Positions 1 through 64,000 of a stretch of 64,000 nucleotides of DNA are shown here, in pieces. Origin of the DNA: Candidatus Aquicultor sp. Lineage in GTDB: Bacteria > Actinomycetota > Aquicultoria > Aquicultorales > Aquicultoraceae. Numbering within the stretch: position 1 is the first letter of the stretch; every line of letters starts with the position of its first letter. Position numbers and translations under genes: made by a program. The notes below the pieces were generated by a model that was given only the letters and a program-made list of their open reading frames with translations, searched no databases and was not told where the DNA came from. The stretch covers positions 1 to 64,000 of the forward strand of contig DASXVE010000017.1 of the NCBI GenBank assembly GCA_036504445.1. The letters are read 5' to 3'.

Positions 1-293
1 GAAAGCCCAATCTGGAAAGTTGCCAACTTGGGGTTTCTGGACATCAGAGGCTAGATCGAGCAGGCGGGACAGCTCGCGCATGAAGGCAATCAGGCACTCC
101 CATAACCGCATGCCGACGGCCTGTGACCTGCAAACAGGCATTCAGCGAAGTCGACGTCCGGTGCTTAGGGGTCGCTCATAACACGAAGGTCACAGGTTGA
201 AATTCTATCCCCGCTCCCCTATGCTACAGAAAAGACAAGCTTTTCCAAAAGATTGTACTAGTTGCATTCATGATTATGGGAGGTGCTTTTTCA
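1..293. other. Left-edge stretch without an intact gene
   Basis: I see no complete gene here. The reading frame of the following DUF4097-like gene stays open leftwards to about 201 and encodes a hydrophobic stretch (VLVAFMIMGGAFSMLG) resembling a membrane anchor, but has no ATG, GTG or TTG start before 270. An ATG at 221 opens another frame that would need one frameshift to join it. Confidence 0.4.
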
Positions 294-1031
294 ATGTTGG
301 GCATGAATAGAGAAGAAATATACCGGAAAACTTTTTCCGTTGAACCGGAAACCGTTTTGAAGGTATACAACAGAAACGGAAATATTGACGTAAGTAGTTG
401 GGACCGCGATTACATAGAAGTAGTAGCTGCCAAGCAGAACAATTGGTTGAATAGATTTCTGAAAGAGCCGAGTATCGATGTAGTAACTGGTCGTGAATTT
501 GTTGTCCGGACTCAATGCAGTACGTTTTTATGCGGGGCGGTTCCCCTCCATAACCGCATCACAGTACCCAGGGGAGTGCAGGTCGCCTATTTGGAAACCT
601 CCACTGGAAAAATCAATGTGGCTAATGTCTCAGGGGATGTTGATGCCAAAACATCCACTGGCGCTATTCAAATCCAGAGAGCAGACGGGTTTGTAAGGGC
701 CGTAACCAGTACCGGTAGTATTGACATTACCGGGGTAAACGGGATTTACGAAGCACGAACTTCCACAGGTAATATCTCAGTAGAGGTTCAGGCTATCCGG
801 GATAACCTGGAGATAAAGACCAAAACCGGCAGTATCGCAGTTTTCCTTTCTCCAAGTATTGCTGCACAACTGGAGGCAAGCACCTCCAACGGAAAAATTA
901 CCTATGAAGATCTGCCTCTAACCGTAAGCCAATCAACTGATAAAAAGCTAATCGGAAAGATTGGAGAAGGCGGCGGTAAAATAGACATTAAAGCCTCTAC
1001 AGGCTCCATAAGCCTGAAGAAGCTGCACTAA
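294..1031 (+). CDS. DUF4097-like beta-repeat protein
   Basis: The protein is about 245 residues and built of short repeated beta units with the recurring core TSTG followed by I-x-V/I (STGKINV, STGAIQI, STGSIDI, STGNISV, STGSISL). This is the pattern of DUF4097/putative auto-transporter adhesin head domains, which form a right-handed beta-helix; no enzymatic residues are apparent. I chose ATG 294 because GGGAGGTG lies at 278-285 with 8 bases of spacing; ATG 270 in the same frame lacks a site. The codons before the start encode a membrane-like segment, so the original protein may have been anchored and lost its start by a frameshift. Cellular role is unknown. Confidence 0.6.
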   Translation: MLGMNREEIYRKTFSVEPETVLKVYNRNGNIDVSSWDRDYIEVVAAKQNNWLNRFLKEPSIDVVTGREFVVRTQCSTFLCGAVPLHNRITVPRGVQVAYLETSTGKINVANVSGDVDAKTSTGAIQIQRADGFVRAVTSTGSIDITGVNGIYEARTSTGNISVEVQAIRDNLEIKTKTGSIAVFLSPSIAAQLEASTSNGKITYEDLPLTVSQSTDKKLIGKIGEGGGKIDIKASTGSISLKKLH

Positions 1032-1169
1032 AACCTGTTTGGATAAGAATTTGCTTTTGCTGGGTCAAGTATAGCAATGTTCCGCCATGAGATTCAGCTA
1101 CATAAAGTACTGAGGGTACATAGCATGTATTCGGTCAACGAGCTGGAAAACTATTAGGAGGTATGCTGC

Positions 1170-1310
1170 ATGAGCGCTAAATGTGAAGATTGCCAGTTGC
1201 GACGCAAGGCGGAAAAGAACCCAAAATCAATTATTGGGCGATTGTGGTTCTGGCACATCAAGTGGTGTCCGGGATGGAAGGCCTACCAGGCCTCGTTGGA
1301 TAAAAACTAA
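1170..1310 (+). CDS. Small Cys/Trp-rich conserved protein, 46 aa
   Basis: A 46-residue ORF with a near-perfect ribosome site (AGGAGGT at 1156-1162, 7 bases before ATG). It begins MSAKCEDCQLRRKAEKNP with a CxxC pair and ends with a Trp-rich block containing LWFWHIKWCPGWKAY. The CxxC plus a later Cys suggests a small metal- or redox-binding protein, but I can assign no function. It is monocistronic as far as visible. Confidence 0.6.
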   Translation: MSAKCEDCQLRRKAEKNPKSIIGRLWFWHIKWCPGWKAYQASLDKN

Positions 1311-1369
1311 CTGGTTCATGGGTTGCAAGGCAAAAAGGCTTTCTTAGGGAAGAAGTTAGGGGGAGAAGA

Positions 1370-2098
1370 GTGAAACAAGAAACAATGATACAAGCCAGAA
1401 AAGAATCGCAAGCACCTACGACGGTACTAAAGTTCCTTCTCGTCTGCGGCATCCTCTCTTCGCTGTTTTATGTCGCTACCGACATACTCGCGGCAATGCG
1501 ATGGGAGGGCTACAGCTACACCAATCAAGCCGTAAGCGAGCTCAGCGCCATCGGAGCTCCGACACGACCGATGATAGTTCCTCTCTTCAGCGTGTACAAC
1601 GCACTCGTGATTGCGTTCAGCATAGGCGTATGGGGAGCGGCTGGCAAGAAGCGCTCTCTGTGTGTCGCGGCGATCATGCTGGTCGTGTACGCGGTCGTCG
1701 GTCAAGCGACGCTACTGTTCTCGCCGATGCACCTTCGCGGATCCGCGATGTCGGCCACCGATGTCGGCCACATCGTCCTCACCGCTTTGGAGGTTCTCTC
1801 GATAGTGCTGTTCATCGGGTTCGGGTCCGGTGTACGTGGGAAGGGTTTCCGTCTCTATTCGATCGGGACGATCCTGGTACTCATGGCTGCCGGGGCCGTG
1901 GTGGGTGCGCAGGCTCCGCAGATGACAGCGCAGGCTGCTTCGACGCCGTGGGCGGGAATCCTCGAGCGCGTGAACATCTACAGCACCATGCTATGGGTGC
2001 TCGTGCTGGCCGTTGCTCTGTTAAGAGCTAAGAAAGACTACATCCCAATCGAAGCCGGCGCCCAGAAAGGTTTGCCGGTGAGGGGGCTGGCCCGATGA
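1370..2098 (+). CDS. DUF998 family membrane protein
   Basis: 242 residues with about six hydrophobic segments; the first (FLLVCGILSSLFYVATDILA) is followed by the loop YTNQAVSELSAIGAPTRP, the family hallmark of DUF998 integral membrane proteins. The GTG start is preceded by AGGGGGAG at 1358-1365. The stop overlaps the next gene by four bases (ATGA), so the two are translationally coupled. Base composition is visibly richer in G+C than the flanking genes, which together with the tRNA fragment just downstream suggests transfer. Function unknown. Confidence 0.75.
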   Translation: MKQETMIQARKESQAPTTVLKFLLVCGILSSLFYVATDILAAMRWEGYSYTNQAVSELSAIGAPTRPMIVPLFSVYNALVIAFSIGVWGAAGKKRSLCVAAIMLVVYAVVGQATLLFSPMHLRGSAMSATDVGHIVLTALEVLSIVLFIGFGSGVRGKGFRLYSIGTILVLMAAGAVVGAQAPQMTAQAASTPWAGILERVNIYSTMLWVLVLAVALLRAKKDYIPIEAGAQKGLPVRGLAR

Positions 2099-2871
2099 AG
2101 AAGATCACTGCTTTCGTTGGATCTGCTCGTAAAAAGCACACGTACAAGGCCGTCCGTGAGTTCCTCGACAGGCTGGAGGCGCTTGGCGGGGTCGAGTCCG
2201 AGATCGTCGCTTTGAGCGACTACCGAATCGAGACGTGTAGAGGCTGTAGACTGTGCTTCGAGAAGGGCGAGGAGTTCTGCCCCTTGAAGGACGACCGGGA
2301 CGTGCTCATCGAGAAGATGATGGCGTCCGATGGCGTGATCTTTGCGTCGCCGAACTACTCGTTTCAGGTCTCCGCTACCATGAAAATATTTCTCGACAGG
2401 CTCGGCTTCGTGTTCCACCGCCCCCGCTTCCACGGTAAGACCTTCACGAGCATCGTCGCCCAGGGCATCTATGGAGGCCACAAGATCGTGAAGTACCTCG
2501 ACTTCGTAGGAGGAGGTCTCGGTTTTAACGTAGTGAAAGGCAGCTGCGCCACGGCTTTTGAGCCGATGACGGAGAAGGAACAACAGAAGCGGGACAAGGC
2601 TCTCGCCAAGCAGAGCAAGCGGTTCCATAAGCGACTATCGAAGCCGGCTAATCCCGTGCCCGGGCTGTTCGGGCTCATGGCGTTCAGAATGGGCCGGACG
2701 AGCATCAGGCTGGAGCTCGATGACAACTATCGAGACTACACGTACTACTCGGAACAGGGCTGGTTCGAGTCCGACTACTATTATCCAACCCGGCTGGGTG
2801 TGCTGAAGAGGTCGGCCGGCAGTCTCTTCGACTTGATCGGAGCCCGCATGTCGAAGGCAAGGGCCGGCTAG
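2095..2871 (+). CDS. Flavodoxin-family NAD(P)H-dependent oxidoreductase
   Basis: 258 residues. The N-terminal GSARKKHTYKA is the FMN phosphate-binding loop of NADPH-dependent FMN reductase/flavodoxin-like proteins; CRGCRLCFEKGEEFCPLKDD is the cysteine-containing insertion typical of iron-sulfur flavoprotein-like members; SPNYSFQVSATMKIFLDRLG is the second FMN loop. The C-terminal 80 residues are polar and include a Tyr-rich block. It probably reduces flavins or quinones in the cytoplasm; substrate cannot be told. Coupled to the upstream DUF998 gene by a four-base overlap. Confidence 0.75.
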   Translation: MKKITAFVGSARKKHTYKAVREFLDRLEALGGVESEIVALSDYRIETCRGCRLCFEKGEEFCPLKDDRDVLIEKMMASDGVIFASPNYSFQVSATMKIFLDRLGFVFHRPRFHGKTFTSIVAQGIYGGHKIVKYLDFVGGGLGFNVVKGSCATAFEPMTEKEQQKRDKALAKQSKRFHKRLSKPANPVPGLFGLMAFRMGRTSIRLELDDNYRDYTYYSEQGWFESDYYYPTRLGVLKRSAGSLFDLIGARMSKARAG

Positions 2872-2879
2872 GCGTGAGG

Positions 2880-2924
2880 CTGAAAATACCCGTGTCGGCG
2901 GTTCAAGTCCGTCTCTGGCCACCA
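2880..2924 (+). other. 3' part of tRNA-Phe(GAA): probable attachment-site remnant
   Basis: From 2880 the sequence reads as the right part of a tRNA: anticodon loop CTGAAAA (U33, anticodon GAA), 3' anticodon stem, variable loop GTGTC, T-arm GGCGG-TTCAAGT-CCGTC (five pairs, one G-U), acceptor strand TCTGGCC, discriminator A and CCA at 2922-2924. The bases 5' of the loop do not pair with it and no D-arm or 5' acceptor is present, so this is a fragment. Integrases commonly duplicate exactly this 3' portion. By orientation the inserted element would lie to the left. Confidence 0.75.
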
Positions 2925-3108
2925 CTGAATTCTTTGACCGTAACCCATTTTGAGTACAAACCGAAACTAGACATATTTGTAGCTTTGTAGAGCGATAATT
3001 CACGAGATTTAGTACGGTAATGCTTACGGTTTTGGATTGAAACAATTCTGGTAAGTTTCGTATTATTAAGCATCTTATGGCATAATAGTCAAAAAGGCAG
3101 GTGATAAA

Positions 3109-3333
3109 ATGCATGAGAAATTAACAGCGGTTTTCAAGAAATCTCCCTACGGTTATATCGGCTATGTTGAGGAACTTCCTGGAGTAAATACGCAAGGAGA
3201 AACGCTAAAAGAAGCAAAAGATAATTTAGTTGAGGCTGTTCAGCTTGTTCTTAAAGCAAATCGGCAAATGGCAGAAGAAGAGCTGGAGGGAGTCGAAATA
3301 ATAAAAGAGGAATTTGGGGAAATCATAGCTTGA
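3109..3333 (+). CDS. hicB: HicB-type antitoxin
   Basis: 74 residues with the partial RNase H-like fold of HicB: YGYIGYVEELPGVNTQGETLKEAKDNL contains the conserved ELPGxxTQGxTLxEA core. It neutralises HicA and usually represses its own operon. No separate DNA-binding domain is obvious in this short form. Ribosome site GGCAGGTG precedes ATG. The stop overlaps the toxin start (TTGA), giving coupled translation with antitoxin first. Confidence 0.85.
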   Translation: MHEKLTAVFKKSPYGYIGYVEELPGVNTQGETLKEAKDNLVEAVQLVLKANRQMAEEELEGVEIIKEEFGEIIA

Positions 3334-3515
3334 AACGAAAAGATCTAATCCGCTATCTAGAAAATAATGGATGTGTTTTCTTGCGTGAAGGTGCAAATCA
3401 TACCGTTTTTATAAGCCGAATCGAGAAGAAGGTCTCAACTGTTCCGCGTCACAAAGAAATCGATGAATATCTTGTCGTTAAAATCTGCAAAGACCTTGGT
3501 ATTCCAAAACCATAG
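3330..3515 (+). CDS. hicA: HicA-type mRNA interferase toxin
   Basis: 61 residues, the usual size. The double-stranded RNA-binding-like fold is recognised by the N-terminal KDLIRYLENNGC and the motif GANHTVF, whose histidine is the catalytic residue, then VPRHKEID. It cleaves mRNA when freed from HicB. The start is a TTG overlapping the hicB stop, which should keep toxin yield below antitoxin. Confidence 0.85.
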   Translation: MKRKDLIRYLENNGCVFLREGANHTVFISRIEKKVSTVPRHKEIDEYLVVKICKDLGIPKP

Positions 3516-3572
3516 ACCATTCAGCGAAACCTATCGTTAGTACAAGTCCTATCCGAGTCATAAATTGAATAT

Positions 3573-3600
3573 AAGTTAACCTCTCACCTGACACCTGCCT
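3573..3600 (-). repeat. Dispersed repeat, copy 1
   Basis: The reverse complement of this stretch matches 38254-38280 at 25 of 27 aligned positions (core CAGGTG-C-CAGGTGAGA, then GTTAACTT). It contains two CAGGTG units. Both copies lie in gene-poor joints of the window, as expected of a REP-like or miniature mobile sequence. Confidence 0.6.
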
Positions 3601-3710
3601 AAGATAGAAGCAATAGAAACTCAACCAATCAAACTGGTAATATCTGTATGAAGTTGGAATAAATGCGAATCCGGGGATGCATTTTTAGAGCGCATACGAA
3701 CATACAAGAA

Positions 3711-3738
3711 AGCCGCTTTGTAGAGCGGCTATTCTACT
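3711..3738 (+). terminator. Rho-independent terminator-like hairpin after hicBA
   Basis: AGCCGCT (3711-3717) pairs with AGCGGCT (3724-3730) around a six-base loop and is followed by a T-rich tract. It is 200 bases past hicA, so it could alternatively end a lost gene. Confidence 0.5.
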
Positions 3739-3930
3739 TTTTGGGTATTGTTACGGGATAAGGCTCAGCAAGCCAAGGCTCTATCTTAATGAGTATAGTG
3801 CGAAAGCAAAGAACATCACCCAGTTCCGCTTTTTAGGTAGATGACCGCTCAATTACTAAAAGCTTCGTATTATTTGGGAATGATGCTTATAATATCCAAT
3901 ATAGAAAAAGGAATCCGACGAGAGGGAACT

Positions 3931-4596
3931 ATGTCACAAGAGATAAAAACCATTAACGTAGGCGGAGTAAATTGCTTCCTCATAAAAACCGATAGCGGGT
4001 TTGTTCTGATTGACACCGGGGTGCTGGATAATCCGACCAGGCTTGAAAACGGACTGGAAAGCGCGGGCTGCAAGCCCGGTAATCTCAAGCTTATCATTCT
4101 AACCCACGGAGATTTCGACCACAGCGGCAATGCCGCCTATATTCGCGAAAAGTATGGTGCAAGAATTGCTATGCACGTGGGTGATACCGGCAAAGTTGAG
4201 CGCGGGGATCAGTCATGGGGCAACAAAGCCAAACCTGACAGATTTACGGTATTCGGCAAGATTATAAGTTTTATGGCACGGTTCTTCATCAAATCACAAG
4301 AGTTAGATCCCTTTAAGCCGGATGTAACTATCGATGAAGCTTTCGATCTTTCCGCATACGGGTTAGATGCAAGGATTCTGTATCTTCCAGGGCACACGAG
4401 TGGCTCAATCGGAATTCTGACAACAAGTGGTGATCTTTTCTGTGGCGACCTGTTCATGAATATGATCAAAGCAGATATCCATTTTTTAATCGACGACTTA
4501 GCGGCAGCAAATGTTAGCGTCGAAAAGCTAAAGAAGCTAAAGGTAAAAACCGTCTACCCGGGGCACGGTAAGCCATTCTCCTGGGACAGTTTCTGA
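3931..4596 (+). CDS. MBL-fold metallo-hydrolase
   Basis: About 221 residues from ATG 3931 (AGAGGGA a few bases upstream). Metal-binding motif THGDFDHSGN is the HxHxDH signature with Gly replacing the second His position pattern seen in many hydrolase subfamilies; further ligands are in GHTSGSIG, CGDLF and YPGHGKP. Known members are hydrolases of thioesters, lactones or phosphodiesters; the substrate here is not determinable. Possible starts at 3841 or 3883 would add a tail with no conserved features. It stands alone between the toxin-antitoxin pair and a broken gene. Confidence 0.8.
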   Translation: MSQEIKTINVGGVNCFLIKTDSGFVLIDTGVLDNPTRLENGLESAGCKPGNLKLIILTHGDFDHSGNAAYIREKYGARIAMHVGDTGKVERGDQSWGNKAKPDRFTVFGKIISFMARFFIKSQELDPFKPDVTIDEAFDLSAYGLDARILYLPGHTSGSIGILTTSGDLFCGDLFMNMIKADIHFLIDDLAAANVSVEKLKKLKVKTVYPGHGKPFSWDSF

Positions 4597-4721
4597 AGAA
4601 CAGCAAGTAAAAGGAGAATAAAACGATAAACATTGTTGACTATGCTTTTGTGGACCTCTGATGTTCCTCGCCCTCCATATTGCCCTCAGACGAAGCCTCG
4701 CAAAGGAGGTGAGAGAGTTGG

Positions 4722-5047
4722 ATGACACCTTGGTTACGGTATCTGATTGCCTTCGTCGTTGGTTGTCACGGGTTTACATACATCCCATTGGAATCCTAGT
4801 ACCCCGCACGCTCAAGGAGAGGAGAGGAAGCTCTTGGCTTCTTGGTAGCGCCATCACGGGTGACAGACTTAAAACGCTCGCGTTGGCTTTCCACGCCACT
4901 GCGGGAATCGTAATTCTTGCCTGCGCAGTTGCTATTGGATTTGCCCCTTCGATTCCAGGATGGTGGCGTCCGCTGGCCATCATTGGCGCGATCATCAGCC
5001 TGATCCTGCTCGTAAGTGCGATTGTATTTTCAGGAGCCTTCGGCTAA
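4722..5047 (+). pseudogene. Frameshifted small membrane protein
   Basis: From ATG 4722 the product begins MTPWLRYLIAFVVGCHGFTY, a natural-looking membrane segment, and stops at a TAG (4797-4799). The next frame continues without a break: RGSSWLLGSAITGDRLK, then two hydrophobic helices (TAGIVILACAVAIGFAP and AIIGAIISLILLVSAIVF) to a TAA at 5045-5047. One missing base near 4785-4797 restores a single protein of about 108 residues. A strong ribosome site (AAAGGAGGTGA at 4702-4712) precedes it. An alternative TTG start at 4718 in the downstream frame would replace the first helix with a polar segment, which I consider less likely. Confidence 0.65.
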
Positions 5048-5226
5048 CACCCAGGGCGACGGTGACTAATCGAATTGCAATAAACCTCTTTCTTGAAAGA
5101 CCATTGGGAAGAAAAGATTACTCTTGAGCTAGTCAAAGGTGCAGGGTCCATGGACTAAACATTTACAACACCACCGAACATAATAAAGGCACCGGTCTTG
5201 TATCCAGCTTTCGACTTATGTTCGGC

Positions 5227-5839
5227 TTATGGTTTCCGGTGGCTGCCATCACAAAATGGTTTATTGGAGCTTTTTCCGCAGCGGCAAAGCGTCACCCCCG
5301 TTTCTTATTTCATAGACTTTGCCATCGGCCGATTCAATCGGGATATTGCCTCTCATCCATAAGGGTCCCATATTGTGAACAGCAGTCTCAGGCAGCAGTA
5401 TTAGCCCTATAGAGGGTTCAAAGTCCGGTTCTATAGCTGCCCCGTCTTTATCCCAAGCTACCAGCCTTCCCGAAGGACACTCGCAAGCTTCCTCAATTGC
5501 CATTTGTCTGGCCTCCGGGCCGTCAGATCGCTCAGCCAGTTTCCATGTTCCGGCACTGCGATGGCAAAACTTAGCCCCGGCACAGAAGGTTTTGGCGTCA
5601 GTCAATTTTAGGTCTGGCCCTAATATTTCAGTGGCTTGCTCCAGGTATCCTCTCTGAACGGCAGTCTCGGTACCATCGAAGTTTATTTCCTTCTTTCCAT
5701 CCGTGGCACTGTCCATCGGTATCGGTACATATTCTCTGTTCCGAAAGAGGGACTCTCCCGACACAATATAGGGGCCGTTCTTTGTTACCTTAATTCTATA
5801 TTTGGTTTCTTTTTGAGCCTCGTTTTCTAATTCTGACAT
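5227..5839 (-). pseudogene. CDGSH iron-sulfur domain protein, frameshifted near C-terminus
   Basis: The open frame runs from ATG at 5839 and ends prematurely at 5261. The N-terminal two thirds contains FCAGAKFCHRSAGTW and EEACECPSGRLVAW, a first Fe-S binding part of CDGSH-type proteins. After YEIRN the frame enters a run of five G (C run 5295-5299 on the plus strand); dropping one base gives VTLCRCGKSSNKPFCDGSH followed by RKP and a stop at 5227-5229. This is the full CxCx(n)CDGSH motif with its three Cys and one His binding a 2Fe-2S cluster. The indel sits in a homopolymer, so a sequencing error is as likely as a mutation; if corrected the protein has about 203 residues. Confidence 0.85.
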
Positions 5840-6153
5840 TGTTTTACAATCTCCCTAAATAACAATTTCTTTATTAATAATTTTGCCGGCTTACCATGAA
5901 AATAAGAATTTGATTCACCTTCATAATCATACGTGATCGTAGTAAGTAGATATGCGAACTGACTAAATCAAGCCGAACACTTGGTAATGTGTTAAAACTC
6001 GAATCTGATGAATGATATATCCTAAGCAGAAATGTATAAGCACAATTGGTCCAAAGCCGAAGATTGCCCGATCCGGGGAGCACCTTAAATGATGACTTGT
6101 CAAAGCAAGCCTTAATCGCAATTATTCTAAACTTCCTATTAAACAAAAAAACC

Positions 6154-6182
6154 TTGACTGGCCGATGTAATAAATATAATAT
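6154..6182 (+). promoter_or_regulatory. Sigma70-type promoter of the ars operon
   Basis: TTGACT (6154-6159) and TAATAT (6177-6182) are separated by exactly 17 bases, a near-consensus promoter about 30 bases before arsR. Confidence 0.75.
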
Positions 6183-6198
6183 CAATATATATTGATAT
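6179..6198. promoter_or_regulatory. Palindromic ArsR operator
   Basis: A perfect 20-base palindrome (half-site ATATCAATAT) overlaps the last four bases of the -10 hexamer. Position and symmetry fit binding of the dimeric winged-helix ArsR product encoded immediately downstream, which would block RNA polymerase until metalloid binds. Confidence 0.7.
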
Positions 6199-6211
6199 AA
6201 ATAATGTTGAT

Positions 6212-6577
6212 ATGAGGTATGGTATGGAGAAGTGTTGTGTAAACGGAACAAAGGAATTCGAGAAGATAAAGGAGCTTTCCGAATATTTAAAGGTTATTGC
6301 AGATGTTAATCGCCTGCAAATCTTGTGCCTTTTAAGTAAAGGCGAGCGCTGCGTCTGCAATATCCATGAACCCCTCGGCTTACCTCAAAACCTTGCTTCC
6401 CACCACTTAAAAGAACTCCGAACGGCTGGCTTGGTCGATACCAGGCGCGAAGGAAGATGGATTTACTACAGCGTTAACGCTGAAAAGCTCGATTGTTTAA
6501 CAGATCTATATAATCAAGTAATTTTAGGAGGATTTAATGCAGATCAAAATCTTAGGAACGGGCTGCGCCAACTGTAA
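6212..6577 (+). CDS. arsR: ArsR/SmtB-family metalloregulator
   Basis: 121 residues (109 if ATG 6224 is used). The winged helix includes KVIADVNRLQILCLL, then ERCVCNI, the classical cysteine pair of the arsenite sensor helix (ExCVCxL), recognition helix LPQNLASHHLKELRTAGLV and wing RREGRWIYYSV. It should repress its own operon through the 20-base palindrome upstream. Its 3' end overlaps the next gene by 41 bases, and the ribosome site of that gene lies inside arsR. Confidence 0.9.
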   Translation: MRYGMEKCCVNGTKEFEKIKELSEYLKVIADVNRLQILCLLSKGERCVCNIHEPLGLPQNLASHHLKELRTAGLVDTRREGRWIYYSVNAEKLDCLTDLYNQVILGGFNADQNLRNGLRQL

Positions 6578-6770
6578 GAAGTTAGAGACAACTGCTAAGG
6601 AAGCCGTAAGTGAGCTTGGCATCGATGCAAGCATCGAGAAGGTCGAGGATATCAAAGATATTATGAGTTACGGTGTTCTCTCGACCCCCGGCCTTGTTGT
6701 TGACGGTGTGGTTAAGATAAGCGGCCGCGTGCCGAGTGTTGCTGACGTCAAAGCACTTCTGAAAGGATAA
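6537..6770 (+). CDS. Thioredoxin-like small redox protein
   Basis: 77 residues, the size of the 'redox-active disulfide protein 2' family. GTGCANCKKLE carries the CxxC active site and LSTPGLVVDG the cis-proline loop. Such proteins are regularly encoded between arsR and a DUF318 permease and may deliver reductant or bind the metalloid. Ribosome site TTAGGAGG lies inside the end of arsR. A degenerate copy of this gene start exists at 56063-56221. Confidence 0.85.
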   Translation: MQIKILGTGCANCKKLETTAKEAVSELGIDASIEKVEDIKDIMSYGVLSTPGLVVDGVVKISGRVPSVADVKALLKG

Positions 6771-6774
6771 CAAC

Positions 6775-7728
6775 ATGTGGCAAGATACAGTTAACTGGTT
6801 CACCTACAGCCTCCTGGGTTTTAGCAAAAGCTCCATAATTGGCGGTGCGATAAATTTCTTCATCTACGACATGGCAAAGATCCTCGTGATGCTTGCCGTT
6901 ATCATCTATGCTATCGCCATTATCCGCTCATTCTTACCGGCAGAGAAGGTCAAGGCTGTTCTTAGCAATAAAAGCGAATATGTGGGCAATGTCCTTGCGG
7001 CGTTTTTTGGAATTGTTACTCCCTTTTGCTCCTGTTCGGCAGTGCCGCTCTTTATTGGCTTCATTGAAGCGGGTATCCCGCTTGGCGTGACCTTCTCGTT
7101 TTTAGTCGCCTCGCCGATGATCAATGAAATCGCTCTCGGCATGCTCTGGAGCTTGTTTGGTTGGAAGGTTGCACTGATCTATATCGGATCTGGTCTTCTG
7201 ATTGCTATTGTTTCAGGCATCATTATCGGCAGGCTTGGCCTTGAGAATTGGGTCGAGGATTTTGTCTACCAGGTGAAGGTTGGTAGGAGCGTAACAGAGG
7301 CAGCCAAGCTTACTTGGAAGATTCGCTCCGATGACTCCTTAGCTTACACCAAAGATCTGGTAAAAAAGGTTGCGCCCTACATTGCCCTCGGTGTAGGCAT
7401 CGGTGCATTTATTCATGGTTATGTACCGGCAGATTTTCTGACTCACATTGCAGCAAAGGCGAATCCATTAGCAGTGCCGCTTGTTGTTCTACTCGGTGTG
7501 CCGCTTTATTCAAACGCTGCCGGCACTATCCCTATTGTTACCGAGCTCGTCGGCAAAGGTGTTCCGATGGGCACGGCCTTGGCGTTTATGATGTCAGTGA
7601 CCGCCTTAAGCCTGCCGGAAGCGATTATTTTGCGTAAAGTATTAAAGAAGCCGCTTCTTGCGACGTTTTTTGCGACGGTTGCCGTTGCCATCATCTTTAC
7701 CGGATACTTGTTTAACTTAGTTATTTAA
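6775..7728 (+). CDS. DUF318/ArsP-type permease
   Basis: 317 residues with about eight membrane segments. The signature TPFCSCSAVPLFIGF followed by GVTFSFLVASPMINEIALG is that of the YraQ/ArsP family, some of which export trivalent organoarsenicals. A second half-repeat contains GVPLYSNAAGTIPIV. Position after arsR and the thioredoxin-like gene supports a metalloid efflux role, but the exact substrate is an inference. Spacing to the previous gene is four bases. Confidence 0.85.
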   Translation: MWQDTVNWFTYSLLGFSKSSIIGGAINFFIYDMAKILVMLAVIIYAIAIIRSFLPAEKVKAVLSNKSEYVGNVLAAFFGIVTPFCSCSAVPLFIGFIEAGIPLGVTFSFLVASPMINEIALGMLWSLFGWKVALIYIGSGLLIAIVSGIIIGRLGLENWVEDFVYQVKVGRSVTEAAKLTWKIRSDDSLAYTKDLVKKVAPYIALGVGIGAFIHGYVPADFLTHIAAKANPLAVPLVVLLGVPLYSNAAGTIPIVTELVGKGVPMGTALAFMMSVTALSLPEAIILRKVLKKPLLATFFATVAVAIIFTGYLFNLVI

Positions 7729-7740
7729 GAGGATTTAATT

Positions 7741-8106
7741 ATGAAGAGAATCGAGATATTCGACCCTGCGATGTGCTGCTCCACTGGTGTTTGCGGGCCG
7801 TCCGTCGATAAGAACCTGTTACGTATTGCAACAGTCATAAACGCTCTTAAAGAAAAGAGGATCGAGATTAAGAGATATGGGCTATCAAATGAGCCGCAAG
7901 CTTTTGTTGCAAATAAAGTCATTAGCGATCTTTTACAAAAAGAAGGCCCGGACGTTTTGCCGGTAACGCTTGCTGATGGCGAGATCGTGAAGACCAGGGA
8001 ATATTCAACCAATGAAGAATTATCCGAATGGTTTGGTACTGCAATCGAAACGAAGCAGTTCGAACAAAATGATGCTTGCGGTTGTGGTTCTACCGGCTGC
8101 TGCTAG
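7741..8106 (+). CDS. arsD: Arsenic metallochaperone ArsD
   Basis: 121 residues. EIFDPAMCCSTGVCGPSVD has the vicinal Cys12-Cys13 and Cys18 that bind As(III); the C-terminal CGCGSTGCC supplies additional thiols. ArsD passes arsenite to the ArsA ATPase and can act as weak repressor. Ribosome site AGAGGA precedes ATG. Its normal partner ArsA is only a remnant immediately downstream, so here ArsD may have lost its acceptor. Confidence 0.92.
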   Translation: MKRIEIFDPAMCCSTGVCGPSVDKNLLRIATVINALKEKRIEIKRYGLSNEPQAFVANKVISDLLQKEGPDVLPVTLADGEIVKTREYSTNEELSEWFGTAIETKQFEQNDACGCGSTGCC

Positions 8107-8120
8107 AAAGGGGTAATTTT

Positions 8121-8311
8121 ATGTTTGAAGCATTTGATTTAGACAAAAGAGCATTCTGCTTATTAGCACCGACCCCGCTTCAAATTTGCAGGACGTATTT
8201 AATGCGGAGCTTGATGGCTACGGCGTCCCGCTAGAAAAGTTTTGTGCAACATTTTTCGGCAAAATTGATCCTGCATTGTCTTTACCGGGCACCTATTTAA
8301 TCTGGTTATAA
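8121..8311 (+). pseudogene. arsA: arsA ATPase remnant
   Basis: A ribosome site and ATG start MFEAFDLDKR, matching the usual ArsA N-terminus, but the P-loop region is missing. In another frame the sequence continues LLISTDPASNLQDVF then NAELDGYG, the conserved switch-I-like block of ArsA, and stops at 8309-8311. Roughly the P-loop block and nearly the whole remaining 250 or more residues of each half are gone. It cannot encode an active pump ATPase. Confidence 0.8.
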
Positions 8312-8319
8312 GAGGTTGT

Positions 8320-8715
8320 GTGAAAAATATGAGAAAGCTCGAAATTGAGTGGCGGCATCTTGAGATGGACGGCAAGACGTGCGTCCGCTGTTCTGAAACC
8401 GGCAAGACGCTCTCAGATGTCGTAGCCGACTTAACAAAAGAACTGGCACCTAAGGGCGTGATCGTAGATTTTATCGAGATAACTCTTCCCGAAAAGAAAA
8501 TTACTGAATCAAACATGGTTCTCTTTAATGGCAGGGCGCTTGAGGAAGTATTGCCAGAGATCGTTGTTTCTGAGAATTGCTGTGAGTCCTGCTCCTGCAT
8601 AACCGGTAGCGAGGCTTATTGTCGCACGGTTGAATATGACGGTCAAACCTATGAGGAGATTCCTGAGGATTTGATCTATAAGGCAGCATACAGGGTTCTT
8701 GGTATAGAGGAATAA
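8320..8715 (+). CDS. DUF2703 family protein
   Basis: 131 residues from GTG 8320 (ATG 8329 is in frame). KLEIEWRHLEMDGKTCVRCSETG with the CxRC motif and the later NCCESCSCITG cysteine cluster are hallmarks of DUF2703, a family often found beside arsenic and mercury genes. The vicinal thiols suggest metalloid binding. It is the only intact gene in the distal part of this operon. Confidence 0.85.
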   Translation: MKNMRKLEIEWRHLEMDGKTCVRCSETGKTLSDVVADLTKELAPKGVIVDFIEITLPEKKITESNMVLFNGRALEEVLPEIVVSENCCESCSCITGSEAYCRTVEYDGQTYEEIPEDLIYKAAYRVLGIEE

Positions 8716-8739
8716 CTTAGCGAGGGGCAGGCGAAGTAA

Positions 8740-8860
8740 TTGAGCACAAGCGCATTAACAAAGGCCGCTATTATAATAATTGTCGTTGTTCTTGCGGCCG
8801 TTATTATCTATCCAAAACTCATGGACTCTAAGGCAGAACCACAAAACGTAGGCCAGCCGT
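8740..8860 (+). pseudogene. 5' remnant of a membrane-anchored protein fused into acr3
   Basis: From TTG 8740 the frame encodes a signal-anchor (AAIIIIVVVLAAVIIYPKLM) and a short polar stretch, resembling the start of an exported thioredoxin-type protein, then runs out of frame into the acr3 remnant and stops at 8899-8901. The joint, at about 8850-8860, marks a deletion that removed the rest of this gene and the first part of acr3. The thioredoxin suggestion is an inference from usual gene order, not seen in the sequence. Confidence 0.55.
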
Positions 8861-9568
8861 ATTGCAATGGTTATCGTCTGGAACGAGCTTGCCAAGGGTG
8901 ATCGCGAATATGCCGCAGGTTTGGTGGCCTTTAACTCGATCTTTCAGGTTCTTTTTTACTCGGTTTATGCCTATATCTTTATAACCGTGCTACCGCCACT
9001 CTTTGGCCTTAAAGATACGATCGTAAATATCAGCATTGGCCAAATTGCACAGAGCGTCCTTATCTATCTTGGCATTCCATTTATCGCCGGGATGTTTACA
9101 CGCTTCGTGTTGCTAAAGGCAAAGGGCAAAGAGTGGTACGAAACCAAGTTTATCCCGACAATTAGCCCAATAACGCTCATTGCGTTGCTCTTTACTATCG
9201 TCGTTATGTTCTCGCTTAAGGGCGAGATCATTGTAAGGATTCCGCTCGATGTGGTGCGAATTGCCATTCCGCTTCTTATCTACTTTGCGCTGATGTTCTT
9301 GGTCTCGTTTTACATGGGCAAAAAAGTCGGTGCCGATTACTCGAAAAGCTGCACGCTTTCGTTTACAGCGGCGAGCAACAACTTTGAGCTTGCTATAGCA
9401 GTAGCGATTGCGGTTTTTGGGATTAACTCAGGTGCTGCGTTTGCTGCTGTTATTGGTCCCCTTGTTGAGGTGCTGGTTTTAATCGGGCTTGTTAATGTGG
9501 CTCTCTATTTCCAGCGGCGGTACTTTACTGTAGATGATGCGTGTCCTGTAAGTATTTCGCGGGATTAA
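8861..9568 (+). pseudogene. acr3: Arsenite permease Acr3, N-terminally truncated
   Basis: The frame begins at the conserved block [20 protein letters not shown] and continues through [16 protein letters not shown] and [19 protein letters not shown], both typical of Acr3 (bile/arsenite/riboflavin transporter superfamily). About 235 residues remain of the usual 350. Missing are the first three or four helices and the essential cysteine that directly precedes xAMVxVW. ATG 8867 has no ribosome site. It is almost certainly non-functional. Confidence 0.85.
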
Positions 9569-9634
9569 GCCCCTAAAATTCTGTAATGGTCGAAAGGTTG
9601 CTGGTTGGGTAGAGAATAGCGAAATGCCCGCAAA

Positions 9635-10906
9635 CTACATTCTAAGTGTGAGGTGTTGCAGGTACCACATACCGATACCTGCAGCATATCCTAATAGCGC
9701 CGGAATGGTTGCCACTTTAAGATAGCTGCTAAAAGTAAGCTCTTTTACGATTCCCATAGCTGCTATCCCGGCTGCCGATCCAATTAAGAGGATCGAGCCG
9801 CCGGCTCCGACGGTAAGCGCGATGAGCGCCCAAATTGAAGTATCCGTGGTCTTCACTATCTCCATCGCTGCTGCGGTGAGCGGAACGTTGTCCACTAATG
9901 CGGAGAGTGCTCCCATAAGCGAGCTGCCCGCTACCAATCGGCCGAGGGATGGGGTGTGCCCCAGGAGCTGATTTGACGCAGCGCTCAAAATTCCAAGGTA
10001 ATCAAGGGCGGAGACGGCTAAAAGTATCCCGACGAAAAACTGCAACGTTGAAATATCGGCATCGCGTAAGAAATGCTCTATGGATGCGGTGAAGTGCGAC
10101 CGGTGTTCCGGCAGACGTCTGCGCAGGATGTCGATTACAATCCACGTGATTCCCAACCCGAACAGGATTCCGAGATACGGATTAAGGCCGATTAGGTTGA
10201 CGATAAAAGGGAGAGCGAAAGAGCCAAACGCAAATCCGATCACAAGCTTTTCTGAGCGTAAAAACTGAAAATCCTGCTCAGCAGGTGGCTCAACCTGGCC
10301 CTTCTTAAGTTGCATAACAAGAAGAGCTGTGGAGATCAGGTAGATAACGATCGAAGGCGCCAGGGCGAATTGAATAATTTCGGCACTACTAAATTTATTA
10401 TTGAGCCAGAGCATCGTCGTAGTGACGTCGCCGATCGGGGAGAAAGCGCCCCCGGCATTTGCTGCAATAATAACGGCGCTTGCCGCAATCAGGAGATTTT
10501 TCCCTTTGAAGAACAGCCGCATGAGCTGCGTAAAAACAATTGCTACCGTGATATTGTTGATCACTGCGGACAATAGGAATGCCATAGCCGACATGAGCCA
10601 CAACTGCCCTTTTGCATTGAGCGGGTACCTGGCGATCCGGTAACGCAGCCAGTCGAAGAGTCGGTAGTGAGTGAGTATCTGTACGAGCGTTATCGCTGCG
10701 AGTATGAATATTATGATTTCGAAAATGCCGGCGCTCGTTTCGCTCAAGTGGGGAACTACTTTAGCGTGATCGCGAATAGCAATAAGAACCCACAGGGCTG
10801 TTCCGAGGACGAGGGCAACAGCGCTTTTGCTGATCAGAACCTTCTCTTCGGCCATTATGAGGATGTATGCAATTATGAAGAGAATCACGGCCTCGGCACT
10901 TAACAT
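9635..10906 (-). CDS. nhaD: NhaD-type Na+/H+ antiporter (ArsB/NhaD superfamily)
   Basis: 423 residues with about 11-12 membrane segments. Diagnostic blocks are LSAVINNITVAIVFTQL, then ANAGGAFSPIGDVTTTMLW, characteristic of NhaD rather than ArsB, and LVDNVPLTAAAMEIV in the second half. It likely exchanges Na+ for protons. It stands alone and is transcribed toward the acr3 remnant. An arsenite role is possible by superfamily membership but the SPIGD motif argues for Na+. Confidence 0.8.
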   Translation of the reverse strand: MLSAEAVILFIIAYILIMAEEKVLISKSAVALVLGTALWVLIAIRDHAKVVPHLSETSAGIFEIIIFILAAITLVQILTHYRLFDWLRYRIARYPLNAKGQLWLMSAMAFLLSAVINNITVAIVFTQLMRLFFKGKNLLIAASAVIIAANAGGAFSPIGDVTTTMLWLNNKFSSAEIIQFALAPSIVIYLISTALLVMQLKKGQVEPPAEQDFQFLRSEKLVIGFAFGSFALPFIVNLIGLNPYLGILFGLGITWIVIDILRRRLPEHRSHFTASIEHFLRDADISTLQFFVGILLAVSALDYLGILSAASNQLLGHTPSLGRLVAGSSLMGALSALVDNVPLTAAAMEIVKTTDTSIWALIALTVGAGGSILLIGSAAGIAAMGIVKELTFSSYLKVATIPALLGYAAGIGMWYLQHLTLRM

Positions 10907-11056
10907 GGTTACCAGTATACCGTTAGTTATTCGCTAGCAAAATCATTTTGCCGTAATTTTCCTTCCGCTAGCCTTAGATAGCAAGCTATGTTGATTGGGA
11001 AGAGACTGAACGACGGTCATTCAAATATTTTGCGGAGTCGTTATTATACTTTTTAC

Positions 11057-12010
11057 TTACTCCGCGGTTTTCGTTTCTGCAGGCGAACTTTTTGCCAATA
11101 GTTCCTCCCAAGCCGTATCCACTTCCGCGTGCAATTCATCAAGCAGCGGCCGCTGTTCTTCAGCGAGCAGGTGGCGGAAGCGCCCCTGCAGCTCCAGGTA
11201 TTCGGTAAGCGGCTTTTTCTCCTTAGGCTTTACCGTCACCCGGTAGACACCGTTTTCTACCTCGTAGAGCGGCCAGTAACAGGTTTCAACGGCAAGTTTT
11301 GCTACCTTCATGCTCACATAAGGCTCGATGCGCCAGCCCGGAACGCACGGCTGCAGTATATTTAAAAAGGACGGCCCCTCGGTCGCAAGCGCTTTTTGCA
11401 CCTTGTTCATCAAATCACGCCAGTGGCCCGGCGCGGCCTGCGCCACATACGGGATGCGGTGGGCAGCCACGATGTCGGTAAGCGGCTTTTTCCGTATCGC
11501 CTTGCCTTTACCGATCTTGCCGAGCGGGGTGGTCGTAGTCCAGGAGCCGTAGGCGCTTGCACTCGAGCGCTGCATCCCGGTATTCATGTACGCTTCGTTA
11601 TCGTAGCAAATATAGGTGAAGTTATGCCCGCGCTCGAGCGCCCCCGAGAGCGCTTGCAAGCCGATATCGTAGGTACCGCCGTCACCGCCGATGGCAATAA
11701 AACGAATGTCCTCGGTTACCGAGCCTTCTTCTTTAAGTGCCTCGTAGACGGTTTCCACACCGGAGATCGTCGCCGCACTGTTTTCAAAGGCGCTGTGAAT
11801 CCAGGGGACCTTCCAACTGGTGTAGGGGTAGATAGTAGACCCGACTTCCAGGCAACCGGTTGCATTCGAGATGACCACCGGGTTTTCGACCGCCATGAGC
11901 ACTTGGCGAACTATAGTTGCGATGCCGCAACCCGCGCAGAGCCGGTGCCCGCTCGTAAAAAGCTCGGGCTTATTCGTGAATTTCTTTAAGTTTACAGCCA
12001 CATTGACCAC
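11057..12010 (-). CDS. porB: 2-oxoacid:ferredoxin oxidoreductase, beta subunit
   Basis: 317 residues. HRLCAGCGIATIVRQV holds the CxGC pair that binds the proximal 4Fe-4S cluster; GDGGTYDIGLQALSGA followed by YDNEAYMNTGMQRS is the thiamine-diphosphate and Mg2+ site; SGTxP-like blocks complete the fold. It transfers electrons from pyruvate or a related acid to ferredoxin. Last gene of porC-porD-orf-porA-porB, 78 bases after porA. Confidence 0.92.
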   Translation of the reverse strand: MVNVAVNLKKFTNKPELFTSGHRLCAGCGIATIVRQVLMAVENPVVISNATGCLEVGSTIYPYTSWKVPWIHSAFENSAATISGVETVYEALKEEGSVTEDIRFIAIGGDGGTYDIGLQALSGALERGHNFTYICYDNEAYMNTGMQRSSASAYGSWTTTTPLGKIGKGKAIRKKPLTDIVAAHRIPYVAQAAPGHWRDLMNKVQKALATEGPSFLNILQPCVPGWRIEPYVSMKVAKLAVETCYWPLYEVENGVYRVTVKPKEKKPLTEYLELQGRFRHLLAEEQRPLLDELHAEVDTAWEELLAKSSPAETKTAE

Positions 12011-12088
12011 CTCATAGCCTGCCTATTATTTATTCTTCAATATCGTTAACCTAATAAGCCGCAATAATAATACCTTGATCTTCTAAGC

Positions 12089-13270
12089 TTAATCACGTAG
12101 GCCCAGGTAATACACCGGTTCCGGTACCTTACCGTTGTCGGTGGCCTTCTTGAGTTCGCTAAAAACTTCGCGTATACCGTCGATGCCGACGTCGCGGCCG
12201 CCCAGACCATAGACGACATCGAGCAGCAGCGGTCGGGTTTCGGTCTCGTAAAAAGCCGCTTTGGCCTCAATGCCGACCGGTCCGCCCCAGCCGGAGAGGC
12301 TTTCAGCCCGGTCCATTACTGCAACCGCTTTTACCGGTGAGAGGGCTTCGCGGATCGCATCTTGCGGGAAGGGGCGGAAGGTACGGATGCGCAGCGCCCC
12401 TGCGGCTATGCCCTCGTCACGCAACCGGTCGACAGTGTACTCGATTGTGCTCGCCGTGGAGCCCAGGCTTACCAAAGCCAACTCTGCATCGTCGAGCCGG
12501 TAGTGCTCGACCGCGCTGTAGCGGCGCCCGGATAGGGAAGCGAATTCCTCTGCAACCTCATTAATGGCATCTAATGCATTAGCCATCGCCTCGACCTGCT
12601 GACGCTTGTACTCGAAGTAGAAATCGTAGAGGGCGAGCGGTCCGTAGGTGACCGGGTTGGCGATATCGAGCAGTGGGTGCCGGGGCGTAAAACGGCCGAC
12701 GAAGTCTTTTACCTGACCCTCGGGGAGCATCTCCAGATCCATGAGGCTGTGCGAGACCGAGAAGCCGTCGTAGCAGACCATAACCGGCAGGTGTACATCG
12801 CCATGCTCGGCGATGCGCACCGCCTGAATAAGGGTATCGTAGACTTCCTGGACGGTTTTACAGTACAGCTGCACCCAGCCGCTGTCGCGCGCACCCATGG
12901 CGTCGGAGTGGTCGCCATGGATGTTGATCGGGGCCGAGAGCGCCCGGTTGGCAACGCCCATCACGATAGGCAGGCGAAGCCCCGAAGCGACAAAGAGCAT
13001 CTCCCACATGTAAGCGAGACCCTGGGACGCGGTTGTGGTCATCACGCGGCCGCCGGCTGCTGCTCCGCCGATACAGGCGCTCATGGCGCTATGCTCGCTC
13101 TCGACCGGCAGGAACTTTGTTTTTACCTTACCGTCGGCGGCAAACTGGGCGAACTCCTCGACCACCTCGGTTTGCGGGGTAATCGGGTAAGCTGCAACCA
13201 TGTGCGGTTCTACCTGGCGCATGGCCTGCGCGCAGGCCCCGTTTCCGGTGTAGGCAACCCGTATGGCCAT
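12089..13270 (-). CDS. porA: 2-oxoacid:ferredoxin oxidoreductase, alpha subunit
   Basis: 393 residues. The N-terminus GNGACAQAMRQVEPHMVAAYPITPQTEVVEEF is the PorA domain I with substrate-binding ITPQTE; FLPVESEHSAMSACIGGAAAG follows, then MDRAESLSGWGGPVGIEAKA in the C-terminal domain. It shapes the active site with PorB. ATG overlaps the stop of the upstream 123-residue ORF by one base (TAATG). Pyruvate is the likeliest substrate, from subunit order and sequence type. Confidence 0.92.
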   Translation of the reverse strand: MAIRVAYTGNGACAQAMRQVEPHMVAAYPITPQTEVVEEFAQFAADGKVKTKFLPVESEHSAMSACIGGAAAGGRVMTTTASQGLAYMWEMLFVASGLRLPIVMGVANRALSAPINIHGDHSDAMGARDSGWVQLYCKTVQEVYDTLIQAVRIAEHGDVHLPVMVCYDGFSVSHSLMDLEMLPEGQVKDFVGRFTPRHPLLDIANPVTYGPLALYDFYFEYKRQQVEAMANALDAINEVAEEFASLSGRRYSAVEHYRLDDAELALVSLGSTASTIEYTVDRLRDEGIAAGALRIRTFRPFPQDAIREALSPVKAVAVMDRAESLSGWGGPVGIEAKAAFYETETRPLLLDVVYGLGGRDVGIDGIREVFSELKKATDNGKVPEPVYYLGLRD

Positions 13271-13641
13271 TATTCTTCACCTTCCTGACGCTCGCACCAC
13301 GGTGAGCTATCGGGCTTGTTGCGCGCAGGCGGCTCCCAATCCTCGTCCTGGTCGAGATCTGCCGAGGGCCAGAAAGCGGGGGTGCCCGGTTCGGGCGGCT
13401 CGTCCTCATCGCCGAGCGCCGCCTGTTTCTCTTCGCCATGGTGATGGAGCCCATGCGACTCAGGAGCTGTCTTGCCCTGGGATGGCCATTCACACTGATA
13501 CTCGGCTTCGTGTTTGAACCCTTCGCCCTCCTCAATCACGCCCTTGCGGAGCATATCGGGCTCCTGGTTTTCTTGTTTATCCGTCGGTTCACCGAATCGT
13601 TCTTCGTCGGCTTTAGACAGTGTCACAGCTAAAACCCCCAA
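13270..13641 (-). CDS. Acidic low-complexity protein embedded in the por operon
   Basis: Up to 123 residues (TTG 13641; GTG 13626 with GGGGG upstream is an equally good start). It is very acidic and hydrophilic, rich in Glu, Asp, Pro, His and Gln, with no hydrophobic core visible and no known domain. Its stop overlaps porA by one base, and it lies between porD and porA, positions normally adjacent. It could be an intrinsically disordered linker or regulator of the complex; I do not recognise a family. Confidence 0.6.
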   Translation of the reverse strand: MGVLAVTLSKADEERFGEPTDKQENQEPDMLRKGVIEEGEGFKHEAEYQCEWPSQGKTAPESHGLHHHGEEKQAALGDEDEPPEPGTPAFWPSADLDQDEDWEPPARNKPDSSPWCERQEGEE

Positions 13642-13709
13642 TCCGTTTTAACTCAGTTTCATATGGTTGTCGCAGTTAACCTAACTGCGCAATACGCCGT
13701 ACAGCTATG

Positions 13710-14063
13710 CTATAGTTCTTCGGTCATAGCGATCGCATCAACCGGGCACTGCTCGGCGCACACACCGCAGCCTTTACACCGGTCGTAGTTTATCCCGATC
13801 ACTTTTTCATCTTTTGTCAGGTATGCCGCATCCGGGCAAAACATCCAGCACAACATTCACTGTATGCATTTTTGCTCGATCCAGATTGCCTTTTCAGTAC
13901 GCCAGTCACCGGTGTGATAACGTGCGGCATTGCCGGCATCCACGATTACCGTGCCCTCGGTGATATCGCGCCACCCCGGGTTCCCTTTCATTTCCTCAAC
14001 GGGCTTCCCGTCGTAGATATGCAGATGATCGTGGGCCTTTTCATTGGAATGCTCTTCGTTCAT
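13710..14063 (-). CDS. porD: 2-oxoacid:ferredoxin oxidoreductase, delta (ferredoxin) subunit with in-frame UGA
   Basis: If UGA is read through, 117 residues form a normal PorD: N-terminal NPGWRDITEG and DWRTEKAIWIEQK, first cluster motif C66-IQ-U69-ML-C72-WMF-C76-P, second motif C96-KG-C99-GV-C102-AEQ-C106-P. The only deviation is a TGA (13857-13859) at the second cysteine position of the first 4Fe-4S site. The frame, the other seven cysteines and the C-terminus (VDAIAMTEEL, TAG 13710-13712) are intact. A weak hairpin follows: TGCC/GGCA (13835-13838, 13824-13827) with loop CGGATGC starting 22 bases after UGA, which fits the general spacing of bacterial SECIS elements. Either selenocysteine or a TGC/TGT to TGA mutation; a downstream ATG directly after TGA could also allow restart. 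Overlaps porC by four bases. Confidence 0.8.
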
Positions 14064-14623
14064 TCGCCGTGCACCTCCTCGTGCGCACGTCGCAGCGCAT
14101 CGATATTGGCCTGAAGCGCCTTAGGGCTCAATTTCGGCCCAAAGAGCGTTCGCAGCTCTTTTTCAACGGCTTCCACGCTCAGGATATCCGTGGTCTTAAT
14201 CAGCGCACCAAGCATCGGTGTATTGGTTATGGGCCGCCCCATGGTCTCATTGGCAATGGTCGTGGCGTCAACGGCAAACACTTTGCCGTAACCGAGCCCA
14301 ATCTCATCGCGTAAGTGCTCTGCAGAGTGGCGGCAGTTGACAATGACCGTACCGTCCTCGACGAGCCCTTCCGTAAACGGGATTTTACCGACGAGTGTGC
14401 GGTCGAGAACAACGACGATCTGTGGCGAGGTCACATGGGAGAAAAGCTTGATCGGGTCGTCGTCGATCCTCGTGAATGCCTGGACGGGTGCCCCGCGCCG
14501 CTCCGGACCGTACTCGGGGAATGCCTGGATGTGCTTGCCCTGGGCTAACGCCGCTGCGGCAAGCACCTTGGCGGCCGTCACAACGCCCTGGCCGCCTCTG
14601 CCATGCCAGCGTATCTCTACCAT
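14060..14623 (-). CDS. porC: 2-oxoacid:ferredoxin oxidoreductase, gamma subunit
   Basis: 187 residues. RWHGRGGQGVVTAAKVLA is the conserved start of the gamma domain, followed by FPEYGPERRGAPVQAFTRI and VLDRTL. First gene of the por operon; its stop overlaps porD by four bases. The subunit is structural and helps bind coenzyme A in the complex. Confidence 0.92.
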   Translation of the reverse strand: MVEIRWHGRGGQGVVTAAKVLAAAALAQGKHIQAFPEYGPERRGAPVQAFTRIDDDPIKLFSHVTSPQIVVVLDRTLVGKIPFTEGLVEDGTVIVNCRHSAEHLRDEIGLGYGKVFAVDATTIANETMGRPITNTPMLGALIKTTDILSVEAVEKELRTLFGPKLSPKALQANIDALRRAHEEVHGE

Positions 14624-14897
14624 TACATACTCCTCAATAGCTCAACCTGCACTGATGTTAGGCACATTGTGTTGTTTCGTAGATACCCTAATCACGGGAT
14701 TTTATTATTCGGTGTACTGAATTAGCACGTTTCGTAATTGCCGCGGAGATCTCGGAGAAGGAAAACTTCCTGCGTATTAATGTTTATCTTCAGGATTATC
14801 CTGCTATAAAACGCTTGCTGTGGATTTTTTATACTACGGCATGTTAAATTTGAAACTACTGGTCAGATATGGTAATCCGCCGGCAGGAGATAGCAGT

Positions 14898-15312
14898 ATG
14901 GAGAATTTGTGTGAACGCACGCTTGAAGCGATACCATATCCGATCGCGGTCATTAATTTAGACGGACGTATTGTCTTCGCTAACTTAGCCACTGGGCGCT
15001 TGATCGGAGTACCAAAAGATCATCTTATCGGTAAGTCACGCACTTGAAGCAATTCGTACGGTTGCTCGCGGCGAATTGTATATTTGCGATGATTATTCGG
15101 AACAAATTGCCAATACCGCACACGGGCCGTATGAATTGAATAAGAGACTCAGCAGCCGCCAAAACGAGGTTCTGGATCTCATGCTTTGGGGCTTTACAAA
15201 TACGGAAATTGCAGAGCTTTTATACGTTAGCATACCGACTGTCAAGGCGCATATTAAAGTCATACCTGATCGCCGACACCTGCCGTTAATCCAACAAACC
15301 GTTTTTAGATAA
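14898..15312 (+). pseudogene. Broken PAS/response-regulator LuxR-type gene
   Basis: ATG 14898 opens a PAS half-domain (LEAIPYPIAVINLDGRIVFANLATGRLIG) that ends in a stop at about 15045. In another frame the sequence resumes EAIRTVARGELYI, typical of the linker of NarL-type regulators, and then a LuxR helix-turn-helix: LSSRQNEVLDLMLWGFTNTEIAELLYVSIPTVKAHI (given here in two parts: LSSRQNEVLDLM and TVKAHIKVI). After HIKVI the frame is lost again. At least one internal deletion and a second indel are required, so it is a remnant. Confidence 0.65.
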
Positions 15313-15427
15313 TCGGTAAGAATAAGATTTATACGCTGATGCAGCATAAAGTCCTATCCTATAACGCATAAGCAATACAAAATATTCATCAATATTGCGA
15401 AATAACTAAAATAATTATGTTTAGCCA

Positions 15428-15457
15428 TTGCATAAACTGCTAGGAATATGCTAATTA
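15428..15457 (+). promoter_or_regulatory. Possible promoter of the arginine operon
   Basis: TTGCAT (15428-15433) and TAATTA (15452-15457) are 18 bases apart in an A+T-rich stretch about 45 bases before argC. ArgR-type boxes are expected here; the nearest AT-rich candidate (around 15382-15397, ATTCATCAATATT) is only suggestive. Confidence 0.35.
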
Positions 15458-15501
15458 TATTAATAATAATAGAGTTTATAGTTGTGATGTAAGGAGCTCT
15501 C

Positions 15502-16548
15502 ATGACAATTAGAGTTGGCATTATAGGAGCATCGGGATACACCGGCGCCGAGCTTATCCGGTTAGCGGTGGCACATCCCGAGATGGAAATAACATATGTA
15601 ACGGCAAACCAGTATCAGGGAACGCGAGTCGACGAGCTCTACACGAATTTTTACGGAATAACCGACCTGGTATATGAGCCCTATGAATTCACAACGGCGA
15701 TTAAGAAAGCCGAGCTGTTCTTTTTAGCCCTGCCGCATGGCAAAGCAATGAAGCCGGCGGCTCAATTTCAAAGCTCCGATCATAAAGTCATAGATCTCAG
15801 TGCCGATTACCGTTTACATGACGCTAGCGCATACAGAACCTGGTATACAATGGAGCATACGAACCCCGAGCTTCTCGGACGGGCTGCGTATGGTTTGCCC
15901 GAAATCTATGAAAATAAAATCAAAGAATCAACATTTGTAGCGAATCCCGGTTGTTATCCAACAAGCGCCATTCTTGCAATTGCGCCGCTGCTCGCTAAGC
16001 ATAAAGCCAGAATGAGTGGTATTATTATCGATTCGCTCAGCGGCGTATCGGGTGCGGGCCGCGATGCTAAGCCCGAGACGCATTTTTGCAAGGTCGACGA
16101 AAGCCTCACGGCATATAAAGCGGGCGGAAAGCACCAGCATACGCCGGAGATCGAGCAGTACCTTAGCGATATCGCCGGTGAGAAGATTATCATATCGTTT
16201 ACGCCACACCTGGTACCGATAAGCAGGGGTATCCTCACAACTGCATATGTGGACGCGATTGGCGACACGAACCTTGATGAACTGCTTGAGCTTTATAATG
16301 AGTTCTACAAGAACAAACCGTTTGTTAATGTATTGCCGAAAGGCCAGCTGCCACAAACGAAGAGCATCTTGGGCTCGAACTATTGCCAGATCGGGCTTGT
16401 CTATGATGAGAGAACAAACAAGATTACAGCGTTTTCAGCAATAGATAACCTGGTGAAAGGTGCATCAGGGCAAGCGATCCAAAATATGAACCTTATGATG
16501 GGGTTGCCACAGGATATGGGGCTAAAACAACCAGGGCTTATGCCATAG
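15502..16548 (+). CDS. argC: N-acetyl-gamma-glutamyl-phosphate reductase
   Basis: 348 residues. NADPH-binding GIIGASGYTGAELIRL at the N-terminus, catalytic cysteine in ANPGCYPTSA (about residue 151), and GVSGAGRDAK plus FTPHLVPISRGI in the dimerisation domain. Reduces N-acetylglutamyl phosphate to the semialdehyde. AAGGAG lies eight bases before ATG. First gene of the arginine cluster. Confidence 0.95.
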   Translation: MTIRVGIIGASGYTGAELIRLAVAHPEMEITYVTANQYQGTRVDELYTNFYGITDLVYEPYEFTTAIKKAELFFLALPHGKAMKPAAQFQSSDHKVIDLSADYRLHDASAYRTWYTMEHTNPELLGRAAYGLPEIYENKIKESTFVANPGCYPTSAILAIAPLLAKHKARMSGIIIDSLSGVSGAGRDAKPETHFCKVDESLTAYKAGGKHQHTPEIEQYLSDIAGEKIIISFTPHLVPISRGILTTAYVDAIGDTNLDELLELYNEFYKNKPFVNVLPKGQLPQTKSILGSNYCQIGLVYDERTNKITAFSAIDNLVKGASGQAIQNMNLMMGLPQDMGLKQPGLMP

Positions 16549-16558
16549 GAGAAAGCTG

Positions 16559-17782
16559 ATGGATAACCAAGAGAAACAACGGTACGAAAAACTGATGATA
16601 CACAGCGGGGTTACCGCACCAAAAGGATATAAAGCGGCAGGTATCGCATGCGACATAAAGCAGAGTGGGCGCAAAGATATGGCAATCATTCTTTCTGATA
16701 TGCCTGCGAGCGCCGCCGCCGTATTTACGACTAATAAAGTAGCCGCGGCGCCGGTGTTGGTAAGCAAAGGGCATGTGGCTAACGGTATTGCTCAAGCGAT
16801 AGTTATAAACAGCGGCAATGCAAATGCGTGCACCGGAAAGCAAGGCTTGTTAGATGCAAAAACTATGGCCGGCATTACAGCCGGTGCGCTCAGTATCAAG
16901 CCGGACGACGTTATCGTCTCATCGACCGGCATTATCGGAGTTCCACTGCCGATGCAGAAAGTCGAGCAGGGCATAACGACTGCAGCGAAATTAGTATCAG
17001 AGCACGGGAGCAGCGACGCAGCAGAAGCTATTATGACTACCGATACCTTCTCGAAAGAGTTCGTGGTAAGCTTCGAAACCGGTGGCGGTGAAGTAAAAAT
17101 CGGAGGTATGGCAAAAGGCTCGGGTATGATTGCGCCGAATATGGCGACGATGCTCGCCGTTATTACAACCGATGCTAACGTGCCGGCAGATACTCTCAAT
17201 ACTATTCTGAAGACAGCCGTAGATATGTCGTTTAACTCAATTACCGTCGATGGTGATACCAGCACAAATGATATGGTTGTAATGCTGGCAAACGGCGCAT
17301 CGGGAGTAACAATCACCGATCAAAACATAAACCTGTTTCAAGAAGCGCTCAACGAACTATGCATTCACCTGGCAAAACTTATCGTGCGCGATGGTGAAGG
17401 TGCCACTAAGTTGATTGAGGTCGCGGTAAAGGGCGCCGCCAACGATTCGGATGCCAAGAAAACGGCGATGGCGGTAGCGAACTCCAACCTGGTAAAGACG
17501 GCCTTTTTTGGCCAAGACCCGAATTGGGGCAGGATCGTTTGCGCCGTCGGTTACTCTTCGGCCCAAGTCGACCAGACGAAAGTCGATGTCTACTACGATG
17601 GAGAAAAACTGGTGGAAAACGGCACTCCGATCGCATATAACACCTTTAAGGTTGAAGAGCTTCTGAAACAACCGGATGTTAAAGTCGAGATCGATCTCAA
17701 GCTTGGGGCAGGTTCGGCGAGTGTCTGGACGTGCGATTTTAGCTATGATTATGTAAAAATAAATGCCGAGTACCACACTTAG
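16559..17782 (+). CDS. argJ: Bifunctional ornithine acetyltransferase/N-acetylglutamate synthase
   Basis: 407 residues. The autocleavage region APNMATMLAVITTDA carries the Thr nucleophile after Ala-hinge; earlier INSGNANACTG is the family block and the C-terminus has the zone FFGQDPNWGRI. ArgJ recycles the acetyl group from N-acetylornithine to glutamate, which agrees with the absence of a separate argA or argE in the operon. Ten bases after argC. Confidence 0.95.
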   Translation: MDNQEKQRYEKLMIHSGVTAPKGYKAAGIACDIKQSGRKDMAIILSDMPASAAAVFTTNKVAAAPVLVSKGHVANGIAQAIVINSGNANACTGKQGLLDAKTMAGITAGALSIKPDDVIVSSTGIIGVPLPMQKVEQGITTAAKLVSEHGSSDAAEAIMTTDTFSKEFVVSFETGGGEVKIGGMAKGSGMIAPNMATMLAVITTDANVPADTLNTILKTAVDMSFNSITVDGDTSTNDMVVMLANGASGVTITDQNINLFQEALNELCIHLAKLIVRDGEGATKLIEVAVKGAANDSDAKKTAMAVANSNLVKTAFFGQDPNWGRIVCAVGYSSAQVDQTKVDVYYDGEKLVENGTPIAYNTFKVEELLKQPDVKVEIDLKLGAGSASVWTCDFSYDYVKINAEYHT

Positions 17783-17797
17783 AATGGATGAGTCGAT

Positions 17798-18673
17798 ATG
17801 GAGGAGATGCAGTTGCAGGCCGTAATGGAAAAAGCCCAGATTCTTACCGAAGCCCTGCCGTATATTAAAGAATACCACGGTAAGACCGTCGTTATTAAAT
17901 ACGGTGGTGCTGCAATGGAGCGGGAAGAGCTTAAAGAGATCGTTGCCACCGATATCGTGCTCATGAAATATGTCGGCATCAACCCGGTGATCGTCCACGG
18001 CGGCGGCCCCGAGATCACCCGGTTTATGAACGCACTTGGCAAAGAAGCCCGGTTCGTAAACGGCTTGCGTGTGACCGATAAAGATACCATGGACATCGCC
18101 AAGATGGTGCTGGTCGGCAAGATCAACAAAGAGATCGTATCGCTGATTAATCGTCACGGGCGGCTCGCTGTCGGCATAAGCGGCGATGATGCCAACCTCA
18201 TCGTTGCGAAAAAAGCGCAAACCGGCGAAGTCGACCTGGGGTATGTCGGTGAAGTCGAAGCGATAAACGAAACAGTTCTTACCAACCTGATTAAAGACGA
18301 TTTTATCCCGGTTGTTGCGACCGTTGGGGTTGGCAAAGACGGTATGAGCTACAATATTAACGCCGATAAAGTTGCCGGTGAGATTGCTGCTGCGGTAAAT
18401 GCCGATAAGATAATCTTCCTTACCGATGTCGACGGCTTGTATGCTGATTTTGATGATAAGGATTCGCTCATTTCAGAGCTGACCCTGGCGCAATGCGAGG
18501 AGAGGCTTGCAAATAAAGAGATAAACTCGGGGATGTTACCAAAAGTCGAAGGGTGCGTGACCGCACTGAAATCGGGAGTATCAAGGGCCACCATTCTCAA
18601 CGGTATGATACCGCACGCAATGCTGCTTGAGATATTCACTGACAAAGGTATCGGAACCATGATCAAACGCTAG
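17798..18673 (+). CDS. argB: Acetylglutamate kinase
   Basis: 291 residues. VIKYGGAAM (ATP-binding lysine), VHGGGPEITRFM (substrate loop) and the amino-acid-kinase C-terminal FLTDVDGLYADF are present. The N-terminal extension before the first strand (about 20 residues) is the helix found in arginine-sensitive hexameric enzymes, so feedback inhibition by arginine is likely. Start is uncertain: ATG 17798, TTG 17813 (better placed relative to GGAGGAG) or ATG 17825. Confidence 0.95.
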   Translation: MEEMQLQAVMEKAQILTEALPYIKEYHGKTVVIKYGGAAMEREELKEIVATDIVLMKYVGINPVIVHGGGPEITRFMNALGKEARFVNGLRVTDKDTMDIAKMVLVGKINKEIVSLINRHGRLAVGISGDDANLIVAKKAQTGEVDLGYVGEVEAINETVLTNLIKDDFIPVVATVGVGKDGMSYNINADKVAGEIAAAVNADKIIFLTDVDGLYADFDDKDSLISELTLAQCEERLANKEINSGMLPKVEGCVTALKSGVSRATILNGMIPHAMLLEIFTDKGIGTMIKR

Positions 18674-18704
18674 ACAAGAAGCAGGTAGACACGAAAGGCA
18701 AACA

Positions 18705-19886
18705 ATGAACCTTGATGAAGCAAAACAGCTCAATGATAGTTACCACATGAATACCTACGGGCGCCTGCCGATAACGTTTGTTAAAGGCAAGGGAACCCGG
18801 CTTTGGGACGATACGGGCAAAGAATACCTCGACCTACTAAGCGGCATCGGCGTGGTAAGCGTCGGGCATTGCCATCCGGCGGTAGTCGATGCGGTAAAAG
18901 CCCAAGTAGAACAACTCATGCACGTATCGAATCTCTTTTATACCGAGCCGCAGCTCAAGCTGGCGAAGAAAATCGCTGAAGTATCCTTCGGTGACAAGTG
19001 CTTTTTCGCCAACAGTGGCGCCGAGGCCAATGAGGGTGCGATTAAGCTTGCCCGGCGCTATGCAAGGATACATGGCAAAGATGATGCATACGAGATCGTG
19101 ACAGCGCTTAACTCGTTTCACGGCCGCACCATGAAGACATTGGCCGCAACCGGCCAGCTCGATAAACAAAAACCGTTCGAGCCAATGCCTCCCGGCTTTA
19201 TCCATGTGCCGCTTAATGATATCGAAGCGCTCAAAAATGCTGTATCCGAAAAAACGTGCGCCGTGATGCTCGAGCCGATTCAGGGCGAAGGCGGCGTATA
19301 CCCGTGTGAGCCACAGTACCTCAAGGATGTAAGGGCGCTCTGCGACAAGCACGACATCCTCTTAATTTTCGATGAAGTACAGACGGGCATGGGCAGGACC
19401 GGGCACATCTTTGCCTACCAGGCATATGGTGTTACCCCGGATGTCATGACGCTTGCCAAGGGAATTGGCAGTGGTCTTCCCATAGGCGTCCTTGTGGCAA
19501 GTGATAAAGCAGCGGCCTTTAGCCCGGGGGAGCACGGCTCTACCTTCGGTGGAGGTCCGGTTGTGTGCGCGGGGGCGCTCGCAACGATTCAGGTACTGGA
19601 AGACGAAAACCTGGTAGAAAATAGCCGCATCGTCGGTGCCTATTTTAAGGAAAAGCTCGAAAATCTAATGAAAACGACCGGTAAAATCACTGAGATTCGC
19701 GGTATGGGCTTGATGCTTGCGATCGAGCTAAGCCAGGAAAATTCAAAGGATATAGTGCTCAAATTGCTAAAAAACGGTATAGTGGCAAATAGTATCGGCA
19801 ATTCCACAGTTAGATTCTTACCGCCTCTTTGCTTGAAAAAGGCCGAAGTAGATCAGGTGATATCAAAGCTGGAGCGGTTATTATAG
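18705..19886 (+). CDS. argD: Acetylornithine aminotransferase
   Basis: 393 residues, class III PLP aminotransferase. Landmarks: LLSGIGVVSVGHCHP, ANSGAEANEGAIKLAR, SFHGRTMKTLAATGQ, IFDEVQTGMGRTG, and the PLP lysine in TLAKGIGSGLPIG. Converts N-acetylglutamate semialdehyde to N-acetylornithine with glutamate. Ribosome site GAAAGG is modest. Thirty-one bases after argB. Confidence 0.94.
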   Translation: MNLDEAKQLNDSYHMNTYGRLPITFVKGKGTRLWDDTGKEYLDLLSGIGVVSVGHCHPAVVDAVKAQVEQLMHVSNLFYTEPQLKLAKKIAEVSFGDKCFFANSGAEANEGAIKLARRYARIHGKDDAYEIVTALNSFHGRTMKTLAATGQLDKQKPFEPMPPGFIHVPLNDIEALKNAVSEKTCAVMLEPIQGEGGVYPCEPQYLKDVRALCDKHDILLIFDEVQTGMGRTGHIFAYQAYGVTPDVMTLAKGIGSGLPIGVLVASDKAAAFSPGEHGSTFGGGPVVCAGALATIQVLEDENLVENSRIVGAYFKEKLENLMKTTGKITEIRGMGLMLAIELSQENSKDIVLKLLKNGIVANSIGNSTVRFLPPLCLKKAEVDQVISKLERLL

Positions 19887-19905
19887 CGTTTATTAGGAGA
19901 GAACA

Positions 19906-20844
19906 ATGACCACGTTGACAGGTAGACATATTCTATCGCTTAAAAAATATAGCCCGGATGAGCTGAATAACCTGCTCGGCACAGCAGTAGATCTCAAGAG
20001 TAAAATCAAGAACAATGTACCGCACAAGATGCTCGAAGGCAAAACGGTCGCAATGCTTTTTGATAAGCCGTCGAGCAGAACGCGAATCTCGTTTGAGACG
20101 GCGTGCGCTCATACCGGCGCTCACCCGATTTTCTTGCGTCCGGACGAGGTGCAGGTAGGCAAACGTGAGCCGATTCAAGACGTCGGGCGCGTGCTGTCCG
20201 GGTATGTCGATGCTATCGTGATCAGGACATTCGAGCACAAGAACGTCGAACAGCTGGCCGAGTTTTCAAGCGTTCCCGTAATCAATGCGCTAACCGACGA
20301 GCACCATCCGATGCAGGCGCTGGCCGACTATATGACTGTTTTAGAGGTCAAAGCCAGGCTTAACGATATCAAGCTCGCCTATGTGGGAGATGGCAATAAC
20401 GTCGCGAACTCGCTGTTGATCGTCGGCGCTAAGCTCGGTGTAAGCATCGCCGTGGCGTCACCGGAAGGATATGAGCCATCCGAAAGAATAATTGCCCGCG
20501 CGAAGCTCGATACTCAGCACGGCGGCCAACGTATCACGGTGACCAACGACCCGTATGAAGCCGTAAAAGACGCCGATGTGATCTATACCGATGTATGGGC
20601 AAGCATGGGCCAGGAAGAGGAATACATACAGCGTTTGAATATCTTCAAAGATTATCAGGTCAATAGCGCTCTTATGGCAGCGGCGAAGCCCGCAGCGGTC
20701 TTTATGCACTGCCTGCCGGCGCATCGCGGCGAAGAAGTAACGGATGAAGTGGTGGAGAGCGCGCAATCGGTAGTATTCCAGCAGGCCGAAAACCGGCTGC
20801 ATACTGCAAAAGCGGCGCTCGTATCGCTCATCAAGAGAGGTTAG
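19906..20844 (+). CDS. argF: Ornithine carbamoyltransferase
   Basis: 312 residues. Carbamoyl-phosphate loop KPSSRTRISFE, HHPMQALAD and the ornithine-specific HCLPAHRGEEV are all intact. Converts ornithine and carbamoyl phosphate to citrulline. AGGAGAG precedes ATG; four bases separate its stop from argR. Confidence 0.95.
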   Translation: MTTLTGRHILSLKKYSPDELNNLLGTAVDLKSKIKNNVPHKMLEGKTVAMLFDKPSSRTRISFETACAHTGAHPIFLRPDEVQVGKREPIQDVGRVLSGYVDAIVIRTFEHKNVEQLAEFSSVPVINALTDEHHPMQALADYMTVLEVKARLNDIKLAYVGDGNNVANSLLIVGAKLGVSIAVASPEGYEPSERIIARAKLDTQHGGQRITVTNDPYEAVKDADVIYTDVWASMGQEEEYIQRLNIFKDYQVNSALMAAAKPAAVFMHCLPAHRGEEVTDEVVESAQSVVFQQAENRLHTAKAALVSLIKRG

Positions 20845-20847
20845 AAT

Positions 20848-21318
20848 ATGAGGTCGAAGCAGGATAGATTAAACACTATCAGGCAAATCATAGACACGAC
20901 GGAAATATCGACGCAAGAAGAGCTGATAGCCGAGTTAGAGAAGCGCGGTTTCGATGTTACGCAAGCGACGGTGTCGCGTGATATCAGCGACCTGGGCCTT
21001 CAAAAGGTACGCATAATTCAGGAACCGGGTGATCTGCACAGCGCACGCCAGGTGTATTCACTGCCGGAAATCGAGCGCTTGCGCTCGCTTTTAACGGAGT
21101 TTATGAGCATAATAGATCGGGCGAACAATCTCATTGTTATCAAGACAGCGCCCGGTATGGCGCAAGCGATAGCCGCGGCGACAGATGCCGTAGCCTGGCC
21201 CGATGTGCTCGGTACCGTAGGCGGGGACGATACCATTTTGATTATTTCGCGCAATTCGGATGTCGCGGCGTATATGGTCAAAAGGCTAACGACACTGAGC
21301 AGAGAAAAAGCATTTTAG
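20848..21318 (+). CDS. argR: Arginine repressor
   Basis: 156 residues. N-terminal winged helix with TQEELIAELEKRGFDVTQATVSRDI, linker, and C-terminal hexamerisation domain containing GTVGGDDTILII, whose aspartates bind arginine. Placing it inside the operon gives autoregulation of the whole cluster. Confidence 0.94.
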   Translation: MRSKQDRLNTIRQIIDTTEISTQEELIAELEKRGFDVTQATVSRDISDLGLQKVRIIQEPGDLHSARQVYSLPEIERLRSLLTEFMSIIDRANNLIVIKTAPGMAQAIAAATDAVAWPDVLGTVGGDDTILIISRNSDVAAYMVKRLTTLSREKAF

Positions 21319-21390
21319 CGGCAATACGTAGCAATATTCAACGATAAGTAACAGCAATAAATCTACAAACATGTTTGGGTTGAAGTTTTA

Positions 21391-22203
21391 GTGAAAGTAA
21401 CACGAACGTATCTATTAATCTCAGCAGCTTTAATGATAGTCTTTATTACATACATCAGCAGCATGGCACAGAAGCCCGTCGAACAAACGGGCTCGACAAC
21501 CATAGCAACAACAGACATAACTAGGAAGCAACCGGCTACTACAGCAACGCAATCTGAAACACCAACAGCTCATGGAGCGTTGGAAGCATCAGCAACGGCT
21601 ATTGGAAGTTCGGCTGAGACTCGGGCTCGCAGCAAGCTGGACACGATCAGGCTTGAAGGTCCATTAGAGGAGCTTACGCTCAAGTTGTTAGACTCACGGG
21701 CGCTAGGACTCTCTACGTACGTGCCGTCGGATATGGTGGCGGAATCTACCAGTTCGGCCGAGGGTGACAGGCTCTCGATATATGCGAAGTATGCGGGGCA
21801 ACCCGACAAGAGCAGAGCCATTTTAGTATTTGCACGACCTAAGGGAGTCAAAGCGACGGTTCAAGAGATGGCGACCCAGGGGGTGCAGTTCGCACAAACA
21901 GACGGGCTTATCGTCTCGGAGCGATTGGCTACCGATGCAAAGCGTTATACGGTGCCGGGGGCCGATCAGCAGCGGGAATTCGACCTTGATAGAATCAACG
22001 GACAGCAGCATATAGTGGGTTCGCTCGAGATATTCAATAACGGAGAGCGAACGTTTGAAATTCGAATACAGTATCCGCTCGAGTATAAGGATGGATTTCC
22101 ACAGCGGGCACATAAGGTGATTAATAATATTATCTGGTTAGGTCAAAAGGGTAAAAACAGCGTTGCTCCTGAGTTGATTTCGAAAGCGAATGCGGCACGC
22201 TAA
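21391..22203 (+). CDS. Membrane-anchored protein of unknown function inside the arg cluster
   Basis: 270 residues from GTG 21391. One N-terminal hydrophobic segment (YLLISAALMIVFITYISSM) anchors it or acts as signal; residues 27-75 form a Thr/Ala/Gln-rich linker; the remainder is a soluble alpha-beta region outside the membrane, with no motif I recognise. It lies between argR and argG, all in the same direction, and would be co-transcribed. No arginine-related function can be read from it; it could be an insertion into the operon. Confidence 0.7.
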   Translation: MKVTRTYLLISAALMIVFITYISSMAQKPVEQTGSTTIATTDITRKQPATTATQSETPTAHGALEASATAIGSSAETRARSKLDTIRLEGPLEELTLKLLDSRALGLSTYVPSDMVAESTSSAEGDRLSIYAKYAGQPDKSRAILVFARPKGVKATVQEMATQGVQFAQTDGLIVSERLATDAKRYTVPGADQQREFDLDRINGQQHIVGSLEIFNNGERTFEIRIQYPLEYKDGFPQRAHKVINNIIWLGQKGKNSVAPELISKANAAR

Positions 22204-22236
22204 GTCAGCATAAATAGGATTTAGGAGGAAACTTAC

Positions 22237-23463
22237 GTGGGACAGGTTGGTAGTGTTAGGGAGATTAAAGATAGAGTGGTTCTTGCGTACTCCGGCGGCC
22301 TTGATACATCGGTTGCCATCAGATGGCTGCAGGAAAATTACGACCTTGAAGTAGTAGCGGTGGCCGTAGATGTCGGCCAGGGCGGCGACCTTGAAGAGGT
22401 CAAAGATAAAGCGCTCAGAGTTGGTGCCGTTCATTCCGAAATGGTAAATGCTCAGAAAGCGTTCGCGGAGAAATTCATTATCCCGGCGTTGAAAGCTAAC
22501 GCGCTCTATGAGAAAAAGTACCCGCTCGCAACGTCGCTCTCCCGGCCGCTTATCGCCAAAGTGCTCGTCGAGGTAGCGCAAGGTACCGGCGCGGTCTATG
22601 TCGCGCACGGTTGCACGGGCAAGGGAAACGATCAGGTTCGCTTCGAAGTTTCCATCCGTGCACTCAATCCTGATCTAAATATCATTGCTCCTGCTCGCGA
22701 GTGGGATTTCACCCGCGAATCGGCAATAGAATACGCTCAGCAACACAACATTCCCATCCCGGTTACTAAAAAGAGCCCGTACAGCATCGATGAAAACCTA
22801 TGGGGAAAATCGATCGAGTGCGGTATTCTTGAAGACCCGTGGATCGAACCTCCTGAAGACGCATTTACGATGACCGTAGACCCGGTGCAAGCGCCGAACA
22901 AGCCAACGTACCTCGAAGTAGAGTTTGAGAAGGGCGTTCCGGTAGCCTTGGATGGCGCCGGAATGGATATTATCGAGCTCATCGGGAGGGTAAACCAGAT
23001 CGCCGGCAGCAACGGGTTCGGTCGTATCGATAAGATTGAAAACCGCCTGGTCGGCATAAAATCTCGCGAGATTTACGAGGCACCGGCCGCGCTCACCCTG
23101 ATTATGGCGCATAGAGAGCTTGAGGACATGGTGCTCGAACGCGATTTGGCGCATTTCAAGTACACCATAGAAGAAAAATATGCCGAGCTTGTGTACGACG
23201 GTCTCTGGTTCGGCCCGCTACGCGAAGCGCTCGACGCGTTTATCAATGAGACACAAAAAGTGGTAAACGGCACGATACGCTTAAAACTGTATAAAGGCTC
23301 TTGCCGGGTTGTCGGGCGTAAGTCACCCAATTCGCTTTACGACCGCAAGCTTGCTACCTACGAACAGGGAGACACGTTCTCGCATCAGTCGGCCGCCGGT
23401 TTCAATAAGATATTCGGCTTAAGCCTGGAAACATGGGGTCGCAAGTACCGCAAAGAACAATAA
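22237..23463 (+). CDS. argG: Argininosuccinate synthase
   Basis: 408 residues. N-terminal PP-loop AYSGGLDTSVAIRWL binds ATP; VAHGCTGKGNDQVRFE and APAREWDFTRE bind citrulline and aspartate. GTG start with AGGAGG (22223-22228) eight bases upstream. Condenses citrulline with aspartate. Confidence 0.95.
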   Translation: MGQVGSVREIKDRVVLAYSGGLDTSVAIRWLQENYDLEVVAVAVDVGQGGDLEEVKDKALRVGAVHSEMVNAQKAFAEKFIIPALKANALYEKKYPLATSLSRPLIAKVLVEVAQGTGAVYVAHGCTGKGNDQVRFEVSIRALNPDLNIIAPAREWDFTRESAIEYAQQHNIPIPVTKKSPYSIDENLWGKSIECGILEDPWIEPPEDAFTMTVDPVQAPNKPTYLEVEFEKGVPVALDGAGMDIIELIGRVNQIAGSNGFGRIDKIENRLVGIKSREIYEAPAALTLIMAHRELEDMVLERDLAHFKYTIEEKYAELVYDGLWFGPLREALDAFINETQKVVNGTIRLKLYKGSCRVVGRKSPNSLYDRKLATYEQGDTFSHQSAAGFNKIFGLSLETWGRKYRKEQ

Positions 23464-23482
23464 GGGGAAACGAGGAAGCTCT

Positions 23483-24886
23483 ATGAAATTGTGGTCCGGG
23501 AGGTTTACCAAAAGCACGGACGGTTTTGTTGATGAGTTCAACGCGTCGCTGCCGGTCGATAAGCATCTTTATAAGCATGATATCAGCGGCAGCATCGCGC
23601 ATGCCAAAATGCTGGCGAAGTGCGGCATCATAAGCGATGCCGAGGCCAGGCAAATCGTTGAGGGTTTGCAAACGGTCCTTAAAGAGATCGAAGATGGTTT
23701 ATTTACCTTTGATATCGCAGATGAAGATATTCATATGGCGGTTGAGCGCGCGCTTACCGAGAAAATCGGTCCTGTCGGCGGTAAACTGCATACGGCGCGC
23801 AGCCGCAACGATCAGGTCGCACTCGATGCCAGGATGTTTACGAAGGACGCGATTGTCAGTGTGGCTCCCGAGATCCTCGCGCTGCAAGAAGAGCTTATTA
23901 AAGTAGCCGAGCGCGAGATGGGAACGATACTTCCCGGTTATACGCATCTGCAGCGGGCACAGCCGGTGCTCTTCTCGCACCATATGATGGCGTACTTCTG
24001 GATGCTGCGGCGTGATTTTATGCGCCTCAAAGACTGTTTTAAGCGCACCGACGTAATGCCGTTGGGAAGTGCCGCGCTTGCCGGTACGACCTATCCGATC
24101 GATATGGGATTTGTCGCTGACGAGCTTGGGTTTAATAAACTCAGCAATAACAGCCTCGATGCGGTATCCGACCGCGATTTTATCATAGAATTTCAAGCGG
24201 CGGCATCGATTCTTGCCGCGCATCTGAGCAGGCTCGCCGAAGAGCTTATCATCTGGTCGTCGGCTGAGTTCAGCTTTATCGAGCTTGACGACGCATACAC
24301 CACCGGCAGCAGCATTATGCCGCAGAAGAAAAACGCCGACGTCGCCGAGCTTATCCGGGGAAAAACCGGGCGCGTCTACGGCAATTTGGTGCAAATCCTA
24401 ACAACGATGAAGGGTTTGCCGCTGGCTTATAACAAAGACATGCAAGAGGACAAAGAAGGCTTGATCGACACGATCACCACGGTTACGAACTGCCTGATCG
24501 GCATGCGAGGAATGATTTCAACGATGAACGTGCATTCAGAGGTCATGCACCAGGCGGCAGAGGGCGGCTTCACCAATGCGACCGAGCTGGCGGATTACCT
24601 GGTCGGTAAGGGTATGGCATTTAGAGATGCACATAGGGTCGCCGGCGAGTTTGTAAGAAAAGCGATAGAAGAGGGCTGCTGGCTCGTCGATTTTTCAATC
24701 GAAGAGTTCCAGGCCGAAAGCCCGCTTATTGAAGAGGATGTATTCGACGTGCTCAACATCGATAACGCGGTGGCGAGGCGCAACGTCCGCGGCGGCACCG
24801 CTCCGAACCGCGTCAAAGAGCAGATCGAGAAAGCACACAAACTACTCGGCAAAGAACAGGATTGGCTGGATAAGAGTAAGGAGTAA
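23483..24886 (+). CDS. argH: Argininosuccinate lyase
   Basis: 467 residues, fumarase/aspartase superfamily. N-terminal LWSGRFTKSTDGFVDEFNAS, HTARSRNDQVALDAR, HLQRAQPVLFSHH and signature GSSIMPQKKNADVAE with the catalytic serine loop. Ends the arginine pathway. The stop codon overlaps the left arm of a 16-base inverted repeat. Confidence 0.95.
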   Translation: MKLWSGRFTKSTDGFVDEFNASLPVDKHLYKHDISGSIAHAKMLAKCGIISDAEARQIVEGLQTVLKEIEDGLFTFDIADEDIHMAVERALTEKIGPVGGKLHTARSRNDQVALDARMFTKDAIVSVAPEILALQEELIKVAEREMGTILPGYTHLQRAQPVLFSHHMMAYFWMLRRDFMRLKDCFKRTDVMPLGSAALAGTTYPIDMGFVADELGFNKLSNNSLDAVSDRDFIIEFQAAASILAAHLSRLAEELIIWSSAEFSFIELDDAYTTGSSIMPQKKNADVAELIRGKTGRVYGNLVQILTTMKGLPLAYNKDMQEDKEGLIDTITTVTNCLIGMRGMISTMNVHSEVMHQAAEGGFTNATELADYLVGKGMAFRDAHRVAGEFVRKAIEEGCWLVDFSIEEFQAESPLIEEDVFDVLNIDNAVARRNVRGGTAPNRVKEQIEKAHKLLGKEQDWLDKSKE

Positions 24887-24983
24887 GGGGACGTTGCTCT
24901 GAATCTTACATATTCTAATAATGCGAGTAAATATGGCTCGTACAAAAAGAATCTTTCTGTAAAATCTAGAGCAACGTCCCCTT
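24885..24983. repeat. 16-base perfect inverted repeat element between argH and yidC
   Basis: AAGGGGACGTTGCTCT (24885-24900) is repeated inverted at 24968-24983, with a 67-base A+T-rich interior. The GGGGACGTTGCTC core resembles termini seen around REP-associated (Y1) transposases, so this may be a miniature non-autonomous element. It separates two convergent genes and ends close to a T-rich stretch, so it may also serve as a bidirectional terminator. Confidence 0.65.
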
Positions 24984-24988
24984 TATTA

Positions 24989-25651
24989 TTACGCGATTCC
25001 TGCAACCATTTCTTCGGCGGACGGCACTGTAAGATAGCGCTCCTTGATTGCGCGAAGCTTAAACAACTGCAGTTCGGCAATGCCGAAGAGCGCGTTGCAT
25101 GCCCAATAGACGCTTACGCCAACCGGCGCGCTCCACAAGAACCACAGACCGATACCGATCGGCAGGGCAATCATCAAGAAATTGCGCGTCTGGCTCGGCG
25201 TACTATAAAAGCTCAACGCTCCCTGAACCAGGCCTGCCGCAACCGGCAGCACGTGCAAGGTGTCGGCTTTCGTCACGTTGATTACCCATGGAATAATAAC
25301 GCTGCCGATACCTGTCGTCAGGTGACTCACCGTATAATATATCGAAAAGAACACAGGCAGCTGTACGAGCAGCATCATGATCGAAGACAACGGGTTCACC
25401 TTGTACTTGGCCATGATCTTTGTAAGCCCCTCAGTAACGAGCTCCTTCTTACCTTTATACTTCTCATTAAGCATCTTTTGCGCTTCGGCAAAGCTTTGCG
25501 TAATGAGCATGCCGCGCCGCTGCTTCACCGAAAGCGGGAAGAGCAGCCCCTTTATAGCTATGGTAAGCAGCGCAATCGCCAAAAACCAGTCGCCGGTAAA
25601 TCCAATAATCGCGCCTAACGCGCCTGAAAATAGTGAGCTGAATATGCTCAT
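24989..25651 (-). CDS. yidC: YidC/Oxa1-type membrane insertase
   Basis: 220 residues with five hydrophobic segments. KGLLFPLSVKQRRGM is the conserved basic groove region with its arginine; MMLLVQLPVFFSIYYTV and YWACNALFGIAELQLFKLR are further family blocks. Length equals short monoderm YidC forms without periplasmic domain. It is not in the rpmH-rnpA context, so may be a second copy. Confidence 0.88.
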   Translation of the reverse strand: MSIFSSLFSGALGAIIGFTGDWFLAIALLTIAIKGLLFPLSVKQRRGMLITQSFAEAQKMLNEKYKGKKELVTEGLTKIMAKYKVNPLSSIMMLLVQLPVFFSIYYTVSHLTTGIGSVIIPWVINVTKADTLHVLPVAAGLVQGALSFYSTPSQTRNFLMIALPIGIGLWFLWSAPVGVSVYWACNALFGIAELQLFKLRAIKERYLTVPSAEEMVAGIA

Positions 25652-25704
25652 GAAATATCCTCCTCTAGCTTCTTAGAATAATAGAACAAAAATTAGATGT
25701 GCTT

Positions 25705-25956
25705 CTAAGAGAGCGAAAACGGAGGCTCATCATCGCAGGTAGTGCGTTTTACCCGCATCCTGGGGATAAAATAGCGCCGTACCGGTCTACGAATTCGATA
25801 CGTGTCCGAGAGTTCTGATAATGAATGCTGTGCGAATGACGTGCTCGACTCTAAAATTGACCGATGCGCGAGCAGCTGAGTACCGTAACAAGCGAACGCC
25901 AATACCACACCGATATGAAGTGTCAGAACGATAAGCAGGTTTATATCAATATGCAC
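25705..25956 (-). CDS. Small single-pass membrane protein upstream of yidC
   Basis: 83 residues from GTG at 25956 with AGGAGGT eight bases upstream. One N-terminal helix (LLIVLTLHIGVVLAFACYG) followed by a basic, serine-rich tail. Same strand as yidC, 53 bases before it. No family recognised. Confidence 0.5.
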   Translation of the reverse strand: MHIDINLLIVLTLHIGVVLAFACYGTQLLAHRSILESSTSFAQHSLSELSDTYRIRRPVRRYFIPRMRVKRTTCDDEPPFSLS

Positions 25957-26721
25957 GGGTCCACCTCCTACGTTTTATCATACTAATTATAGACGGTATC
26001 GCGCATGTTCACAATTGGCTGCCAGGTGCATACTCCACAACCGTTCACATGGAGTTCGAGTCCTGGTATCCGAGCAAAATCATAAGCAGTTTGAAAATGG
26101 CTCGTCAGAGCCATTTTCCTTTCGTTTGGAATGTGAGCCCTCCTATGATTCGAACCTCAACGAATTTCACGATTGCATATTTTTTTGTCGATCAGATATC
26201 ATTAATCGTTCGCATTGGCAGAGATTGAGGCGGACGTAAGAGCGTTTGAAACAGGGAAAGCTCTCTGCTAAGGTGACAAAAAATGGACTTAGATGATTCC
26301 ACCTGAATACTTGTATTATAGTACTCTTGCCTGGTCATGGACCATGACTCGGACATAGGCTAGAAAATTGAAAATGGGAATCGATAATAGACAAAACAGC
26401 TTCTCACCGCGATCTCGGAGGATTCAAGAAACCATCTGTTAAGTCACGCCTCTCCATCATTTTGCTTGTTCTGCAAACTATTATAGGAAAATATGAGTAT
26501 TACGCACTCATGGGCTTTGCTTTAGATGCCATATTTGTCATACTAACATATAGAACGCTCATTAAAGTATAATAAAGTAGTTGAGCAATTCTGGCTTAAT
26601 CTAGCATTAGGTAGTTTTACCAAAGCATATTGATAGCTAAAACCACAAAGCATTTTAACGTGAGGTCAGTGAAGGATAGCAGAGGCATATGATATTACGG
26701 TAAAACCAAGAGAGGTTTCTA
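25957..26721. other. Gene-poor stretch before the cas operon
   Basis: I find no protein gene. It contains a strong 11-base hairpin (26093-26118) and short tRNA-like debris, and is A+T-rich toward cas3. No convincing promoter could be fixed for cas3. Confidence 0.5.
26093..26122. terminator. Terminator hairpin
   Basis: GAAAATGGCTC (26093-26103), loop GTCA, GAGCCATTTTC (26108-26118): 11 perfect pairs, flanked by T/A-rich ends so it could work in both directions. No intact gene directly precedes it, suggesting that what it terminated has been lost. Confidence 0.65.
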
Positions 26722-29046
26722 GTGGCAACCTATTACGCACATAGCGCCAATAATGGGCTGTATAAACATACCATTAAAGATCATCTCCAATCAGTCAGTC
26801 GAATCATTGAAGGAACTTCTATTGGACACGAATTTACTTGTGAGGCTCAACTGGCAGGATTATTGCACGATCTTGGTAAGTATGGCGACCTTTTTCAGGC
26901 GCGTTTACGAGGCGAGGCTAGTGGGCTGGATCATTGGTCAGTAGGCGCATGGGTGGCATTAACGGCATATCAATCTGTTGCTGCGTCTTTAGCCATTCAA
27001 GGCCATCATATCGGCTTGCAACAAGGTAGCCTACCGGCCCTTCGCAACATGAACCCGACGATTTTATCTCGGCAGCATCCGCTGAAATTAAAGCTCAGCG
27101 ATGTTGATCTCGGTAGACTTAAAACCCGTCTTAATGGAGATGGTATAAACGTCTTAGTGCCAAGCAGCTATGTTATCAATCCTAAAGAGGGTTTTAAGAA
27201 CCCCATTGCTTCAATGTTGGATGTTAGGATGCTCTTTTCGTGTTTGACAGACGCTGACTTTTTGGACACCGAATCCCATTTTGATGGCAACGAGCAGGGA
27301 AAGTGCTATCGAGAGAATGGTCCTGATCTGGATGCGGCAAAAGCGCTAAGTGTGTTGGAGAACTTTATGGATAACAAGGTTCGCAACAACAAAAACAACG
27401 CGGATCAGAACGTTCTGGACGCTCGCAATGCCCTATGGGAAATGGTGACAGCGTCAGCAGCCACAAAACCAGGTCTTTTTACTCTTACCGCACCGACCGG
27501 TAGCGGCAAGACTCTTGCCATGCTCAAGTTTGCCTTAGAGCATGCGGACCGCAATGGATTGAAACGGGTCGTGCTGGCTGTGCCATATCTATCTATTATT
27601 GAACAGACGGCGGCGATTTATCGGGATGTATTCCAAGCGTTTCCTAACAATTTTGTGCTCGAGCATCATAGCCTTGCAGGTTTGGGTAGCGAAGAATCGA
27701 AAAACGACGCCGAGACCGCCAATGACCGTGCTCGACGGCTACTATCGGAAAATTGGAATGCTCCGATTATCATTACAACTAATGTGCAGCTGCTGGAGTC
27801 GCTATTCTCAAACCGTCCCTCGACTTGCCGCAAGCTGCATAATCTAATTGAATCAGTCATCATGTTCGATGAGGCTCAAACCTTGCCGCAGGCGCTTGCT
27901 GTACCGACACTGGGGGCGCTTTCTCATCTTTCACATAGATACCGTTCCTCGGTCGTCTTTGCTACGGCGACACAACCAGCCTTCGACGTATTGGATAACG
28001 CGGTAACGAAACTCGTCTCCATAGGCTGGCAACCCATCGAAGCCACACCCAATCATGCGCGGCTCTACGATTCCCTGCGCCGTTATAGCGTACGTTGGCC
28101 TAAAGAAGGGGAAACGAAAGGGTGGTCGGCCTTGGCGGATGAGGTTAGCAATGAGGCGCAAGTGCTATGTGTGGTGAATCTCAAAAGCCATGCGGCAGCA
28201 CTGCTCAAAGAGATCAAGCACTATGATGCAGTTTTTCATCTTTCAACCAACCTCTGTGCTTACCACCGACGTTTTGCTCTAGATGCAGTTCGTGCAAGGT
28301 TGACAGAACGTGAACCATGCCGCCTGGTCTCGACCCAATGTGTGGAGGCTGGTGTGGACGTTGATTTCCCTGTAGTTTACCGCGCACTAGCGCCGCTTGA
28401 CTCTATTGCCCAAGCAGCCGGCCGGTGCAACCGTGAGGGGCAGTTGGTGGACGAAGTTGGAAATCGTAAAATGGGCGAGGTGCGGGTTTTCGAGCCCGAT
28501 GTTGATGGCAATTTTCGGAAGCGCTATCCAACCTACGCATACTTCCAGGCGGCTGAGGTAACGCGAACTATGCTCATAGCAGTAGGCGAGGCAGGTCTAG
28601 ACCTAAATGATCCAGCCGTGTTTCGTGATTACTACCATCGGCTCTATGACCTGAGCAAGCCGGAGACGCAAAGCAAAGCACTAACAGATGCTTTTTTGGA
28701 GAAGGATTTTGTCCGTGTGGCGCAGGAATATAAGTTGATCGATAAAGCCGCCATTCAAGTACTTGTCCCATATCATCCATATCTTGACGTGTTCGATGAG
28801 TTACAGCATGAGCAGGATGAACAAGGAATAAGCGCCAAATGGATACGCCGCGCCCAGGGACTGGCGGTCAGTATTTTTCGCCCCGCATTCGATCACCCTG
28901 CATGGGAAGCACTCATCCCGGCAAAATTGCGTTACGGAAAAGGCGTTTCAGACGAATGGTTTATTCTTGAAGATCGTAACGGCCAACTTTACGACGATGT
29001 CATGGGGCTGCAGCTGCCACAGTCCCAACAAATTCTAATTGGATAA
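26722..29046 (+). CDS. cas3: CRISPR helicase-nuclease Cas3 (type I-C)
   Basis: 774 residues. N-terminal HD nuclease with HTIKDHLQSVS and LAGLLHDLGKYGDLFQ; helicase domain 1 with Walker A TAPTGSGKTLAM and DEAQ box VIMFDEAQTLP; domain 2 with STQCVEAGVDVDFP and QAAGRCNREG (motif VI). It degrades target DNA after Cascade binding. GTG start with AGAGG upstream. First gene of the cas operon; the stop is 16 bases before the likely cas5 start. Confidence 0.96.
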   Translation: MATYYAHSANNGLYKHTIKDHLQSVSRIIEGTSIGHEFTCEAQLAGLLHDLGKYGDLFQARLRGEASGLDHWSVGAWVALTAYQSVAASLAIQGHHIGLQQGSLPALRNMNPTILSRQHPLKLKLSDVDLGRLKTRLNGDGINVLVPSSYVINPKEGFKNPIASMLDVRMLFSCLTDADFLDTESHFDGNEQGKCYRENGPDLDAAKALSVLENFMDNKVRNNKNNADQNVLDARNALWEMVTASAATKPGLFTLTAPTGSGKTLAMLKFALEHADRNGLKRVVLAVPYLSIIEQTAAIYRDVFQAFPNNFVLEHHSLAGLGSEESKNDAETANDRARRLLSENWNAPIIITTNVQLLESLFSNRPSTCRKLHNLIESVIMFDEAQTLPQALAVPTLGALSHLSHRYRSSVVFATATQPAFDVLDNAVTKLVSIGWQPIEATPNHARLYDSLRRYSVRWPKEGETKGWSALADEVSNEAQVLCVVNLKSHAAALLKEIKHYDAVFHLSTNLCAYHRRFALDAVRARLTEREPCRLVSTQCVEAGVDVDFPVVYRALAPLDSIAQAAGRCNREGQLVDEVGNRKMGEVRVFEPDVDGNFRKRYPTYAYFQAAEVTRTMLIAVGEAGLDLNDPAVFRDYYHRLYDLSKPETQSKALTDAFLEKDFVRVAQEYKLIDKAAIQVLVPYHPYLDVFDELQHEQDEQGISAKWIRRAQGLAVSIFRPAFDHPAWEALIPAKLRYGKGVSDEWFILEDRNGQLYDDVMGLQLPQSQQILIG

Positions 29047-29062
29047 CGAAAGGAGGAACAAT

Positions 29063-29806
29063 ATGAGCAGACGGACACACACATTGGAAGTCTGGGGTGA
29101 TTTTGCGTGTTTCACCCGCCCCGAAATGAAGGTCGAGAGGTTCAGCTATCCCGTTATTACTCCATCAGCGGCACGCGGAATATTTGACGCTATTTATTGG
29201 GAGGGGCTACGCGACGGCCAGACTATCCAGCCTTATTTCTATTGGCAGATCGAGCGGATTGAAATACTGGAAATGCCGCGCTATATCGCCCTGCGACGGA
29301 ATGAAGTCAAAGGTATCGTTCCAGGCAAAGCTATTCTTAATAAGTGGATAAGAGGCACAAAAAAGCCCGAGCCACTATGGGCTGATAGCGATGATGCTAC
29401 AACTGGTCGAACGCAACGCCAGACTATGGCACTCAAGAACGTTCGCTACCGGCTTACCGCCCGTATAATTCCCAAGCCAAAATTCGGAGGACAGATCATA
29501 AAGTTTGATGAGATATTCGAAAGACGGGCAAAACATGGCAAGTGTTTTCAACAGCCCTTCTTTGGATGCAGCGAGTTTCCGGCTTTTTTTGAGTATGTTC
29601 AGTCAGTCAATGGGCACAAGCAACCAGTAGCGTTTGATCAACACATTGGCTTGATGCTCTATGATGTTTTCGACCTACGACGGGAAGTCGTTCGGGACGA
29701 CAGGCCATTTATTTCCCTATTTGACGCTACTGTGGTGAATGGTGTTGTAGAAGTGCCTGCCTTCGAGAGCGAGATGGTGCGTAAGCCGAAAGAGGGAGGT
29801 GGATAA
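29063..29806 (+). CDS. cas5c: Cas5c, crRNA-processing subunit
   Basis: 247 residues from ATG 29063 (AAAGGAGG ends 7-8 bases upstream). LEVWGDFACFTRPEMKVERFSYPVITPSAARGIFDAIYW (N-terminal RAMP fold; key parts ACFTRPEMK and PSAARGI) is typical. In type I-C systems lacking Cas6, Cas5c cuts the repeat RNA. The absence of any cas6 here agrees with that. Confidence 0.95.
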   Translation: MSRRTHTLEVWGDFACFTRPEMKVERFSYPVITPSAARGIFDAIYWEGLRDGQTIQPYFYWQIERIEILEMPRYIALRRNEVKGIVPGKAILNKWIRGTKKPEPLWADSDDATTGRTQRQTMALKNVRYRLTARIIPKPKFGGQIIKFDEIFERRAKHGKCFQQPFFGCSEFPAFFEYVQSVNGHKQPVAFDQHIGLMLYDVFDLRREVVRDDRPFISLFDATVVNGVVEVPAFESEMVRKPKEGGG

Positions 29807-31603
29807 ATGCTTCAGCATGTTGTTGAGTTTACAAAGAAGAACATACCGCATTTGAAGCCTGGTTTTGGGCCGAAGCGGGTTAGGTGGCGAATTACCATTA
29901 ACATAAACAGTACTGCAGTCGTTGAACCATATGGTGATGGTGAATATGGAGGCGAGTTGGAGAGGTGTCCCGAATATCCTGCCAATCTTCTTCAAGGCGG
30001 GGGGCGCTGTCAATTTTTGGTTGATACTCTTCAGGTAATGCTTCTATTATTGGACAAGAATGATGATCCTGAAAAGTATCAAGAGAAGCACACCTATTTT
30101 ATTGAATTACTCAAAATGGCCTCGAACAAAATCCCAGAGTTGATCGCAGCGGCAGACTTCTTTGCTGACAGTGAAAAACTTCAACTGTTACGGGAACACC
30201 TAAACAAGACAGGGGCCAAACCAACTGATAAAGCATTTTTCATTGTCGGCGGGCTCGATCCGCTCAAGCACAAACCATGTCTTGCATGGTGGACAGACTT
30301 TAGAGATTCATTATCTGGTGGCGGTAATACGTCATCACAAATGTTGTGTTTTTTGAGCGGAGATAACGCCGTTCCAGAAACAACACACCCCAAGATTTCT
30401 GGTCTCAAGTCGGTTGGTGAAAACGGTCAAGATACCCTTATTGGTTTTGATAAAAAGGCTTTTAGATCATTTGGCCTAGAGCAGTCCACAAATTGTGCCA
30501 TGTCGGAAAATGCTGTGAACTGCTATTCAAAAGGCCTTAATTTTCTTATTTCCAACCATTCAAAAACGTTGGCTGGAACTAAGATTGTCCATTGGTTCAA
30601 AGAGGCTGTTAAGCCTGAATACGATCCTCTTGCTTTCCTTTACGAATCATCGGAACAGACGGAAGCGGTAGCGCAGAGTTCGGCCAGGCAGATTCTTGAG
30701 TCGTTGAGGAGCGGCCAGAGGCCTGTTCCTGTCAACAATCACTATTTTGCACTTACAGTTTCAGGTGCTTCCGGCCGTGTCATGGTGCGCGACTGGATGG
30801 AGGGAAGCTTTGAGGAACTGGTTACCAATATTGCAGCCTGGTTTGACAACCTTGAGATGACAAACCGCTCCGGAAAGAATACAGCAAAAGACCCAAAACT
30901 TGAGCGAGTGATTACCTGTGTGTTGCAACCTCTCAAACAAGGGCAAAAGTATGACGATTGGGTTAAACCAATCGGTCACGCGAGACTCAATCTTCTTCAT
31001 GCTGCAATCCAGCATCGGGCTATACCCTTTCATGTTATAGCCCGACTTGTAACACAACTCCCATCATTTTTTATGAGTGAAGAACTGAACCGCGCGCTTT
31101 TTGGAAAACAAGATGTTTCAGAGAATGCAGGTTGGTATCTTTCGTTACTCTATGCCCGTATGGGCTTAATCAAGGCCTACTTCATCCGCAAAGGAGGAAA
31201 TAACCACATGAGTGTCTATTTAAACAAAGAACATCCCGAACCGGCGTATCAATGTGGGCGTTTGTTGGCAGTGTTGGCGAGCTTACAATATTCTGCGCTT
31301 GGAGATGTCGGAGCAAGTGTAGTGCAGCGTTACTATGTAGCAGCAAGTCAGACCCCAGGACTAACTATCGGGCGGCTCGTCTCCAACTCCAAGAATCACC
31401 TAAACAAACTGGACGGTGGTCTTGCGTTCTGGTACGAAGGCCAAATCGCCGAGATTATGAGCTGTATTCAGGACCGCATCCCGGCAACACTTGATCTTGA
31501 ACGGCAGAGCCTCTTTGCCCTCGGTTATTACCAACAGATCGCAGCTAACCGTGCGGGATCAAAGAATAACATCACTAACGAATCCAAAGAAGGGGGCAAC
31601 TAA
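29807..31603 (+). CDS. cas8c: Cas8c (Csd1) large subunit
   Basis: 598 residues, the usual Csd1 length. It recognises the PAM and target in Cascade. Family blocks include [28 protein letters not shown] and [14 protein letters not shown]. The C-terminal quarter has its own start (see Cas11c). Stop overlaps cas7 ATG by one base (TAATG). Confidence 0.93.
31191..31603 (+). CDS. cas11c: Cas11c small subunit from an internal start in cas8c
   Basis: Inside cas8c, AAGGAGG (31191-31197) is followed after 10 bases by ATG 31208, in frame, giving a 131-residue C-terminal product starting [20 protein letters not shown]. Production of Cas11 from such an internal site is established for type I-C Cascade. 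The near-perfect ribosome site in the middle of a coding region is strong evidence that it is used here. Feature start marks the ribosome site. Confidence 0.85.
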
Positions 31604-32613
31604 TGAGCACCGCAATTCAGAACCGTTATGAGTTTCTTTACCTGTTTGACTGCGAAAGAGGCAACCCCAATGGCGATCCTGACGCCGGCAACAGCCCGCG
31701 TATTGATCCAGAGGACATGCACGGCCTCGTTTCCGATGTGGCGCTCAAGCGCCGCGTTCGGAACTATGTTCAAACGAAATTTGAAAATGTAGCACCGAAT
31801 GCAATCTATATTGGACACTCGACTAACCTCAACAAGCCAATAGCTCTTGCGCATGAAAAAACCAACGGAGCGGTACCAAAAGACGGCAAAACAACAAAAG
31901 GTCAGTCATTAAACGCGCGGACATGGATGTGTGAAAATTTTTTCGATATTAGGACATTTGGAGCTGTTCTTAGTACAGGTGCTAATGCAGGGCAAGTCCG
32001 TGGTCCAGTGCAATTTGCATTTGCGCGGTCTGCTGACCCTATTTTGACCCTTGACCTTTCCATAACAAGAATGGCAAAAACTCCAACCGAAAGAGACGTC
32101 AAGAGTGATGCAAGCTATCAGCAGCATGTGGAGTGGGAGGAAGCAGCTCCAGAAGACTCTCTCCGCACTATGGGGCGCAAGGCGCTTATTCCTTATGGTC
32201 TATATGTGGCCAAAGGCTTTGTCAGCGCCAATCTTGCAAAAGGGACTGGTTTTTCCGACGAGGACCTTAAAAACCTCTGGGAAGCGCTATTAAATATGTA
32301 TGATCACGACCGCTCTGCTAGCAAAGGGATGATGTCATGTCGCGGCCTATACGTATTCAAGCATGTCGGAACGGACAGCGACCCGAGCCAATGTGTCAAG
32401 CAGGCGATGCTTGGATGTGCGCCAGCACAAGTAATGCTTGATTCTGGCAACATTATAACAATCAAAAAGAATGAAGATGCAATGCAAGCAGATAAGGTAA
32501 CAGCGCCACGCAAGTTTTCACACTACGGCGTGACGGTAAACACAGGTAATATACCGACCGGTGTTGAGTTATGGGTGCGCAACGATGCTGGCAATGGATT
32601 GAATAAGGTTTAA
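31603..32613 (+). CDS. cas7c: Cas7c (Csd2) backbone subunit
   Basis: 336 residues. [26 protein letters not shown] is the RAMP core block of Csd2 (key: [11 protein letters not shown]); later [22 protein letters not shown] (key: [11 protein letters not shown]). Multiple copies coat the crRNA. Start overlaps the cas8c stop. Confidence 0.95.
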
Positions 32614-32617
32614 CGGA

Positions 32618-33259
32618 ATGCCTGACTGTAATTCGATTGATGAAGCAGATCGTGAGTTGATCGCTGTTTCTAGTCTAAGCCAATATAGCTACTGTCCTCG
32701 GCGGTGCGCTCTTATCTTTACAGAGCAATTGTGGGATGAAAATATATTCACAGCTAGGGGTCAGATAATGCATGAAAAGGTCGATTCGGCTGACCATGAG
32801 TCACGAGGAAATGTTCGACTAGAGTATGCAGTTCCTCTACGGTCAATCAAGCTCGGTCTAATTGGAAGGGCAGATGTGATTGAATTCCATAAGACGGAAG
32901 ATGGGTGGGATGTTTTTCCTGTCGAGCATAAACTAGGCAAGCCTAAACCAGACAGTTCTGATAAAGTGCAGCTTTGCGCCCAGGCCATGTGCCTTGAGGA
33001 AATGATGGGTATTTCAATTGAGAGCGGTGCGCTGTTCTATGGACGTACACGTCGCAGGCTTGATGTTGCATTTGATCGAGACTTGAGGGCGGACACTGAG
33101 ACTACGGCTCGACTTGTGCATGAACTATTAGCATCAGGCTTAACTCCTAAAGCTGAGTATTCGGCAAAGTGTAAGAATTGTTCCATGGTGGAGCTTTGTG
33201 TGCCAAAAACCGGCAAGCACGTAGCTAATTACATTGAGGCCATGACGAGGTTAGAATGA
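32618..33259 (+). CDS. cas4: Cas4 RecB-like exonuclease
   Basis: 213 residues. YSYCPRRCALIF supplies the first cysteine; RADVIEFH and VEHKLGKPK the nuclease Asp and Glu/Lys; CKNCSMVELC the remaining Fe-S cysteines. It trims prespacers and sets PAM choice with Cas1. Its last codons and stop lie in the first arm of a 36-base duplication. Confidence 0.93.
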   Translation: MPDCNSIDEADRELIAVSSLSQYSYCPRRCALIFTEQLWDENIFTARGQIMHEKVDSADHESRGNVRLEYAVPLRSIKLGLIGRADVIEFHKTEDGWDVFPVEHKLGKPKPDSSDKVQLCAQAMCLEEMMGISIESGALFYGRTRRRLDVAFDRDLRADTETTARLVHELLASGLTPKAEYSAKCKNCSMVELCVPKTGKHVANYIEAMTRLE

Positions 33260-33332
33260 AACGCTATCGTCTTTTTCGCGCCAACATGCTCAACACAATT
33301 ACATTGAGGTCATGACGAGGTTAGAATGAAAC
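33227..33332 (+). repeat. Direct 36-base duplication at the cas4-cas1 joint
   Basis: 33227-33262 and 33297-33332 are identical except for one base (C 33240, T 33310). The first covers the end of cas4; the second carries the cas1 ATG. The 34 intervening bases resemble a cas1-like start (MKRYRLFRANML) that soon stops. An original ATGA overlap of cas4 and cas1 has thus been separated by 70 bases. Confidence 0.85.
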
Positions 33333-34360
33333 AGCATCTAAACACGCTTTTTGTTACAACTCAGGGCGCATATCTTGCAAAAGACGGTGAAACTGTTGCG
33401 GTCAGGGTTGAAAAAGAAATAAAACTTCGAGTGCCGATTCATACGATTGGCGGAATTGTCTGTTTTGGCCAAGTTAGCTGTAGCCCTTTTCTAATGGGGT
33501 TCTGTGCTGAAAAAGGTGTCTCAATAAGTTTCTTGACCGAAAACGGCAGGTTTCTTGCCAAGATTCAAGGACCGGTATCAGGTAATGTATTGCTTAGACG
33601 CGAGCAATATCGACGTGCAGATGATGAAGAGGCTGCTGCATCGATCGCACGAATGATCTTGGTGGCTAAGATTACTAACTGTCGTGCAGTCCTACAAAGA
33701 CTTCTGCGTGATCACCCTACAAAGGTTGCCGTAAAAGCAGTCGCTCAAGCTTCGAACAAGATGACTACGGCGATTGAAAAGCTGCGAGAATCCGCACACA
33801 TGCTAGATACACTGCGCGGAATCGAGGGAGAGTCGGCCAGTACATATTTCGGAGTCTTTGATAATTTAATAACAGCACAAAAAAGCGACTTTATGTTCGA
33901 TAAGCGTAATCGCAGACCGCCGTTGGATAAGGTCAATTGTCTGTTGTCTTTTGTTTACACATTGTTAATGCATGATGTTCGCTCAGCCCTTGAGGTTGTT
34001 GGGCTTGACCCGGCGGTTGGATTTTTACACAGAGATCGGCCTGGAAGATACGGTTTAGCGCTTGACCTGATGGAGGAGTTTCGCCCATATTTGGCCGATA
34101 GACTTGTCCTTTCGCTAATCAATTTATCACAGGTAAACGCCAAGGGCTTTTCTGCAAAAGAATCGGGTGCAGTTTGGATGGAGGATGAAACTAGAAAAGC
34201 CGTTTTAGTTGCTTATCAAGCGAGGAAACAAAAAGAGATTGTACATCCGTTCTTGAAAGAGAAGGTTACAATCGGTTTGTTGCCATGGGTGCAAGCTTTG
34301 CTGTTGGCAAGGCATCTAAGGCGCGATATTGATGGCTATCCGCCCTTTATCTGGAGGTAG
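33326..34360 (+). CDS. cas1: Cas1 integrase (type I-C)
   Basis: 344 residues. NTLFVTTQGAYLAKDGETVAV is the usual I-C start; catalytic residues lie in LRGIEGESASTYF (Glu), GFLHRDRPGRYGLALDLMEEFRP (His and Glu/Asp; key HRDRPGRYGLALDLMEEF). Forms the adaptation complex with Cas2 and Cas4. Confidence 0.95.
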   Translation: MKQHLNTLFVTTQGAYLAKDGETVAVRVEKEIKLRVPIHTIGGIVCFGQVSCSPFLMGFCAEKGVSISFLTENGRFLAKIQGPVSGNVLLRREQYRRADDEEAAASIARMILVAKITNCRAVLQRLLRDHPTKVAVKAVAQASNKMTTAIEKLRESAHMLDTLRGIEGESASTYFGVFDNLITAQKSDFMFDKRNRRPPLDKVNCLLSFVYTLLMHDVRSALEVVGLDPAVGFLHRDRPGRYGLALDLMEEFRPYLADRLVLSLINLSQVNAKGFSAKESGAVWMEDETRKAVLVAYQARKQKEIVHPFLKEKVTIGLLPWVQALLLARHLRRDIDGYPPFIWR

Positions 34361-34367
34361 GAAATAG

Positions 34368-34658
34368 ATGTTTGTTGTAGTGAGTTATGACGTCGCACTT
34401 GATGATACTAGTGGGCAGCGGCGCTTGCGGCGTGTATCTAAGGCGTGCAAGGATTACGGGCAGAGGGTACAGTATTCAGTTTTTGAGTGCATAGTGGATC
34501 CTGCACAGTGGGCGACATTGAAACACAGATTGATCTCAGAAATTGACCCAAAGAAAGACAGTCTGCGGTTTTATTACTTAGGTTCAAAATGGCATCGTCG
34601 TGTTGAGCATGTTGGCGCGAAAAAGACGATAGAACAAGACGGCCCGCTAGTGATCTAG
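34368..34658 (+). CDS. cas2: Cas2
   Basis: 96 residues. VVSYDVALDDTSGQRRLRRVSKACKDYG (ferredoxin-like first strand; key YDVA and RRLRRV), RVQYSVFEC and the beta-strand FYYLG. Structural core of the spacer integrase. Seven bases after cas1. Confidence 0.95.
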   Translation: MFVVVSYDVALDDTSGQRRLRRVSKACKDYGQRVQYSVFECIVDPAQWATLKHRLISEIDPKKDSLRFYYLGSKWHRRVEHVGAKKTIEQDGPLVI

Positions 34659-34913
34659 GAGACGGCGAACCGTAAGCACACAACATTTCCCAGGGAGGTT
34701 CGCCGGAACCACAAGTCATATTTACAGCACTTATTAGCACACAACTTAGTAGAATAATTGCTATATTTATGTAATGGTAAGCGCATGACCTGTTGCTTTA
34801 TTAATGTGCAGGAGATGATGTCTATAGATGTGTCTCTCGCAAATTATTGATGTTGACACAGGTGAATATGTGAAAAACAAAGTGACAATAATAAAAACCA
34901 CAGCATAAATGAT
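34659..34913 (+). promoter_or_regulatory. CRISPR leader
   Basis: 255 non-coding bases between cas2 and the first repeat, A+T-rich near the array. It contains an inverted repeat CGGCGAACC (34663-34671) / GGTTCGCCG (34697-34705), a type of element regularly found just after cas2 in I-C loci. Transcription and new spacer insertion should start from this end. Confidence 0.8.
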
Positions 34914-37900
34914 GTCGCCCCCCATGCGGGGGCGTGGATTGAAACATTGCTGTGCAGGGCAAAACGATATTACACGGAGAAGTCGCCCCCCATGCGGGGG
35001 CGTGGATTGAAACTTCTCATCGACCTCGTAGTGATCGGCATATTGCGTCGCCCCCCATGCGGGGGCGTGGATTGAAACATAACGACGCTGCACCGGGATC
35101 AACCGTTCGACGACGTCGCCCCCCATGCGGGGGCGTGGATTGAAACGGACAGAAAGAGCTCAGGAGGCCAATAGTATTCGTCGCCCCCCATGCGGGGGCG
35201 TGGATTGAAACGTAGTCACTGCCGCTGCCTGCGGTGTCTCCACCGTCGCCCCCCATGCGGGGGCGTGGATTGAAACATCGAGGGTTGTACCGATATATCT
35301 GTTGATGATGTCGCCCCCCATGCGGGGGCGTGGATTGAAACGTATTCGTCGATGTCGTTGGCCTTGAGCTTTTGGAAGTCGCCCCCCATGCGGGGGCGTG
35401 GATTGAAACCATGTTAACCGTGGCGTTGACCCATTCGCCCATCGTGTCGCCCCCCATGCGGGGGCGTGGATTGAAACTTGCCTCATACGCCGGTTTGTCG
35501 GCTACGCGACTAGTCGCCCCCCATGCGGGGGCGTGGATTGAAACATATAGCCGACGTAATCCGCGTTGGTACCCGGTGGTCGCCCCCCATGCGGGGGCGT
35601 GGATTGAAACATTACCTACAACTTCCCGCCGACCACGCCGACCAAGTCGCCCCCCATGCGGGGGCGTGGATTGAAACTTGCCCCAGAAGCAGCCGACGCG
35701 CTTGATGCAGTCGTCGCCCCCCATGCGGGGGCGTGGATTGAAACTCGAAATGACAGGCGATCCCAACGATTGGCCAGAGTCGCCCCCCATGCGGGGGCGT
35801 GGATTGAAACTCGATGAAATGAGCGATGCGCTGCTTCGCGCGTGGTCGCCCCCCATGCGGGGGCGTGGATTGAAACTTTAATTGTGCTTGTCTGCCCCGC
35901 AACCGTGCACAAGTCGCCCCCCATGCGGGGGCGTGGATTGAAACAATGAATCGCTCGTCGGCGAACTTCGCAAAGCTGGGTCGCCCCCCATGCGGGGGCG
36001 TGGATTGAAACAGCTTCGAACCGCTCGTTGATTCTGAATGTCTGAAGTCGCCCCCCATGCGGGGGCGTGGATTGAAACAATGTAGGGGGAAGGCCACCGA
36101 AGTTTACCGATCGTCGCCCCCCATGCGGGGGCGTGGATTGAAACTCTATTGTGATGTGACGCCTCCGAATACACCAACGTCGCCCCCCATGCGGGGGCGT
36201 GGATTGAAACGTTCAAATGGCCTGCGCTCTTCCTGGCGGCGCTTGTCGCCCCCCATGCGGGGGCGTGGATTGAAACACGGTGGCACGGTGCGTGCAGCCA
36301 TAGGTGAAGCAGTCGCCCCCCATGCGGGGGCGTGGATTGAAACATACTCGTCCTCATCGTTTTCTTTGAGCTTCTGCAGTCGCCCCCCATGCGGGGGCGT
36401 GGATTGAAACATGCAATCGCACAGCCTTACGTACTCCCAGACAGGTCGCCCCCCATGCGGGGGCGTGGATTGAAACCTCATCGGCGGATCGGGCTCAGGT
36501 AAGAGCTACGAGTCGCCCCCCATGCGGGGGCGTGGATTGAAACTCTTCAGCCATGACAGCACTGATACCGGGTTAAAGTCGCCCCCCATGCGGGGGCGTG
36601 GATTGAAACATAGGGTCGGGCAACACGGTGTCGCCTCGTGCCGGGTCGCCCCCCATGCGGGGGCGTGGATTGAAACATGGATTGCAAAAAAAAGGGTCTG
36701 CTGAGAGGATTGTCGCCCCCCATGCGGGGGCGTGGATTGAAACTCTACTAGCGGTAGTATGCCTAATTTAGGCCTCGTCGCCCCCCATGCGGGGGCGTGG
36801 ATTGAAACTTAACTATCGCCCCAACCAATCGCACGAAGTAAGTCGCCCCCCATGCGGGGGCGTGGATTGAAACCTCGGTAAATGCTTGTACCCTGATCGC
36901 CGGAATGGTCGCCCCCCATGCGGGGGCGTGGATTGAAACGTGCAGTCTATGATATTGCCATCAAGCACTACCCGGTCGCCCCCCATGCGGGGGCGTGGAT
37001 TGAAACCTCATCAGCCGTGCTCTTGGGCGCTCCGTTGAGGTCGCCCCCCATGCGGGGGCGTGGATTGAAACACGTAAGTAACCATATGCCGGTATGTCGA
37101 AGGGGTCGCCCCCCATGCGGGGGCGTGGATTGAAACTTAAAGAACACCTATAACGACAAGAAGATCGCCGGTCGCCCCCCATGCGGGGGCGTGGATTGAA
37201 ACATGATCACAATTAAGCATTAAACACGCTACAGCGAGTCGCCCCCCATGCGGGGGCGTGGATTGAAACGTTGCGATTACCCCGGACCATGCGCCGGTTG
37301 CCAGGTCGCCCCCCATGCGGGGGCGTGGATTGAAACTTACAAAAACGAGCATCGCTATACGGAGGCCCGAGAGTCGCCCCCCATGCGGGGGCGTGGATTG
37401 AAACATACGAGCTACCACAGTGGGGCCGCCCCTATGTAGTCGCCCCCCATGCGGGGGCGTGGATTGAAACAAGACCTACGACGAGCTGCGCGGGCGCATG
37501 ATAGAGTCGCCCCCCATGCGGGGGCGTGGATTGAAACGTCATTTCTTGCAGCGTATCGAGGTCACGCACACGCGTCGCCCCCCATGCGGGGGCGTGGATT
37601 GAAACTTCGCACTGTACTCGGTAAAATCGCGGGCTTGAAGTCGCCCCCCATGCGGGGGCGTGGATTGAAACATATGGAGTACAACGAGTTTACGAGGCGA
37701 ATGAGGTCGCCCCCCATGCGGGGGCGTGGATTGAAACTTTTTGGCGAGGTCGAGGGCGCCGCCTCTGCCGCGTCGCCCCCCATGCGGGGGCGTGGATTGA
37801 AACACATTTCACCCCGACAAGCTTGAGGCACCGCTTTGGTCGCCCCCCATGCGGGGGCGTGGATTGAAACTCACCGCCGAGGGTAAACGCGCCCTTGATG

Positions 37901-38205
37901 AGCGTCGCCCCCCATGCGGGGGCGTGGATTGAAACAATATCATCGGTGGAGGTGCATTTGATGAAGACCCGTCGCCCCCCATGCGGGGGCGTGGATTGAA
38001 ACGAGTTGTATCCGTCGTAGCGATTGTGCCGGTATCCGGTCGCCCCCCATGCGGGGGCGTGGATTGAAACTTTGGATAGCGATAAATGCCCAGATACCTG
38101 CGTTGGTCGCCCCCCATGCGGGGGCGTGGATTGAAACAAAGACACCAGAACAACAATTGCACGAAAAGGTACGGTCGCCCCCCATGCGGGGGCGTGGATT
38201 GAAGC
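34914..38205 (+). CRISPR. Type I-C CRISPR array, 50 repeats and 49 spacers
   Basis: Counting by position gives 50 copies of a 32-base repeat (starts GTCGCCCCCCATGCG, ends GGATTGAAAC) at 34914, 34982, 35047 ... 38106, 38174, with spacers of 33-36 bases. The repeat has the I-C hairpin GCCCCC/GGGGGC and the ATTGAAAC 3' handle. All repeats I checked are identical except the last (38174-38205, ending GAAGC), so the leader is on the left and the oldest spacers on the right. The long open frames on both strands here ([17 protein letters not shown] repeats) are only translations of the repeats. Several spacers translate to plausible phage peptides (see findings). Confidence 0.98.
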
Positions 38206-38253
38206 ATGAGCGCACACCAAATGACCGCAAATCTTGAATATTGCCCTCTATAC

Positions 38254-38280
38254 AGCAGGTGCCAGGTGAGATGTTAACTT
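38254..38280 (+). repeat. Dispersed repeat, copy 2
   Basis: Matches the reverse complement of 3573-3600 at 25 of 27 positions. It lies 48 bases after the CRISPR array. Confidence 0.6.
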
Positions 38281-38487
38281 ATACAAGTCACACATCTGCT
38301 CGTGTTGCCGTATAAGAACTCGTTAGGTTATTTTTGCAATAGAGATATTCGTTATGAGGTTCGAGGATTGTCCATTTGCCCCGCCTTAGATTGCCGGACA
38401 ATCTCGTTGCTAGTAGTGTCCAGGTGTAAGATTTTTGATGCTGCGGAAGATACTTAGCAGAAAATGTATGTGAGAAGGAGGTGCATT

Positions 38488-39105
38488 ATGAAGCTTTCAG
38501 TAATTCTCGGGCATCCGAGTACGAAAAGTCTTAATCGCGCTATCGCTGATACCGTCGTTCAGACGTTAACAGAGAACGGACATGACGCGCGGTTTCACGA
38601 CCTATACCAAGAGAATTTCGACCCGGCCCTTTCATTAACGGAGGTTTCGCCGAATTCCGAGCTTGATCCCATGCTGCAGCAACATTGCGACGAGCTCGGC
38701 AGTGCGGAGGGGCTCGTAATTATTCATCCTGTCTGGTGGGGCCAACCGCCGGCAATCCTTAAAGGTTGGATTGATCGTGTATTCAGGGTTGGCATTGCAT
38801 ACAGATTTGATGAGGGGCCGGCCGGGGTAGGCATGCCGGTAGGTCTATTAAAAACCCAGAGCGCGCTTTTGATAAATACATCAAATACACCGCCCGACCT
38901 AGAAGAACAAATATACGGAAATTCGCTGGCTGAATTATGGCATAGAAATGTCCTCGGCTTCTGTGGTATAAAAAACTTCTACCGTCGTCTCTATAGCCCG
39001 GTGTTGATCAGTACGCCTGAGCAGCGTGAGAATTGGTTAAACGACGCACAGCAAACTGTAGACCAGCTTTATCCCAAAATGAGAACGATGCGGGCGACGG
39101 CGTAA
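38488..39105 (+). CDS. NAD(P)H:quinone-type flavodoxin-fold oxidoreductase
   Basis: 205 residues from ATG 38488 (GAAGGAGGT six or seven bases upstream; ATG 38464 has none). LGHPSTKSLNRAIADTV is the FMN phosphate loop; IIHPVWWGQPPAILKGWIDRVF is the conserved Flavodoxin_2 block (key HPVWWGQPPAILKGW). Two-electron reduction of quinones or use as KefF-like subunit is likely. Monocistronic. Confidence 0.85.
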   Translation: MKLSVILGHPSTKSLNRAIADTVVQTLTENGHDARFHDLYQENFDPALSLTEVSPNSELDPMLQQHCDELGSAEGLVIIHPVWWGQPPAILKGWIDRVFRVGIAYRFDEGPAGVGMPVGLLKTQSALLINTSNTPPDLEEQIYGNSLAELWHRNVLGFCGIKNFYRRLYSPVLISTPEQRENWLNDAQQTVDQLYPKMRTMRATA

Positions 39106-39111
39106 AAAAAT

Positions 39112-39170
39112 AAAGGGATGGTATCGGAAAATGTTACAAAACTCCGGTAGCATCCCTTGTAGTTTTGCGT
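39112..39170 (+). terminator. Imperfect terminator hairpin
   Basis: AAGGGATG...TCGG (39112 onward) pairs with CCGG..CATCCCTT ending near 39161, about 15 positions with one mismatch and one wobble, followed by a T-containing tract. Directly after the oxidoreductase stop. Confidence 0.55.
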
Positions 39171-39281
39171 GACAACTGGCACAATCAATTATTAAAGGCA
39201 GGAATAGCTTCGCCCTAGAGTATCATCTGCCAAGCAAGCAATATTCCCTGATTATCATGAGTTTAGCGTTAAGGGGGCCCG

Positions 39282-39941
39282 ATGAGAAGCAGAGCAAATG
39301 TCGTAGATAAACCTGAAGCACGTAACATGAACGCTCGGGAAGGTGGGCCTACATGGAAAGAATCATTGCTTGGTTTTGCAAAACAGTTTAACCACCCAAG
39401 CAGGGGCTTTGAGCACTACAGACGAGTATACGAAATGTCGAAGACTCTCATAGAGGCTCAGCCCATTCAGATCGATGAAGACGCGCTGTTTGCGTCGGCC
39501 TTTATTCACGATGCAGGTGCGTTTGAGCCGTACAAACTTGAGCGTGTCGAACACTCGGATCGCTCGGCCCAGCTTGCAGACCAGATACTCACCCCTATGG
39601 GGTTCCCGCTGGAGAAACTACCGCTTGTCCGCGATATAGTGCGCGGGCATATGTTTTACGCTAAACCGGCAATGCCCGTTGAAGCGGTCATTTTTCATGA
39701 CGCCGATGTGCTTGATTACATGGGCGCGATTGGAATCATGCGCCTGCTCTCAACCGTAGGCCGTGATGAGTGGACGCCCAATACAAAGAAGACCATTGCA
39801 CTTATCAGGCGCTTTAGTCAGGAACTCCCCGGAAGGTTGCACACGCTGAAAGGTCAACAAATAGGGCACCAGCGCCAGATGGAAATGGATGCGTATATCA
39901 ATGCGCTGGCGGATGAGACAAAGAACTTCGCCGTTTTATAG
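39282..39941 (+). CDS. HD-domain phosphohydrolase
   Basis: 219 residues. GFEHYRRVYEMS supplies the first His, FIHDAGAF the HD pair, VRGHMFY a further His and VIFHDADVLDYMGAIG the last metal ligands. Such proteins hydrolyse nucleotides or phosphoesters; substrate unknown. AAGGGGG sits a few bases before ATG. The stop overlaps the GTG of the azlC remnant (TAGTG). Confidence 0.8.
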   Translation: MRSRANVVDKPEARNMNAREGGPTWKESLLGFAKQFNHPSRGFEHYRRVYEMSKTLIEAQPIQIDEDALFASAFIHDAGAFEPYKLERVEHSDRSAQLADQILTPMGFPLEKLPLVRDIVRGHMFYAKPAMPVEAVIFHDADVLDYMGAIGIMRLLSTVGRDEWTPNTKKTIALIRRFSQELPGRLHTLKGQQIGHQRQMEMDAYINALADETKNFAVL

Positions 39942-40323
39942 TGATTTCAAAAGAGATAATTCTAGGGACAAAAAGGACCGCACCCCTCATGCTGGGTGTA
40001 ATACCGTTCGGGCTTGCTTACGGCGTAATGTCGTCGCAGGCAAAGCTCGCAGTCGCCGAAACCTCGTTCATGTCGCTCATTGTATTTGCGGGAGCCGCGC
40101 AATTCATGGCCGCCGGGATGCTGCAGGGTGGCGTATCCTCGGCGATCATCGTGCTCTCGACACTTCTTATAAACCTGAGGACTTGCTTATGGGTTTATCG
40201 CTTTCGCAGTATCTCGAGAAGGAAAAACCGCTCTGGCGGTATTTGCTCGCATTCGGGATGACCGATGAGTCATACGTAACCACCGTAAGCCACTTTCAAC
40301 ATAAGCCGGGGAACGCTCCTTAG
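39941..40323 (+). pseudogene. azlC: azlC branched-chain amino acid exporter remnant
   Basis: The first frame gives TKRTAPLMLGVIPFGLAYGVMSSQ, then AGAAQFMAAGMLQGG and NLR, all typical of AzlC. Near 40180 one base is missing and the next frame continues LLMGLSLSQYLEKEKPLWRYLLAFGMTDESY, normal for the family, to a stop at 40321-40323. Only about 125 of 230 residues are present and no azlD follows. Confidence 0.85.
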
Positions 40324-40511
40324 CTACGTTATTGGTACGCGTGCAGTAATATAACATAGAATAAAGCCTCTATCCTTTAAGAACTTACCAGCACTTATAA
40401 TGAAAAAGCGCTTGTAGCGTAAAAAAAAAAGTGTAAAGTTCAGAGTTCTAGCGCCGATATTATGTCTATCAACGTATTATTTTACGAATTGCAACAAGGG
40501 AGGTGCTAGAA

Positions 40512-40733
40512 TTGGCAGATTGTGAATGTATTGCAGGGTGTCCTTTCTTCCATGACAGAATGTCAGGCATGCCATCTATGGCAGATATGTATAAGAAGAA
40601 ATACTGCCAAGGTGACAACACCAATTGCGCACGGTATATGGTCTTTAAGACTTTAGGTAAAGGAACCGTGCCGGGAGATCTTTTCCCGAATATGGCAGCA
40701 AAGGCACAAGAGATTATCAAAAAGGCTTCATAG
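40512..40733 (+). CDS. Small Cys-rich conserved protein, 73 aa
   Basis: TTG 40512 is seven bases after AAGGGAGGTG (a GTG at 40503 lies inside that site). The product begins with CECIAGCPFFHD and continues KKKYCQGDNTNCARYMVFK. Five cysteines (CxCx4C...Cx6C) suggest metal or cluster binding. Family known to me only as hypothetical; the Cys pattern resembles modules attached to some sensory proteins. Followed by a clear terminator. Confidence 0.7.
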   Translation: MADCECIAGCPFFHDRMSGMPSMADMYKKKYCQGDNTNCARYMVFKTLGKGTVPGDLFPNMAAKAQEIIKKAS

Positions 40734-40762
40734 CCTTAACACCCTTTCAGGGGCTTCAAAGC

Positions 40763-40794
40763 AAGGGCTTCGCGGTAACGCGGAGCCCTTTTTT
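40763..40794 (+). terminator. Rho-independent terminator
   Basis: AAGGGCTTCGCG-GTAA-CGCGGAGCCCTT then T-run: 12 pairs with one wobble. Ends the 73-residue gene. Confidence 0.85.
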
Positions 40795-40800
40795 GCGCAA

Positions 40801-41475
40801 GCGAAAACCCCCCGTTATACGGGGGAGTTCAAATAAGGCGGAGCCGTTGTAGTAGAGATAAAAAAGCTCTCCTTTGCACTAGGATTGAAGTGATACTGTC
40901 TTCAAACCAAGCAAAGGAGAGCAAACAGGTATGGATGCGAGTCAAGAGCATACACGATGGAACTGCCGGTACCACATCGTATGGGCGCCAAAATTTAGAA
41001 GAAAGATCATCTACGGCAAGTACAAGAAAGAAATCGGCGCAATACTTAGAAAACTGTGCCACTACAGGGGAATTGAAATAGTTGAGGCAAACGCCTGTAT
41101 CGACCACATACACATGTGTCTAAGGATTCCGCCGAAATATAGCGTAGCACAGATAATGGGCTATCCTTTTAGGCAAGAGTTCGCTCATGATATTTGAGCA
41201 ATTCGGTAATTTGAAATACAAGTATGGCTCTCGGCACTTCTGGTGTAAGGGATACTACGTATCAACGGTTGGCATTAACGAAGAGACAATTAAGAAATAC
41301 ATACGCGAGCAACAGCACCACGATCAGGTAATGGACAACCTCAAGGAAGAGGATAATCCCTTTAAGGGATAGCCAGGTAAACAATGCAGAAGACAGTATC
41401 ATGCACTTTAAGATGCGGCAGGTATCATGCCCTTATAGGGCTAGTGCAAACCGCACCTTGAAGGTGCGGTTATGA
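40801..41475 (+). mobile_element. IS200/IS605-type insertion sequence
   Basis: The left end has hairpin CCCCCGT-TAT-ACGGGGG (40809-40825); the right end has AACCGCACCTT-G-AAGGTGCGGTT (41449-41471). Subterminal inverted pairs occur: GCTCTCCTTTGC/GCAAAGGAGAGC (40866-40877, 40911-40922) and TGATACTGTCTTC/GAAGACAGTATCA (40891-40903, 41389-41401). These structures and a single Y1-transposase gene fit IS200. Exact ends are estimates. Confidence 0.8.
40931..41372 (+). pseudogene. tnpA: IS200-type Y1 transposase, frameshifted
   Basis: HTRWNCRYHIVWAPKFRRK, the HUH motif in CIDHIHMCL and IPPKYSVAQIMGY are in the first frame, which then stops at 41195-41197. A one-base insertion at CC after ATGGGCTAT (about 41164) separates it from the second frame: GKSSLMIFEQFGNLKYKYG, FWCKGYYVSTVG and the catalytic-tyrosine helix EETIKKYIREQQ. 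Corrected length is about 146 residues. Confidence 0.88.
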
Positions 41476-41681
41476 TTTATACGCGGCAGGCTTTCGCGAC
41501 ACATGGTTTCTATGAGAAACTTGAGGAAAGCATAATGCTAATCAAAAACTCGTAGCACGCACGTGTTAAAGAAGGTTCACAGAGGCATCGAACAGAATCT
41601 AAATGTAATAAAAGGGATTGGTGTAGATAAGTGGGCTGAGCGTAGAGGCCCTTACTACCGGTAGTCGAAAGGAATTGCTGA

Positions 41682-42401
41682 GTGCGATTAACAGGATACA
41701 TGCCCGTAATCTCACATCTGCTGTTTTTTTATCTCGTTGTTGTTGAGCCGGTAACAGGGATTCTGCAGTATCGCAAGCTTGTCGAGCGACTCAAGGTGGA
41801 CCCGGGGTTCAAAATACCTTTTTATCTGCGGACTATAATACTCGAGTGGGTGCTCGTAGTGGTGACGATCGCCGCTCTTGCGCCGTTGATACTAAATTTG
41901 CCGGGCTTAATCGGGTTGCAGCTACCGAAAGCGGGTTCGACCCTGCTTCTCTTAGGTTTATTAACCGTCGCTATCATCGGCATTATTGCTATGGTTATAT
42001 TGGCCCGGTCGGCAAAAGGGCAGGAAGCGTTGGCGAGCTCCGAAGAGTCTGCGCTGGCGTTGTTGCCGAACACCCGGCGTGAGCGCCGTATCTGGGTAGC
42101 GCTCTCTATTACAGCGGGCGTTTGTGAAGAGCTATTATACAGGGGTTTCGTGATCCTGTACCTTTCGTTCATGATTCCGAGTGCCGGTGTAGCTCTACCG
42201 TTGCTAGTGTCATCGATTATCTTCGGTGTAGCCCATGCATATCAGGGCTGTCGTGGCATTATAGCTACCGGGCTTCTTGGCGCGGGCTTAGGCGGGCTTT
42301 ATGTGTTTTCTGGTAGCCTTATACCGTCGATGTTGATACATGCGCTTGTCGATTTGCGGGTTCTCTGGGTGCGGCGCCCTAAAGTGCTGCAAGAGACCTG
42401 A
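41682..42401 (+). CDS. CPBP-family intramembrane metalloprotease
   Basis: 239 residues, about seven hydrophobic helices. Motif 1 CEELLYRGF (EExxxR), motif 2 FGVAHAYQG (FxxxH) and motif 3 HALVDL (HxxxD) are all present, so it is probably active (Abi/Rce1-like). GTG start with AAGGA upstream. Substrate unknown. Confidence 0.85.
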   Translation: MRLTGYMPVISHLLFFYLVVVEPVTGILQYRKLVERLKVDPGFKIPFYLRTIILEWVLVVVTIAALAPLILNLPGLIGLQLPKAGSTLLLLGLLTVAIIGIIAMVILARSAKGQEALASSEESALALLPNTRRERRIWVALSITAGVCEELLYRGFVILYLSFMIPSAGVALPLLVSSIIFGVAHAYQGCRGIIATGLLGAGLGGLYVFSGSLIPSMLIHALVDLRVLWVRRPKVLQET

Positions 42402-42414
42402 TTCAGGGGAAGTT

Positions 42415-42900
42415 ATGTCTTCAGAAGAAACTAAAAACGATAATCCCGGCAGGGGGTTTGATGACCTAGAGCGATCGCTCATCGTAATGACGTTTGCCTC
42501 AATATTTCTCGTTGGCGCGTATGCGGTCTCACGAGTTAACATCGTTCTTGCCGGGCTTAGTTTGGCCGTCATTATATTCTTGTGGTACGGCGTTCACCGG
42601 GTGCGCTTATGCAACTTCTGCGATATAAGCTGCCCGTACCGGCCTCAACGTAAAAGCATGCGCTTTACCAGGATGGGTTTTTCAACATCCGAGGCATGGC
42701 TGTTCTACCCGCTTGCCCTTATCATTATCGGCGCTTATATAATTGCTACGTTTATGCTGAATATCGCGATTGGCATACTGGCATCGGCGCTCGGCCTTTA
42801 CGCGCTGGTTTTGTATCGCGTTAAGATTTGCCCGAATTGCAGGATTCCCTGTCCGTTTAATCCCAGAAAAAACGAGCTCGCCAAAGTGCGCTCAGATTAG
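42415..42900 (+). CDS. Membrane protein with two cytoplasmic CxxCxxxCP motifs
   Basis: 161 residues from ATG 42415 (CAGGGGA upstream). Two pairs of helices, each followed by nearly the same Cys motif: VRLCNFCDISCPYRP and VKICPNCRIPCPFNP. It looks like an internal duplication in which each half presents three Cys at the membrane face, apt for a metal or Fe-S cluster. Lies between the CPBP protease and corA, same strand, short gaps. No family name known to me. Confidence 0.7.
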   Translation: MSSEETKNDNPGRGFDDLERSLIVMTFASIFLVGAYAVSRVNIVLAGLSLAVIIFLWYGVHRVRLCNFCDISCPYRPQRKSMRFTRMGFSTSEAWLFYPLALIIIGAYIIATFMLNIAIGILASALGLYALVLYRVKICPNCRIPCPFNPRKNELAKVRSD

Positions 42901-42911
42901 CAGGTGATAAT

Positions 42912-43979
42912 ATGGCAAAACACGTAAAAAGACGGTCGCAAAAGGCGGGTCTTCCACCTGGCACATTGGTGCATATTGGCCGGGAGCGAACGCAGGGTGT
43001 CAAGATAACCGCTATTGAATACTCACCGGAAACATACCAGGAACTCGTTCTTGGTATTGAAGAGGCGTGCGCGCTTAAAAAAGAGAAGGGCGTAGTCACG
43101 TGGATTGATGTAGAAGGGATTAACCAGGTTGACGTGCTCTCGCGGTTGGGCGAGTGCTTCAACATTCACTCACTGGTGCTTGAAGACATCCTTAATACAA
43201 ATCAGCGCCCGAAAGTCGAGGATTACGGCGATTACCTCTATATCGTTCTCAAGATGCTCTATGCTAAGAGTGACGGAATCGACATCACAACAGAGCAGGT
43301 GAGCATTATTCTGGGCGAGACCTACGTAATCTCGTTTCAGGAAGGCATCGAAGGCGATACCTTCAATGGTATTCGCGAGCATCTTAAGGTGGCAACGGGA
43401 CGTTTGCGGAGCATGGGCGCCGATTACCTCGCTTACACACTGATAGACTCGGTAGTCGATAACTATTTTGCAATAATGGAGATGCTGGGTGAAGAGGTTG
43501 ACGACCTGGAAGACGAGCTCGTAGCCTCGCCCGAACGGCAAACGCTCGAGTCTATACATAATCTTAAAAGCACAATGATATTCTTGCGCCGCTCGGTATG
43601 GCCGCTTCGAGAGGTGATCGGAACGTTGGAGCGGGGTGAATCGCGCCTCATCCAACCGTCGTCGAGAATCTACTTGCGCGATGTATACGATCACACAATC
43701 CAGGTTATCGACACCATCGAGACGTACCGCGACATGCTTTCGGGGATGGTCGACATTTATCTCTCGAGCGTCAGCAACAGGCTCAACGAAGTCATGAAAG
43801 TGTTAACGATTGTATCGACGATATTCATCCCGCTTACGTTTATCGTTGGTTTATATGGAATGAACTTTAGATATATGCCCGAGCTCAGCTCACGATGGGG
43901 TTATCCGGTTGTTTTACTGATAATGCTGCTCGTAGCGCTAAGTATGGTTATGTACTTCAGGCGCAAGAAGTGGATTTAA
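42912..43979 (+). CDS. corA: CorA-type Mg2+/Co2+ channel
   Basis: 355 residues. Long acidic N-terminal domain, coiled helix, and two C-terminal helices with the selectivity motif YGMNF at the first; FIPLTFIVGLYGMNF precedes the periplasmic loop. Pentameric channel in the membrane. Eleven bases after the preceding gene and convergent with the CDF exporter 12 bases away. Confidence 0.95.
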   Translation: MAKHVKRRSQKAGLPPGTLVHIGRERTQGVKITAIEYSPETYQELVLGIEEACALKKEKGVVTWIDVEGINQVDVLSRLGECFNIHSLVLEDILNTNQRPKVEDYGDYLYIVLKMLYAKSDGIDITTEQVSIILGETYVISFQEGIEGDTFNGIREHLKVATGRLRSMGADYLAYTLIDSVVDNYFAIMEMLGEEVDDLEDELVASPERQTLESIHNLKSTMIFLRRSVWPLREVIGTLERGESRLIQPSSRIYLRDVYDHTIQVIDTIETYRDMLSGMVDIYLSSVSNRLNEVMKVLTIVSTIFIPLTFIVGLYGMNFRYMPELSSRWGYPVVLLIMLLVALSMVMYFRRKKWI

Positions 43980-43991
43980 ACAGCGATAGGT

Positions 43992-44897
43992 TTACGACTT
44001 TACGCCTTCCGGATCGACATGGACCGTGCAAAACGCATTTTCAATCGTCGTGATGATTTGCGCTTCGACCTCGTGGGCAATCTTATCCGCACGCTCAATC
44101 GGGGTACCCCACGGCACTTCGACGTGAAGGTCTAACCTGACACCATTGCCTATGTATTCGGCCTGCATATCATGCACATCCTTGACACCCTCGACCGCTG
44201 TTACGATTCGCTGCACGTCTTGGTAGAAATTGCTGTCGGGCGATCGCCCCATGAGTGTACGAGCGTTCTCCCACCAGAGAATGCCGGCGTTAACCGCGAT
44301 TACGACGGCGACGACGATGGAAGCAATCCCGTCGGCTATCAACACGCCTTCCTTGATGAAGAAGATGCCGATCAGCGCTGCAAGGAGCGCAATCTCATCG
44401 TTTATCGACTCGATAAACTGTGCTTTCGAAGCCGCGCCTTTCGCTTTACTAAACCAGATTTTAAAGAGCGGCAAAGCGCTGATCACTATAGCCACGCCGG
44501 TAACAATAAGGCCGAGCGTTAAATTGGAGTACTCTGGCTCGACGCTCCCGGTTAGTTTAGGAATAGCGCTGCGAAACGACTCGAGGCTGGTAAACGAGAT
44601 AAAAACGGTAGCTGCAACAAGTGCCGCCACGTTTTCTGCACGGCCGTATCCAAAACGGTATTCGCGGTCGGCAGGTTTACGGGCCCAGATTAAAGCAATC
44701 AGTAAAAACCCCGAAATCAGCATGTCTGCAAGGCTATGCAGTGCTTCGGCGTACATTACGCCGATGCCTGTCATGAAATATGTAACAAGTTTACCGACAA
44801 ACAAGACGGTGTATCCTGCGAGCGCGAGCTTCAAACCGCTGGAGTTTGTCTCTTGAGTTCTAGGCTTAGCCTTCGTTGCTGCCTTCTCCTGTTCCAT
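43992..44897 (-). CDS. Cation diffusion facilitator exporter
   Basis: About 301 residues from ATG 44897 (AAGGAG 12 bases upstream; an in-frame start at 44951 is possible). Six helices; metal sites in YAEALHSLADMLISG and the second ExxxD half; the C-terminal cytoplasmic ferredoxin-like domain holds DLHVEVPWG and VHVDPEG. Exports Zn2+, Fe2+, Mn2+ or similar in exchange for protons. Convergent neighbour of corA. Confidence 0.88.
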   Translation of the reverse strand: MEQEKAATKAKPRTQETNSSGLKLALAGYTVLFVGKLVTYFMTGIGVMYAEALHSLADMLISGFLLIALIWARKPADREYRFGYGRAENVAALVAATVFISFTSLESFRSAIPKLTGSVEPEYSNLTLGLIVTGVAIVISALPLFKIWFSKAKGAASKAQFIESINDEIALLAALIGIFFIKEGVLIADGIASIVVAVVIAVNAGILWWENARTLMGRSPDSNFYQDVQRIVTAVEGVKDVHDMQAEYIGNGVRLDLHVEVPWGTPIERADKIAHEVEAQIITTIENAFCTVHVDPEGVKS

Positions 44898-45202
44898 AGA
44901 AAATGTATGCTCCTTATTGAATCTAAGTATTTCAGACGTATGTGAACGCAAGTATTCCTAGACGATTATAGTACAGCAAACCGGATTGTAGGGCTAGCAT
45001 ATATCTTCGCTACAGGTAATTTGCCGTTTACACGCTATATGTGACGTTTGCCTAGCGTACAAGCTGGTTACAATATCTAGTAGAGATATAAAAGCGAATA
45101 GTTATGAAAAGATTTTATATTGGAATAGATAAAACCGAAGCAGTGGCTGCGCAATTTTTCAGTAACTGCGATCGTATTGATAAGCCTAAGAGCTGATAAA
45201 GG

Positions 45203-46978
45203 ATGATGATTATGGCCGAGCAGGCGCTCCGGCGCGGGGAAATCGACAATAACGAAGCGGCTAATATTCTTGATGAGATAGGCGATATGCTCGACGTTAT
45301 CGGCGAGAGCACGTTTAGGATACGCGCGTATCATAAAGCGGCAGCGAGCATACGCGCACTTAGCAGACCCCTTACGGAGATATATGCCGAGGGCGGTGTA
45401 GAAGCATTGGAAGCAATTCCCGGTGTGGGCGCGCATACGGCGCAGCGGCTTGAAGAGCTCATAACGACAGGGCGGCTGCCCTACTACGAGGACCTAAAGA
45501 AAAAAGTACCCGAGTCGCTCACGGAGCTTATGGATATACCGGGTCTCGGCCCTAAGAAAGCAAAACGGATCTATGATGAGCTCGGCATTAGCACGATGGA
45601 TGAGCTTGAAAAAGCCGTTGCCGAGCATAAGTTGGAGCGCATGCGGGGCTTCGGTCGAAAAACCGAGGAAAACATCGAACGAGGCATCCGGCAATTCGAA
45701 AAAATGCACGAGCGCATCCTCTTGTCGGAAGCGTATCCTATCGCGCACGAGATAGTTGAACTGCTGCGGAAACAGCCCTTCGTCGAACGGGCGAATCTAG
45801 CGGGGAGCCTGCGGCGTATGCGAGATACCATAGGCGATATCGACTTGCTTGCGTCGAGCACCGATCCCGGGATGGTTATGGATTTCTTCACAACAATGCC
45901 GGAAGTGGCGTATACGCTGGCCAAAGGAGATACAAAGAGCAGTATCGTTGCGCGCAACGGCCTGCAGATAGACCTACGTGTCGTTGCCCCGCACGAATAT
46001 GGCGCCGCGCTTCAGTATTTTACCGGATCTAAAGCGCACAATATCCACTTGCGCGATATCTCGAGACGGCGGGGGCTCAAGTTAAACGAATACGGCGTTT
46101 TCGATATGGTAACGGATGAACGGCTTGCCGGCAGGACGGAAGAAGAAGTCTATCAGATAATGGATATGGACACGCCCCCGCCTACGATTCGCGAGGACAA
46201 GGGCGAAATCGAAGCGGCTCAGGCGCATAAATTGCCCGCACTAGTGCAGTTGAGCGATATCAAAGGCGACTTTCACGTGCACAGCAACTGGAGCGATGGC
46301 ATTAACGATATCGAAGCAATTGTTAATATGGCGCGTGAGATCGGCTACACATTCATAACGATTTCCGATCATACTGAAAAACTGCGTATAGCCGGCGGCC
46401 TTACCCCCGAAGAGCTCGAACAACAAATACGGGAAATACGCGAGCTTAATGAGCGCTACACCGATATAGAAATTATGTGCGGCATGGAAACCAACATCGA
46501 CAATGAAGGTAACATCGATTTCGGGCCGGAGGTATTGGGCCGGGTTGATGTCGTTATCGCCTCGGTTCACGGTGGTTTCAATCAATCGAGAGAACAGATG
46601 ACGAGGCGGATTGTAAGGGCGATTGAGAACCCTTATGTCGGCATCATCGGTCACCCGACCGGGCGTATTCTCGGCCAGCGGCCGCCGTATGATGTTGATT
46701 TGCAGGCTGTGTTCAAAGCAGCGGCGGGCACCGGAACGTTTCTCGAGCTGAACGCCTATCCGAACCGGCTCGACCTCAAAGACGATTACCTGCGCGAAGC
46801 TAAGGACCGTTACGGCTGCAAATTTACGATTGACACCGATTCCCATGTCACCGGCAATATGGTCTATATGCGCTACGGTGTCGCGACGGCGCAGCGCGGC
46901 TGGCTTACCAAAGAGGATGTTATCAACACTTACGACGTCGCAGAGATCAAGCGTTTAATGCGGCAGAAGAGACCGTAG
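45203..46978 (+). CDS. polX: Family X DNA polymerase with PHP domain (PolX)
   Basis: 591 residues. Helix-hairpin-helix regions IPGVGAHTAQRLEELI and IPGLGPKKAKRIYDEL; nucleotidyltransferase GSLRRMRDTIGDIDLL with the Asp pair; C-terminal PHP with DFHVHSNWSDG, SDHTEKL, GMETNID, ASVHGGF, IGHPTGR and DTDSH. Repair polymerase with 3'-5' exonuclease. ATG 45212 (AAAGGA eight bases upstream) may be the true start. Confidence 0.94.
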   Translation: MMIMAEQALRRGEIDNNEAANILDEIGDMLDVIGESTFRIRAYHKAAASIRALSRPLTEIYAEGGVEALEAIPGVGAHTAQRLEELITTGRLPYYEDLKKKVPESLTELMDIPGLGPKKAKRIYDELGISTMDELEKAVAEHKLERMRGFGRKTEENIERGIRQFEKMHERILLSEAYPIAHEIVELLRKQPFVERANLAGSLRRMRDTIGDIDLLASSTDPGMVMDFFTTMPEVAYTLAKGDTKSSIVARNGLQIDLRVVAPHEYGAALQYFTGSKAHNIHLRDISRRRGLKLNEYGVFDMVTDERLAGRTEEEVYQIMDMDTPPPTIREDKGEIEAAQAHKLPALVQLSDIKGDFHVHSNWSDGINDIEAIVNMAREIGYTFITISDHTEKLRIAGGLTPEELEQQIREIRELNERYTDIEIMCGMETNIDNEGNIDFGPEVLGRVDVVIASVHGGFNQSREQMTRRIVRAIENPYVGIIGHPTGRILGQRPPYDVDLQAVFKAAAGTGTFLELNAYPNRLDLKDDYLREAKDRYGCKFTIDTDSHVTGNMVYMRYGVATAQRGWLTKEDVINTYDVAEIKRLMRQKRP

Positions 46979-47000
46979 TATATGCTATAATTTATTCTTA

Positions 47001-47663
47001 ATGTTGACCACAAAAAGTATTACCGATGTTTATAACCCATTGCCGGTTTCGTTTTACGAACGCCGTACCGACGAAGTTGCGGTCGATCTGCTGGGTAAGA
47101 TAATCGTCAGAACTATGCCAAAATCAGTACTTGTCGCGCGCATCGTCGAGACGGAGGCGTATTTCGGTGAGAATGACCCGGCGAGCCACGCATGCCGCGG
47201 CATGACGTCCCGGAATGCGATAATGTTCGGCCGGGCCGGAAAGGCCTATGTCTATCTTAATTACGGCGTGCATAGCCTGCTCAATGTTGTTACCGAGCCC
47301 GATGGGCATGCAGGAGCGGTTCTTATACGGGCGATCGAGCCTCTATCCGGCGTTGGGGAGATGTTTGAAAACCGGCCTGCCAAGAGCACGGTTGAACTTA
47401 CGAACGGGCCGGGCAAACTAACCAAGGCTTTGAGTATCGATTTGCGTGATAACGGTGCGGATGTAACCGTACCGGGCTGTCTTTTTTTCGCGGACTGCAG
47501 TTACGACGCTCGCGGCAAATGCGACGGTAGCAATAATCACAGGCGCTCAGCCGATGATGCCGGTAAGTTTGCAGTCGCCGCATCTTCGAGGATAGGCATA
47601 TCTGCAGGCACAGACATGCTTTTAAGGTTTACCATTGACGGGAATCCATACGTGAGTCGTTAA
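47001..47663 (+). CDS. DNA-3-methyladenine glycosylase (AAG/MPG family)
   Basis: 220 residues. RIVETEAYFGENDPASHA contains the catalytic Glu; AYVYLNYGVHSLLNVV, AVLIRAIEPL and NGPGKLTKAL are the other family blocks. Removes alkylated bases; adjacent to polX in the same direction, consistent with a base-excision repair pair. No clear ribosome site. Confidence 0.93.
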   Translation: MLTTKSITDVYNPLPVSFYERRTDEVAVDLLGKIIVRTMPKSVLVARIVETEAYFGENDPASHACRGMTSRNAIMFGRAGKAYVYLNYGVHSLLNVVTEPDGHAGAVLIRAIEPLSGVGEMFENRPAKSTVELTNGPGKLTKALSIDLRDNGADVTVPGCLFFADCSYDARGKCDGSNNHRRSADDAGKFAVAASSRIGISAGTDMLLRFTIDGNPYVSR

Positions 47664-47721
47664 AGTGGTAAAAACAAGTATTTTAGATATGTGTTCTTAT
47701 CTCAAGGAGGTTGTGTAAAAG

Positions 47722-48675
47722 ATGAAGTTGCGCGCAATGTACGATTTAGCGGTTGAGCTTGGAATTAATCATGATCCGCGCGGTGAAGCCGAAATTGAAA
47801 AACTCCTCGACAAAAAGAAGGAAGCATATGAGGGGCTCAAAGATGACGAAAAAGAATACTTCGACGTTGAGTCGCTCGATAACCCGTATACCGATACCCG
47901 GATTCTCTTGGGCGATCCCGACATGGAGATCAGGGGCTTAATGGCCGGTATCGACATGGAAACGCAAGAGATTGTTCTTGCCGACCGGTTACGTGAAAAA
48001 GGTGAGACAATCGATCTTGTCCATGCACACCATCCCGAAGGCCGGGCGCTTGCGGAGTTGGCGGGCGTTATGGCGATGCAAGCCGATATGTGGGAAAAGC
48101 AGGGTGTACCGATCAATGTCGGTGAAGATTTAATCGGCGAACGGATGGCCGAGGTTCGCCGGGGTCTTATGCCCGTAAACCACATGCGCTCTGTCGATGC
48201 GGCCAAACTTCTTGGATTCGCGTTTATGTGCACGCATACACCGTGCGATAACATGGTACAAGGATTTGTCCAGCGCCATGTCGATGCGAAATCCCCGAGC
48301 ACGCTCGGCGATATTGTTAAAGCGCTTCGCGAGATACCTGAGTATAAAGATGCGGCAAAAAAGGGAAGCGGCCCAACGCTCATAGCCGGTGAAGCGAGCA
48401 AACGTCCTGGTAGAATCGTCGTTGATATGACAGGCGGTACCGAAGGGCCCGAGAGCGCGATGGAGCGGCTCAGCACAGCCGGCGTCGGCACCATAATCGG
48501 TATGCACTTTAGCGAGAAGCTCAGGAAGAAAGCAAGCGAAAGCCACATCAATCTTATAGTGGCAGGTCATATCGCAAGCGATGCGATAGGAATGAACTTG
48601 TACCTCGATAAAATAGAAGCTCAGGGCGTTAAAGTCATAACGACTTCCGGATTAATGCGTGTGCAACGGGGTTAA
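47722..48675 (+). CDS. NIF3-like metal-binding protein
   Basis: 317 residues. Similar in layout to the NGG1p-interacting NIF3 family found in monoderms: VHAHHPEGRAL, FMCTHTPCDNMV and the C-terminal GMHFSEKLRKKA then INLIVAGHIASDAIGMN contain conserved His, Asp and Glu likely to bind two metals. CAAGGAGG lies before ATG. Biochemical role unresolved in the family. Confidence 0.65.
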   Translation: MKLRAMYDLAVELGINHDPRGEAEIEKLLDKKKEAYEGLKDDEKEYFDVESLDNPYTDTRILLGDPDMEIRGLMAGIDMETQEIVLADRLREKGETIDLVHAHHPEGRALAELAGVMAMQADMWEKQGVPINVGEDLIGERMAEVRRGLMPVNHMRSVDAAKLLGFAFMCTHTPCDNMVQGFVQRHVDAKSPSTLGDIVKALREIPEYKDAAKKGSGPTLIAGEASKRPGRIVVDMTGGTEGPESAMERLSTAGVGTIIGMHFSEKLRKKASESHINLIVAGHIASDAIGMNLYLDKIEAQGVKVITTSGLMRVQRG

Positions 48676-48771
48676 CAGGGGATAAGTAAAGGTTTCAAAA
48701 AGCCACGAATGGTTACATATCTTATGAAGCTGAACCAAACCGCATTAACACGAGATATATCAGGCGAGATA

Positions 48772-50157
48772 ATGAAATTCTTAGCTGTGATTGCCGGAAA
48801 GATCATAATACTATTGAGCAGGCTTTTTAAAGCCGGCGGCGGCTCAGCCCTCCCAGGGCTTGTCGCACTTAGGATCGACCCACGGCTTATTGCTAAGATA
48901 ACAAGCAAGCTTAAACACGGCACAATCGTTATAACCGGAACGAACGGCAAAACGACCACCGCAAAATATGCGGCGGAGATACTGCGCGAGTCAGGTTATA
49001 AGGTCGTGCATAACCGGACGGGCTCTAATCTTGTTCGGGGGATAGCGTCGGCTTTGATCGAGCAATCGACGATATTTGGCCGGACGCGCGGTGATATCGG
49101 GCTCTTCGAGGTGGATGAAGCCACAATGCCGAACGCCATACCGCAACTGAAACCAAAAATCGTGCTGGTGACAAACCTTTTTAGAGATCAGCTCGACCGC
49201 TATGGTGAACTCGATACCACCGCGCGAATGATAGGCAGTTCAATCGCGCCGCTTCAGGGTGCAATGGTGCTTCTTAATGCAGACGATCCGCTGGTAGCAT
49301 GGCTTGCCCGTGATGTAAATGAGCGCAGTAGAGTCGCGTTCTTCGGCCTCGACGAAGCCCGTTACATATCGACCTCCAGAGCATCAATGGACAGCAAGGA
49401 CTGTATTATATGTGGCTCAGAGCTGCAATTTGACCGGCGTTTCTACGGTCATCTCGGGCTCTATTCCTGCCCGAACTGCGACTTTAAACGGCCTCCGCTC
49501 GACTTCGAAGCGCATAACATCTACCTGCACGGGGTTAAGAATTCATCCGTAACCTTGCGCGGCAGCGACAAATCGCTGGATGTCGCACTCGGATTATCGG
49601 GCACCTACAATGTGTATAATTCTCTCGCCGCATACGCGCTTGTATCAACCTTAGATGTGGATGAGCGCAATATCTCTATGGCGCTGACGAATTCAGATGC
49701 GGCGTTCGGCCGCATGGAGCGCTTCGTGGTAAACGGCAAGGAAACCTATCTTCTGCTTATTAAAAACCCGATCGGCTTAACGCAGATCGCCGAGACGCTC
49801 AGCACCGATAGCGAAGCGCGAAATTTTATGCTCGTGCTAAACGATAACTTTGCGGACGGCACCGATATTTCATGGATATGGGATGCCGATATCTCAGCGT
49901 TACCCAGGCACTCGAACTTTATCTACACAACGGGAATCAGGGCGGGGGATATGGCGCTTCGCTTTAAATATGAAGGATTCGAGACGGGTAAGATTGTCTT
50001 AGTTGAAACGATCGATGATGCTTTTGAACAGGCGTTATCGCGCACTGGCGATGGTGAAACGTTGTACGTTCTGGCGACGTATACCGGTATGCTGCATATA
50101 AGGAATTACTTGACGAGAAAAGGCTTTGTCGAGGGTTTCTGGAAGGAAGTCGCATGA
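48772..50157 (+). CDS. murT: Lipid II isoglutaminyl synthase, MurT subunit
   Basis: 461 residues from ATG 48772 (GGCGAG upstream; 48709 is possible but lacks a site). Mur ligase P-loop GTNGKTTTAKY, NRTGSNLVRGIASAL and the MurT-specific zinc ribbon CIICGSEL...YSCPNCDF. Amidates the D-Glu of lipid II with GatD. Overlaps gatD by four bases. This pair is typical of monoderm bacteria. Confidence 0.95.
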   Translation: MKFLAVIAGKIIILLSRLFKAGGGSALPGLVALRIDPRLIAKITSKLKHGTIVITGTNGKTTTAKYAAEILRESGYKVVHNRTGSNLVRGIASALIEQSTIFGRTRGDIGLFEVDEATMPNAIPQLKPKIVLVTNLFRDQLDRYGELDTTARMIGSSIAPLQGAMVLLNADDPLVAWLARDVNERSRVAFFGLDEARYISTSRASMDSKDCIICGSELQFDRRFYGHLGLYSCPNCDFKRPPLDFEAHNIYLHGVKNSSVTLRGSDKSLDVALGLSGTYNVYNSLAAYALVSTLDVDERNISMALTNSDAAFGRMERFVVNGKETYLLLIKNPIGLTQIAETLSTDSEARNFMLVLNDNFADGTDISWIWDADISALPRHSNFIYTTGIRAGDMALRFKYEGFETGKIVLVETIDDAFEQALSRTGDGETLYVLATYTGMLHIRNYLTRKGFVEGFWKEVA

Positions 50158-50954
50158 GCAACATCAGCATCAATCTCTACCATTTGTATCCGGATGCGAT
50201 GAACCTTTACGGTGATTACGGAAACGTTCTTGCACTTGTTAAACGGTGCGAGTGGCGCGGCTTCGATGTTGTCGTAACCCATGTCAAGCAGGGTGATTCG
50301 GTTGATTTTAATGCAGCCGATATCATTCTCATGGGCGGCGGGCAAGATCGCTCGCAGCAGGTAATCGCTCATGATCTGAAACAACGGGAGTGCGCGTTAA
50401 AAGAGGCTATCGAGCAGGGGGTATGCGCGCTCACGGTTTGCGGGGCATACCAGCTCTTTGGGCATTACTTTAGGACAAAGGAAGGCCTTGAGCTACCCGG
50501 CATCGGTGTATTTGACGTGCATACAGAAGGAAGCGACGACCGCATGATCGGCAACACGCTTATCGACTGCTATTCATTTATGACACCGGTAGATAGAGCG
50601 CTGTTATTCAGGGGCTCGAAGCTGCGGAAGCTTGAGCTCGTAGGGTTCGAAAACCATAGCGGGAAAACATACTTGCAAGAAGACGTTACGCCTTTTGGCA
50701 AAGTTATCAAAGGTTATGGCAATGATGGCGCGTCTCAGCATGAAGGCTGCCGTTACAAAAACGCTTTCGGCACCTATTTACACGGCCCGCTTCTGCCGAA
50801 AAACCCCTGGTTCGCCGATTACCTGATTGTGCTCGCACTTCGCAGGAAATATGGTGAGAATATCGAAGTTATAGAGCTCGACAATTCGATGGAAGCCGCA
50901 GCTTTTTATGGGGCGAAGAAGCGAGCGCTCACCGCAAAGACCACTCACATATAG
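50154..50954 (+). CDS. gatD: Lipid II isoglutaminyl synthase, GatD glutaminase subunit
   Basis: 266 residues, class I glutaminase fold. LMGGGQDRSQQ, nucleophile Cys in TVCGAYQLFGHYF, and His in GTYLHGPLLPKNP. Delivers ammonia to MurT. Confidence 0.95.
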   Translation: MSNISINLYHLYPDAMNLYGDYGNVLALVKRCEWRGFDVVVTHVKQGDSVDFNAADIILMGGGQDRSQQVIAHDLKQRECALKEAIEQGVCALTVCGAYQLFGHYFRTKEGLELPGIGVFDVHTEGSDDRMIGNTLIDCYSFMTPVDRALLFRGSKLRKLELVGFENHSGKTYLQEDVTPFGKVIKGYGNDGASQHEGCRYKNAFGTYLHGPLLPKNPWFADYLIVLALRRKYGENIEVIELDNSMEAAAFYGAKKRALTAKTTHI

Positions 50955-51029
50955 CTGCATTAGCAAAAACGATCCCCACGTAAACCGATGGCATATACGG
51001 ATGGATGCAATACAAGCCGCTGTAACTAG

Positions 51030-53216
51030 CTACTGCTGATAGGTCGTGGACGGCCTATCGCCATTGCCGGTACCTTGCTGATCCGGCTGCCGGTTTTGTT
51101 GATTTTGGCGTTGCTGGCCGGGCGGGGTCACCGACGTATTCGGTTGCGTTTGTTGCCAGGAATTGCCGGAGTTGTTTTGTGTTGATGGCGTTGACGGTGC
51201 GGTTGAATCTACCGGTGGCGCTTGTGTGGTTTGCGGTGTTTGCCATGATGTGTCTTGTGTCGTCGTCGATTGCTGCTGCCCTTGCTGCTGGTTCCATTGG
51301 TTATGAAGGGACCTCCTTCGAGATTTGCGCGGTCCGCCAGAATAGTTCTTGTTATCCGCGTTTATGGATGATTTATCAGAGTGTGAGCGAGAATCCCAAG
51401 CTCCTTTAGGTTCGGGGAAACTCGATGCAGGCGTATCTACCAGCACTCTTTTCATGTAACGCTCCCAAATCGAAGCGGGGATAATACCTCCGTACGCGCG
51501 GTTACCGTGCACATCATACATCGAAACCTGCGCTTGCGGGTAACCCATCCAAACAGCAGTTGCGAGGTTTGGGGTGAAACCGACAAACCAGGCGTCCCGG
51601 TATTCTTCGTTCGTACCGGTTTTGCCGGCTGCGGGGCGACCTATATCGGCGGCCGTGCCCGTGCCGCGTGTTATAACGCCGCGAAGTATATCTATCGCCT
51701 CGGCTGCGACTTGCGGGCTAATCGCTCGTGACCTGGACGGCATCGCTTGTGCGAAAAGATCGCCATTTGGATCCAATATGCTGGAAATTGCCACAGGTTT
51801 TATGTAAATACCGCCGTTTGCCAGTGTAGCATACGCACTCGCCATCTCAAGCGGCGACACGCCGACAGTCAAACCGCCGATTCCCATAGACGGGTATGGG
51901 TGGTTGTACGTGGTAATACCCATAGCATGGGCAGTACGCCATACGTTTTTGGGGCCGACTTTGACGGTGAGCCGTGCGTATACGGCATTAATCGAATGCA
52001 CGGTGGCATCGCGCAGCGTTATATCGCCGCTGCTTTCACCTTCGCAGTTGTGTACGATCCAGGGGTTGGGCCCCCCGATACGTATAGCTTGAGGTGAACT
52101 GCCATCAAACATATCGTTAGGCGAATATCCTTGTTTTAACGCCGTGACAAGCACAAATGTTTTAAATGAAGATCCAGGCTGGCGTTTGCCTTGTGTCGCA
52201 AGATTATATTTTAATGTGCTGAAATTACGGCCGCCCGCCATCGCAACGATATGGCCGTTTTTTGGGTTTATCGATACTAAAGCGGCTTCAGGATCGTGCT
52301 TGTAGTAAAGCTCGTTGTCAATCGCGTTTTCCGCGATGTGCTGCGCCCGCAAGTTAAGCGTCGTGTAAACCCGCAGGCCGCCCTTAAAGACCTTATCCAC
52401 ACCATAGTGGTCGATTAGCTCTTTCTTTACGTATTCTACAAAATGAGGGCAGATAATGGTTTCCGACTTAAGAGCTGTGAGCCTCGGCTTTGTTTGCTTA
52501 GCCGCATCCGCCATTTCCGGTGTTATCATATGCAACTTGACCATTTTATCGAGAACGATCCTCTGTCGCTCATAGGCATGCTCAGGGTTCGTATACGGGG
52601 AGAAATACTCGGGTGACTTGGTAACACCCGCAAGCAACGCGCCCTCGGCCAGCGACAAGCTGCTAACCTTTTTGTCAAAAAAGACCTCTGACGCAGCCTC
52701 TATTCCGTACGCACCCTGACCGAAGTAAATGGTATTAAGATACGCTTCGAGTATCTTTCGCTTCGAGTACTTTTGCTCGAGCTTTGATGCCAGGAACACC
52801 TCGCGAAGCTTTCTCGTAACCGTACGGTCCTTCTCTCCGATACTGTTTTTTACGTATTGTTGCGTTATCGTGCTACCGCCTTCAACGACTTTGCCGCTTT
52901 TAATATCCGTTACCAGCGCCCGCGCGATACCGTAGTAATCAACCCCGTGATGTTCGTAGTAGCGCTCGTCTTCAATTGCAACAAACGCCTGCTGAACATG
53001 GTTGGGCACTTTGCTGAGCGGTACATCCTCGCGGTTTTCAAGGTATAAACGGGCGAGGACAGTTCCGTTGTCGGCCATAACATACGATCTTTGGGCGGTT
53101 TGAGTTATTCCCAAGTTTTCTACTTTCGTAAACTGATCTGCTTCTCCGGCAAAGCTATCGGCAAGAAAGACAGTGAGAAAGAATCCCAATAATATTAAAA
53201 AGAAATATTTCTTCAA
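51030..53216 (-). CDS. Class A penicillin-binding protein
   Basis: 728 residues. N-terminal signal-anchor (FFLILLGFFLTVFLADSFAG); GT51 glycosyltransferase with EDERYYEHHGVDYYGIAR and GGSTITQQYVKN; transpeptidase with SxxK in PGSSFKTFVL, SIN in VHSINAVYA and KTGTNEEYRDAWFVGF; last 90 residues are a Gln/Pro/Thr/Ser-rich low-complexity tail, a feature common in monoderm PBPs. Builds peptidoglycan. Divergent from the U32 peptidase gene. Confidence 0.94.
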   Translation of the reverse strand: MKKYFFLILLGFFLTVFLADSFAGEADQFTKVENLGITQTAQRSYVMADNGTVLARLYLENREDVPLSKVPNHVQQAFVAIEDERYYEHHGVDYYGIARALVTDIKSGKVVEGGSTITQQYVKNSIGEKDRTVTRKLREVFLASKLEQKYSKRKILEAYLNTIYFGQGAYGIEAASEVFFDKKVSSLSLAEGALLAGVTKSPEYFSPYTNPEHAYERQRIVLDKMVKLHMITPEMADAAKQTKPRLTALKSETIICPHFVEYVKKELIDHYGVDKVFKGGLRVYTTLNLRAQHIAENAIDNELYYKHDPEAALVSINPKNGHIVAMAGGRNFSTLKYNLATQGKRQPGSSFKTFVLVTALKQGYSPNDMFDGSSPQAIRIGGPNPWIVHNCEGESSGDITLRDATVHSINAVYARLTVKVGPKNVWRTAHAMGITTYNHPYPSMGIGGLTVGVSPLEMASAYATLANGGIYIKPVAISSILDPNGDLFAQAMPSRSRAISPQVAAEAIDILRGVITRGTGTAADIGRPAAGKTGTNEEYRDAWFVGFTPNLATAVWMGYPQAQVSMYDVHGNRAYGGIIPASIWERYMKRVLVDTPASSFPEPKGAWDSRSHSDKSSINADNKNYSGGPRKSRRRSLHNQWNQQQGQQQSTTTQDTSWQTPQTTQAPPVDSTAPSTPSTQNNSGNSWQQTQPNTSVTPPGQQRQNQQNRQPDQQGTGNGDRPSTTYQQ

Positions 53217-53427
53217 CCGTCATCACTCTTTCTGCGAATGGACCATGGCTTCTGTTAGTTGAGTATGCGTGTGTTTTATCTATTCCCTAAAACGGTTTGG
53301 TTGAGCTTGAATCTTTTCAGTTTTTATCGCGATTGGGGAAAATTAAACTAATGTATAGGGCATACCTAATCTCAAGGATAGTTTTGTAATGCTTGTTTAA
53401 ATACGTGAGCTGGGGTATTTTATTACA

Positions 53428-55941
53428 ATGAACAAAAACCTTGAACTTCTAGCGCCGGCGGGCAACCGGACGGCATTTAATGCGGCGCTCAACAGCGGCG
53501 CCGACGCCATCTATGTAGGCATCGACAAATTCAGCGCACGGCGTGGGGCCGATAACTTCACCATCGAAGAGTTGTACGATGCGATAAAAGACGCTCACCT
53601 TAAAGGTGTAAGAGTATATGTCGCTTTCAATACGGTTGTTTCAGATGAAGAACTGCCATCAGCGATTGAAAACCTGGTGAAGATATATAATACCGGCACC
53701 GACGCTGTTATTGTGCAGGACTGGGGTGTATTTAAGCTGGTGCGCGAGCTGCTCCCGGGGATAAGGCTCCACGCGAGCACGCAGATGAATACGCATAACG
53801 TAGAGATGGCAAAATTCATTGAGGAACATGGGGCCTCAAGAATTACGCTTGCCCGCGAGCTATCCATCGAAGAAATCCACGACATTTGCACAGCGACCGA
53901 TATCGAGATTGAAACTTTTATCCATGGAGCGCTGTGTTTTTCATACTCGGGCCAGTGCCTTTTCAGCAGCATGGTAGGAAATCGCAGCGGCAATCGCGGC
54001 ATGTGCCCGCAAGCTTGCCGGATGAGTTACGAACTGCTCGTGCCGGGCAAAAAAGAAGAGGTTTGGCCGACACCGGGCAGGCATCTTATGAGCACGCGCG
54101 ATCTCGCCGGCATAAAACTAATCCCCGAGCTTGCTGAAGCCGGTGTCTCGGCTCTCAAGATCGAGGGGCGCATGAAGTCGCCCGAGTACGTGGCGACCGT
54201 CGTTCGCATTTATAGGGCGGCAATCGACCGCTATAAAGGCGACCCGGATAACTATCATGTTTCAGACGAGGAGATCGAGGAGCTCAAAGAAGCGTTTAGC
54301 CGCGGTTTTACCGAGGGCTATATGAAGGGGGTTCGCGACGGGCAGCTCATGAGCTTCGAACGCCCGAGCGACCGCGGCGTCCTTATCGGGCGCGTTACCT
54401 ACCTGGACGTGTATACCGCACGCCTCGGCATACAGCTCAGAAGCGAACTCTGTATCGGCGATGAAATTGAAGTATGGGTGAGCCAAGGCGGAAGAGTGCG
54501 CTCGAAAGTCGGTAAGCTCTTTGTAGACGACAAAGCAGTTGATTGTGCGCCGCAGGATTCAAAGGCGGTCGTTATTGTAGAGGGGAAACGCCACCGCATC
54601 AACACAGGCGACCGGGTATTTCGCGTGCATAACGAAAAACTGGTCCGGGCTGCGCGAGAAGTCATCAAGCGTGGCGGCGACCGCAAAATCCCGATTCACA
54701 TGAGCGCACGCATTGAGATTGATAAGCCCTTAGAGTTTACGGCGCGTGTGGCAGAGCCGTACGGCAATGAAACGTCGGAGGTAACCAGCGGTTTTCTCGC
54801 TGAGCGGGGTGAACACAGATCGCTTACCGATATCGACGTAATAGCGCAGCTAAACAGGCTCGGCAGCACCGAATACGAGGTTGAATCGTGGGACATTAAG
54901 ATCGAAGAAGGCGCGATGGTGCCGCTCGGCAAACTCAACGAACTCCGACGCGACCTCATCGAGCGCCTTGATGCCGTGCGCCTTAAAGCATATCGACGCC
55001 AAAATTTGTCGGCCCGCAGGGCGCTGGATGAACTCGATGATATCATGGCGCCTCAAAAGACTCCCCCGAAAAAGGGCAAAGCAAAGCCGATATTAGCAGC
55101 CGATGTAAGCACCGTCGACCAGGCACGTTCCGCCGCAGTCAGCGGCGCGGATTGGATATACATCAGGCCGGGCCTCAAGAGGTTGGAGCCGGTCGATTTT
55201 GAAAGATTGACCGATCTCAGATCGGCGACCGGTGTAAGAATCGCATATGCTACCGGCAACATCCTGCATGAGAAGGAAATCACCTCGCTCATGAAGTTCT
55301 TGGAGGAAAACAACGGTTCGTTCAATGCCGTGCTTGCCGATAATTTCGGGTTGTTCGAGCCCGTACAAACTCTGGGATTACCTGTGTTCCTCGATTATCA
55401 CGTCAATACTTTTAACCGGGTAGCCGCGCGGTTCTTTATGGAAGAAGTTGCCGCCAGAATCTGTCTGTCGCCGGAACTCACGCTCGACCAGGTACGGGAA
55501 ATCACGTCATCTATCAGCTGGCCGTTTGAAGTGCTGGCACACGGTTGGCTCGAGGTAATGACCACGGAGCATTGCGTACCGAGCGCCTCGAAGAAAAGCT
55601 GTGCGACGTGCGCCTACAAGAGCTTCTATATCAAGGATGAAAAGGGTTTTAAGTTCCCCATCGAGCAGGATAGCAATTGCCGCTCGCATATCTATAACTC
55701 GCGTGAACTCTACTTGCTGCCGAATACCGGGAATATCATCGACGCAGGCGTTTCTTCGATCCGCCTTCTGCTTAACCGCTACGAGGAAAAAGAAGTCCGC
55801 GATGTGGTTGCCGCGTATCGAGAGGCAATCGACCTCATAACGGCCGGTAATCCCGACATCACGTCGGTACTGAAAAAAGCCGATAATCTATTCCATAGAC
55901 AGGAATCAACAACCGGCCACTTCTTCCGCGAAGTTCAATAG
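53428..55941 (+). CDS. U32-family peptidase, long form
   Basis: 837 residues. LLAPAGNRTAFNAALNSGADAIYVG start, the U32 signature FIHGALCFSYSGQC and NRGMCPQACRMSYEL with Cys ligands, STRDLAGIKLIPELAEAG and IEGRMKSPEYVA. C-terminal DUF3656-like and second TIM-barrel half with SKKSCATCAYKSFYIKD. Relatives act on collagen-like proteins or modify 23S rRNA/tRNA; the two-barrel layout with Cys suggests RNA hydroxylation rather than proteolysis, which is inference. Confidence 0.9.
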   Translation: MNKNLELLAPAGNRTAFNAALNSGADAIYVGIDKFSARRGADNFTIEELYDAIKDAHLKGVRVYVAFNTVVSDEELPSAIENLVKIYNTGTDAVIVQDWGVFKLVRELLPGIRLHASTQMNTHNVEMAKFIEEHGASRITLARELSIEEIHDICTATDIEIETFIHGALCFSYSGQCLFSSMVGNRSGNRGMCPQACRMSYELLVPGKKEEVWPTPGRHLMSTRDLAGIKLIPELAEAGVSALKIEGRMKSPEYVATVVRIYRAAIDRYKGDPDNYHVSDEEIEELKEAFSRGFTEGYMKGVRDGQLMSFERPSDRGVLIGRVTYLDVYTARLGIQLRSELCIGDEIEVWVSQGGRVRSKVGKLFVDDKAVDCAPQDSKAVVIVEGKRHRINTGDRVFRVHNEKLVRAAREVIKRGGDRKIPIHMSARIEIDKPLEFTARVAEPYGNETSEVTSGFLAERGEHRSLTDIDVIAQLNRLGSTEYEVESWDIKIEEGAMVPLGKLNELRRDLIERLDAVRLKAYRRQNLSARRALDELDDIMAPQKTPPKKGKAKPILAADVSTVDQARSAAVSGADWIYIRPGLKRLEPVDFERLTDLRSATGVRIAYATGNILHEKEITSLMKFLEENNGSFNAVLADNFGLFEPVQTLGLPVFLDYHVNTFNRVAARFFMEEVAARICLSPELTLDQVREITSSISWPFEVLAHGWLEVMTTEHCVPSASKKSCATCAYKSFYIKDEKGFKFPIEQDSNCRSHIYNSRELYLLPNTGNIIDAGVSSIRLLLNRYEEKEVRDVVAAYREAIDLITAGNPDITSVLKKADNLFHRQESTTGHFFREVQ

Positions 55942-56446
55942 TAATGGGTCAGCGAAAGCCCAGGAGAGTATTTCACACTGCAAATTCTGCGTAACTATAG
56001 ACTAAGAGCGAATTGGAGTAACTCTGCTGAAAATCAAAAGCACCGACTAATATGAACCGTCTCTGAAAAGCTCAATTTTTAACGGATATATACAATCAAG
56101 TAATTTTAGGAAGATTTCATAGAGATCAAAATCTTAGGACGGGCTGCACCAACTGCAAGAAGCTAGAGGCAAATGCTAAGGAGGCCGTAAGCGAACTCGG
56201 TATCGATGCAAGCATCGAGATAGTAAAGTCGCTCGGTCTTCGTATATGTTTCCCGGCTATACCATGACAAGTTTCAGGGGCGTTGCCGAAATTATATTCA
56301 TAGTAATGCAAATTCAATTACAGCGGTTGCATGGGCTCGTGCGCCGGTAACCTGAGAGCAGCTACTCTGGGTGCCCCGCGTTCTGATGTTTGGCGAGAGG
56401 CATTCCCGCAGGGAACTATGCCGCAGTCGTATATCGCTGACCTGGA
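55942..56446. other. Intergenic stretch with ars-operon debris
   Basis: No intact gene. It holds the degenerate copy described at 56063-56221 and fragments of open frame after it that I cannot assign. Confidence 0.5.
56063..56221 (+). pseudogene. Degenerate copy of the arsR 3' end and thioredoxin-like gene start
   Basis: Closely matches 6480-6638 over about 159 bases (GAAAAGCTC..., TACAATCAAGTAATTTTAGGA, ATCAAAATCTTAGGA, GGGCTGC-CCAACTG, ATCGATGCAAGCATCGAGA), with scattered substitutions and small indels. The ATG and reading frame are lost. A second ars operon must once have existed here or a duplicated piece was carried in. Confidence 0.85.
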
Positions 56447-56752
56447 ATGTTTTTTACACCGACGCATAGCAGCCATAATGGAGTGCTTATATTTAATATT
56501 TTAGGTATTGCATTAGCCGGCATTGTCGTCTGGTCGTTTATCGTGCTGCTTAACTGTATGGCGGAAATCCAAGGCTTTACCTTGTGAAAAGCATTCTTAA
56601 ATGTCATCACGGGTTTTGTCTTAATGATGTCCTGGATCTTGGCTGCGTACCGGGAACGTAACAAGACGGCTAAGGGAACTCACGGATGGAATTGTTATCG
56701 TCATTTAGCAACAAAAATAAAAAGCCCTGTATACTCATACAGGGCTTTTTGA
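56447..56752 (+). pseudogene. Two-helix membrane ORF interrupted by UGA
   Basis: ATG 56447 opens a frame with LIFNILGIALAGIVVWSFIVLL, then TGA at 56585-56587 and in the same frame KAFLNVITGFVLMMSWILAAYRERN to a stop at 56750-56752. The TGA could replace TGG (Trp), a single change. No ribosome site is evident. Unknown family. Confidence 0.4.
56718..56750. terminator. Bidirectional terminator
   Basis: AAAAAGCCCTGTAT-ACTC-ATACAGGGCTTTTT: 14 perfect pairs with A- and T-runs at both sides. Serves the minus-strand gene at 56777-57709 and anything from the left. Confidence 0.9.
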
Positions 56753-56776
56753 CGTAAACGCTAGAGCGATCAGCAC

Positions 56777-57709
56777 CTATTTCAGCGTGAATGAACCCAC
56801 CGTTTGCGAGAACATCGACATGTAGTTTGCAAAGAGGGCATCGCTGGCGCTGTATTGCACGATATACACGGTGCTGTTCTTCATTACCCAGTATTGCGTA
56901 AACTCCGACGTTACGCCGTTATCAAGTGATGTAAATGTTACTTTATGAGCTGCAATGCCGCCCACGGTAGCATCCATAGATTCGAGTACTTTGAAACCCG
57001 CCGTTTGTTGCAGATCGTCTACATTGGCCGTTACAAAATCAGCAAATGTAACTGTTGATGAGACTTCTTGCGACCGCACTACCACCTGATTATCATCCTC
57101 GGGAGAAGTAAACAAAGCGGTTCTATCGCTTGCCTTTGTCCAGTTATCAGGATACTTAATTGAAAAGCCTGGGGCGTCAAATGTCAGCAGCGACGGGACA
57201 GGATACCTGACGAGGACGCTTTTCTCGGTAGGATCCCACAGCACTTCGGCTTTGACGGTCTCAAGCACAAAGCGAAGCGGAACGAATGCCCTGCTCTTGT
57301 AGATTATCGGCATAATCTTTGAGTTTGAGCTATCTATAGGGGTGCTCTTCCCATTGACTTCAGCTTGCGCCTTGCCAACCCAGAGCTTGATTGTTGTTCC
57401 CTTTAACGTTATATCTACTTCCTTTAGCTTTTGGTTCCAGGTCACTTTGCCACCTAGCGGCTCGATAACATACCTGATAGGGATAAGCGTGCGCCCCGCA
57501 GCAACAAACGGTGTGGCATCAAGCGTTTTTTGTGTGCTGCCTTGAGAGTTCACTACAAAATACTGACGCTCATCAATTTTGAACGCAAGTTGTGTTTGTG
57601 CGACCGCGGCTGCGGAGTACGTTGATGCCGGTCTGTCAGCGGCATAACCAAGCCCCGTAGATGCGATTAGCGAGATTACCAGCAGGCAAAACAGGAACAG
57701 TTTCTTCAT
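56777..57709 (-). CDS. Exported copper-amine-oxidase N-terminal-domain protein
   Basis: 310 residues from ATG 57709 (AAGGAG eight bases upstream). Signal peptide MKKLFLFCLLVISLIASTGLGYA; residues 40-150 are the CuAO_N1 beta-rich domain (TPFVAAGRTLIPIRYVIEPLGGKVTWN and SRAFVPLRFVLETVKAEVLWD, given here as key repeats); the rest is similar to PsbP/DUF1795-like lipoprotein folds (FSIKYPDNWTKASD). Cell-surface, probably wall-associated; function unknown. Confidence 0.8.
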   Translation of the reverse strand: MKKLFLFCLLVISLIASTGLGYAADRPASTYSAAAVAQTQLAFKIDERQYFVVNSQGSTQKTLDATPFVAAGRTLIPIRYVIEPLGGKVTWNQKLKEVDITLKGTTIKLWVGKAQAEVNGKSTPIDSSNSKIMPIIYKSRAFVPLRFVLETVKAEVLWDPTEKSVLVRYPVPSLLTFDAPGFSIKYPDNWTKASDRTALFTSPEDDNQVVVRSQEVSSTVTFADFVTANVDDLQQTAGFKVLESMDATVGGIAAHKVTFTSLDNGVTSEFTQYWVMKNSTVYIVQYSASDALFANYMSMFSQTVGSFTLK

Positions 57710-57925
57710 CGCAGATCTCCTTCTTATTCTTGATACGCTGTTGGGCGTGTTAGGGAGGCTTCGCATGGCGGTTGGCGTCTGCCTGGATACTACGATAACT
57801 TCATAGTAACTACCCTGAATACTATATACCTCATGTGGTTGAAATATTAAACATTAGTAGGTGCGAAGAAAGAGGGGTTAACTAGCTAGCTACAATTCGT
57901 GTTATTAATAAGCGTGAGGCATGCT

Positions 57926-58269
57926 TTAATGAAGCGTTAGAATCAACGTTGTTGCGAGGTATGCGGAAGTGCCCCAAATGATAATAGCTGATACTTTATT
58001 TAGCACAATAATCCATCCCGTATATAGCAGAAATACCACACCAAAAGCAAACAGAACCGTCTTAAACCACGCCAGCTTTAATACCACGAGGGAAACATCG
58101 AGTACGGCTAAGAGTCAGAAGCGTGTCGCACGGCGAAGCGGTAATAACAACAGGAAAGGCTCGTATAATTTCGTCTGGTTAGCCCCTGGTTAAATACGAA
58201 CAAGTTCTGAACCCCGAGAGGAATGATTAAGCCAAAGGCAAGAATGAAACCGTGTATAAATGCTTTCAC
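57926..58269 (-). pseudogene. lysE-family amino acid exporter remnant
   Basis: GTG at 58269 with AGGAG six bases upstream starts KAFIHGFILAFGLIIPLGVQN, the LysE N-terminus. After FNQGLTRRN the sequence moves to a second frame (FPVVITASPCDTLLTL) and then a third (LLAVLDVSLVVLKLAWFKTV, LFAFGVVFLLYTGW), ending at 57926. Two frameshifts and loss of the C-terminal 80-90 residues. Confidence 0.8.
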
Positions 58270-58927
58270 CGCATACTCCTATCAATAAAACGCTCACTTG
58301 ATTATAGCGTAGGCCACAAGCATACCGGCAGGAGATACCGCACGCCGGCCGTAATTTGACAAAGAAGCATCTAGGCATCTCGTTTGAAACGGGTCGGCGG
58401 GGGTAACAAAACATCCGATATGATGTTTCTAACGCGAACGGTAATATCGTAGGCACGGTATAAGACCTGCTTGTTGATACCGATAGAGACAATGCGATCA
58501 ACTATATACCCTATTATTAGGGCTCTGTACTCTTTTGGGGTATCGCGAGCTTAGTGTTTACGATTGTTTATATGGGTATACATCTCAAAGTAACAGCGTT
58601 GTTACGCTATTGACATTATTAGTAGTTTGCAATAGTCTGGGAACCATATGGCACGGGAGTAGCCAAGCCTCGACTTTTCTTTACAGGAACACGCACAACA
58701 TCCTTTATGATGTAATTATGATGTAAGTTGCATTTTGTATGTTGCGCACCAAGGCTATCGGGAGAAACTTTTTAATCAGGAGGTGAAAGCAAGAAACACA
58801 TATTGCTTGGTCTTAACAATTAGCAAAAGATTAAGTAATACATAGAAGGGTGTGGTTGCCCATCGTAGTCTTGCTTATTGCCCTTAACCCGATTGCCGGC
58901 AGCCACTGTAAAGAAAAGAGGTGTTGA
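58270..58927. other. Gene-poor stretch before the MFS gene
   Basis: No gene I can support. A 63-codon frame at 58535-58726 has no ribosome site and shows no homology I recognise; another frame nearby encodes a short hydrophobic peptide with stops. Probably decayed sequence. Confidence 0.5.
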
Positions 58928-60274
58928 ATGAGTCAACCAAGTAAATTGCGGGGTTGGACTGTAGTATCTGCAGCTACCGCGCTAAATCTAGCGCTCGGCG
59001 TGCTCTACTCATGGAGCATTATCGCCAAGGCGCTGAAAGAGCCGATCGAGCAAGGCGGCTTTGGCTGGGTTGCGACCCAAACCCAGCTACCATATGCGGT
59101 TGCATGTGGCATGTTCGCAATAATGATGGTATTCGCAGGCCGGGCGCAGGATAAGTTCGGGCCGCGAATCGTTGCAACAATCGGCGGGGCTCTCGTAGGT
59201 ATTGGATTAATTATCGCGAGCTTTGCCTCCGCACATAACATTATCTGGGCTATTATCGGTTTCGGTGTTCTAGCAGGCTCTGGTATAGGCCTGGGATATG
59301 CCTCAGCTACGCCACCTGCGATCAAGTGGTTTCCACCGGCAAAAAAAGGTTTAATCTCCGGTATAGTCGTCGCGGGTTTTGGCCTTGCATCGGTCTATAT
59401 CGCACCGCTTACTACTACACTTATTAAAGGCCAGGGCATTAATTCAACCTTTATGATCCTCGGAATCGGCTTTTTCGTAGTAAGCATCCTCGTATCACAG
59501 GCTCTTAAGAACCCACCGGCCGGTTACGTTCCGGCAGCCGCAACAGCGCCCAGAAAAGACACAAAGAAGGCGCCTGCCGCAAACGGCAAGCACGACTTTG
59601 AATGGTTTGAAATGATACGGACACCGCAGTTCTATTTGCTGTGGGTTATGTTTGCGCTCGGCGCTGCCGCCGGTCTGCTTACAATCGGCAGCCTTGCAAG
59701 CATAGTTTCAGCGAAAATTGCGGGCGCCTCGACGGATGTGGCGGTTCTCGCCGAGGCGGCAAAATGGTCATCGCTTATGGTTGCCATTTTAGCGATAGCA
59801 AACGCAGGCGGGCGTTTAATCGCCGGCGCACTTTCCGATCTTATCGGGCGCGTTCGCACGATGCGGCTCGTCTTTTTCTATCAAGCCGTATGCATGCTGC
59901 TGTTCCCCGAGCTCAACACGATAGGCATGTTGATTGTAGGCGCTATGATGGTCGGCTTCAATTACGGCGCTCTGCTTTCGATATTTCCATCGACTACCGG
60001 CGACTATTACGGCACCAAAAACTTCGGTGTTAATTACGGCCTGGTCTTTACTGCATGGGGATTCGGCGGCGTTTTTGGGCCGATTATGGCAGGTATGATT
60101 AAGGACGCGACGGGTTCGTTCCAGTTGGCGTTTCAAATATCGGCCGGTCTCTGTTTGCTTGCAGGCGTGATCAGCTTCCTTGCAAAAGCACCTTCTTTTG
60201 TTCCGATGTCACAGACTGCAGAAGAGCCCGTTACTTCACGGGCTGCAATAGATGGAGCAGCGATTACAGAGTAA
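58928..60274 (+). CDS. OFA-type major facilitator transporter
   Basis: 448 residues, 12 helices. N-terminal NLALGVLYSWSIIAKAL and GRAQDKFGPR motif A-like loop; GLGYASATPPAIKWFPPAKKGLISG is the family hallmark (key PPAIKWFP); GRLIAGALSDLIGR in the second half. Oxalate/formate antiporter family; actual substrate may be another monocarboxylate. Ribosome site AAGAGG. Confidence 0.9.
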   Translation: MSQPSKLRGWTVVSAATALNLALGVLYSWSIIAKALKEPIEQGGFGWVATQTQLPYAVACGMFAIMMVFAGRAQDKFGPRIVATIGGALVGIGLIIASFASAHNIIWAIIGFGVLAGSGIGLGYASATPPAIKWFPPAKKGLISGIVVAGFGLASVYIAPLTTTLIKGQGINSTFMILGIGFFVVSILVSQALKNPPAGYVPAAATAPRKDTKKAPAANGKHDFEWFEMIRTPQFYLLWVMFALGAAAGLLTIGSLASIVSAKIAGASTDVAVLAEAAKWSSLMVAILAIANAGGRLIAGALSDLIGRVRTMRLVFFYQAVCMLLFPELNTIGMLIVGAMMVGFNYGALLSIFPSTTGDYYGTKNFGVNYGLVFTAWGFGGVFGPIMAGMIKDATGSFQLAFQISAGLCLLAGVISFLAKAPSFVPMSQTAEEPVTSRAAIDGAAITE

Positions 60275-60335
60275 CAAAGCATTTTGTAATTGCCGGCATT
60301 AACACTGTCAACGGCAATAATATAGCGTAAACGGT

Positions 60336-60364
60336 AAAGCCCCGCATGAGCGGGGCTTTTATTA
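60336..60364 (+). terminator. Rho-independent terminator
   Basis: AAAGCCCCGC-ATGA-GCGGGGCTTTT, ten pairs, followed by T-rich sequence. Ends the MFS gene. Confidence 0.9.
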
Positions 60365-60504
60365 TATAAAGATCCCCGTGCAGAGCCGCACGCGCGTTTA
60401 CTCCCGTAAAAGCCCACTCGCCGGAAAAAAGTTAGCAGGTAGAGCGTAAATGCCTACAATGTGAACTAGTGAAGGAATATTTATGAACTTCTGGAGGTGC
60501 AATA

Positions 60505-60747
60505 ATGTCTGAGCTAGAGGTATTGTACTATATCGTCTTTGGTGTCATATCGTTGGCCCTGTTATGGGCGGCGGCACTTTCCATTGCATCCTTTATGGAT
60601 TCACGCATGGGACGATAAGGAAAGTTCGATCAGCACGCTCATGTTCGTATACCTGAACCGGTATACGGCTCAGAATTAACCGCAAACGATATTGAGCCCG
60701 CTCACCTGTCTGCGTCACCTCAGTCGGCGAATCAAAGTGACCTTTAA
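60505..60747 (+). pseudogene. Small membrane protein, C-terminus cut by an in-frame TAA
   Basis: ATG 60505 is preceded by GGAGGTG (60493-60499). The first 37 residues include one helix (IVFGVISLALLWAAALSIASF) and end at TAA 60616-60618. The same frame continues GKFDQHAHVRIPEPVYGSEL to a further stop at 60745-60747, which suggests that a longer 80-residue protein was shortened. The 37-residue product may still be made. Family unknown; neighbours are transporter genes. Confidence 0.5.
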
Positions 60748-60851
60748 CTTCTAAATCACACCGCTAGCGAGATTTTTGTAATGATGTATAAAACCCCAGG
60801 GTAGACTTGTAGATAGGAAACAGGGAGACGAAGGTTTTTAATAATCCTTCT

Positions 60852-60882
60852 AAAAAGTTAGTAGCTCAAAAAGTTAGTAGCT
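60852..60882 (+). repeat. Tandem 15-base direct repeat
   Basis: AAAAAGTTAGTAGCT occurs at 60852-60866 and 60868-60882, directly before the ribosome site of the next gene. Confidence 0.8.
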
Positions 60883-60898
60883 GAAGGTGTGGGGATAA

Positions 60899-62800
60899 TT
60901 GGTTACCAACGAAGTTGTTGAATTTTTAGGACAAGTGGCGCCGTTTAAATTCTTAGATACGAAAGTGTTGAGAGCGGCTGCAAAGAAAGTTCTTATGGAG
61001 TTTTATCCGAAGGGCTCGTTGATATTGGCTCAGTCGGATCCAAGCCCATACCTGTATGTAATCAAAAAGGGTGGCGTCAAGGTGTTTATCAAGTCGGGAA
61101 GTGAAGAGGTAATTGTAGACTACAGGAGCGAAGGCGATAGCTTTGGCTTTATATCGCTCTATAGCGGCGAGCGTTCCCGCACGAACATCGTCGCTATAGA
61201 TGATACGATATGTTACCTGATCGATAAAGAGACGTTTAACAAGCTAAAAGACGCTAACCCTGCGTTTGCGGAGTTCTTCCTCGAATCGTATCTCAATAAG
61301 TACTCGGGTCGGGCGTTTGTTGAAATGTACCAGAAAGATATTATCTGCAGAGCCGGCATGTCGTCGCACCCGGCGGTTACGGTCGGCGATATAGTATCAC
61401 GGAAAACTATTACCGCGCCTCCTGAGATATCGATTCAAGCCGCTGCGCGCACGATGAGTGAGTACAATATCAGCTCGCTTGTCGTCGTTAACAATGACGG
61501 ATACCCGGTTGGTATTGTCACCGACCGTGACCTGAGAGACAAGGTTATCGCCAAAGGTAAAGATATGCGTCAACCGGTAGGCGATGTTATGAGCACCGAT
61601 CTCCGAACCGTCCAAGCTAAAGACTACAGCTTTGAGGCGCTGCTTAAAATGATCCGCCACAATATTCATCACCTTCTTGTTATGGATGGAGAGAAGCTAA
61701 AAGGCATGCTGACCAACCACGATCTAATGATGCTGAGCGGTACGTCTCCGGTTACGATTGCGCGGGAGATTGAGAGCGTGGAATCGATTGACGAGCTCTA
61801 CGTTATGAACTGCGAGATCAACCAGCTCGTAACCATGCTTATCAAGGAAGGGACACATGCATCGGACATCGCGCGAATCATCAGCGAGCTTAACGACCGG
61901 CTGGTAAAGAAAGTCATTGAGATCGAGCTTAAAGAGCTCGGTAAGCCGCCGGTGCCGTTTTGCTGGGTTGTTTTCGGCAGTGAAGGCCGTAAGGAGCAAA
62001 CCTGCAAAACCGACCAGGACAATGCGCTGATTTATGCCGATCCGGCGAGCAAAGAGCAAGAAGTAGAAGTGATGTATTATTTCGCCGAACTAAGCCGGCG
62101 CGTGAATGACGGGTTAATCAAGAGCGGTTTCCCGCCGTGCCCGGCCAACTATATGGCGAGCAATCCAAAGTGGTGCCAGCCGCTACACGTGTGGAAACGC
62201 TATTTTACCGACTGGATTACCTCGGCTATACCGGAGGCACTTTTACTGTCGACGATATTCTTCGATTTCAGACCGGTGGATGGCGACTTCGACCTTGCCG
62301 AAGAGTTGCGGGCGCATCTAACGCATACGTTGGGCAAAGAAAACTTCTTCCTGACGCAAATGTCGTCAATGATCGGGTCGACGAGGCCGCCGCTTGGTTT
62401 CTTTAAATCATTTGTCGTTGAGAAGAGCGGCGAACATAAAAACCATCTCAATCTCAAGACCAGTGGCTTAGCGCTCCTTGTTGATATAATACGGCTCTTT
62501 AGCCTTGAAAAAGGTGTAAAAGAAACAGCGACGCTGGACCGCATAATAGCATTACAGGGTAGGCATGAGATGCTGGATGAATACAGCCATGAGCTTAAGG
62601 AATCATTTGAATTCTTAATGCTGCTGCGCCTCGTCCACCAATACGAGCAGTGCAGACTGGGCGAAGAGATCGACAACTTTATCGATCCGAACAAGCTAAG
62701 TCTTATTGAAAAACAGACGCTTAAAGAAGTGTTCTATCTAATTTCAAAACTTCAAGATCAAATCGAGCAACGTTATCGACTGGGGGCGGTGTCACGGTGA
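60899..62800 (+). CDS. Cyclic-nucleotide-binding/CBS/DUF294 nucleotidyltransferase-like protein
   Basis: 633 residues. cNMP-binding domain about 18-135; two CBS domains about 165-275 (SIQAAARTMSEYNISSLVVV and HNIHHLLVMDGEKLKG); DUF294 with GSEGRKEQTCKTDQDNAL about 360, a nucleotidyltransferase-like core retaining GSExRxEQxxxTDxD; DUF294 C-terminal all-helical domain. Such proteins are found next to acetate symporters and probably regulate them. TTG start with GGTGTGGGG upstream. Four-base overlap with the exonuclease. Confidence 0.9.
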   Translation: MVTNEVVEFLGQVAPFKFLDTKVLRAAAKKVLMEFYPKGSLILAQSDPSPYLYVIKKGGVKVFIKSGSEEVIVDYRSEGDSFGFISLYSGERSRTNIVAIDDTICYLIDKETFNKLKDANPAFAEFFLESYLNKYSGRAFVEMYQKDIICRAGMSSHPAVTVGDIVSRKTITAPPEISIQAAARTMSEYNISSLVVVNNDGYPVGIVTDRDLRDKVIAKGKDMRQPVGDVMSTDLRTVQAKDYSFEALLKMIRHNIHHLLVMDGEKLKGMLTNHDLMMLSGTSPVTIAREIESVESIDELYVMNCEINQLVTMLIKEGTHASDIARIISELNDRLVKKVIEIELKELGKPPVPFCWVVFGSEGRKEQTCKTDQDNALIYADPASKEQEVEVMYYFAELSRRVNDGLIKSGFPPCPANYMASNPKWCQPLHVWKRYFTDWITSAIPEALLLSTIFFDFRPVDGDFDLAEELRAHLTHTLGKENFFLTQMSSMIGSTRPPLGFFKSFVVEKSGEHKNHLNLKTSGLALLVDIIRLFSLEKGVKETATLDRIIALQGRHEMLDEYSHELKESFEFLMLLRLVHQYEQCRLGEEIDNFIDPNKLSLIEKQTLKEVFYLISKLQDQIEQRYRLGAVSR

Positions 62801-63540
62801 ACATTTTTAGCTGGGCGAAAGAAAACATGTCAAAGAAAGCGGACGAGGGTTTGTTCAGCGCAATGTCGGAGCAAAGCGGCAGTTACGATTCGAGCAGCCA
62901 ACGTAGTATCGAGCAGGCGAAGTTCGTAATTTTAGATACCGAGCTAACGGGTCTTAATGGAAGATCCGACTCAATTGTTTCGGTAGGGGCGCTTAAGATG
63001 GTTGGCAAGCGCATCCATACAGGCGATATATTTTACCGGTTGGTCAGGCCCGAGACAGAGCTTACAGGAAAATCGATCATTATTCACGGCATAACACCAG
63101 CGGATGTTGAGAGCGAACCTGACATTGAAGCGATAATGCCGGATCTACTCGAATTCGTACAAGGCAGCATCTTAGTCGGCTATTGTCCGCAGATCGATCT
63201 GGAGTTTCTTAACAAAGAAATACAGCGGCTGTATGGAAGGATGCTGGATAACCAGGTAATCGACGTGCTTACGGTATACAGGTGGGTAGGCCGTCGGATG
63301 CTCGGAGATTCGGTTTGCCAACCATTGAGCCTTTATGAAATCGCGCGGAATTTTGATATTGCACCTAAAGGTTCGCACAACGCGCTCATGGATGCTTTTA
63401 TCACAGCACAGGTTTTCCAGAGGTTGCTGCACATCCTTTCAGATCTAGGAATTGAGAAAACAAGCGAGCTTTACAACATTAGTAATCCATCGAAGGTAGG
63501 TGATGCGCTTAGATACTATGCCGGAACAGGTAATATGTAA
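62797..63540 (+). CDS. DEDDh 3'-5' exonuclease (DnaQ/PolC-like)
   Basis: 247 residues. FVILDTELTGLNGRSDSIVSVGAL is ExoI (DxE), VGYCPQIDLEFLNKEI ExoII and SHNALMDAFITAQVF ExoIII with its His. GTG start overlapping the upstream stop. Partner role with the DUF294 protein in transport regulation is inferred from conserved gene pairing only. Confidence 0.88.
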   Translation: MNIFSWAKENMSKKADEGLFSAMSEQSGSYDSSSQRSIEQAKFVILDTELTGLNGRSDSIVSVGALKMVGKRIHTGDIFYRLVRPETELTGKSIIIHGITPADVESEPDIEAIMPDLLEFVQGSILVGYCPQIDLEFLNKEIQRLYGRMLDNQVIDVLTVYRWVGRRMLGDSVCQPLSLYEIARNFDIAPKGSHNALMDAFITAQVFQRLLHILSDLGIEKTSELYNISNPSKVGDALRYYAGTGNM

Positions 63541-63583
63541 ATCTCAATTTGAAAGTACGTTTATGGAAAAGGGGGTTTTCAAT

Positions 63584-63916
63584 ATGGCTATGCAAGCAAC
63601 GGATAGTGTAAAGGCGGTTCACGAACATGATAAGTACGCTCAGGACATAAATTTCCAACAACTGATATCGACTCGGAAAAAGGTCGCTAGTGTGCTTACT
63701 GCGCTGACCCTAGTCACATATTTTACGTTCATTCTTCTTATGGCATTTGGTAAGGAAATCTTGAGTGCGACAATCGCTCCTAACATCACGATCGGTATAC
63801 CGATCGGGGCGGCGGTTATCGTTATTTCATGGTTGCTCACGTTCACCTACGCAAACTGGGCTAATAAGAAGTATGACCCATTGGTTGAAGAAGTAAAGGA
63901 AAGGATGGGAGGTTAA
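63584..63916 (+). CDS. DUF485 small membrane protein
   Basis: 110 residues from ATG 63584 (AAAAGGGGG eight bases upstream; in-frame start at 63500 overlaps the previous gene). Two helices (SVLTALTLVTYFTFILLMAF and GIPIGAAVIVISWLLTFTYANW) with the family ending YANWANKKYDPLVEEV. Partner of ActP-type symporters. Confidence 0.9.
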   Translation: MAMQATDSVKAVHEHDKYAQDINFQQLISTRKKVASVLTALTLVTYFTFILLMAFGKEILSATIAPNITIGIPIGAAVIVISWLLTFTYANWANKKYDPLVEEVKERMGG

Positions 63917-63920
63917 GGTC

Positions 63921-64000
63921 ATGCAAACTACATTAGGGCAAACGAATCCAATCGCAATAGGTTTTTTTCTCTTCTTCGTTCTGATAACGCTCGGTATTAC
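63921..64000 (+). CDS. ActP-like cation/acetate symporter, 5' part only
   Basis: Starts at ATG 63921, four bases after the DUF485 gene, with GGGAGGTTAAGG upstream. Only MQTTLGQTNPIAIGFFLFFV and a few more residues are in the window; NPxAIGFFLFFVLITLGI is the start seen in sodium:acetate symporters. The identity rests on this and on the DUF485 neighbour. Confidence 0.7.
   Translation, partial: MQTTLGQTNPIAIGFFLFFVLITLGI

Follow-up and report, generated by a model that had tools for sequence, protein, structure and literature searches.

A predicted selenocysteine at a 4Fe-4S ligand position in the delta subunit of a pyruvate:ferredoxin oxidoreductase from the Candidatus Aquicultor lineage

Introduction

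The delta (dicluster ferredoxin) subunit of a pyruvate/2-oxoacid:ferredoxin oxidoreductase (POR), which forms or cleaves pyruvate, appears to be a selenoprotein in groundwater bacteria of the Candidatus Aquicultor lineage. According to this reading, to which we assign a probability of roughly 0.87 on sequence evidence, selenocysteine (Sec) at residue 69 of an otherwise ordinary PorD would supply a selenolate for the second ligand position of a 4Fe-4S cluster, beside an all-Cys POR encoded in the same genome. Most known roles of Sec are in catalysis or in the binding of Mo, W or Ni. If the reading is right, a dicluster ferredoxin with a Sec cubane ligand would be a natural test of what selenium gains in pure electron transfer and, since these genomes also encode POR paralogues with Cys throughout and close homologues with Cys are available, Sec and Cys can be compared directly. 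Annotation pipelines likely truncate the UGA-bearing porD and so miss a central metabolic subunit.

The porD gene and its in-frame UGA

The gene lies at 13710..14063 on the minus strand of the window (the whole stretch of 64,000 nucleotides that was analysed) and runs over 117 codons from ATG to TAG, with a TGA at codon 69 as its sole in-frame stop (13857..13859, minus strand). This codon, the predicted Sec and ligand position 2 of motif I, sits exactly at the second Cys of CxxCxxCxxxCP, and the seven remaining ligand cysteines are intact. Cys66 (13866..13868, minus strand), ligand 1 of motif I, is invariant in the alignment; Cys72 (13848-13850, minus strand) and Cys76 (13836-13838, minus strand) belong to the same motif, and the second motif, C96-x2-C99-x2-C102-x3-C106-P, is preserved 3' of the UGA (13746..13778, minus strand). 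The translation of this part reads IEQKC66IQ[UGA69]MLC72WMFC76PDAAYLTKDEKVIGINYDRC96KGC99GVC102AEQC106PVDAIAMTEEL. A frameshift in porD was considered and disfavoured.

PorD has Fer4 dicluster domains and belongs to the PorD_KorD family (TIGR02179), which it matches with 97.9 bits against a curated cut-off of 60.05; its two CxxCxxCxxxC motifs hold seven Cys and the UGA, and they contain all eight ligands only if the UGA stands for Sec. The closest solved sequence is 9bt4_G, a POR delta. The predicted fold has a mean pLDDT of 77, above 85 in the ferredoxin part and with a disordered N-terminus, and matches 9bt4_H (Foldseek E 2.2e-7, TM 0.77 by target length); the second structure match is the delta subunit of oxalate oxidoreductase. 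The predicted POR-delta fold is found in an operon with genes for the alpha, beta and gamma subunits.

The por operon and a second POR

Upstream on the same strand, porC for the gamma subunit (14060..14623, minus strand) scores above the cut-off of TIGR02175 with 213.6 bits, and its own stop, also a TGA, overlaps the ATG of porD. Downstream follow an acidic open reading frame of 123 amino acids, here called X123 (13270..13641, minus strand), then porA for the alpha subunit (12089..13270, minus strand; 489 bits with PorA_Arch, whose equivalog cut-off is 550 bits) and porB for the TPP-binding beta subunit (11057..12010, minus strand; 374 bits with PRK11865 PorB, under the equivalog cut-off of 405 bits). 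The order porC-porD-X123-porA-porB is complete and collinear in three relatives, G003, G004 and G010, with identities to the window of 83-89% for PorA, 88-91% for PorB and 87-93% for PorC. X123 matches nothing in NCBIfam or Pfam; it is kept with the UGA-type por cluster at 58.9-65.9% identity in these three genomes.

A second, all-Cys PorD is present in each UGA-bearing genome. That of the window genome is at G000:C30:55718-55987 (locus L163, 5704-6015), in a porCDAB cluster that lacks X123; its last motif ends in CN, the usual ending being CP. The UGA-type cluster would seem to encode an accessory Sec isoenzyme.

Divergent from the por operon, a PAS piece (14820-15047, plus strand) and a LuxR/GerE piece (15076-15312, plus strand) lie in different frames, and together they make up a broken PAS-LuxR regulator (14820-15312, plus strand).

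Conservation of the UGA in relatives

A six-frame search of related genomes recovered the same porD, 78-79% identical, in G003, G004 and G010, each copy with one stop, a TGA at the same codon. The UGA type thus occurs in four genomes of three genera of one family (the Candidatus Aquicultor lineage, Actinomycetota), G003, G004 and G010 covering the two further genera; members with public names are Candidatus Aquicultor primus (MELI01000084.1) and Actinomycetota bacterium Yes70-03 (JASEGT010000003.1). That the UGA recurs in three genera leaves very little room for a base-call error. Within the family the UGA por cluster is patchy, being present in these four genomes and absent from the sister species G006, G007, G008 and G009.

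The remaining homologues keep Cys. Among 108 PorD homologues ligand position 2 is TGC or TGT in 104 and TGA in four, and none of the 108 has UGA at ligand position 1 or 3. The nearest outgroup, the order-level relative G011 with a 51% identical PorD, has TGC at the site, and the UGA forms make up one clade of the PorD tree with support 99/97. A DNA pattern for the UGA motif (C-I-x-UGA-hydrophobic-hydrophobic-C-W), run on 397 sampled genomes of the phylum, matched only the window genome, G003, G004 and G010, and the reversed control pattern matched none of the 397. Among the best 80 of 87 relatives on genome contigs, those beyond the two named UGA members were Cys forms, in a search where one of the two peptide patterns demanded Cys at the site, so that distant UGA forms could escape it. 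Viral contigs searched for relatives yielded none. In the genomes examined the UGA is therefore limited to one family, where porD shows two hallmarks of bacterial selenoprotein genes: an in-frame UGA aligned to a conserved Cys of the homologues, and conservation of that UGA in other organisms.

Selection past the UGA

In comparisons between genera, dN is 0.06-0.09 and dS 0.7-2.1 over the 47 codons that follow the UGA, hence dN/dS of about 0.04-0.11, and dN is 0.11-0.14 and dS 1.1-4.1 over the 68 codons that precede it (NG86 throughout, several of the dS values being near saturation). The part downstream of the UGA is at least as constrained as the part upstream in all three genera, which indicates that it is translated. 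On these alignments, UGA69 of porD is not a chance nonsense mutation.

Selenocysteine machinery

The window genome holds tRNA-Sec, SelA, SelB and SelD. Its tRNA-Sec (anticodon UCA) scores 76.6 bits, above the Rfam cut-off, and ARAGORN agrees; selB, selA and selD form one cluster on a contig other than that of por, all over their curated cut-offs. The selD gene (G000:C25, locus L039 13025-14077, minus strand) itself has a UGA at the catalytic position, SG-U-AAKMGPGDL. Formate dehydrogenase alpha (FdhA) likewise carries a single in-frame TGA in each of the four genomes; it stands in the expected context, CARL-U-H, and a strong GGUCU-loop hairpin lies downstream of it. Within the family tRNA-Sec was found in nine of 11 genomes, G003 and G004 included, and was not found in G010, a genome that is 77% complete. 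As UGA is the ordinary stop of porC, the code is not generally changed.

Counted from its first in-frame ATG, selD (L039) is N-terminally truncated. A tRNA-Cys (GCA) of about 95 nt at G000:C9:6865-6955 (locus L032) also exceeds the tRNA-Sec cut-off with 50.7 bits, and is possibly a SelC-like tRNA-Cys; second matches to the tRNA-Sec model occur in G004, G009 and G011, and a weaker single match in G013. A search of the window genome with Aminotran_5 added nothing.

A hairpin at the SECIS position

The model for bacterial SECIS elements has an apical loop of 3-9 nt with a G in the first two positions, a stem of 4-16 bp, a spacing of 16-37 nt and an energy of at most -7.5 kcal/mol (PMC13188914). 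Since a subset of known selenoprotein genes fails this model (PMC13188914), it is a predictor and not a defining feature. In a constrained scan, elements that conform to it were found in the three relatives, each with a stem of eight pairs, one bulged U and GG at the start of the loop: GUAC-U-GCCC[GGAUG]GGGC-GUAC in G004 (spacing 23, -12.2 kcal/mol) and GUAU-U-GCCC[GGACG]GGGC-AUAC in G003 and G010 (spacing 23, -10.5 kcal/mol). The bulged U below a short stem and the GG loop recall the E. coli fdhF element, which was folded as a control. When codons were shuffled by synonymous resampling, the energy of the G004 element was reached in 0.4% of trials and that of G010 in 3%. Between G004 and G003/G010 one compensatory pair (UA/CG) has arisen by two synonymous changes, at codons 75 and 80, which among three distinct sequences is non-significant alone (159 of 500 shuffles).

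The window copy is a weaker version. At 13821..13842 (minus strand) GUUU-U-GCCC[GGAUG]CGGC-AUAC retains six of the eight pairs, two being broken by the changes of Tyr75 to Phe and Gly79 to Ala (codons 75 and 79). Its compact form, UGCC[CGGAUGC]GGCA at 13824-13838 (minus strand), has a stem of 4 bp and a loop that begins 22 nt past the UGA with G at its second position. Loop, stem and spacing fit the model, whereas the energy, -4.2 to -4.5 kcal/mol, does not reach the limit; the sequence prefers another minimum-energy fold, and the hairpin is unremarkable under codon shuffling (P about 0.12). The original prediction had proposed this hairpin from the window sequence, and its presence, the 22-base spacing, which it judged to fit bacterial SECIS elements, and the G in the loop hold. 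Its reserve about the weak stem was justified for the window copy, and the SECIS folding that it recommended brought out a good element in the three relatives only. In the window, either SelB tolerates a weak hairpin or decoding is inefficient; the coding sequence gives no hint that constraint has been relaxed.

In most Cys paralogues no such hairpin is present. Two genes of the Cys type, that of G011 and one paralogue, do fit the model, with the spacing at its 37-nt extreme; a fit to the model is therefore not specific by itself. Rfam SECIS_1 (RF00031) had no match in the window genome and none in any control genome either, and this result is therefore uninformative.

Alternative explanations

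Whether porD is simply broken, by a lone nonsense mutation or a sequencing error, is a natural concern in a window where the hairpin is weak and a PAS/LuxR regulator close by is divided over two frames. Such an event would hardly have left the same UGA in four separately assembled genomes of three genera, purifying selection that persists past the UGA and an otherwise intact por operon; an isolated nonsense event is refuted by the recurrence, and we regard a broken porD as scarcely tenable. The original prediction had held a new selenoprotein and a nonsense mutation about even, and the recurrence, the sel machinery and the constraint now favour the selenoprotein over the lone mutation. What it had read in the window, a porD frame open save for TGA at the second motif Cys with the other ligand cysteines and the C-terminus intact, proved correct, and the checks that it named turned out accordingly: selA, selB, selD and tRNA-Sec (selC) are all there, the codon is TGA in several independent genomes and Cys in all other homologues, and the further por lesions in relatives that would have spoken against it do not occur, the operon being intact in all four genomes.

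Translation could instead stop at UGA69 and restart at the adjacent in-frame AUG70, the two PorD fragments then co-assembling. An AUG does stand directly 3' of the UGA in all four genomes, but Met is ordinary there (Cys-Met is found in 19 of 97 Cys homologues, including CTHCMICW of the same class) and no Shine-Dalgarno-like sequence is visible just before it. A restart would also discard a cluster ligand that is otherwise always Cys and leave the SECIS of three genomes and the invariable UGA stop unexplained, which makes it very unlikely. Reading of the UGA by another tRNA, or a general reassignment, would give a non-ligand residue and a three-ligand cluster; this may be tolerable, since position 2 is replaced in some ferredoxins, as by Asp14 in Pyrococcus furiosus. 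We find it highly improbable given that UGA ends porC as an ordinary stop, that tRNA-Sec and SelB are encoded in the genome, whose SelD and FdhA genes contain UGA, and that every non-UGA homologue keeps Cys. Lastly, Sec may be inserted but serve in a redox or regulatory CxxU pair, a selenenylsulfide switch in a cluster-free or oxidised state, and not as a standing ligand. Cys66-x2-Sec69 indeed has the CxxU form common among redox-active selenoproteins (PMC13188914). Against this, the remaining ligands are all conserved, the predicted fold matches POR delta structures in which the ligand set is complete, and a synthetic 4Fe-4S peptide accepts Sec as a ligand (PMC10946529); a switch is thus unlikely.

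Proposed role of Sec69

In the preferred reading, that of a selenoprotein with Sec as cluster ligand, UGA69 would be decoded by SelB and tRNA-Sec under the direction of the hairpin some 22-23 nt downstream, and from this we infer Sec insertion at residue 69 of PorD. The product would hold two 4Fe-4S clusters in which one thiolate ligand, at position 2 of CxxCxxCxxxCP, is exchanged for a selenolate. By homology to dicluster ferredoxins, residues 66, 69, 72 and 106 presumably ligate one cluster and residues 96, 99, 102 and 76 the other, and Sec69 probably ligates the former through its selenolate. In Desulfovibrio africanus PFOR, and likewise in OOR, the ferredoxin domain holds the medial and distal clusters, which lie between the TPP-proximal cluster and the protein surface (PMC5020499). 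The Sec-bearing cluster of PorD would still assemble and pass electrons between the alpha-beta core and an external ferredoxin, and this Sec POR would coexist with the all-Cys POR of the same genome.

The D14C variant of Pyrococcus furiosus ferredoxin (2z8q) is among the structure matches of the PorD model. In the wild-type protein ligand position 2 is Asp14, at the most easily lost iron; as position 2 marks a labile iron there, the selenolate of PorD may act on a labile iron corner. In a synthetic peptide with Sec for one Cys the 4Fe-4S cluster forms and its potential barely shifts (PMC10946529), so that an effect would be expected on kinetics, stability or repair and not as a large shift in potential. 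Any benefit would lie in electron-transfer kinetics, repair or protection at the Sec-bound iron. We consider it fairly probable that in PorD, the ferredoxin subunit through which electrons leave a central-carbon enzyme, a 4Fe-4S cluster has a naturally occurring selenolate ligand, with Sec-POR paired to all-Cys POR and the choice between them perhaps set by selenium supply or by flux direction (pyruvate synthesis versus oxidation).

Comparison with known systems

With the POR/KOR delta subunits (TIGR02179; Methanosarcina acetivorans POR delta, PDB 9bt4 chains G/H) PorD shares the sequence family, the fold, the eight ligand positions and the por context; it differs in having UGA, putatively Sec, at ligand position 2, where all other homologues examined have Cys. 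With the bacterial families of Sec/Cys pairs (PMC13188914) it has in common a UGA at a conserved Cys, a SECIS (here in the relatives) and a complete sel machinery. A 2026 inventory counts 119 prokaryotic selenoprotein families and subfamilies, and neither PorD nor KOR nor another 2-oxoacid oxidoreductase is among them (PMC13188914, Table 1); nor did the literature searched, subscription sources not being covered, hold anything relevant on Sec paired with POR or PorD. We regard PorD as a probable novel selenoprotein family, one in which a selenolate likely ligates a cluster.

Because the inventory lists iron-sulfur selenoproteins, namely HdrA (CxxU), the NF005503 Fe-S domain protein (UxxC), a CopZ-like 2Fe-2S protein and HgcB (GVGU), there is some precedent for Sec at or close to an iron-sulfur cluster, the metal binding of most of them being inferred from Cys homologues only (PMC13188914). 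These too are iron-sulfur proteins with Sec, which in some may replace a cluster Cys, but the proteins differ from PorD: for the ferredoxin HgcB, for instance, the motif listed is GVGU and not a ligand of CxxCxxCxxxCP. The RnfB-like NF005503 family had no match over its cut-off in the window genome. In the synthetic Sec 4Fe-4S ferredoxin maquette Sec replaces one Cys ligand, as proposed for PorD, in a man-made peptide, and the natural example given there for Sec ligation is [NiFeSe] hydrogenase (PMC10946529). The closest parallel for the pairing of enzymes that we can draw is FmdB of Methanopyrus kandleri, where Sec and Cys isoenzymes occur in one genome (PMC4807772), as do the two PORs here; a selenium-responsive switch between Sec and Cys POR, as described for FmdB, would be our guess by analogy.
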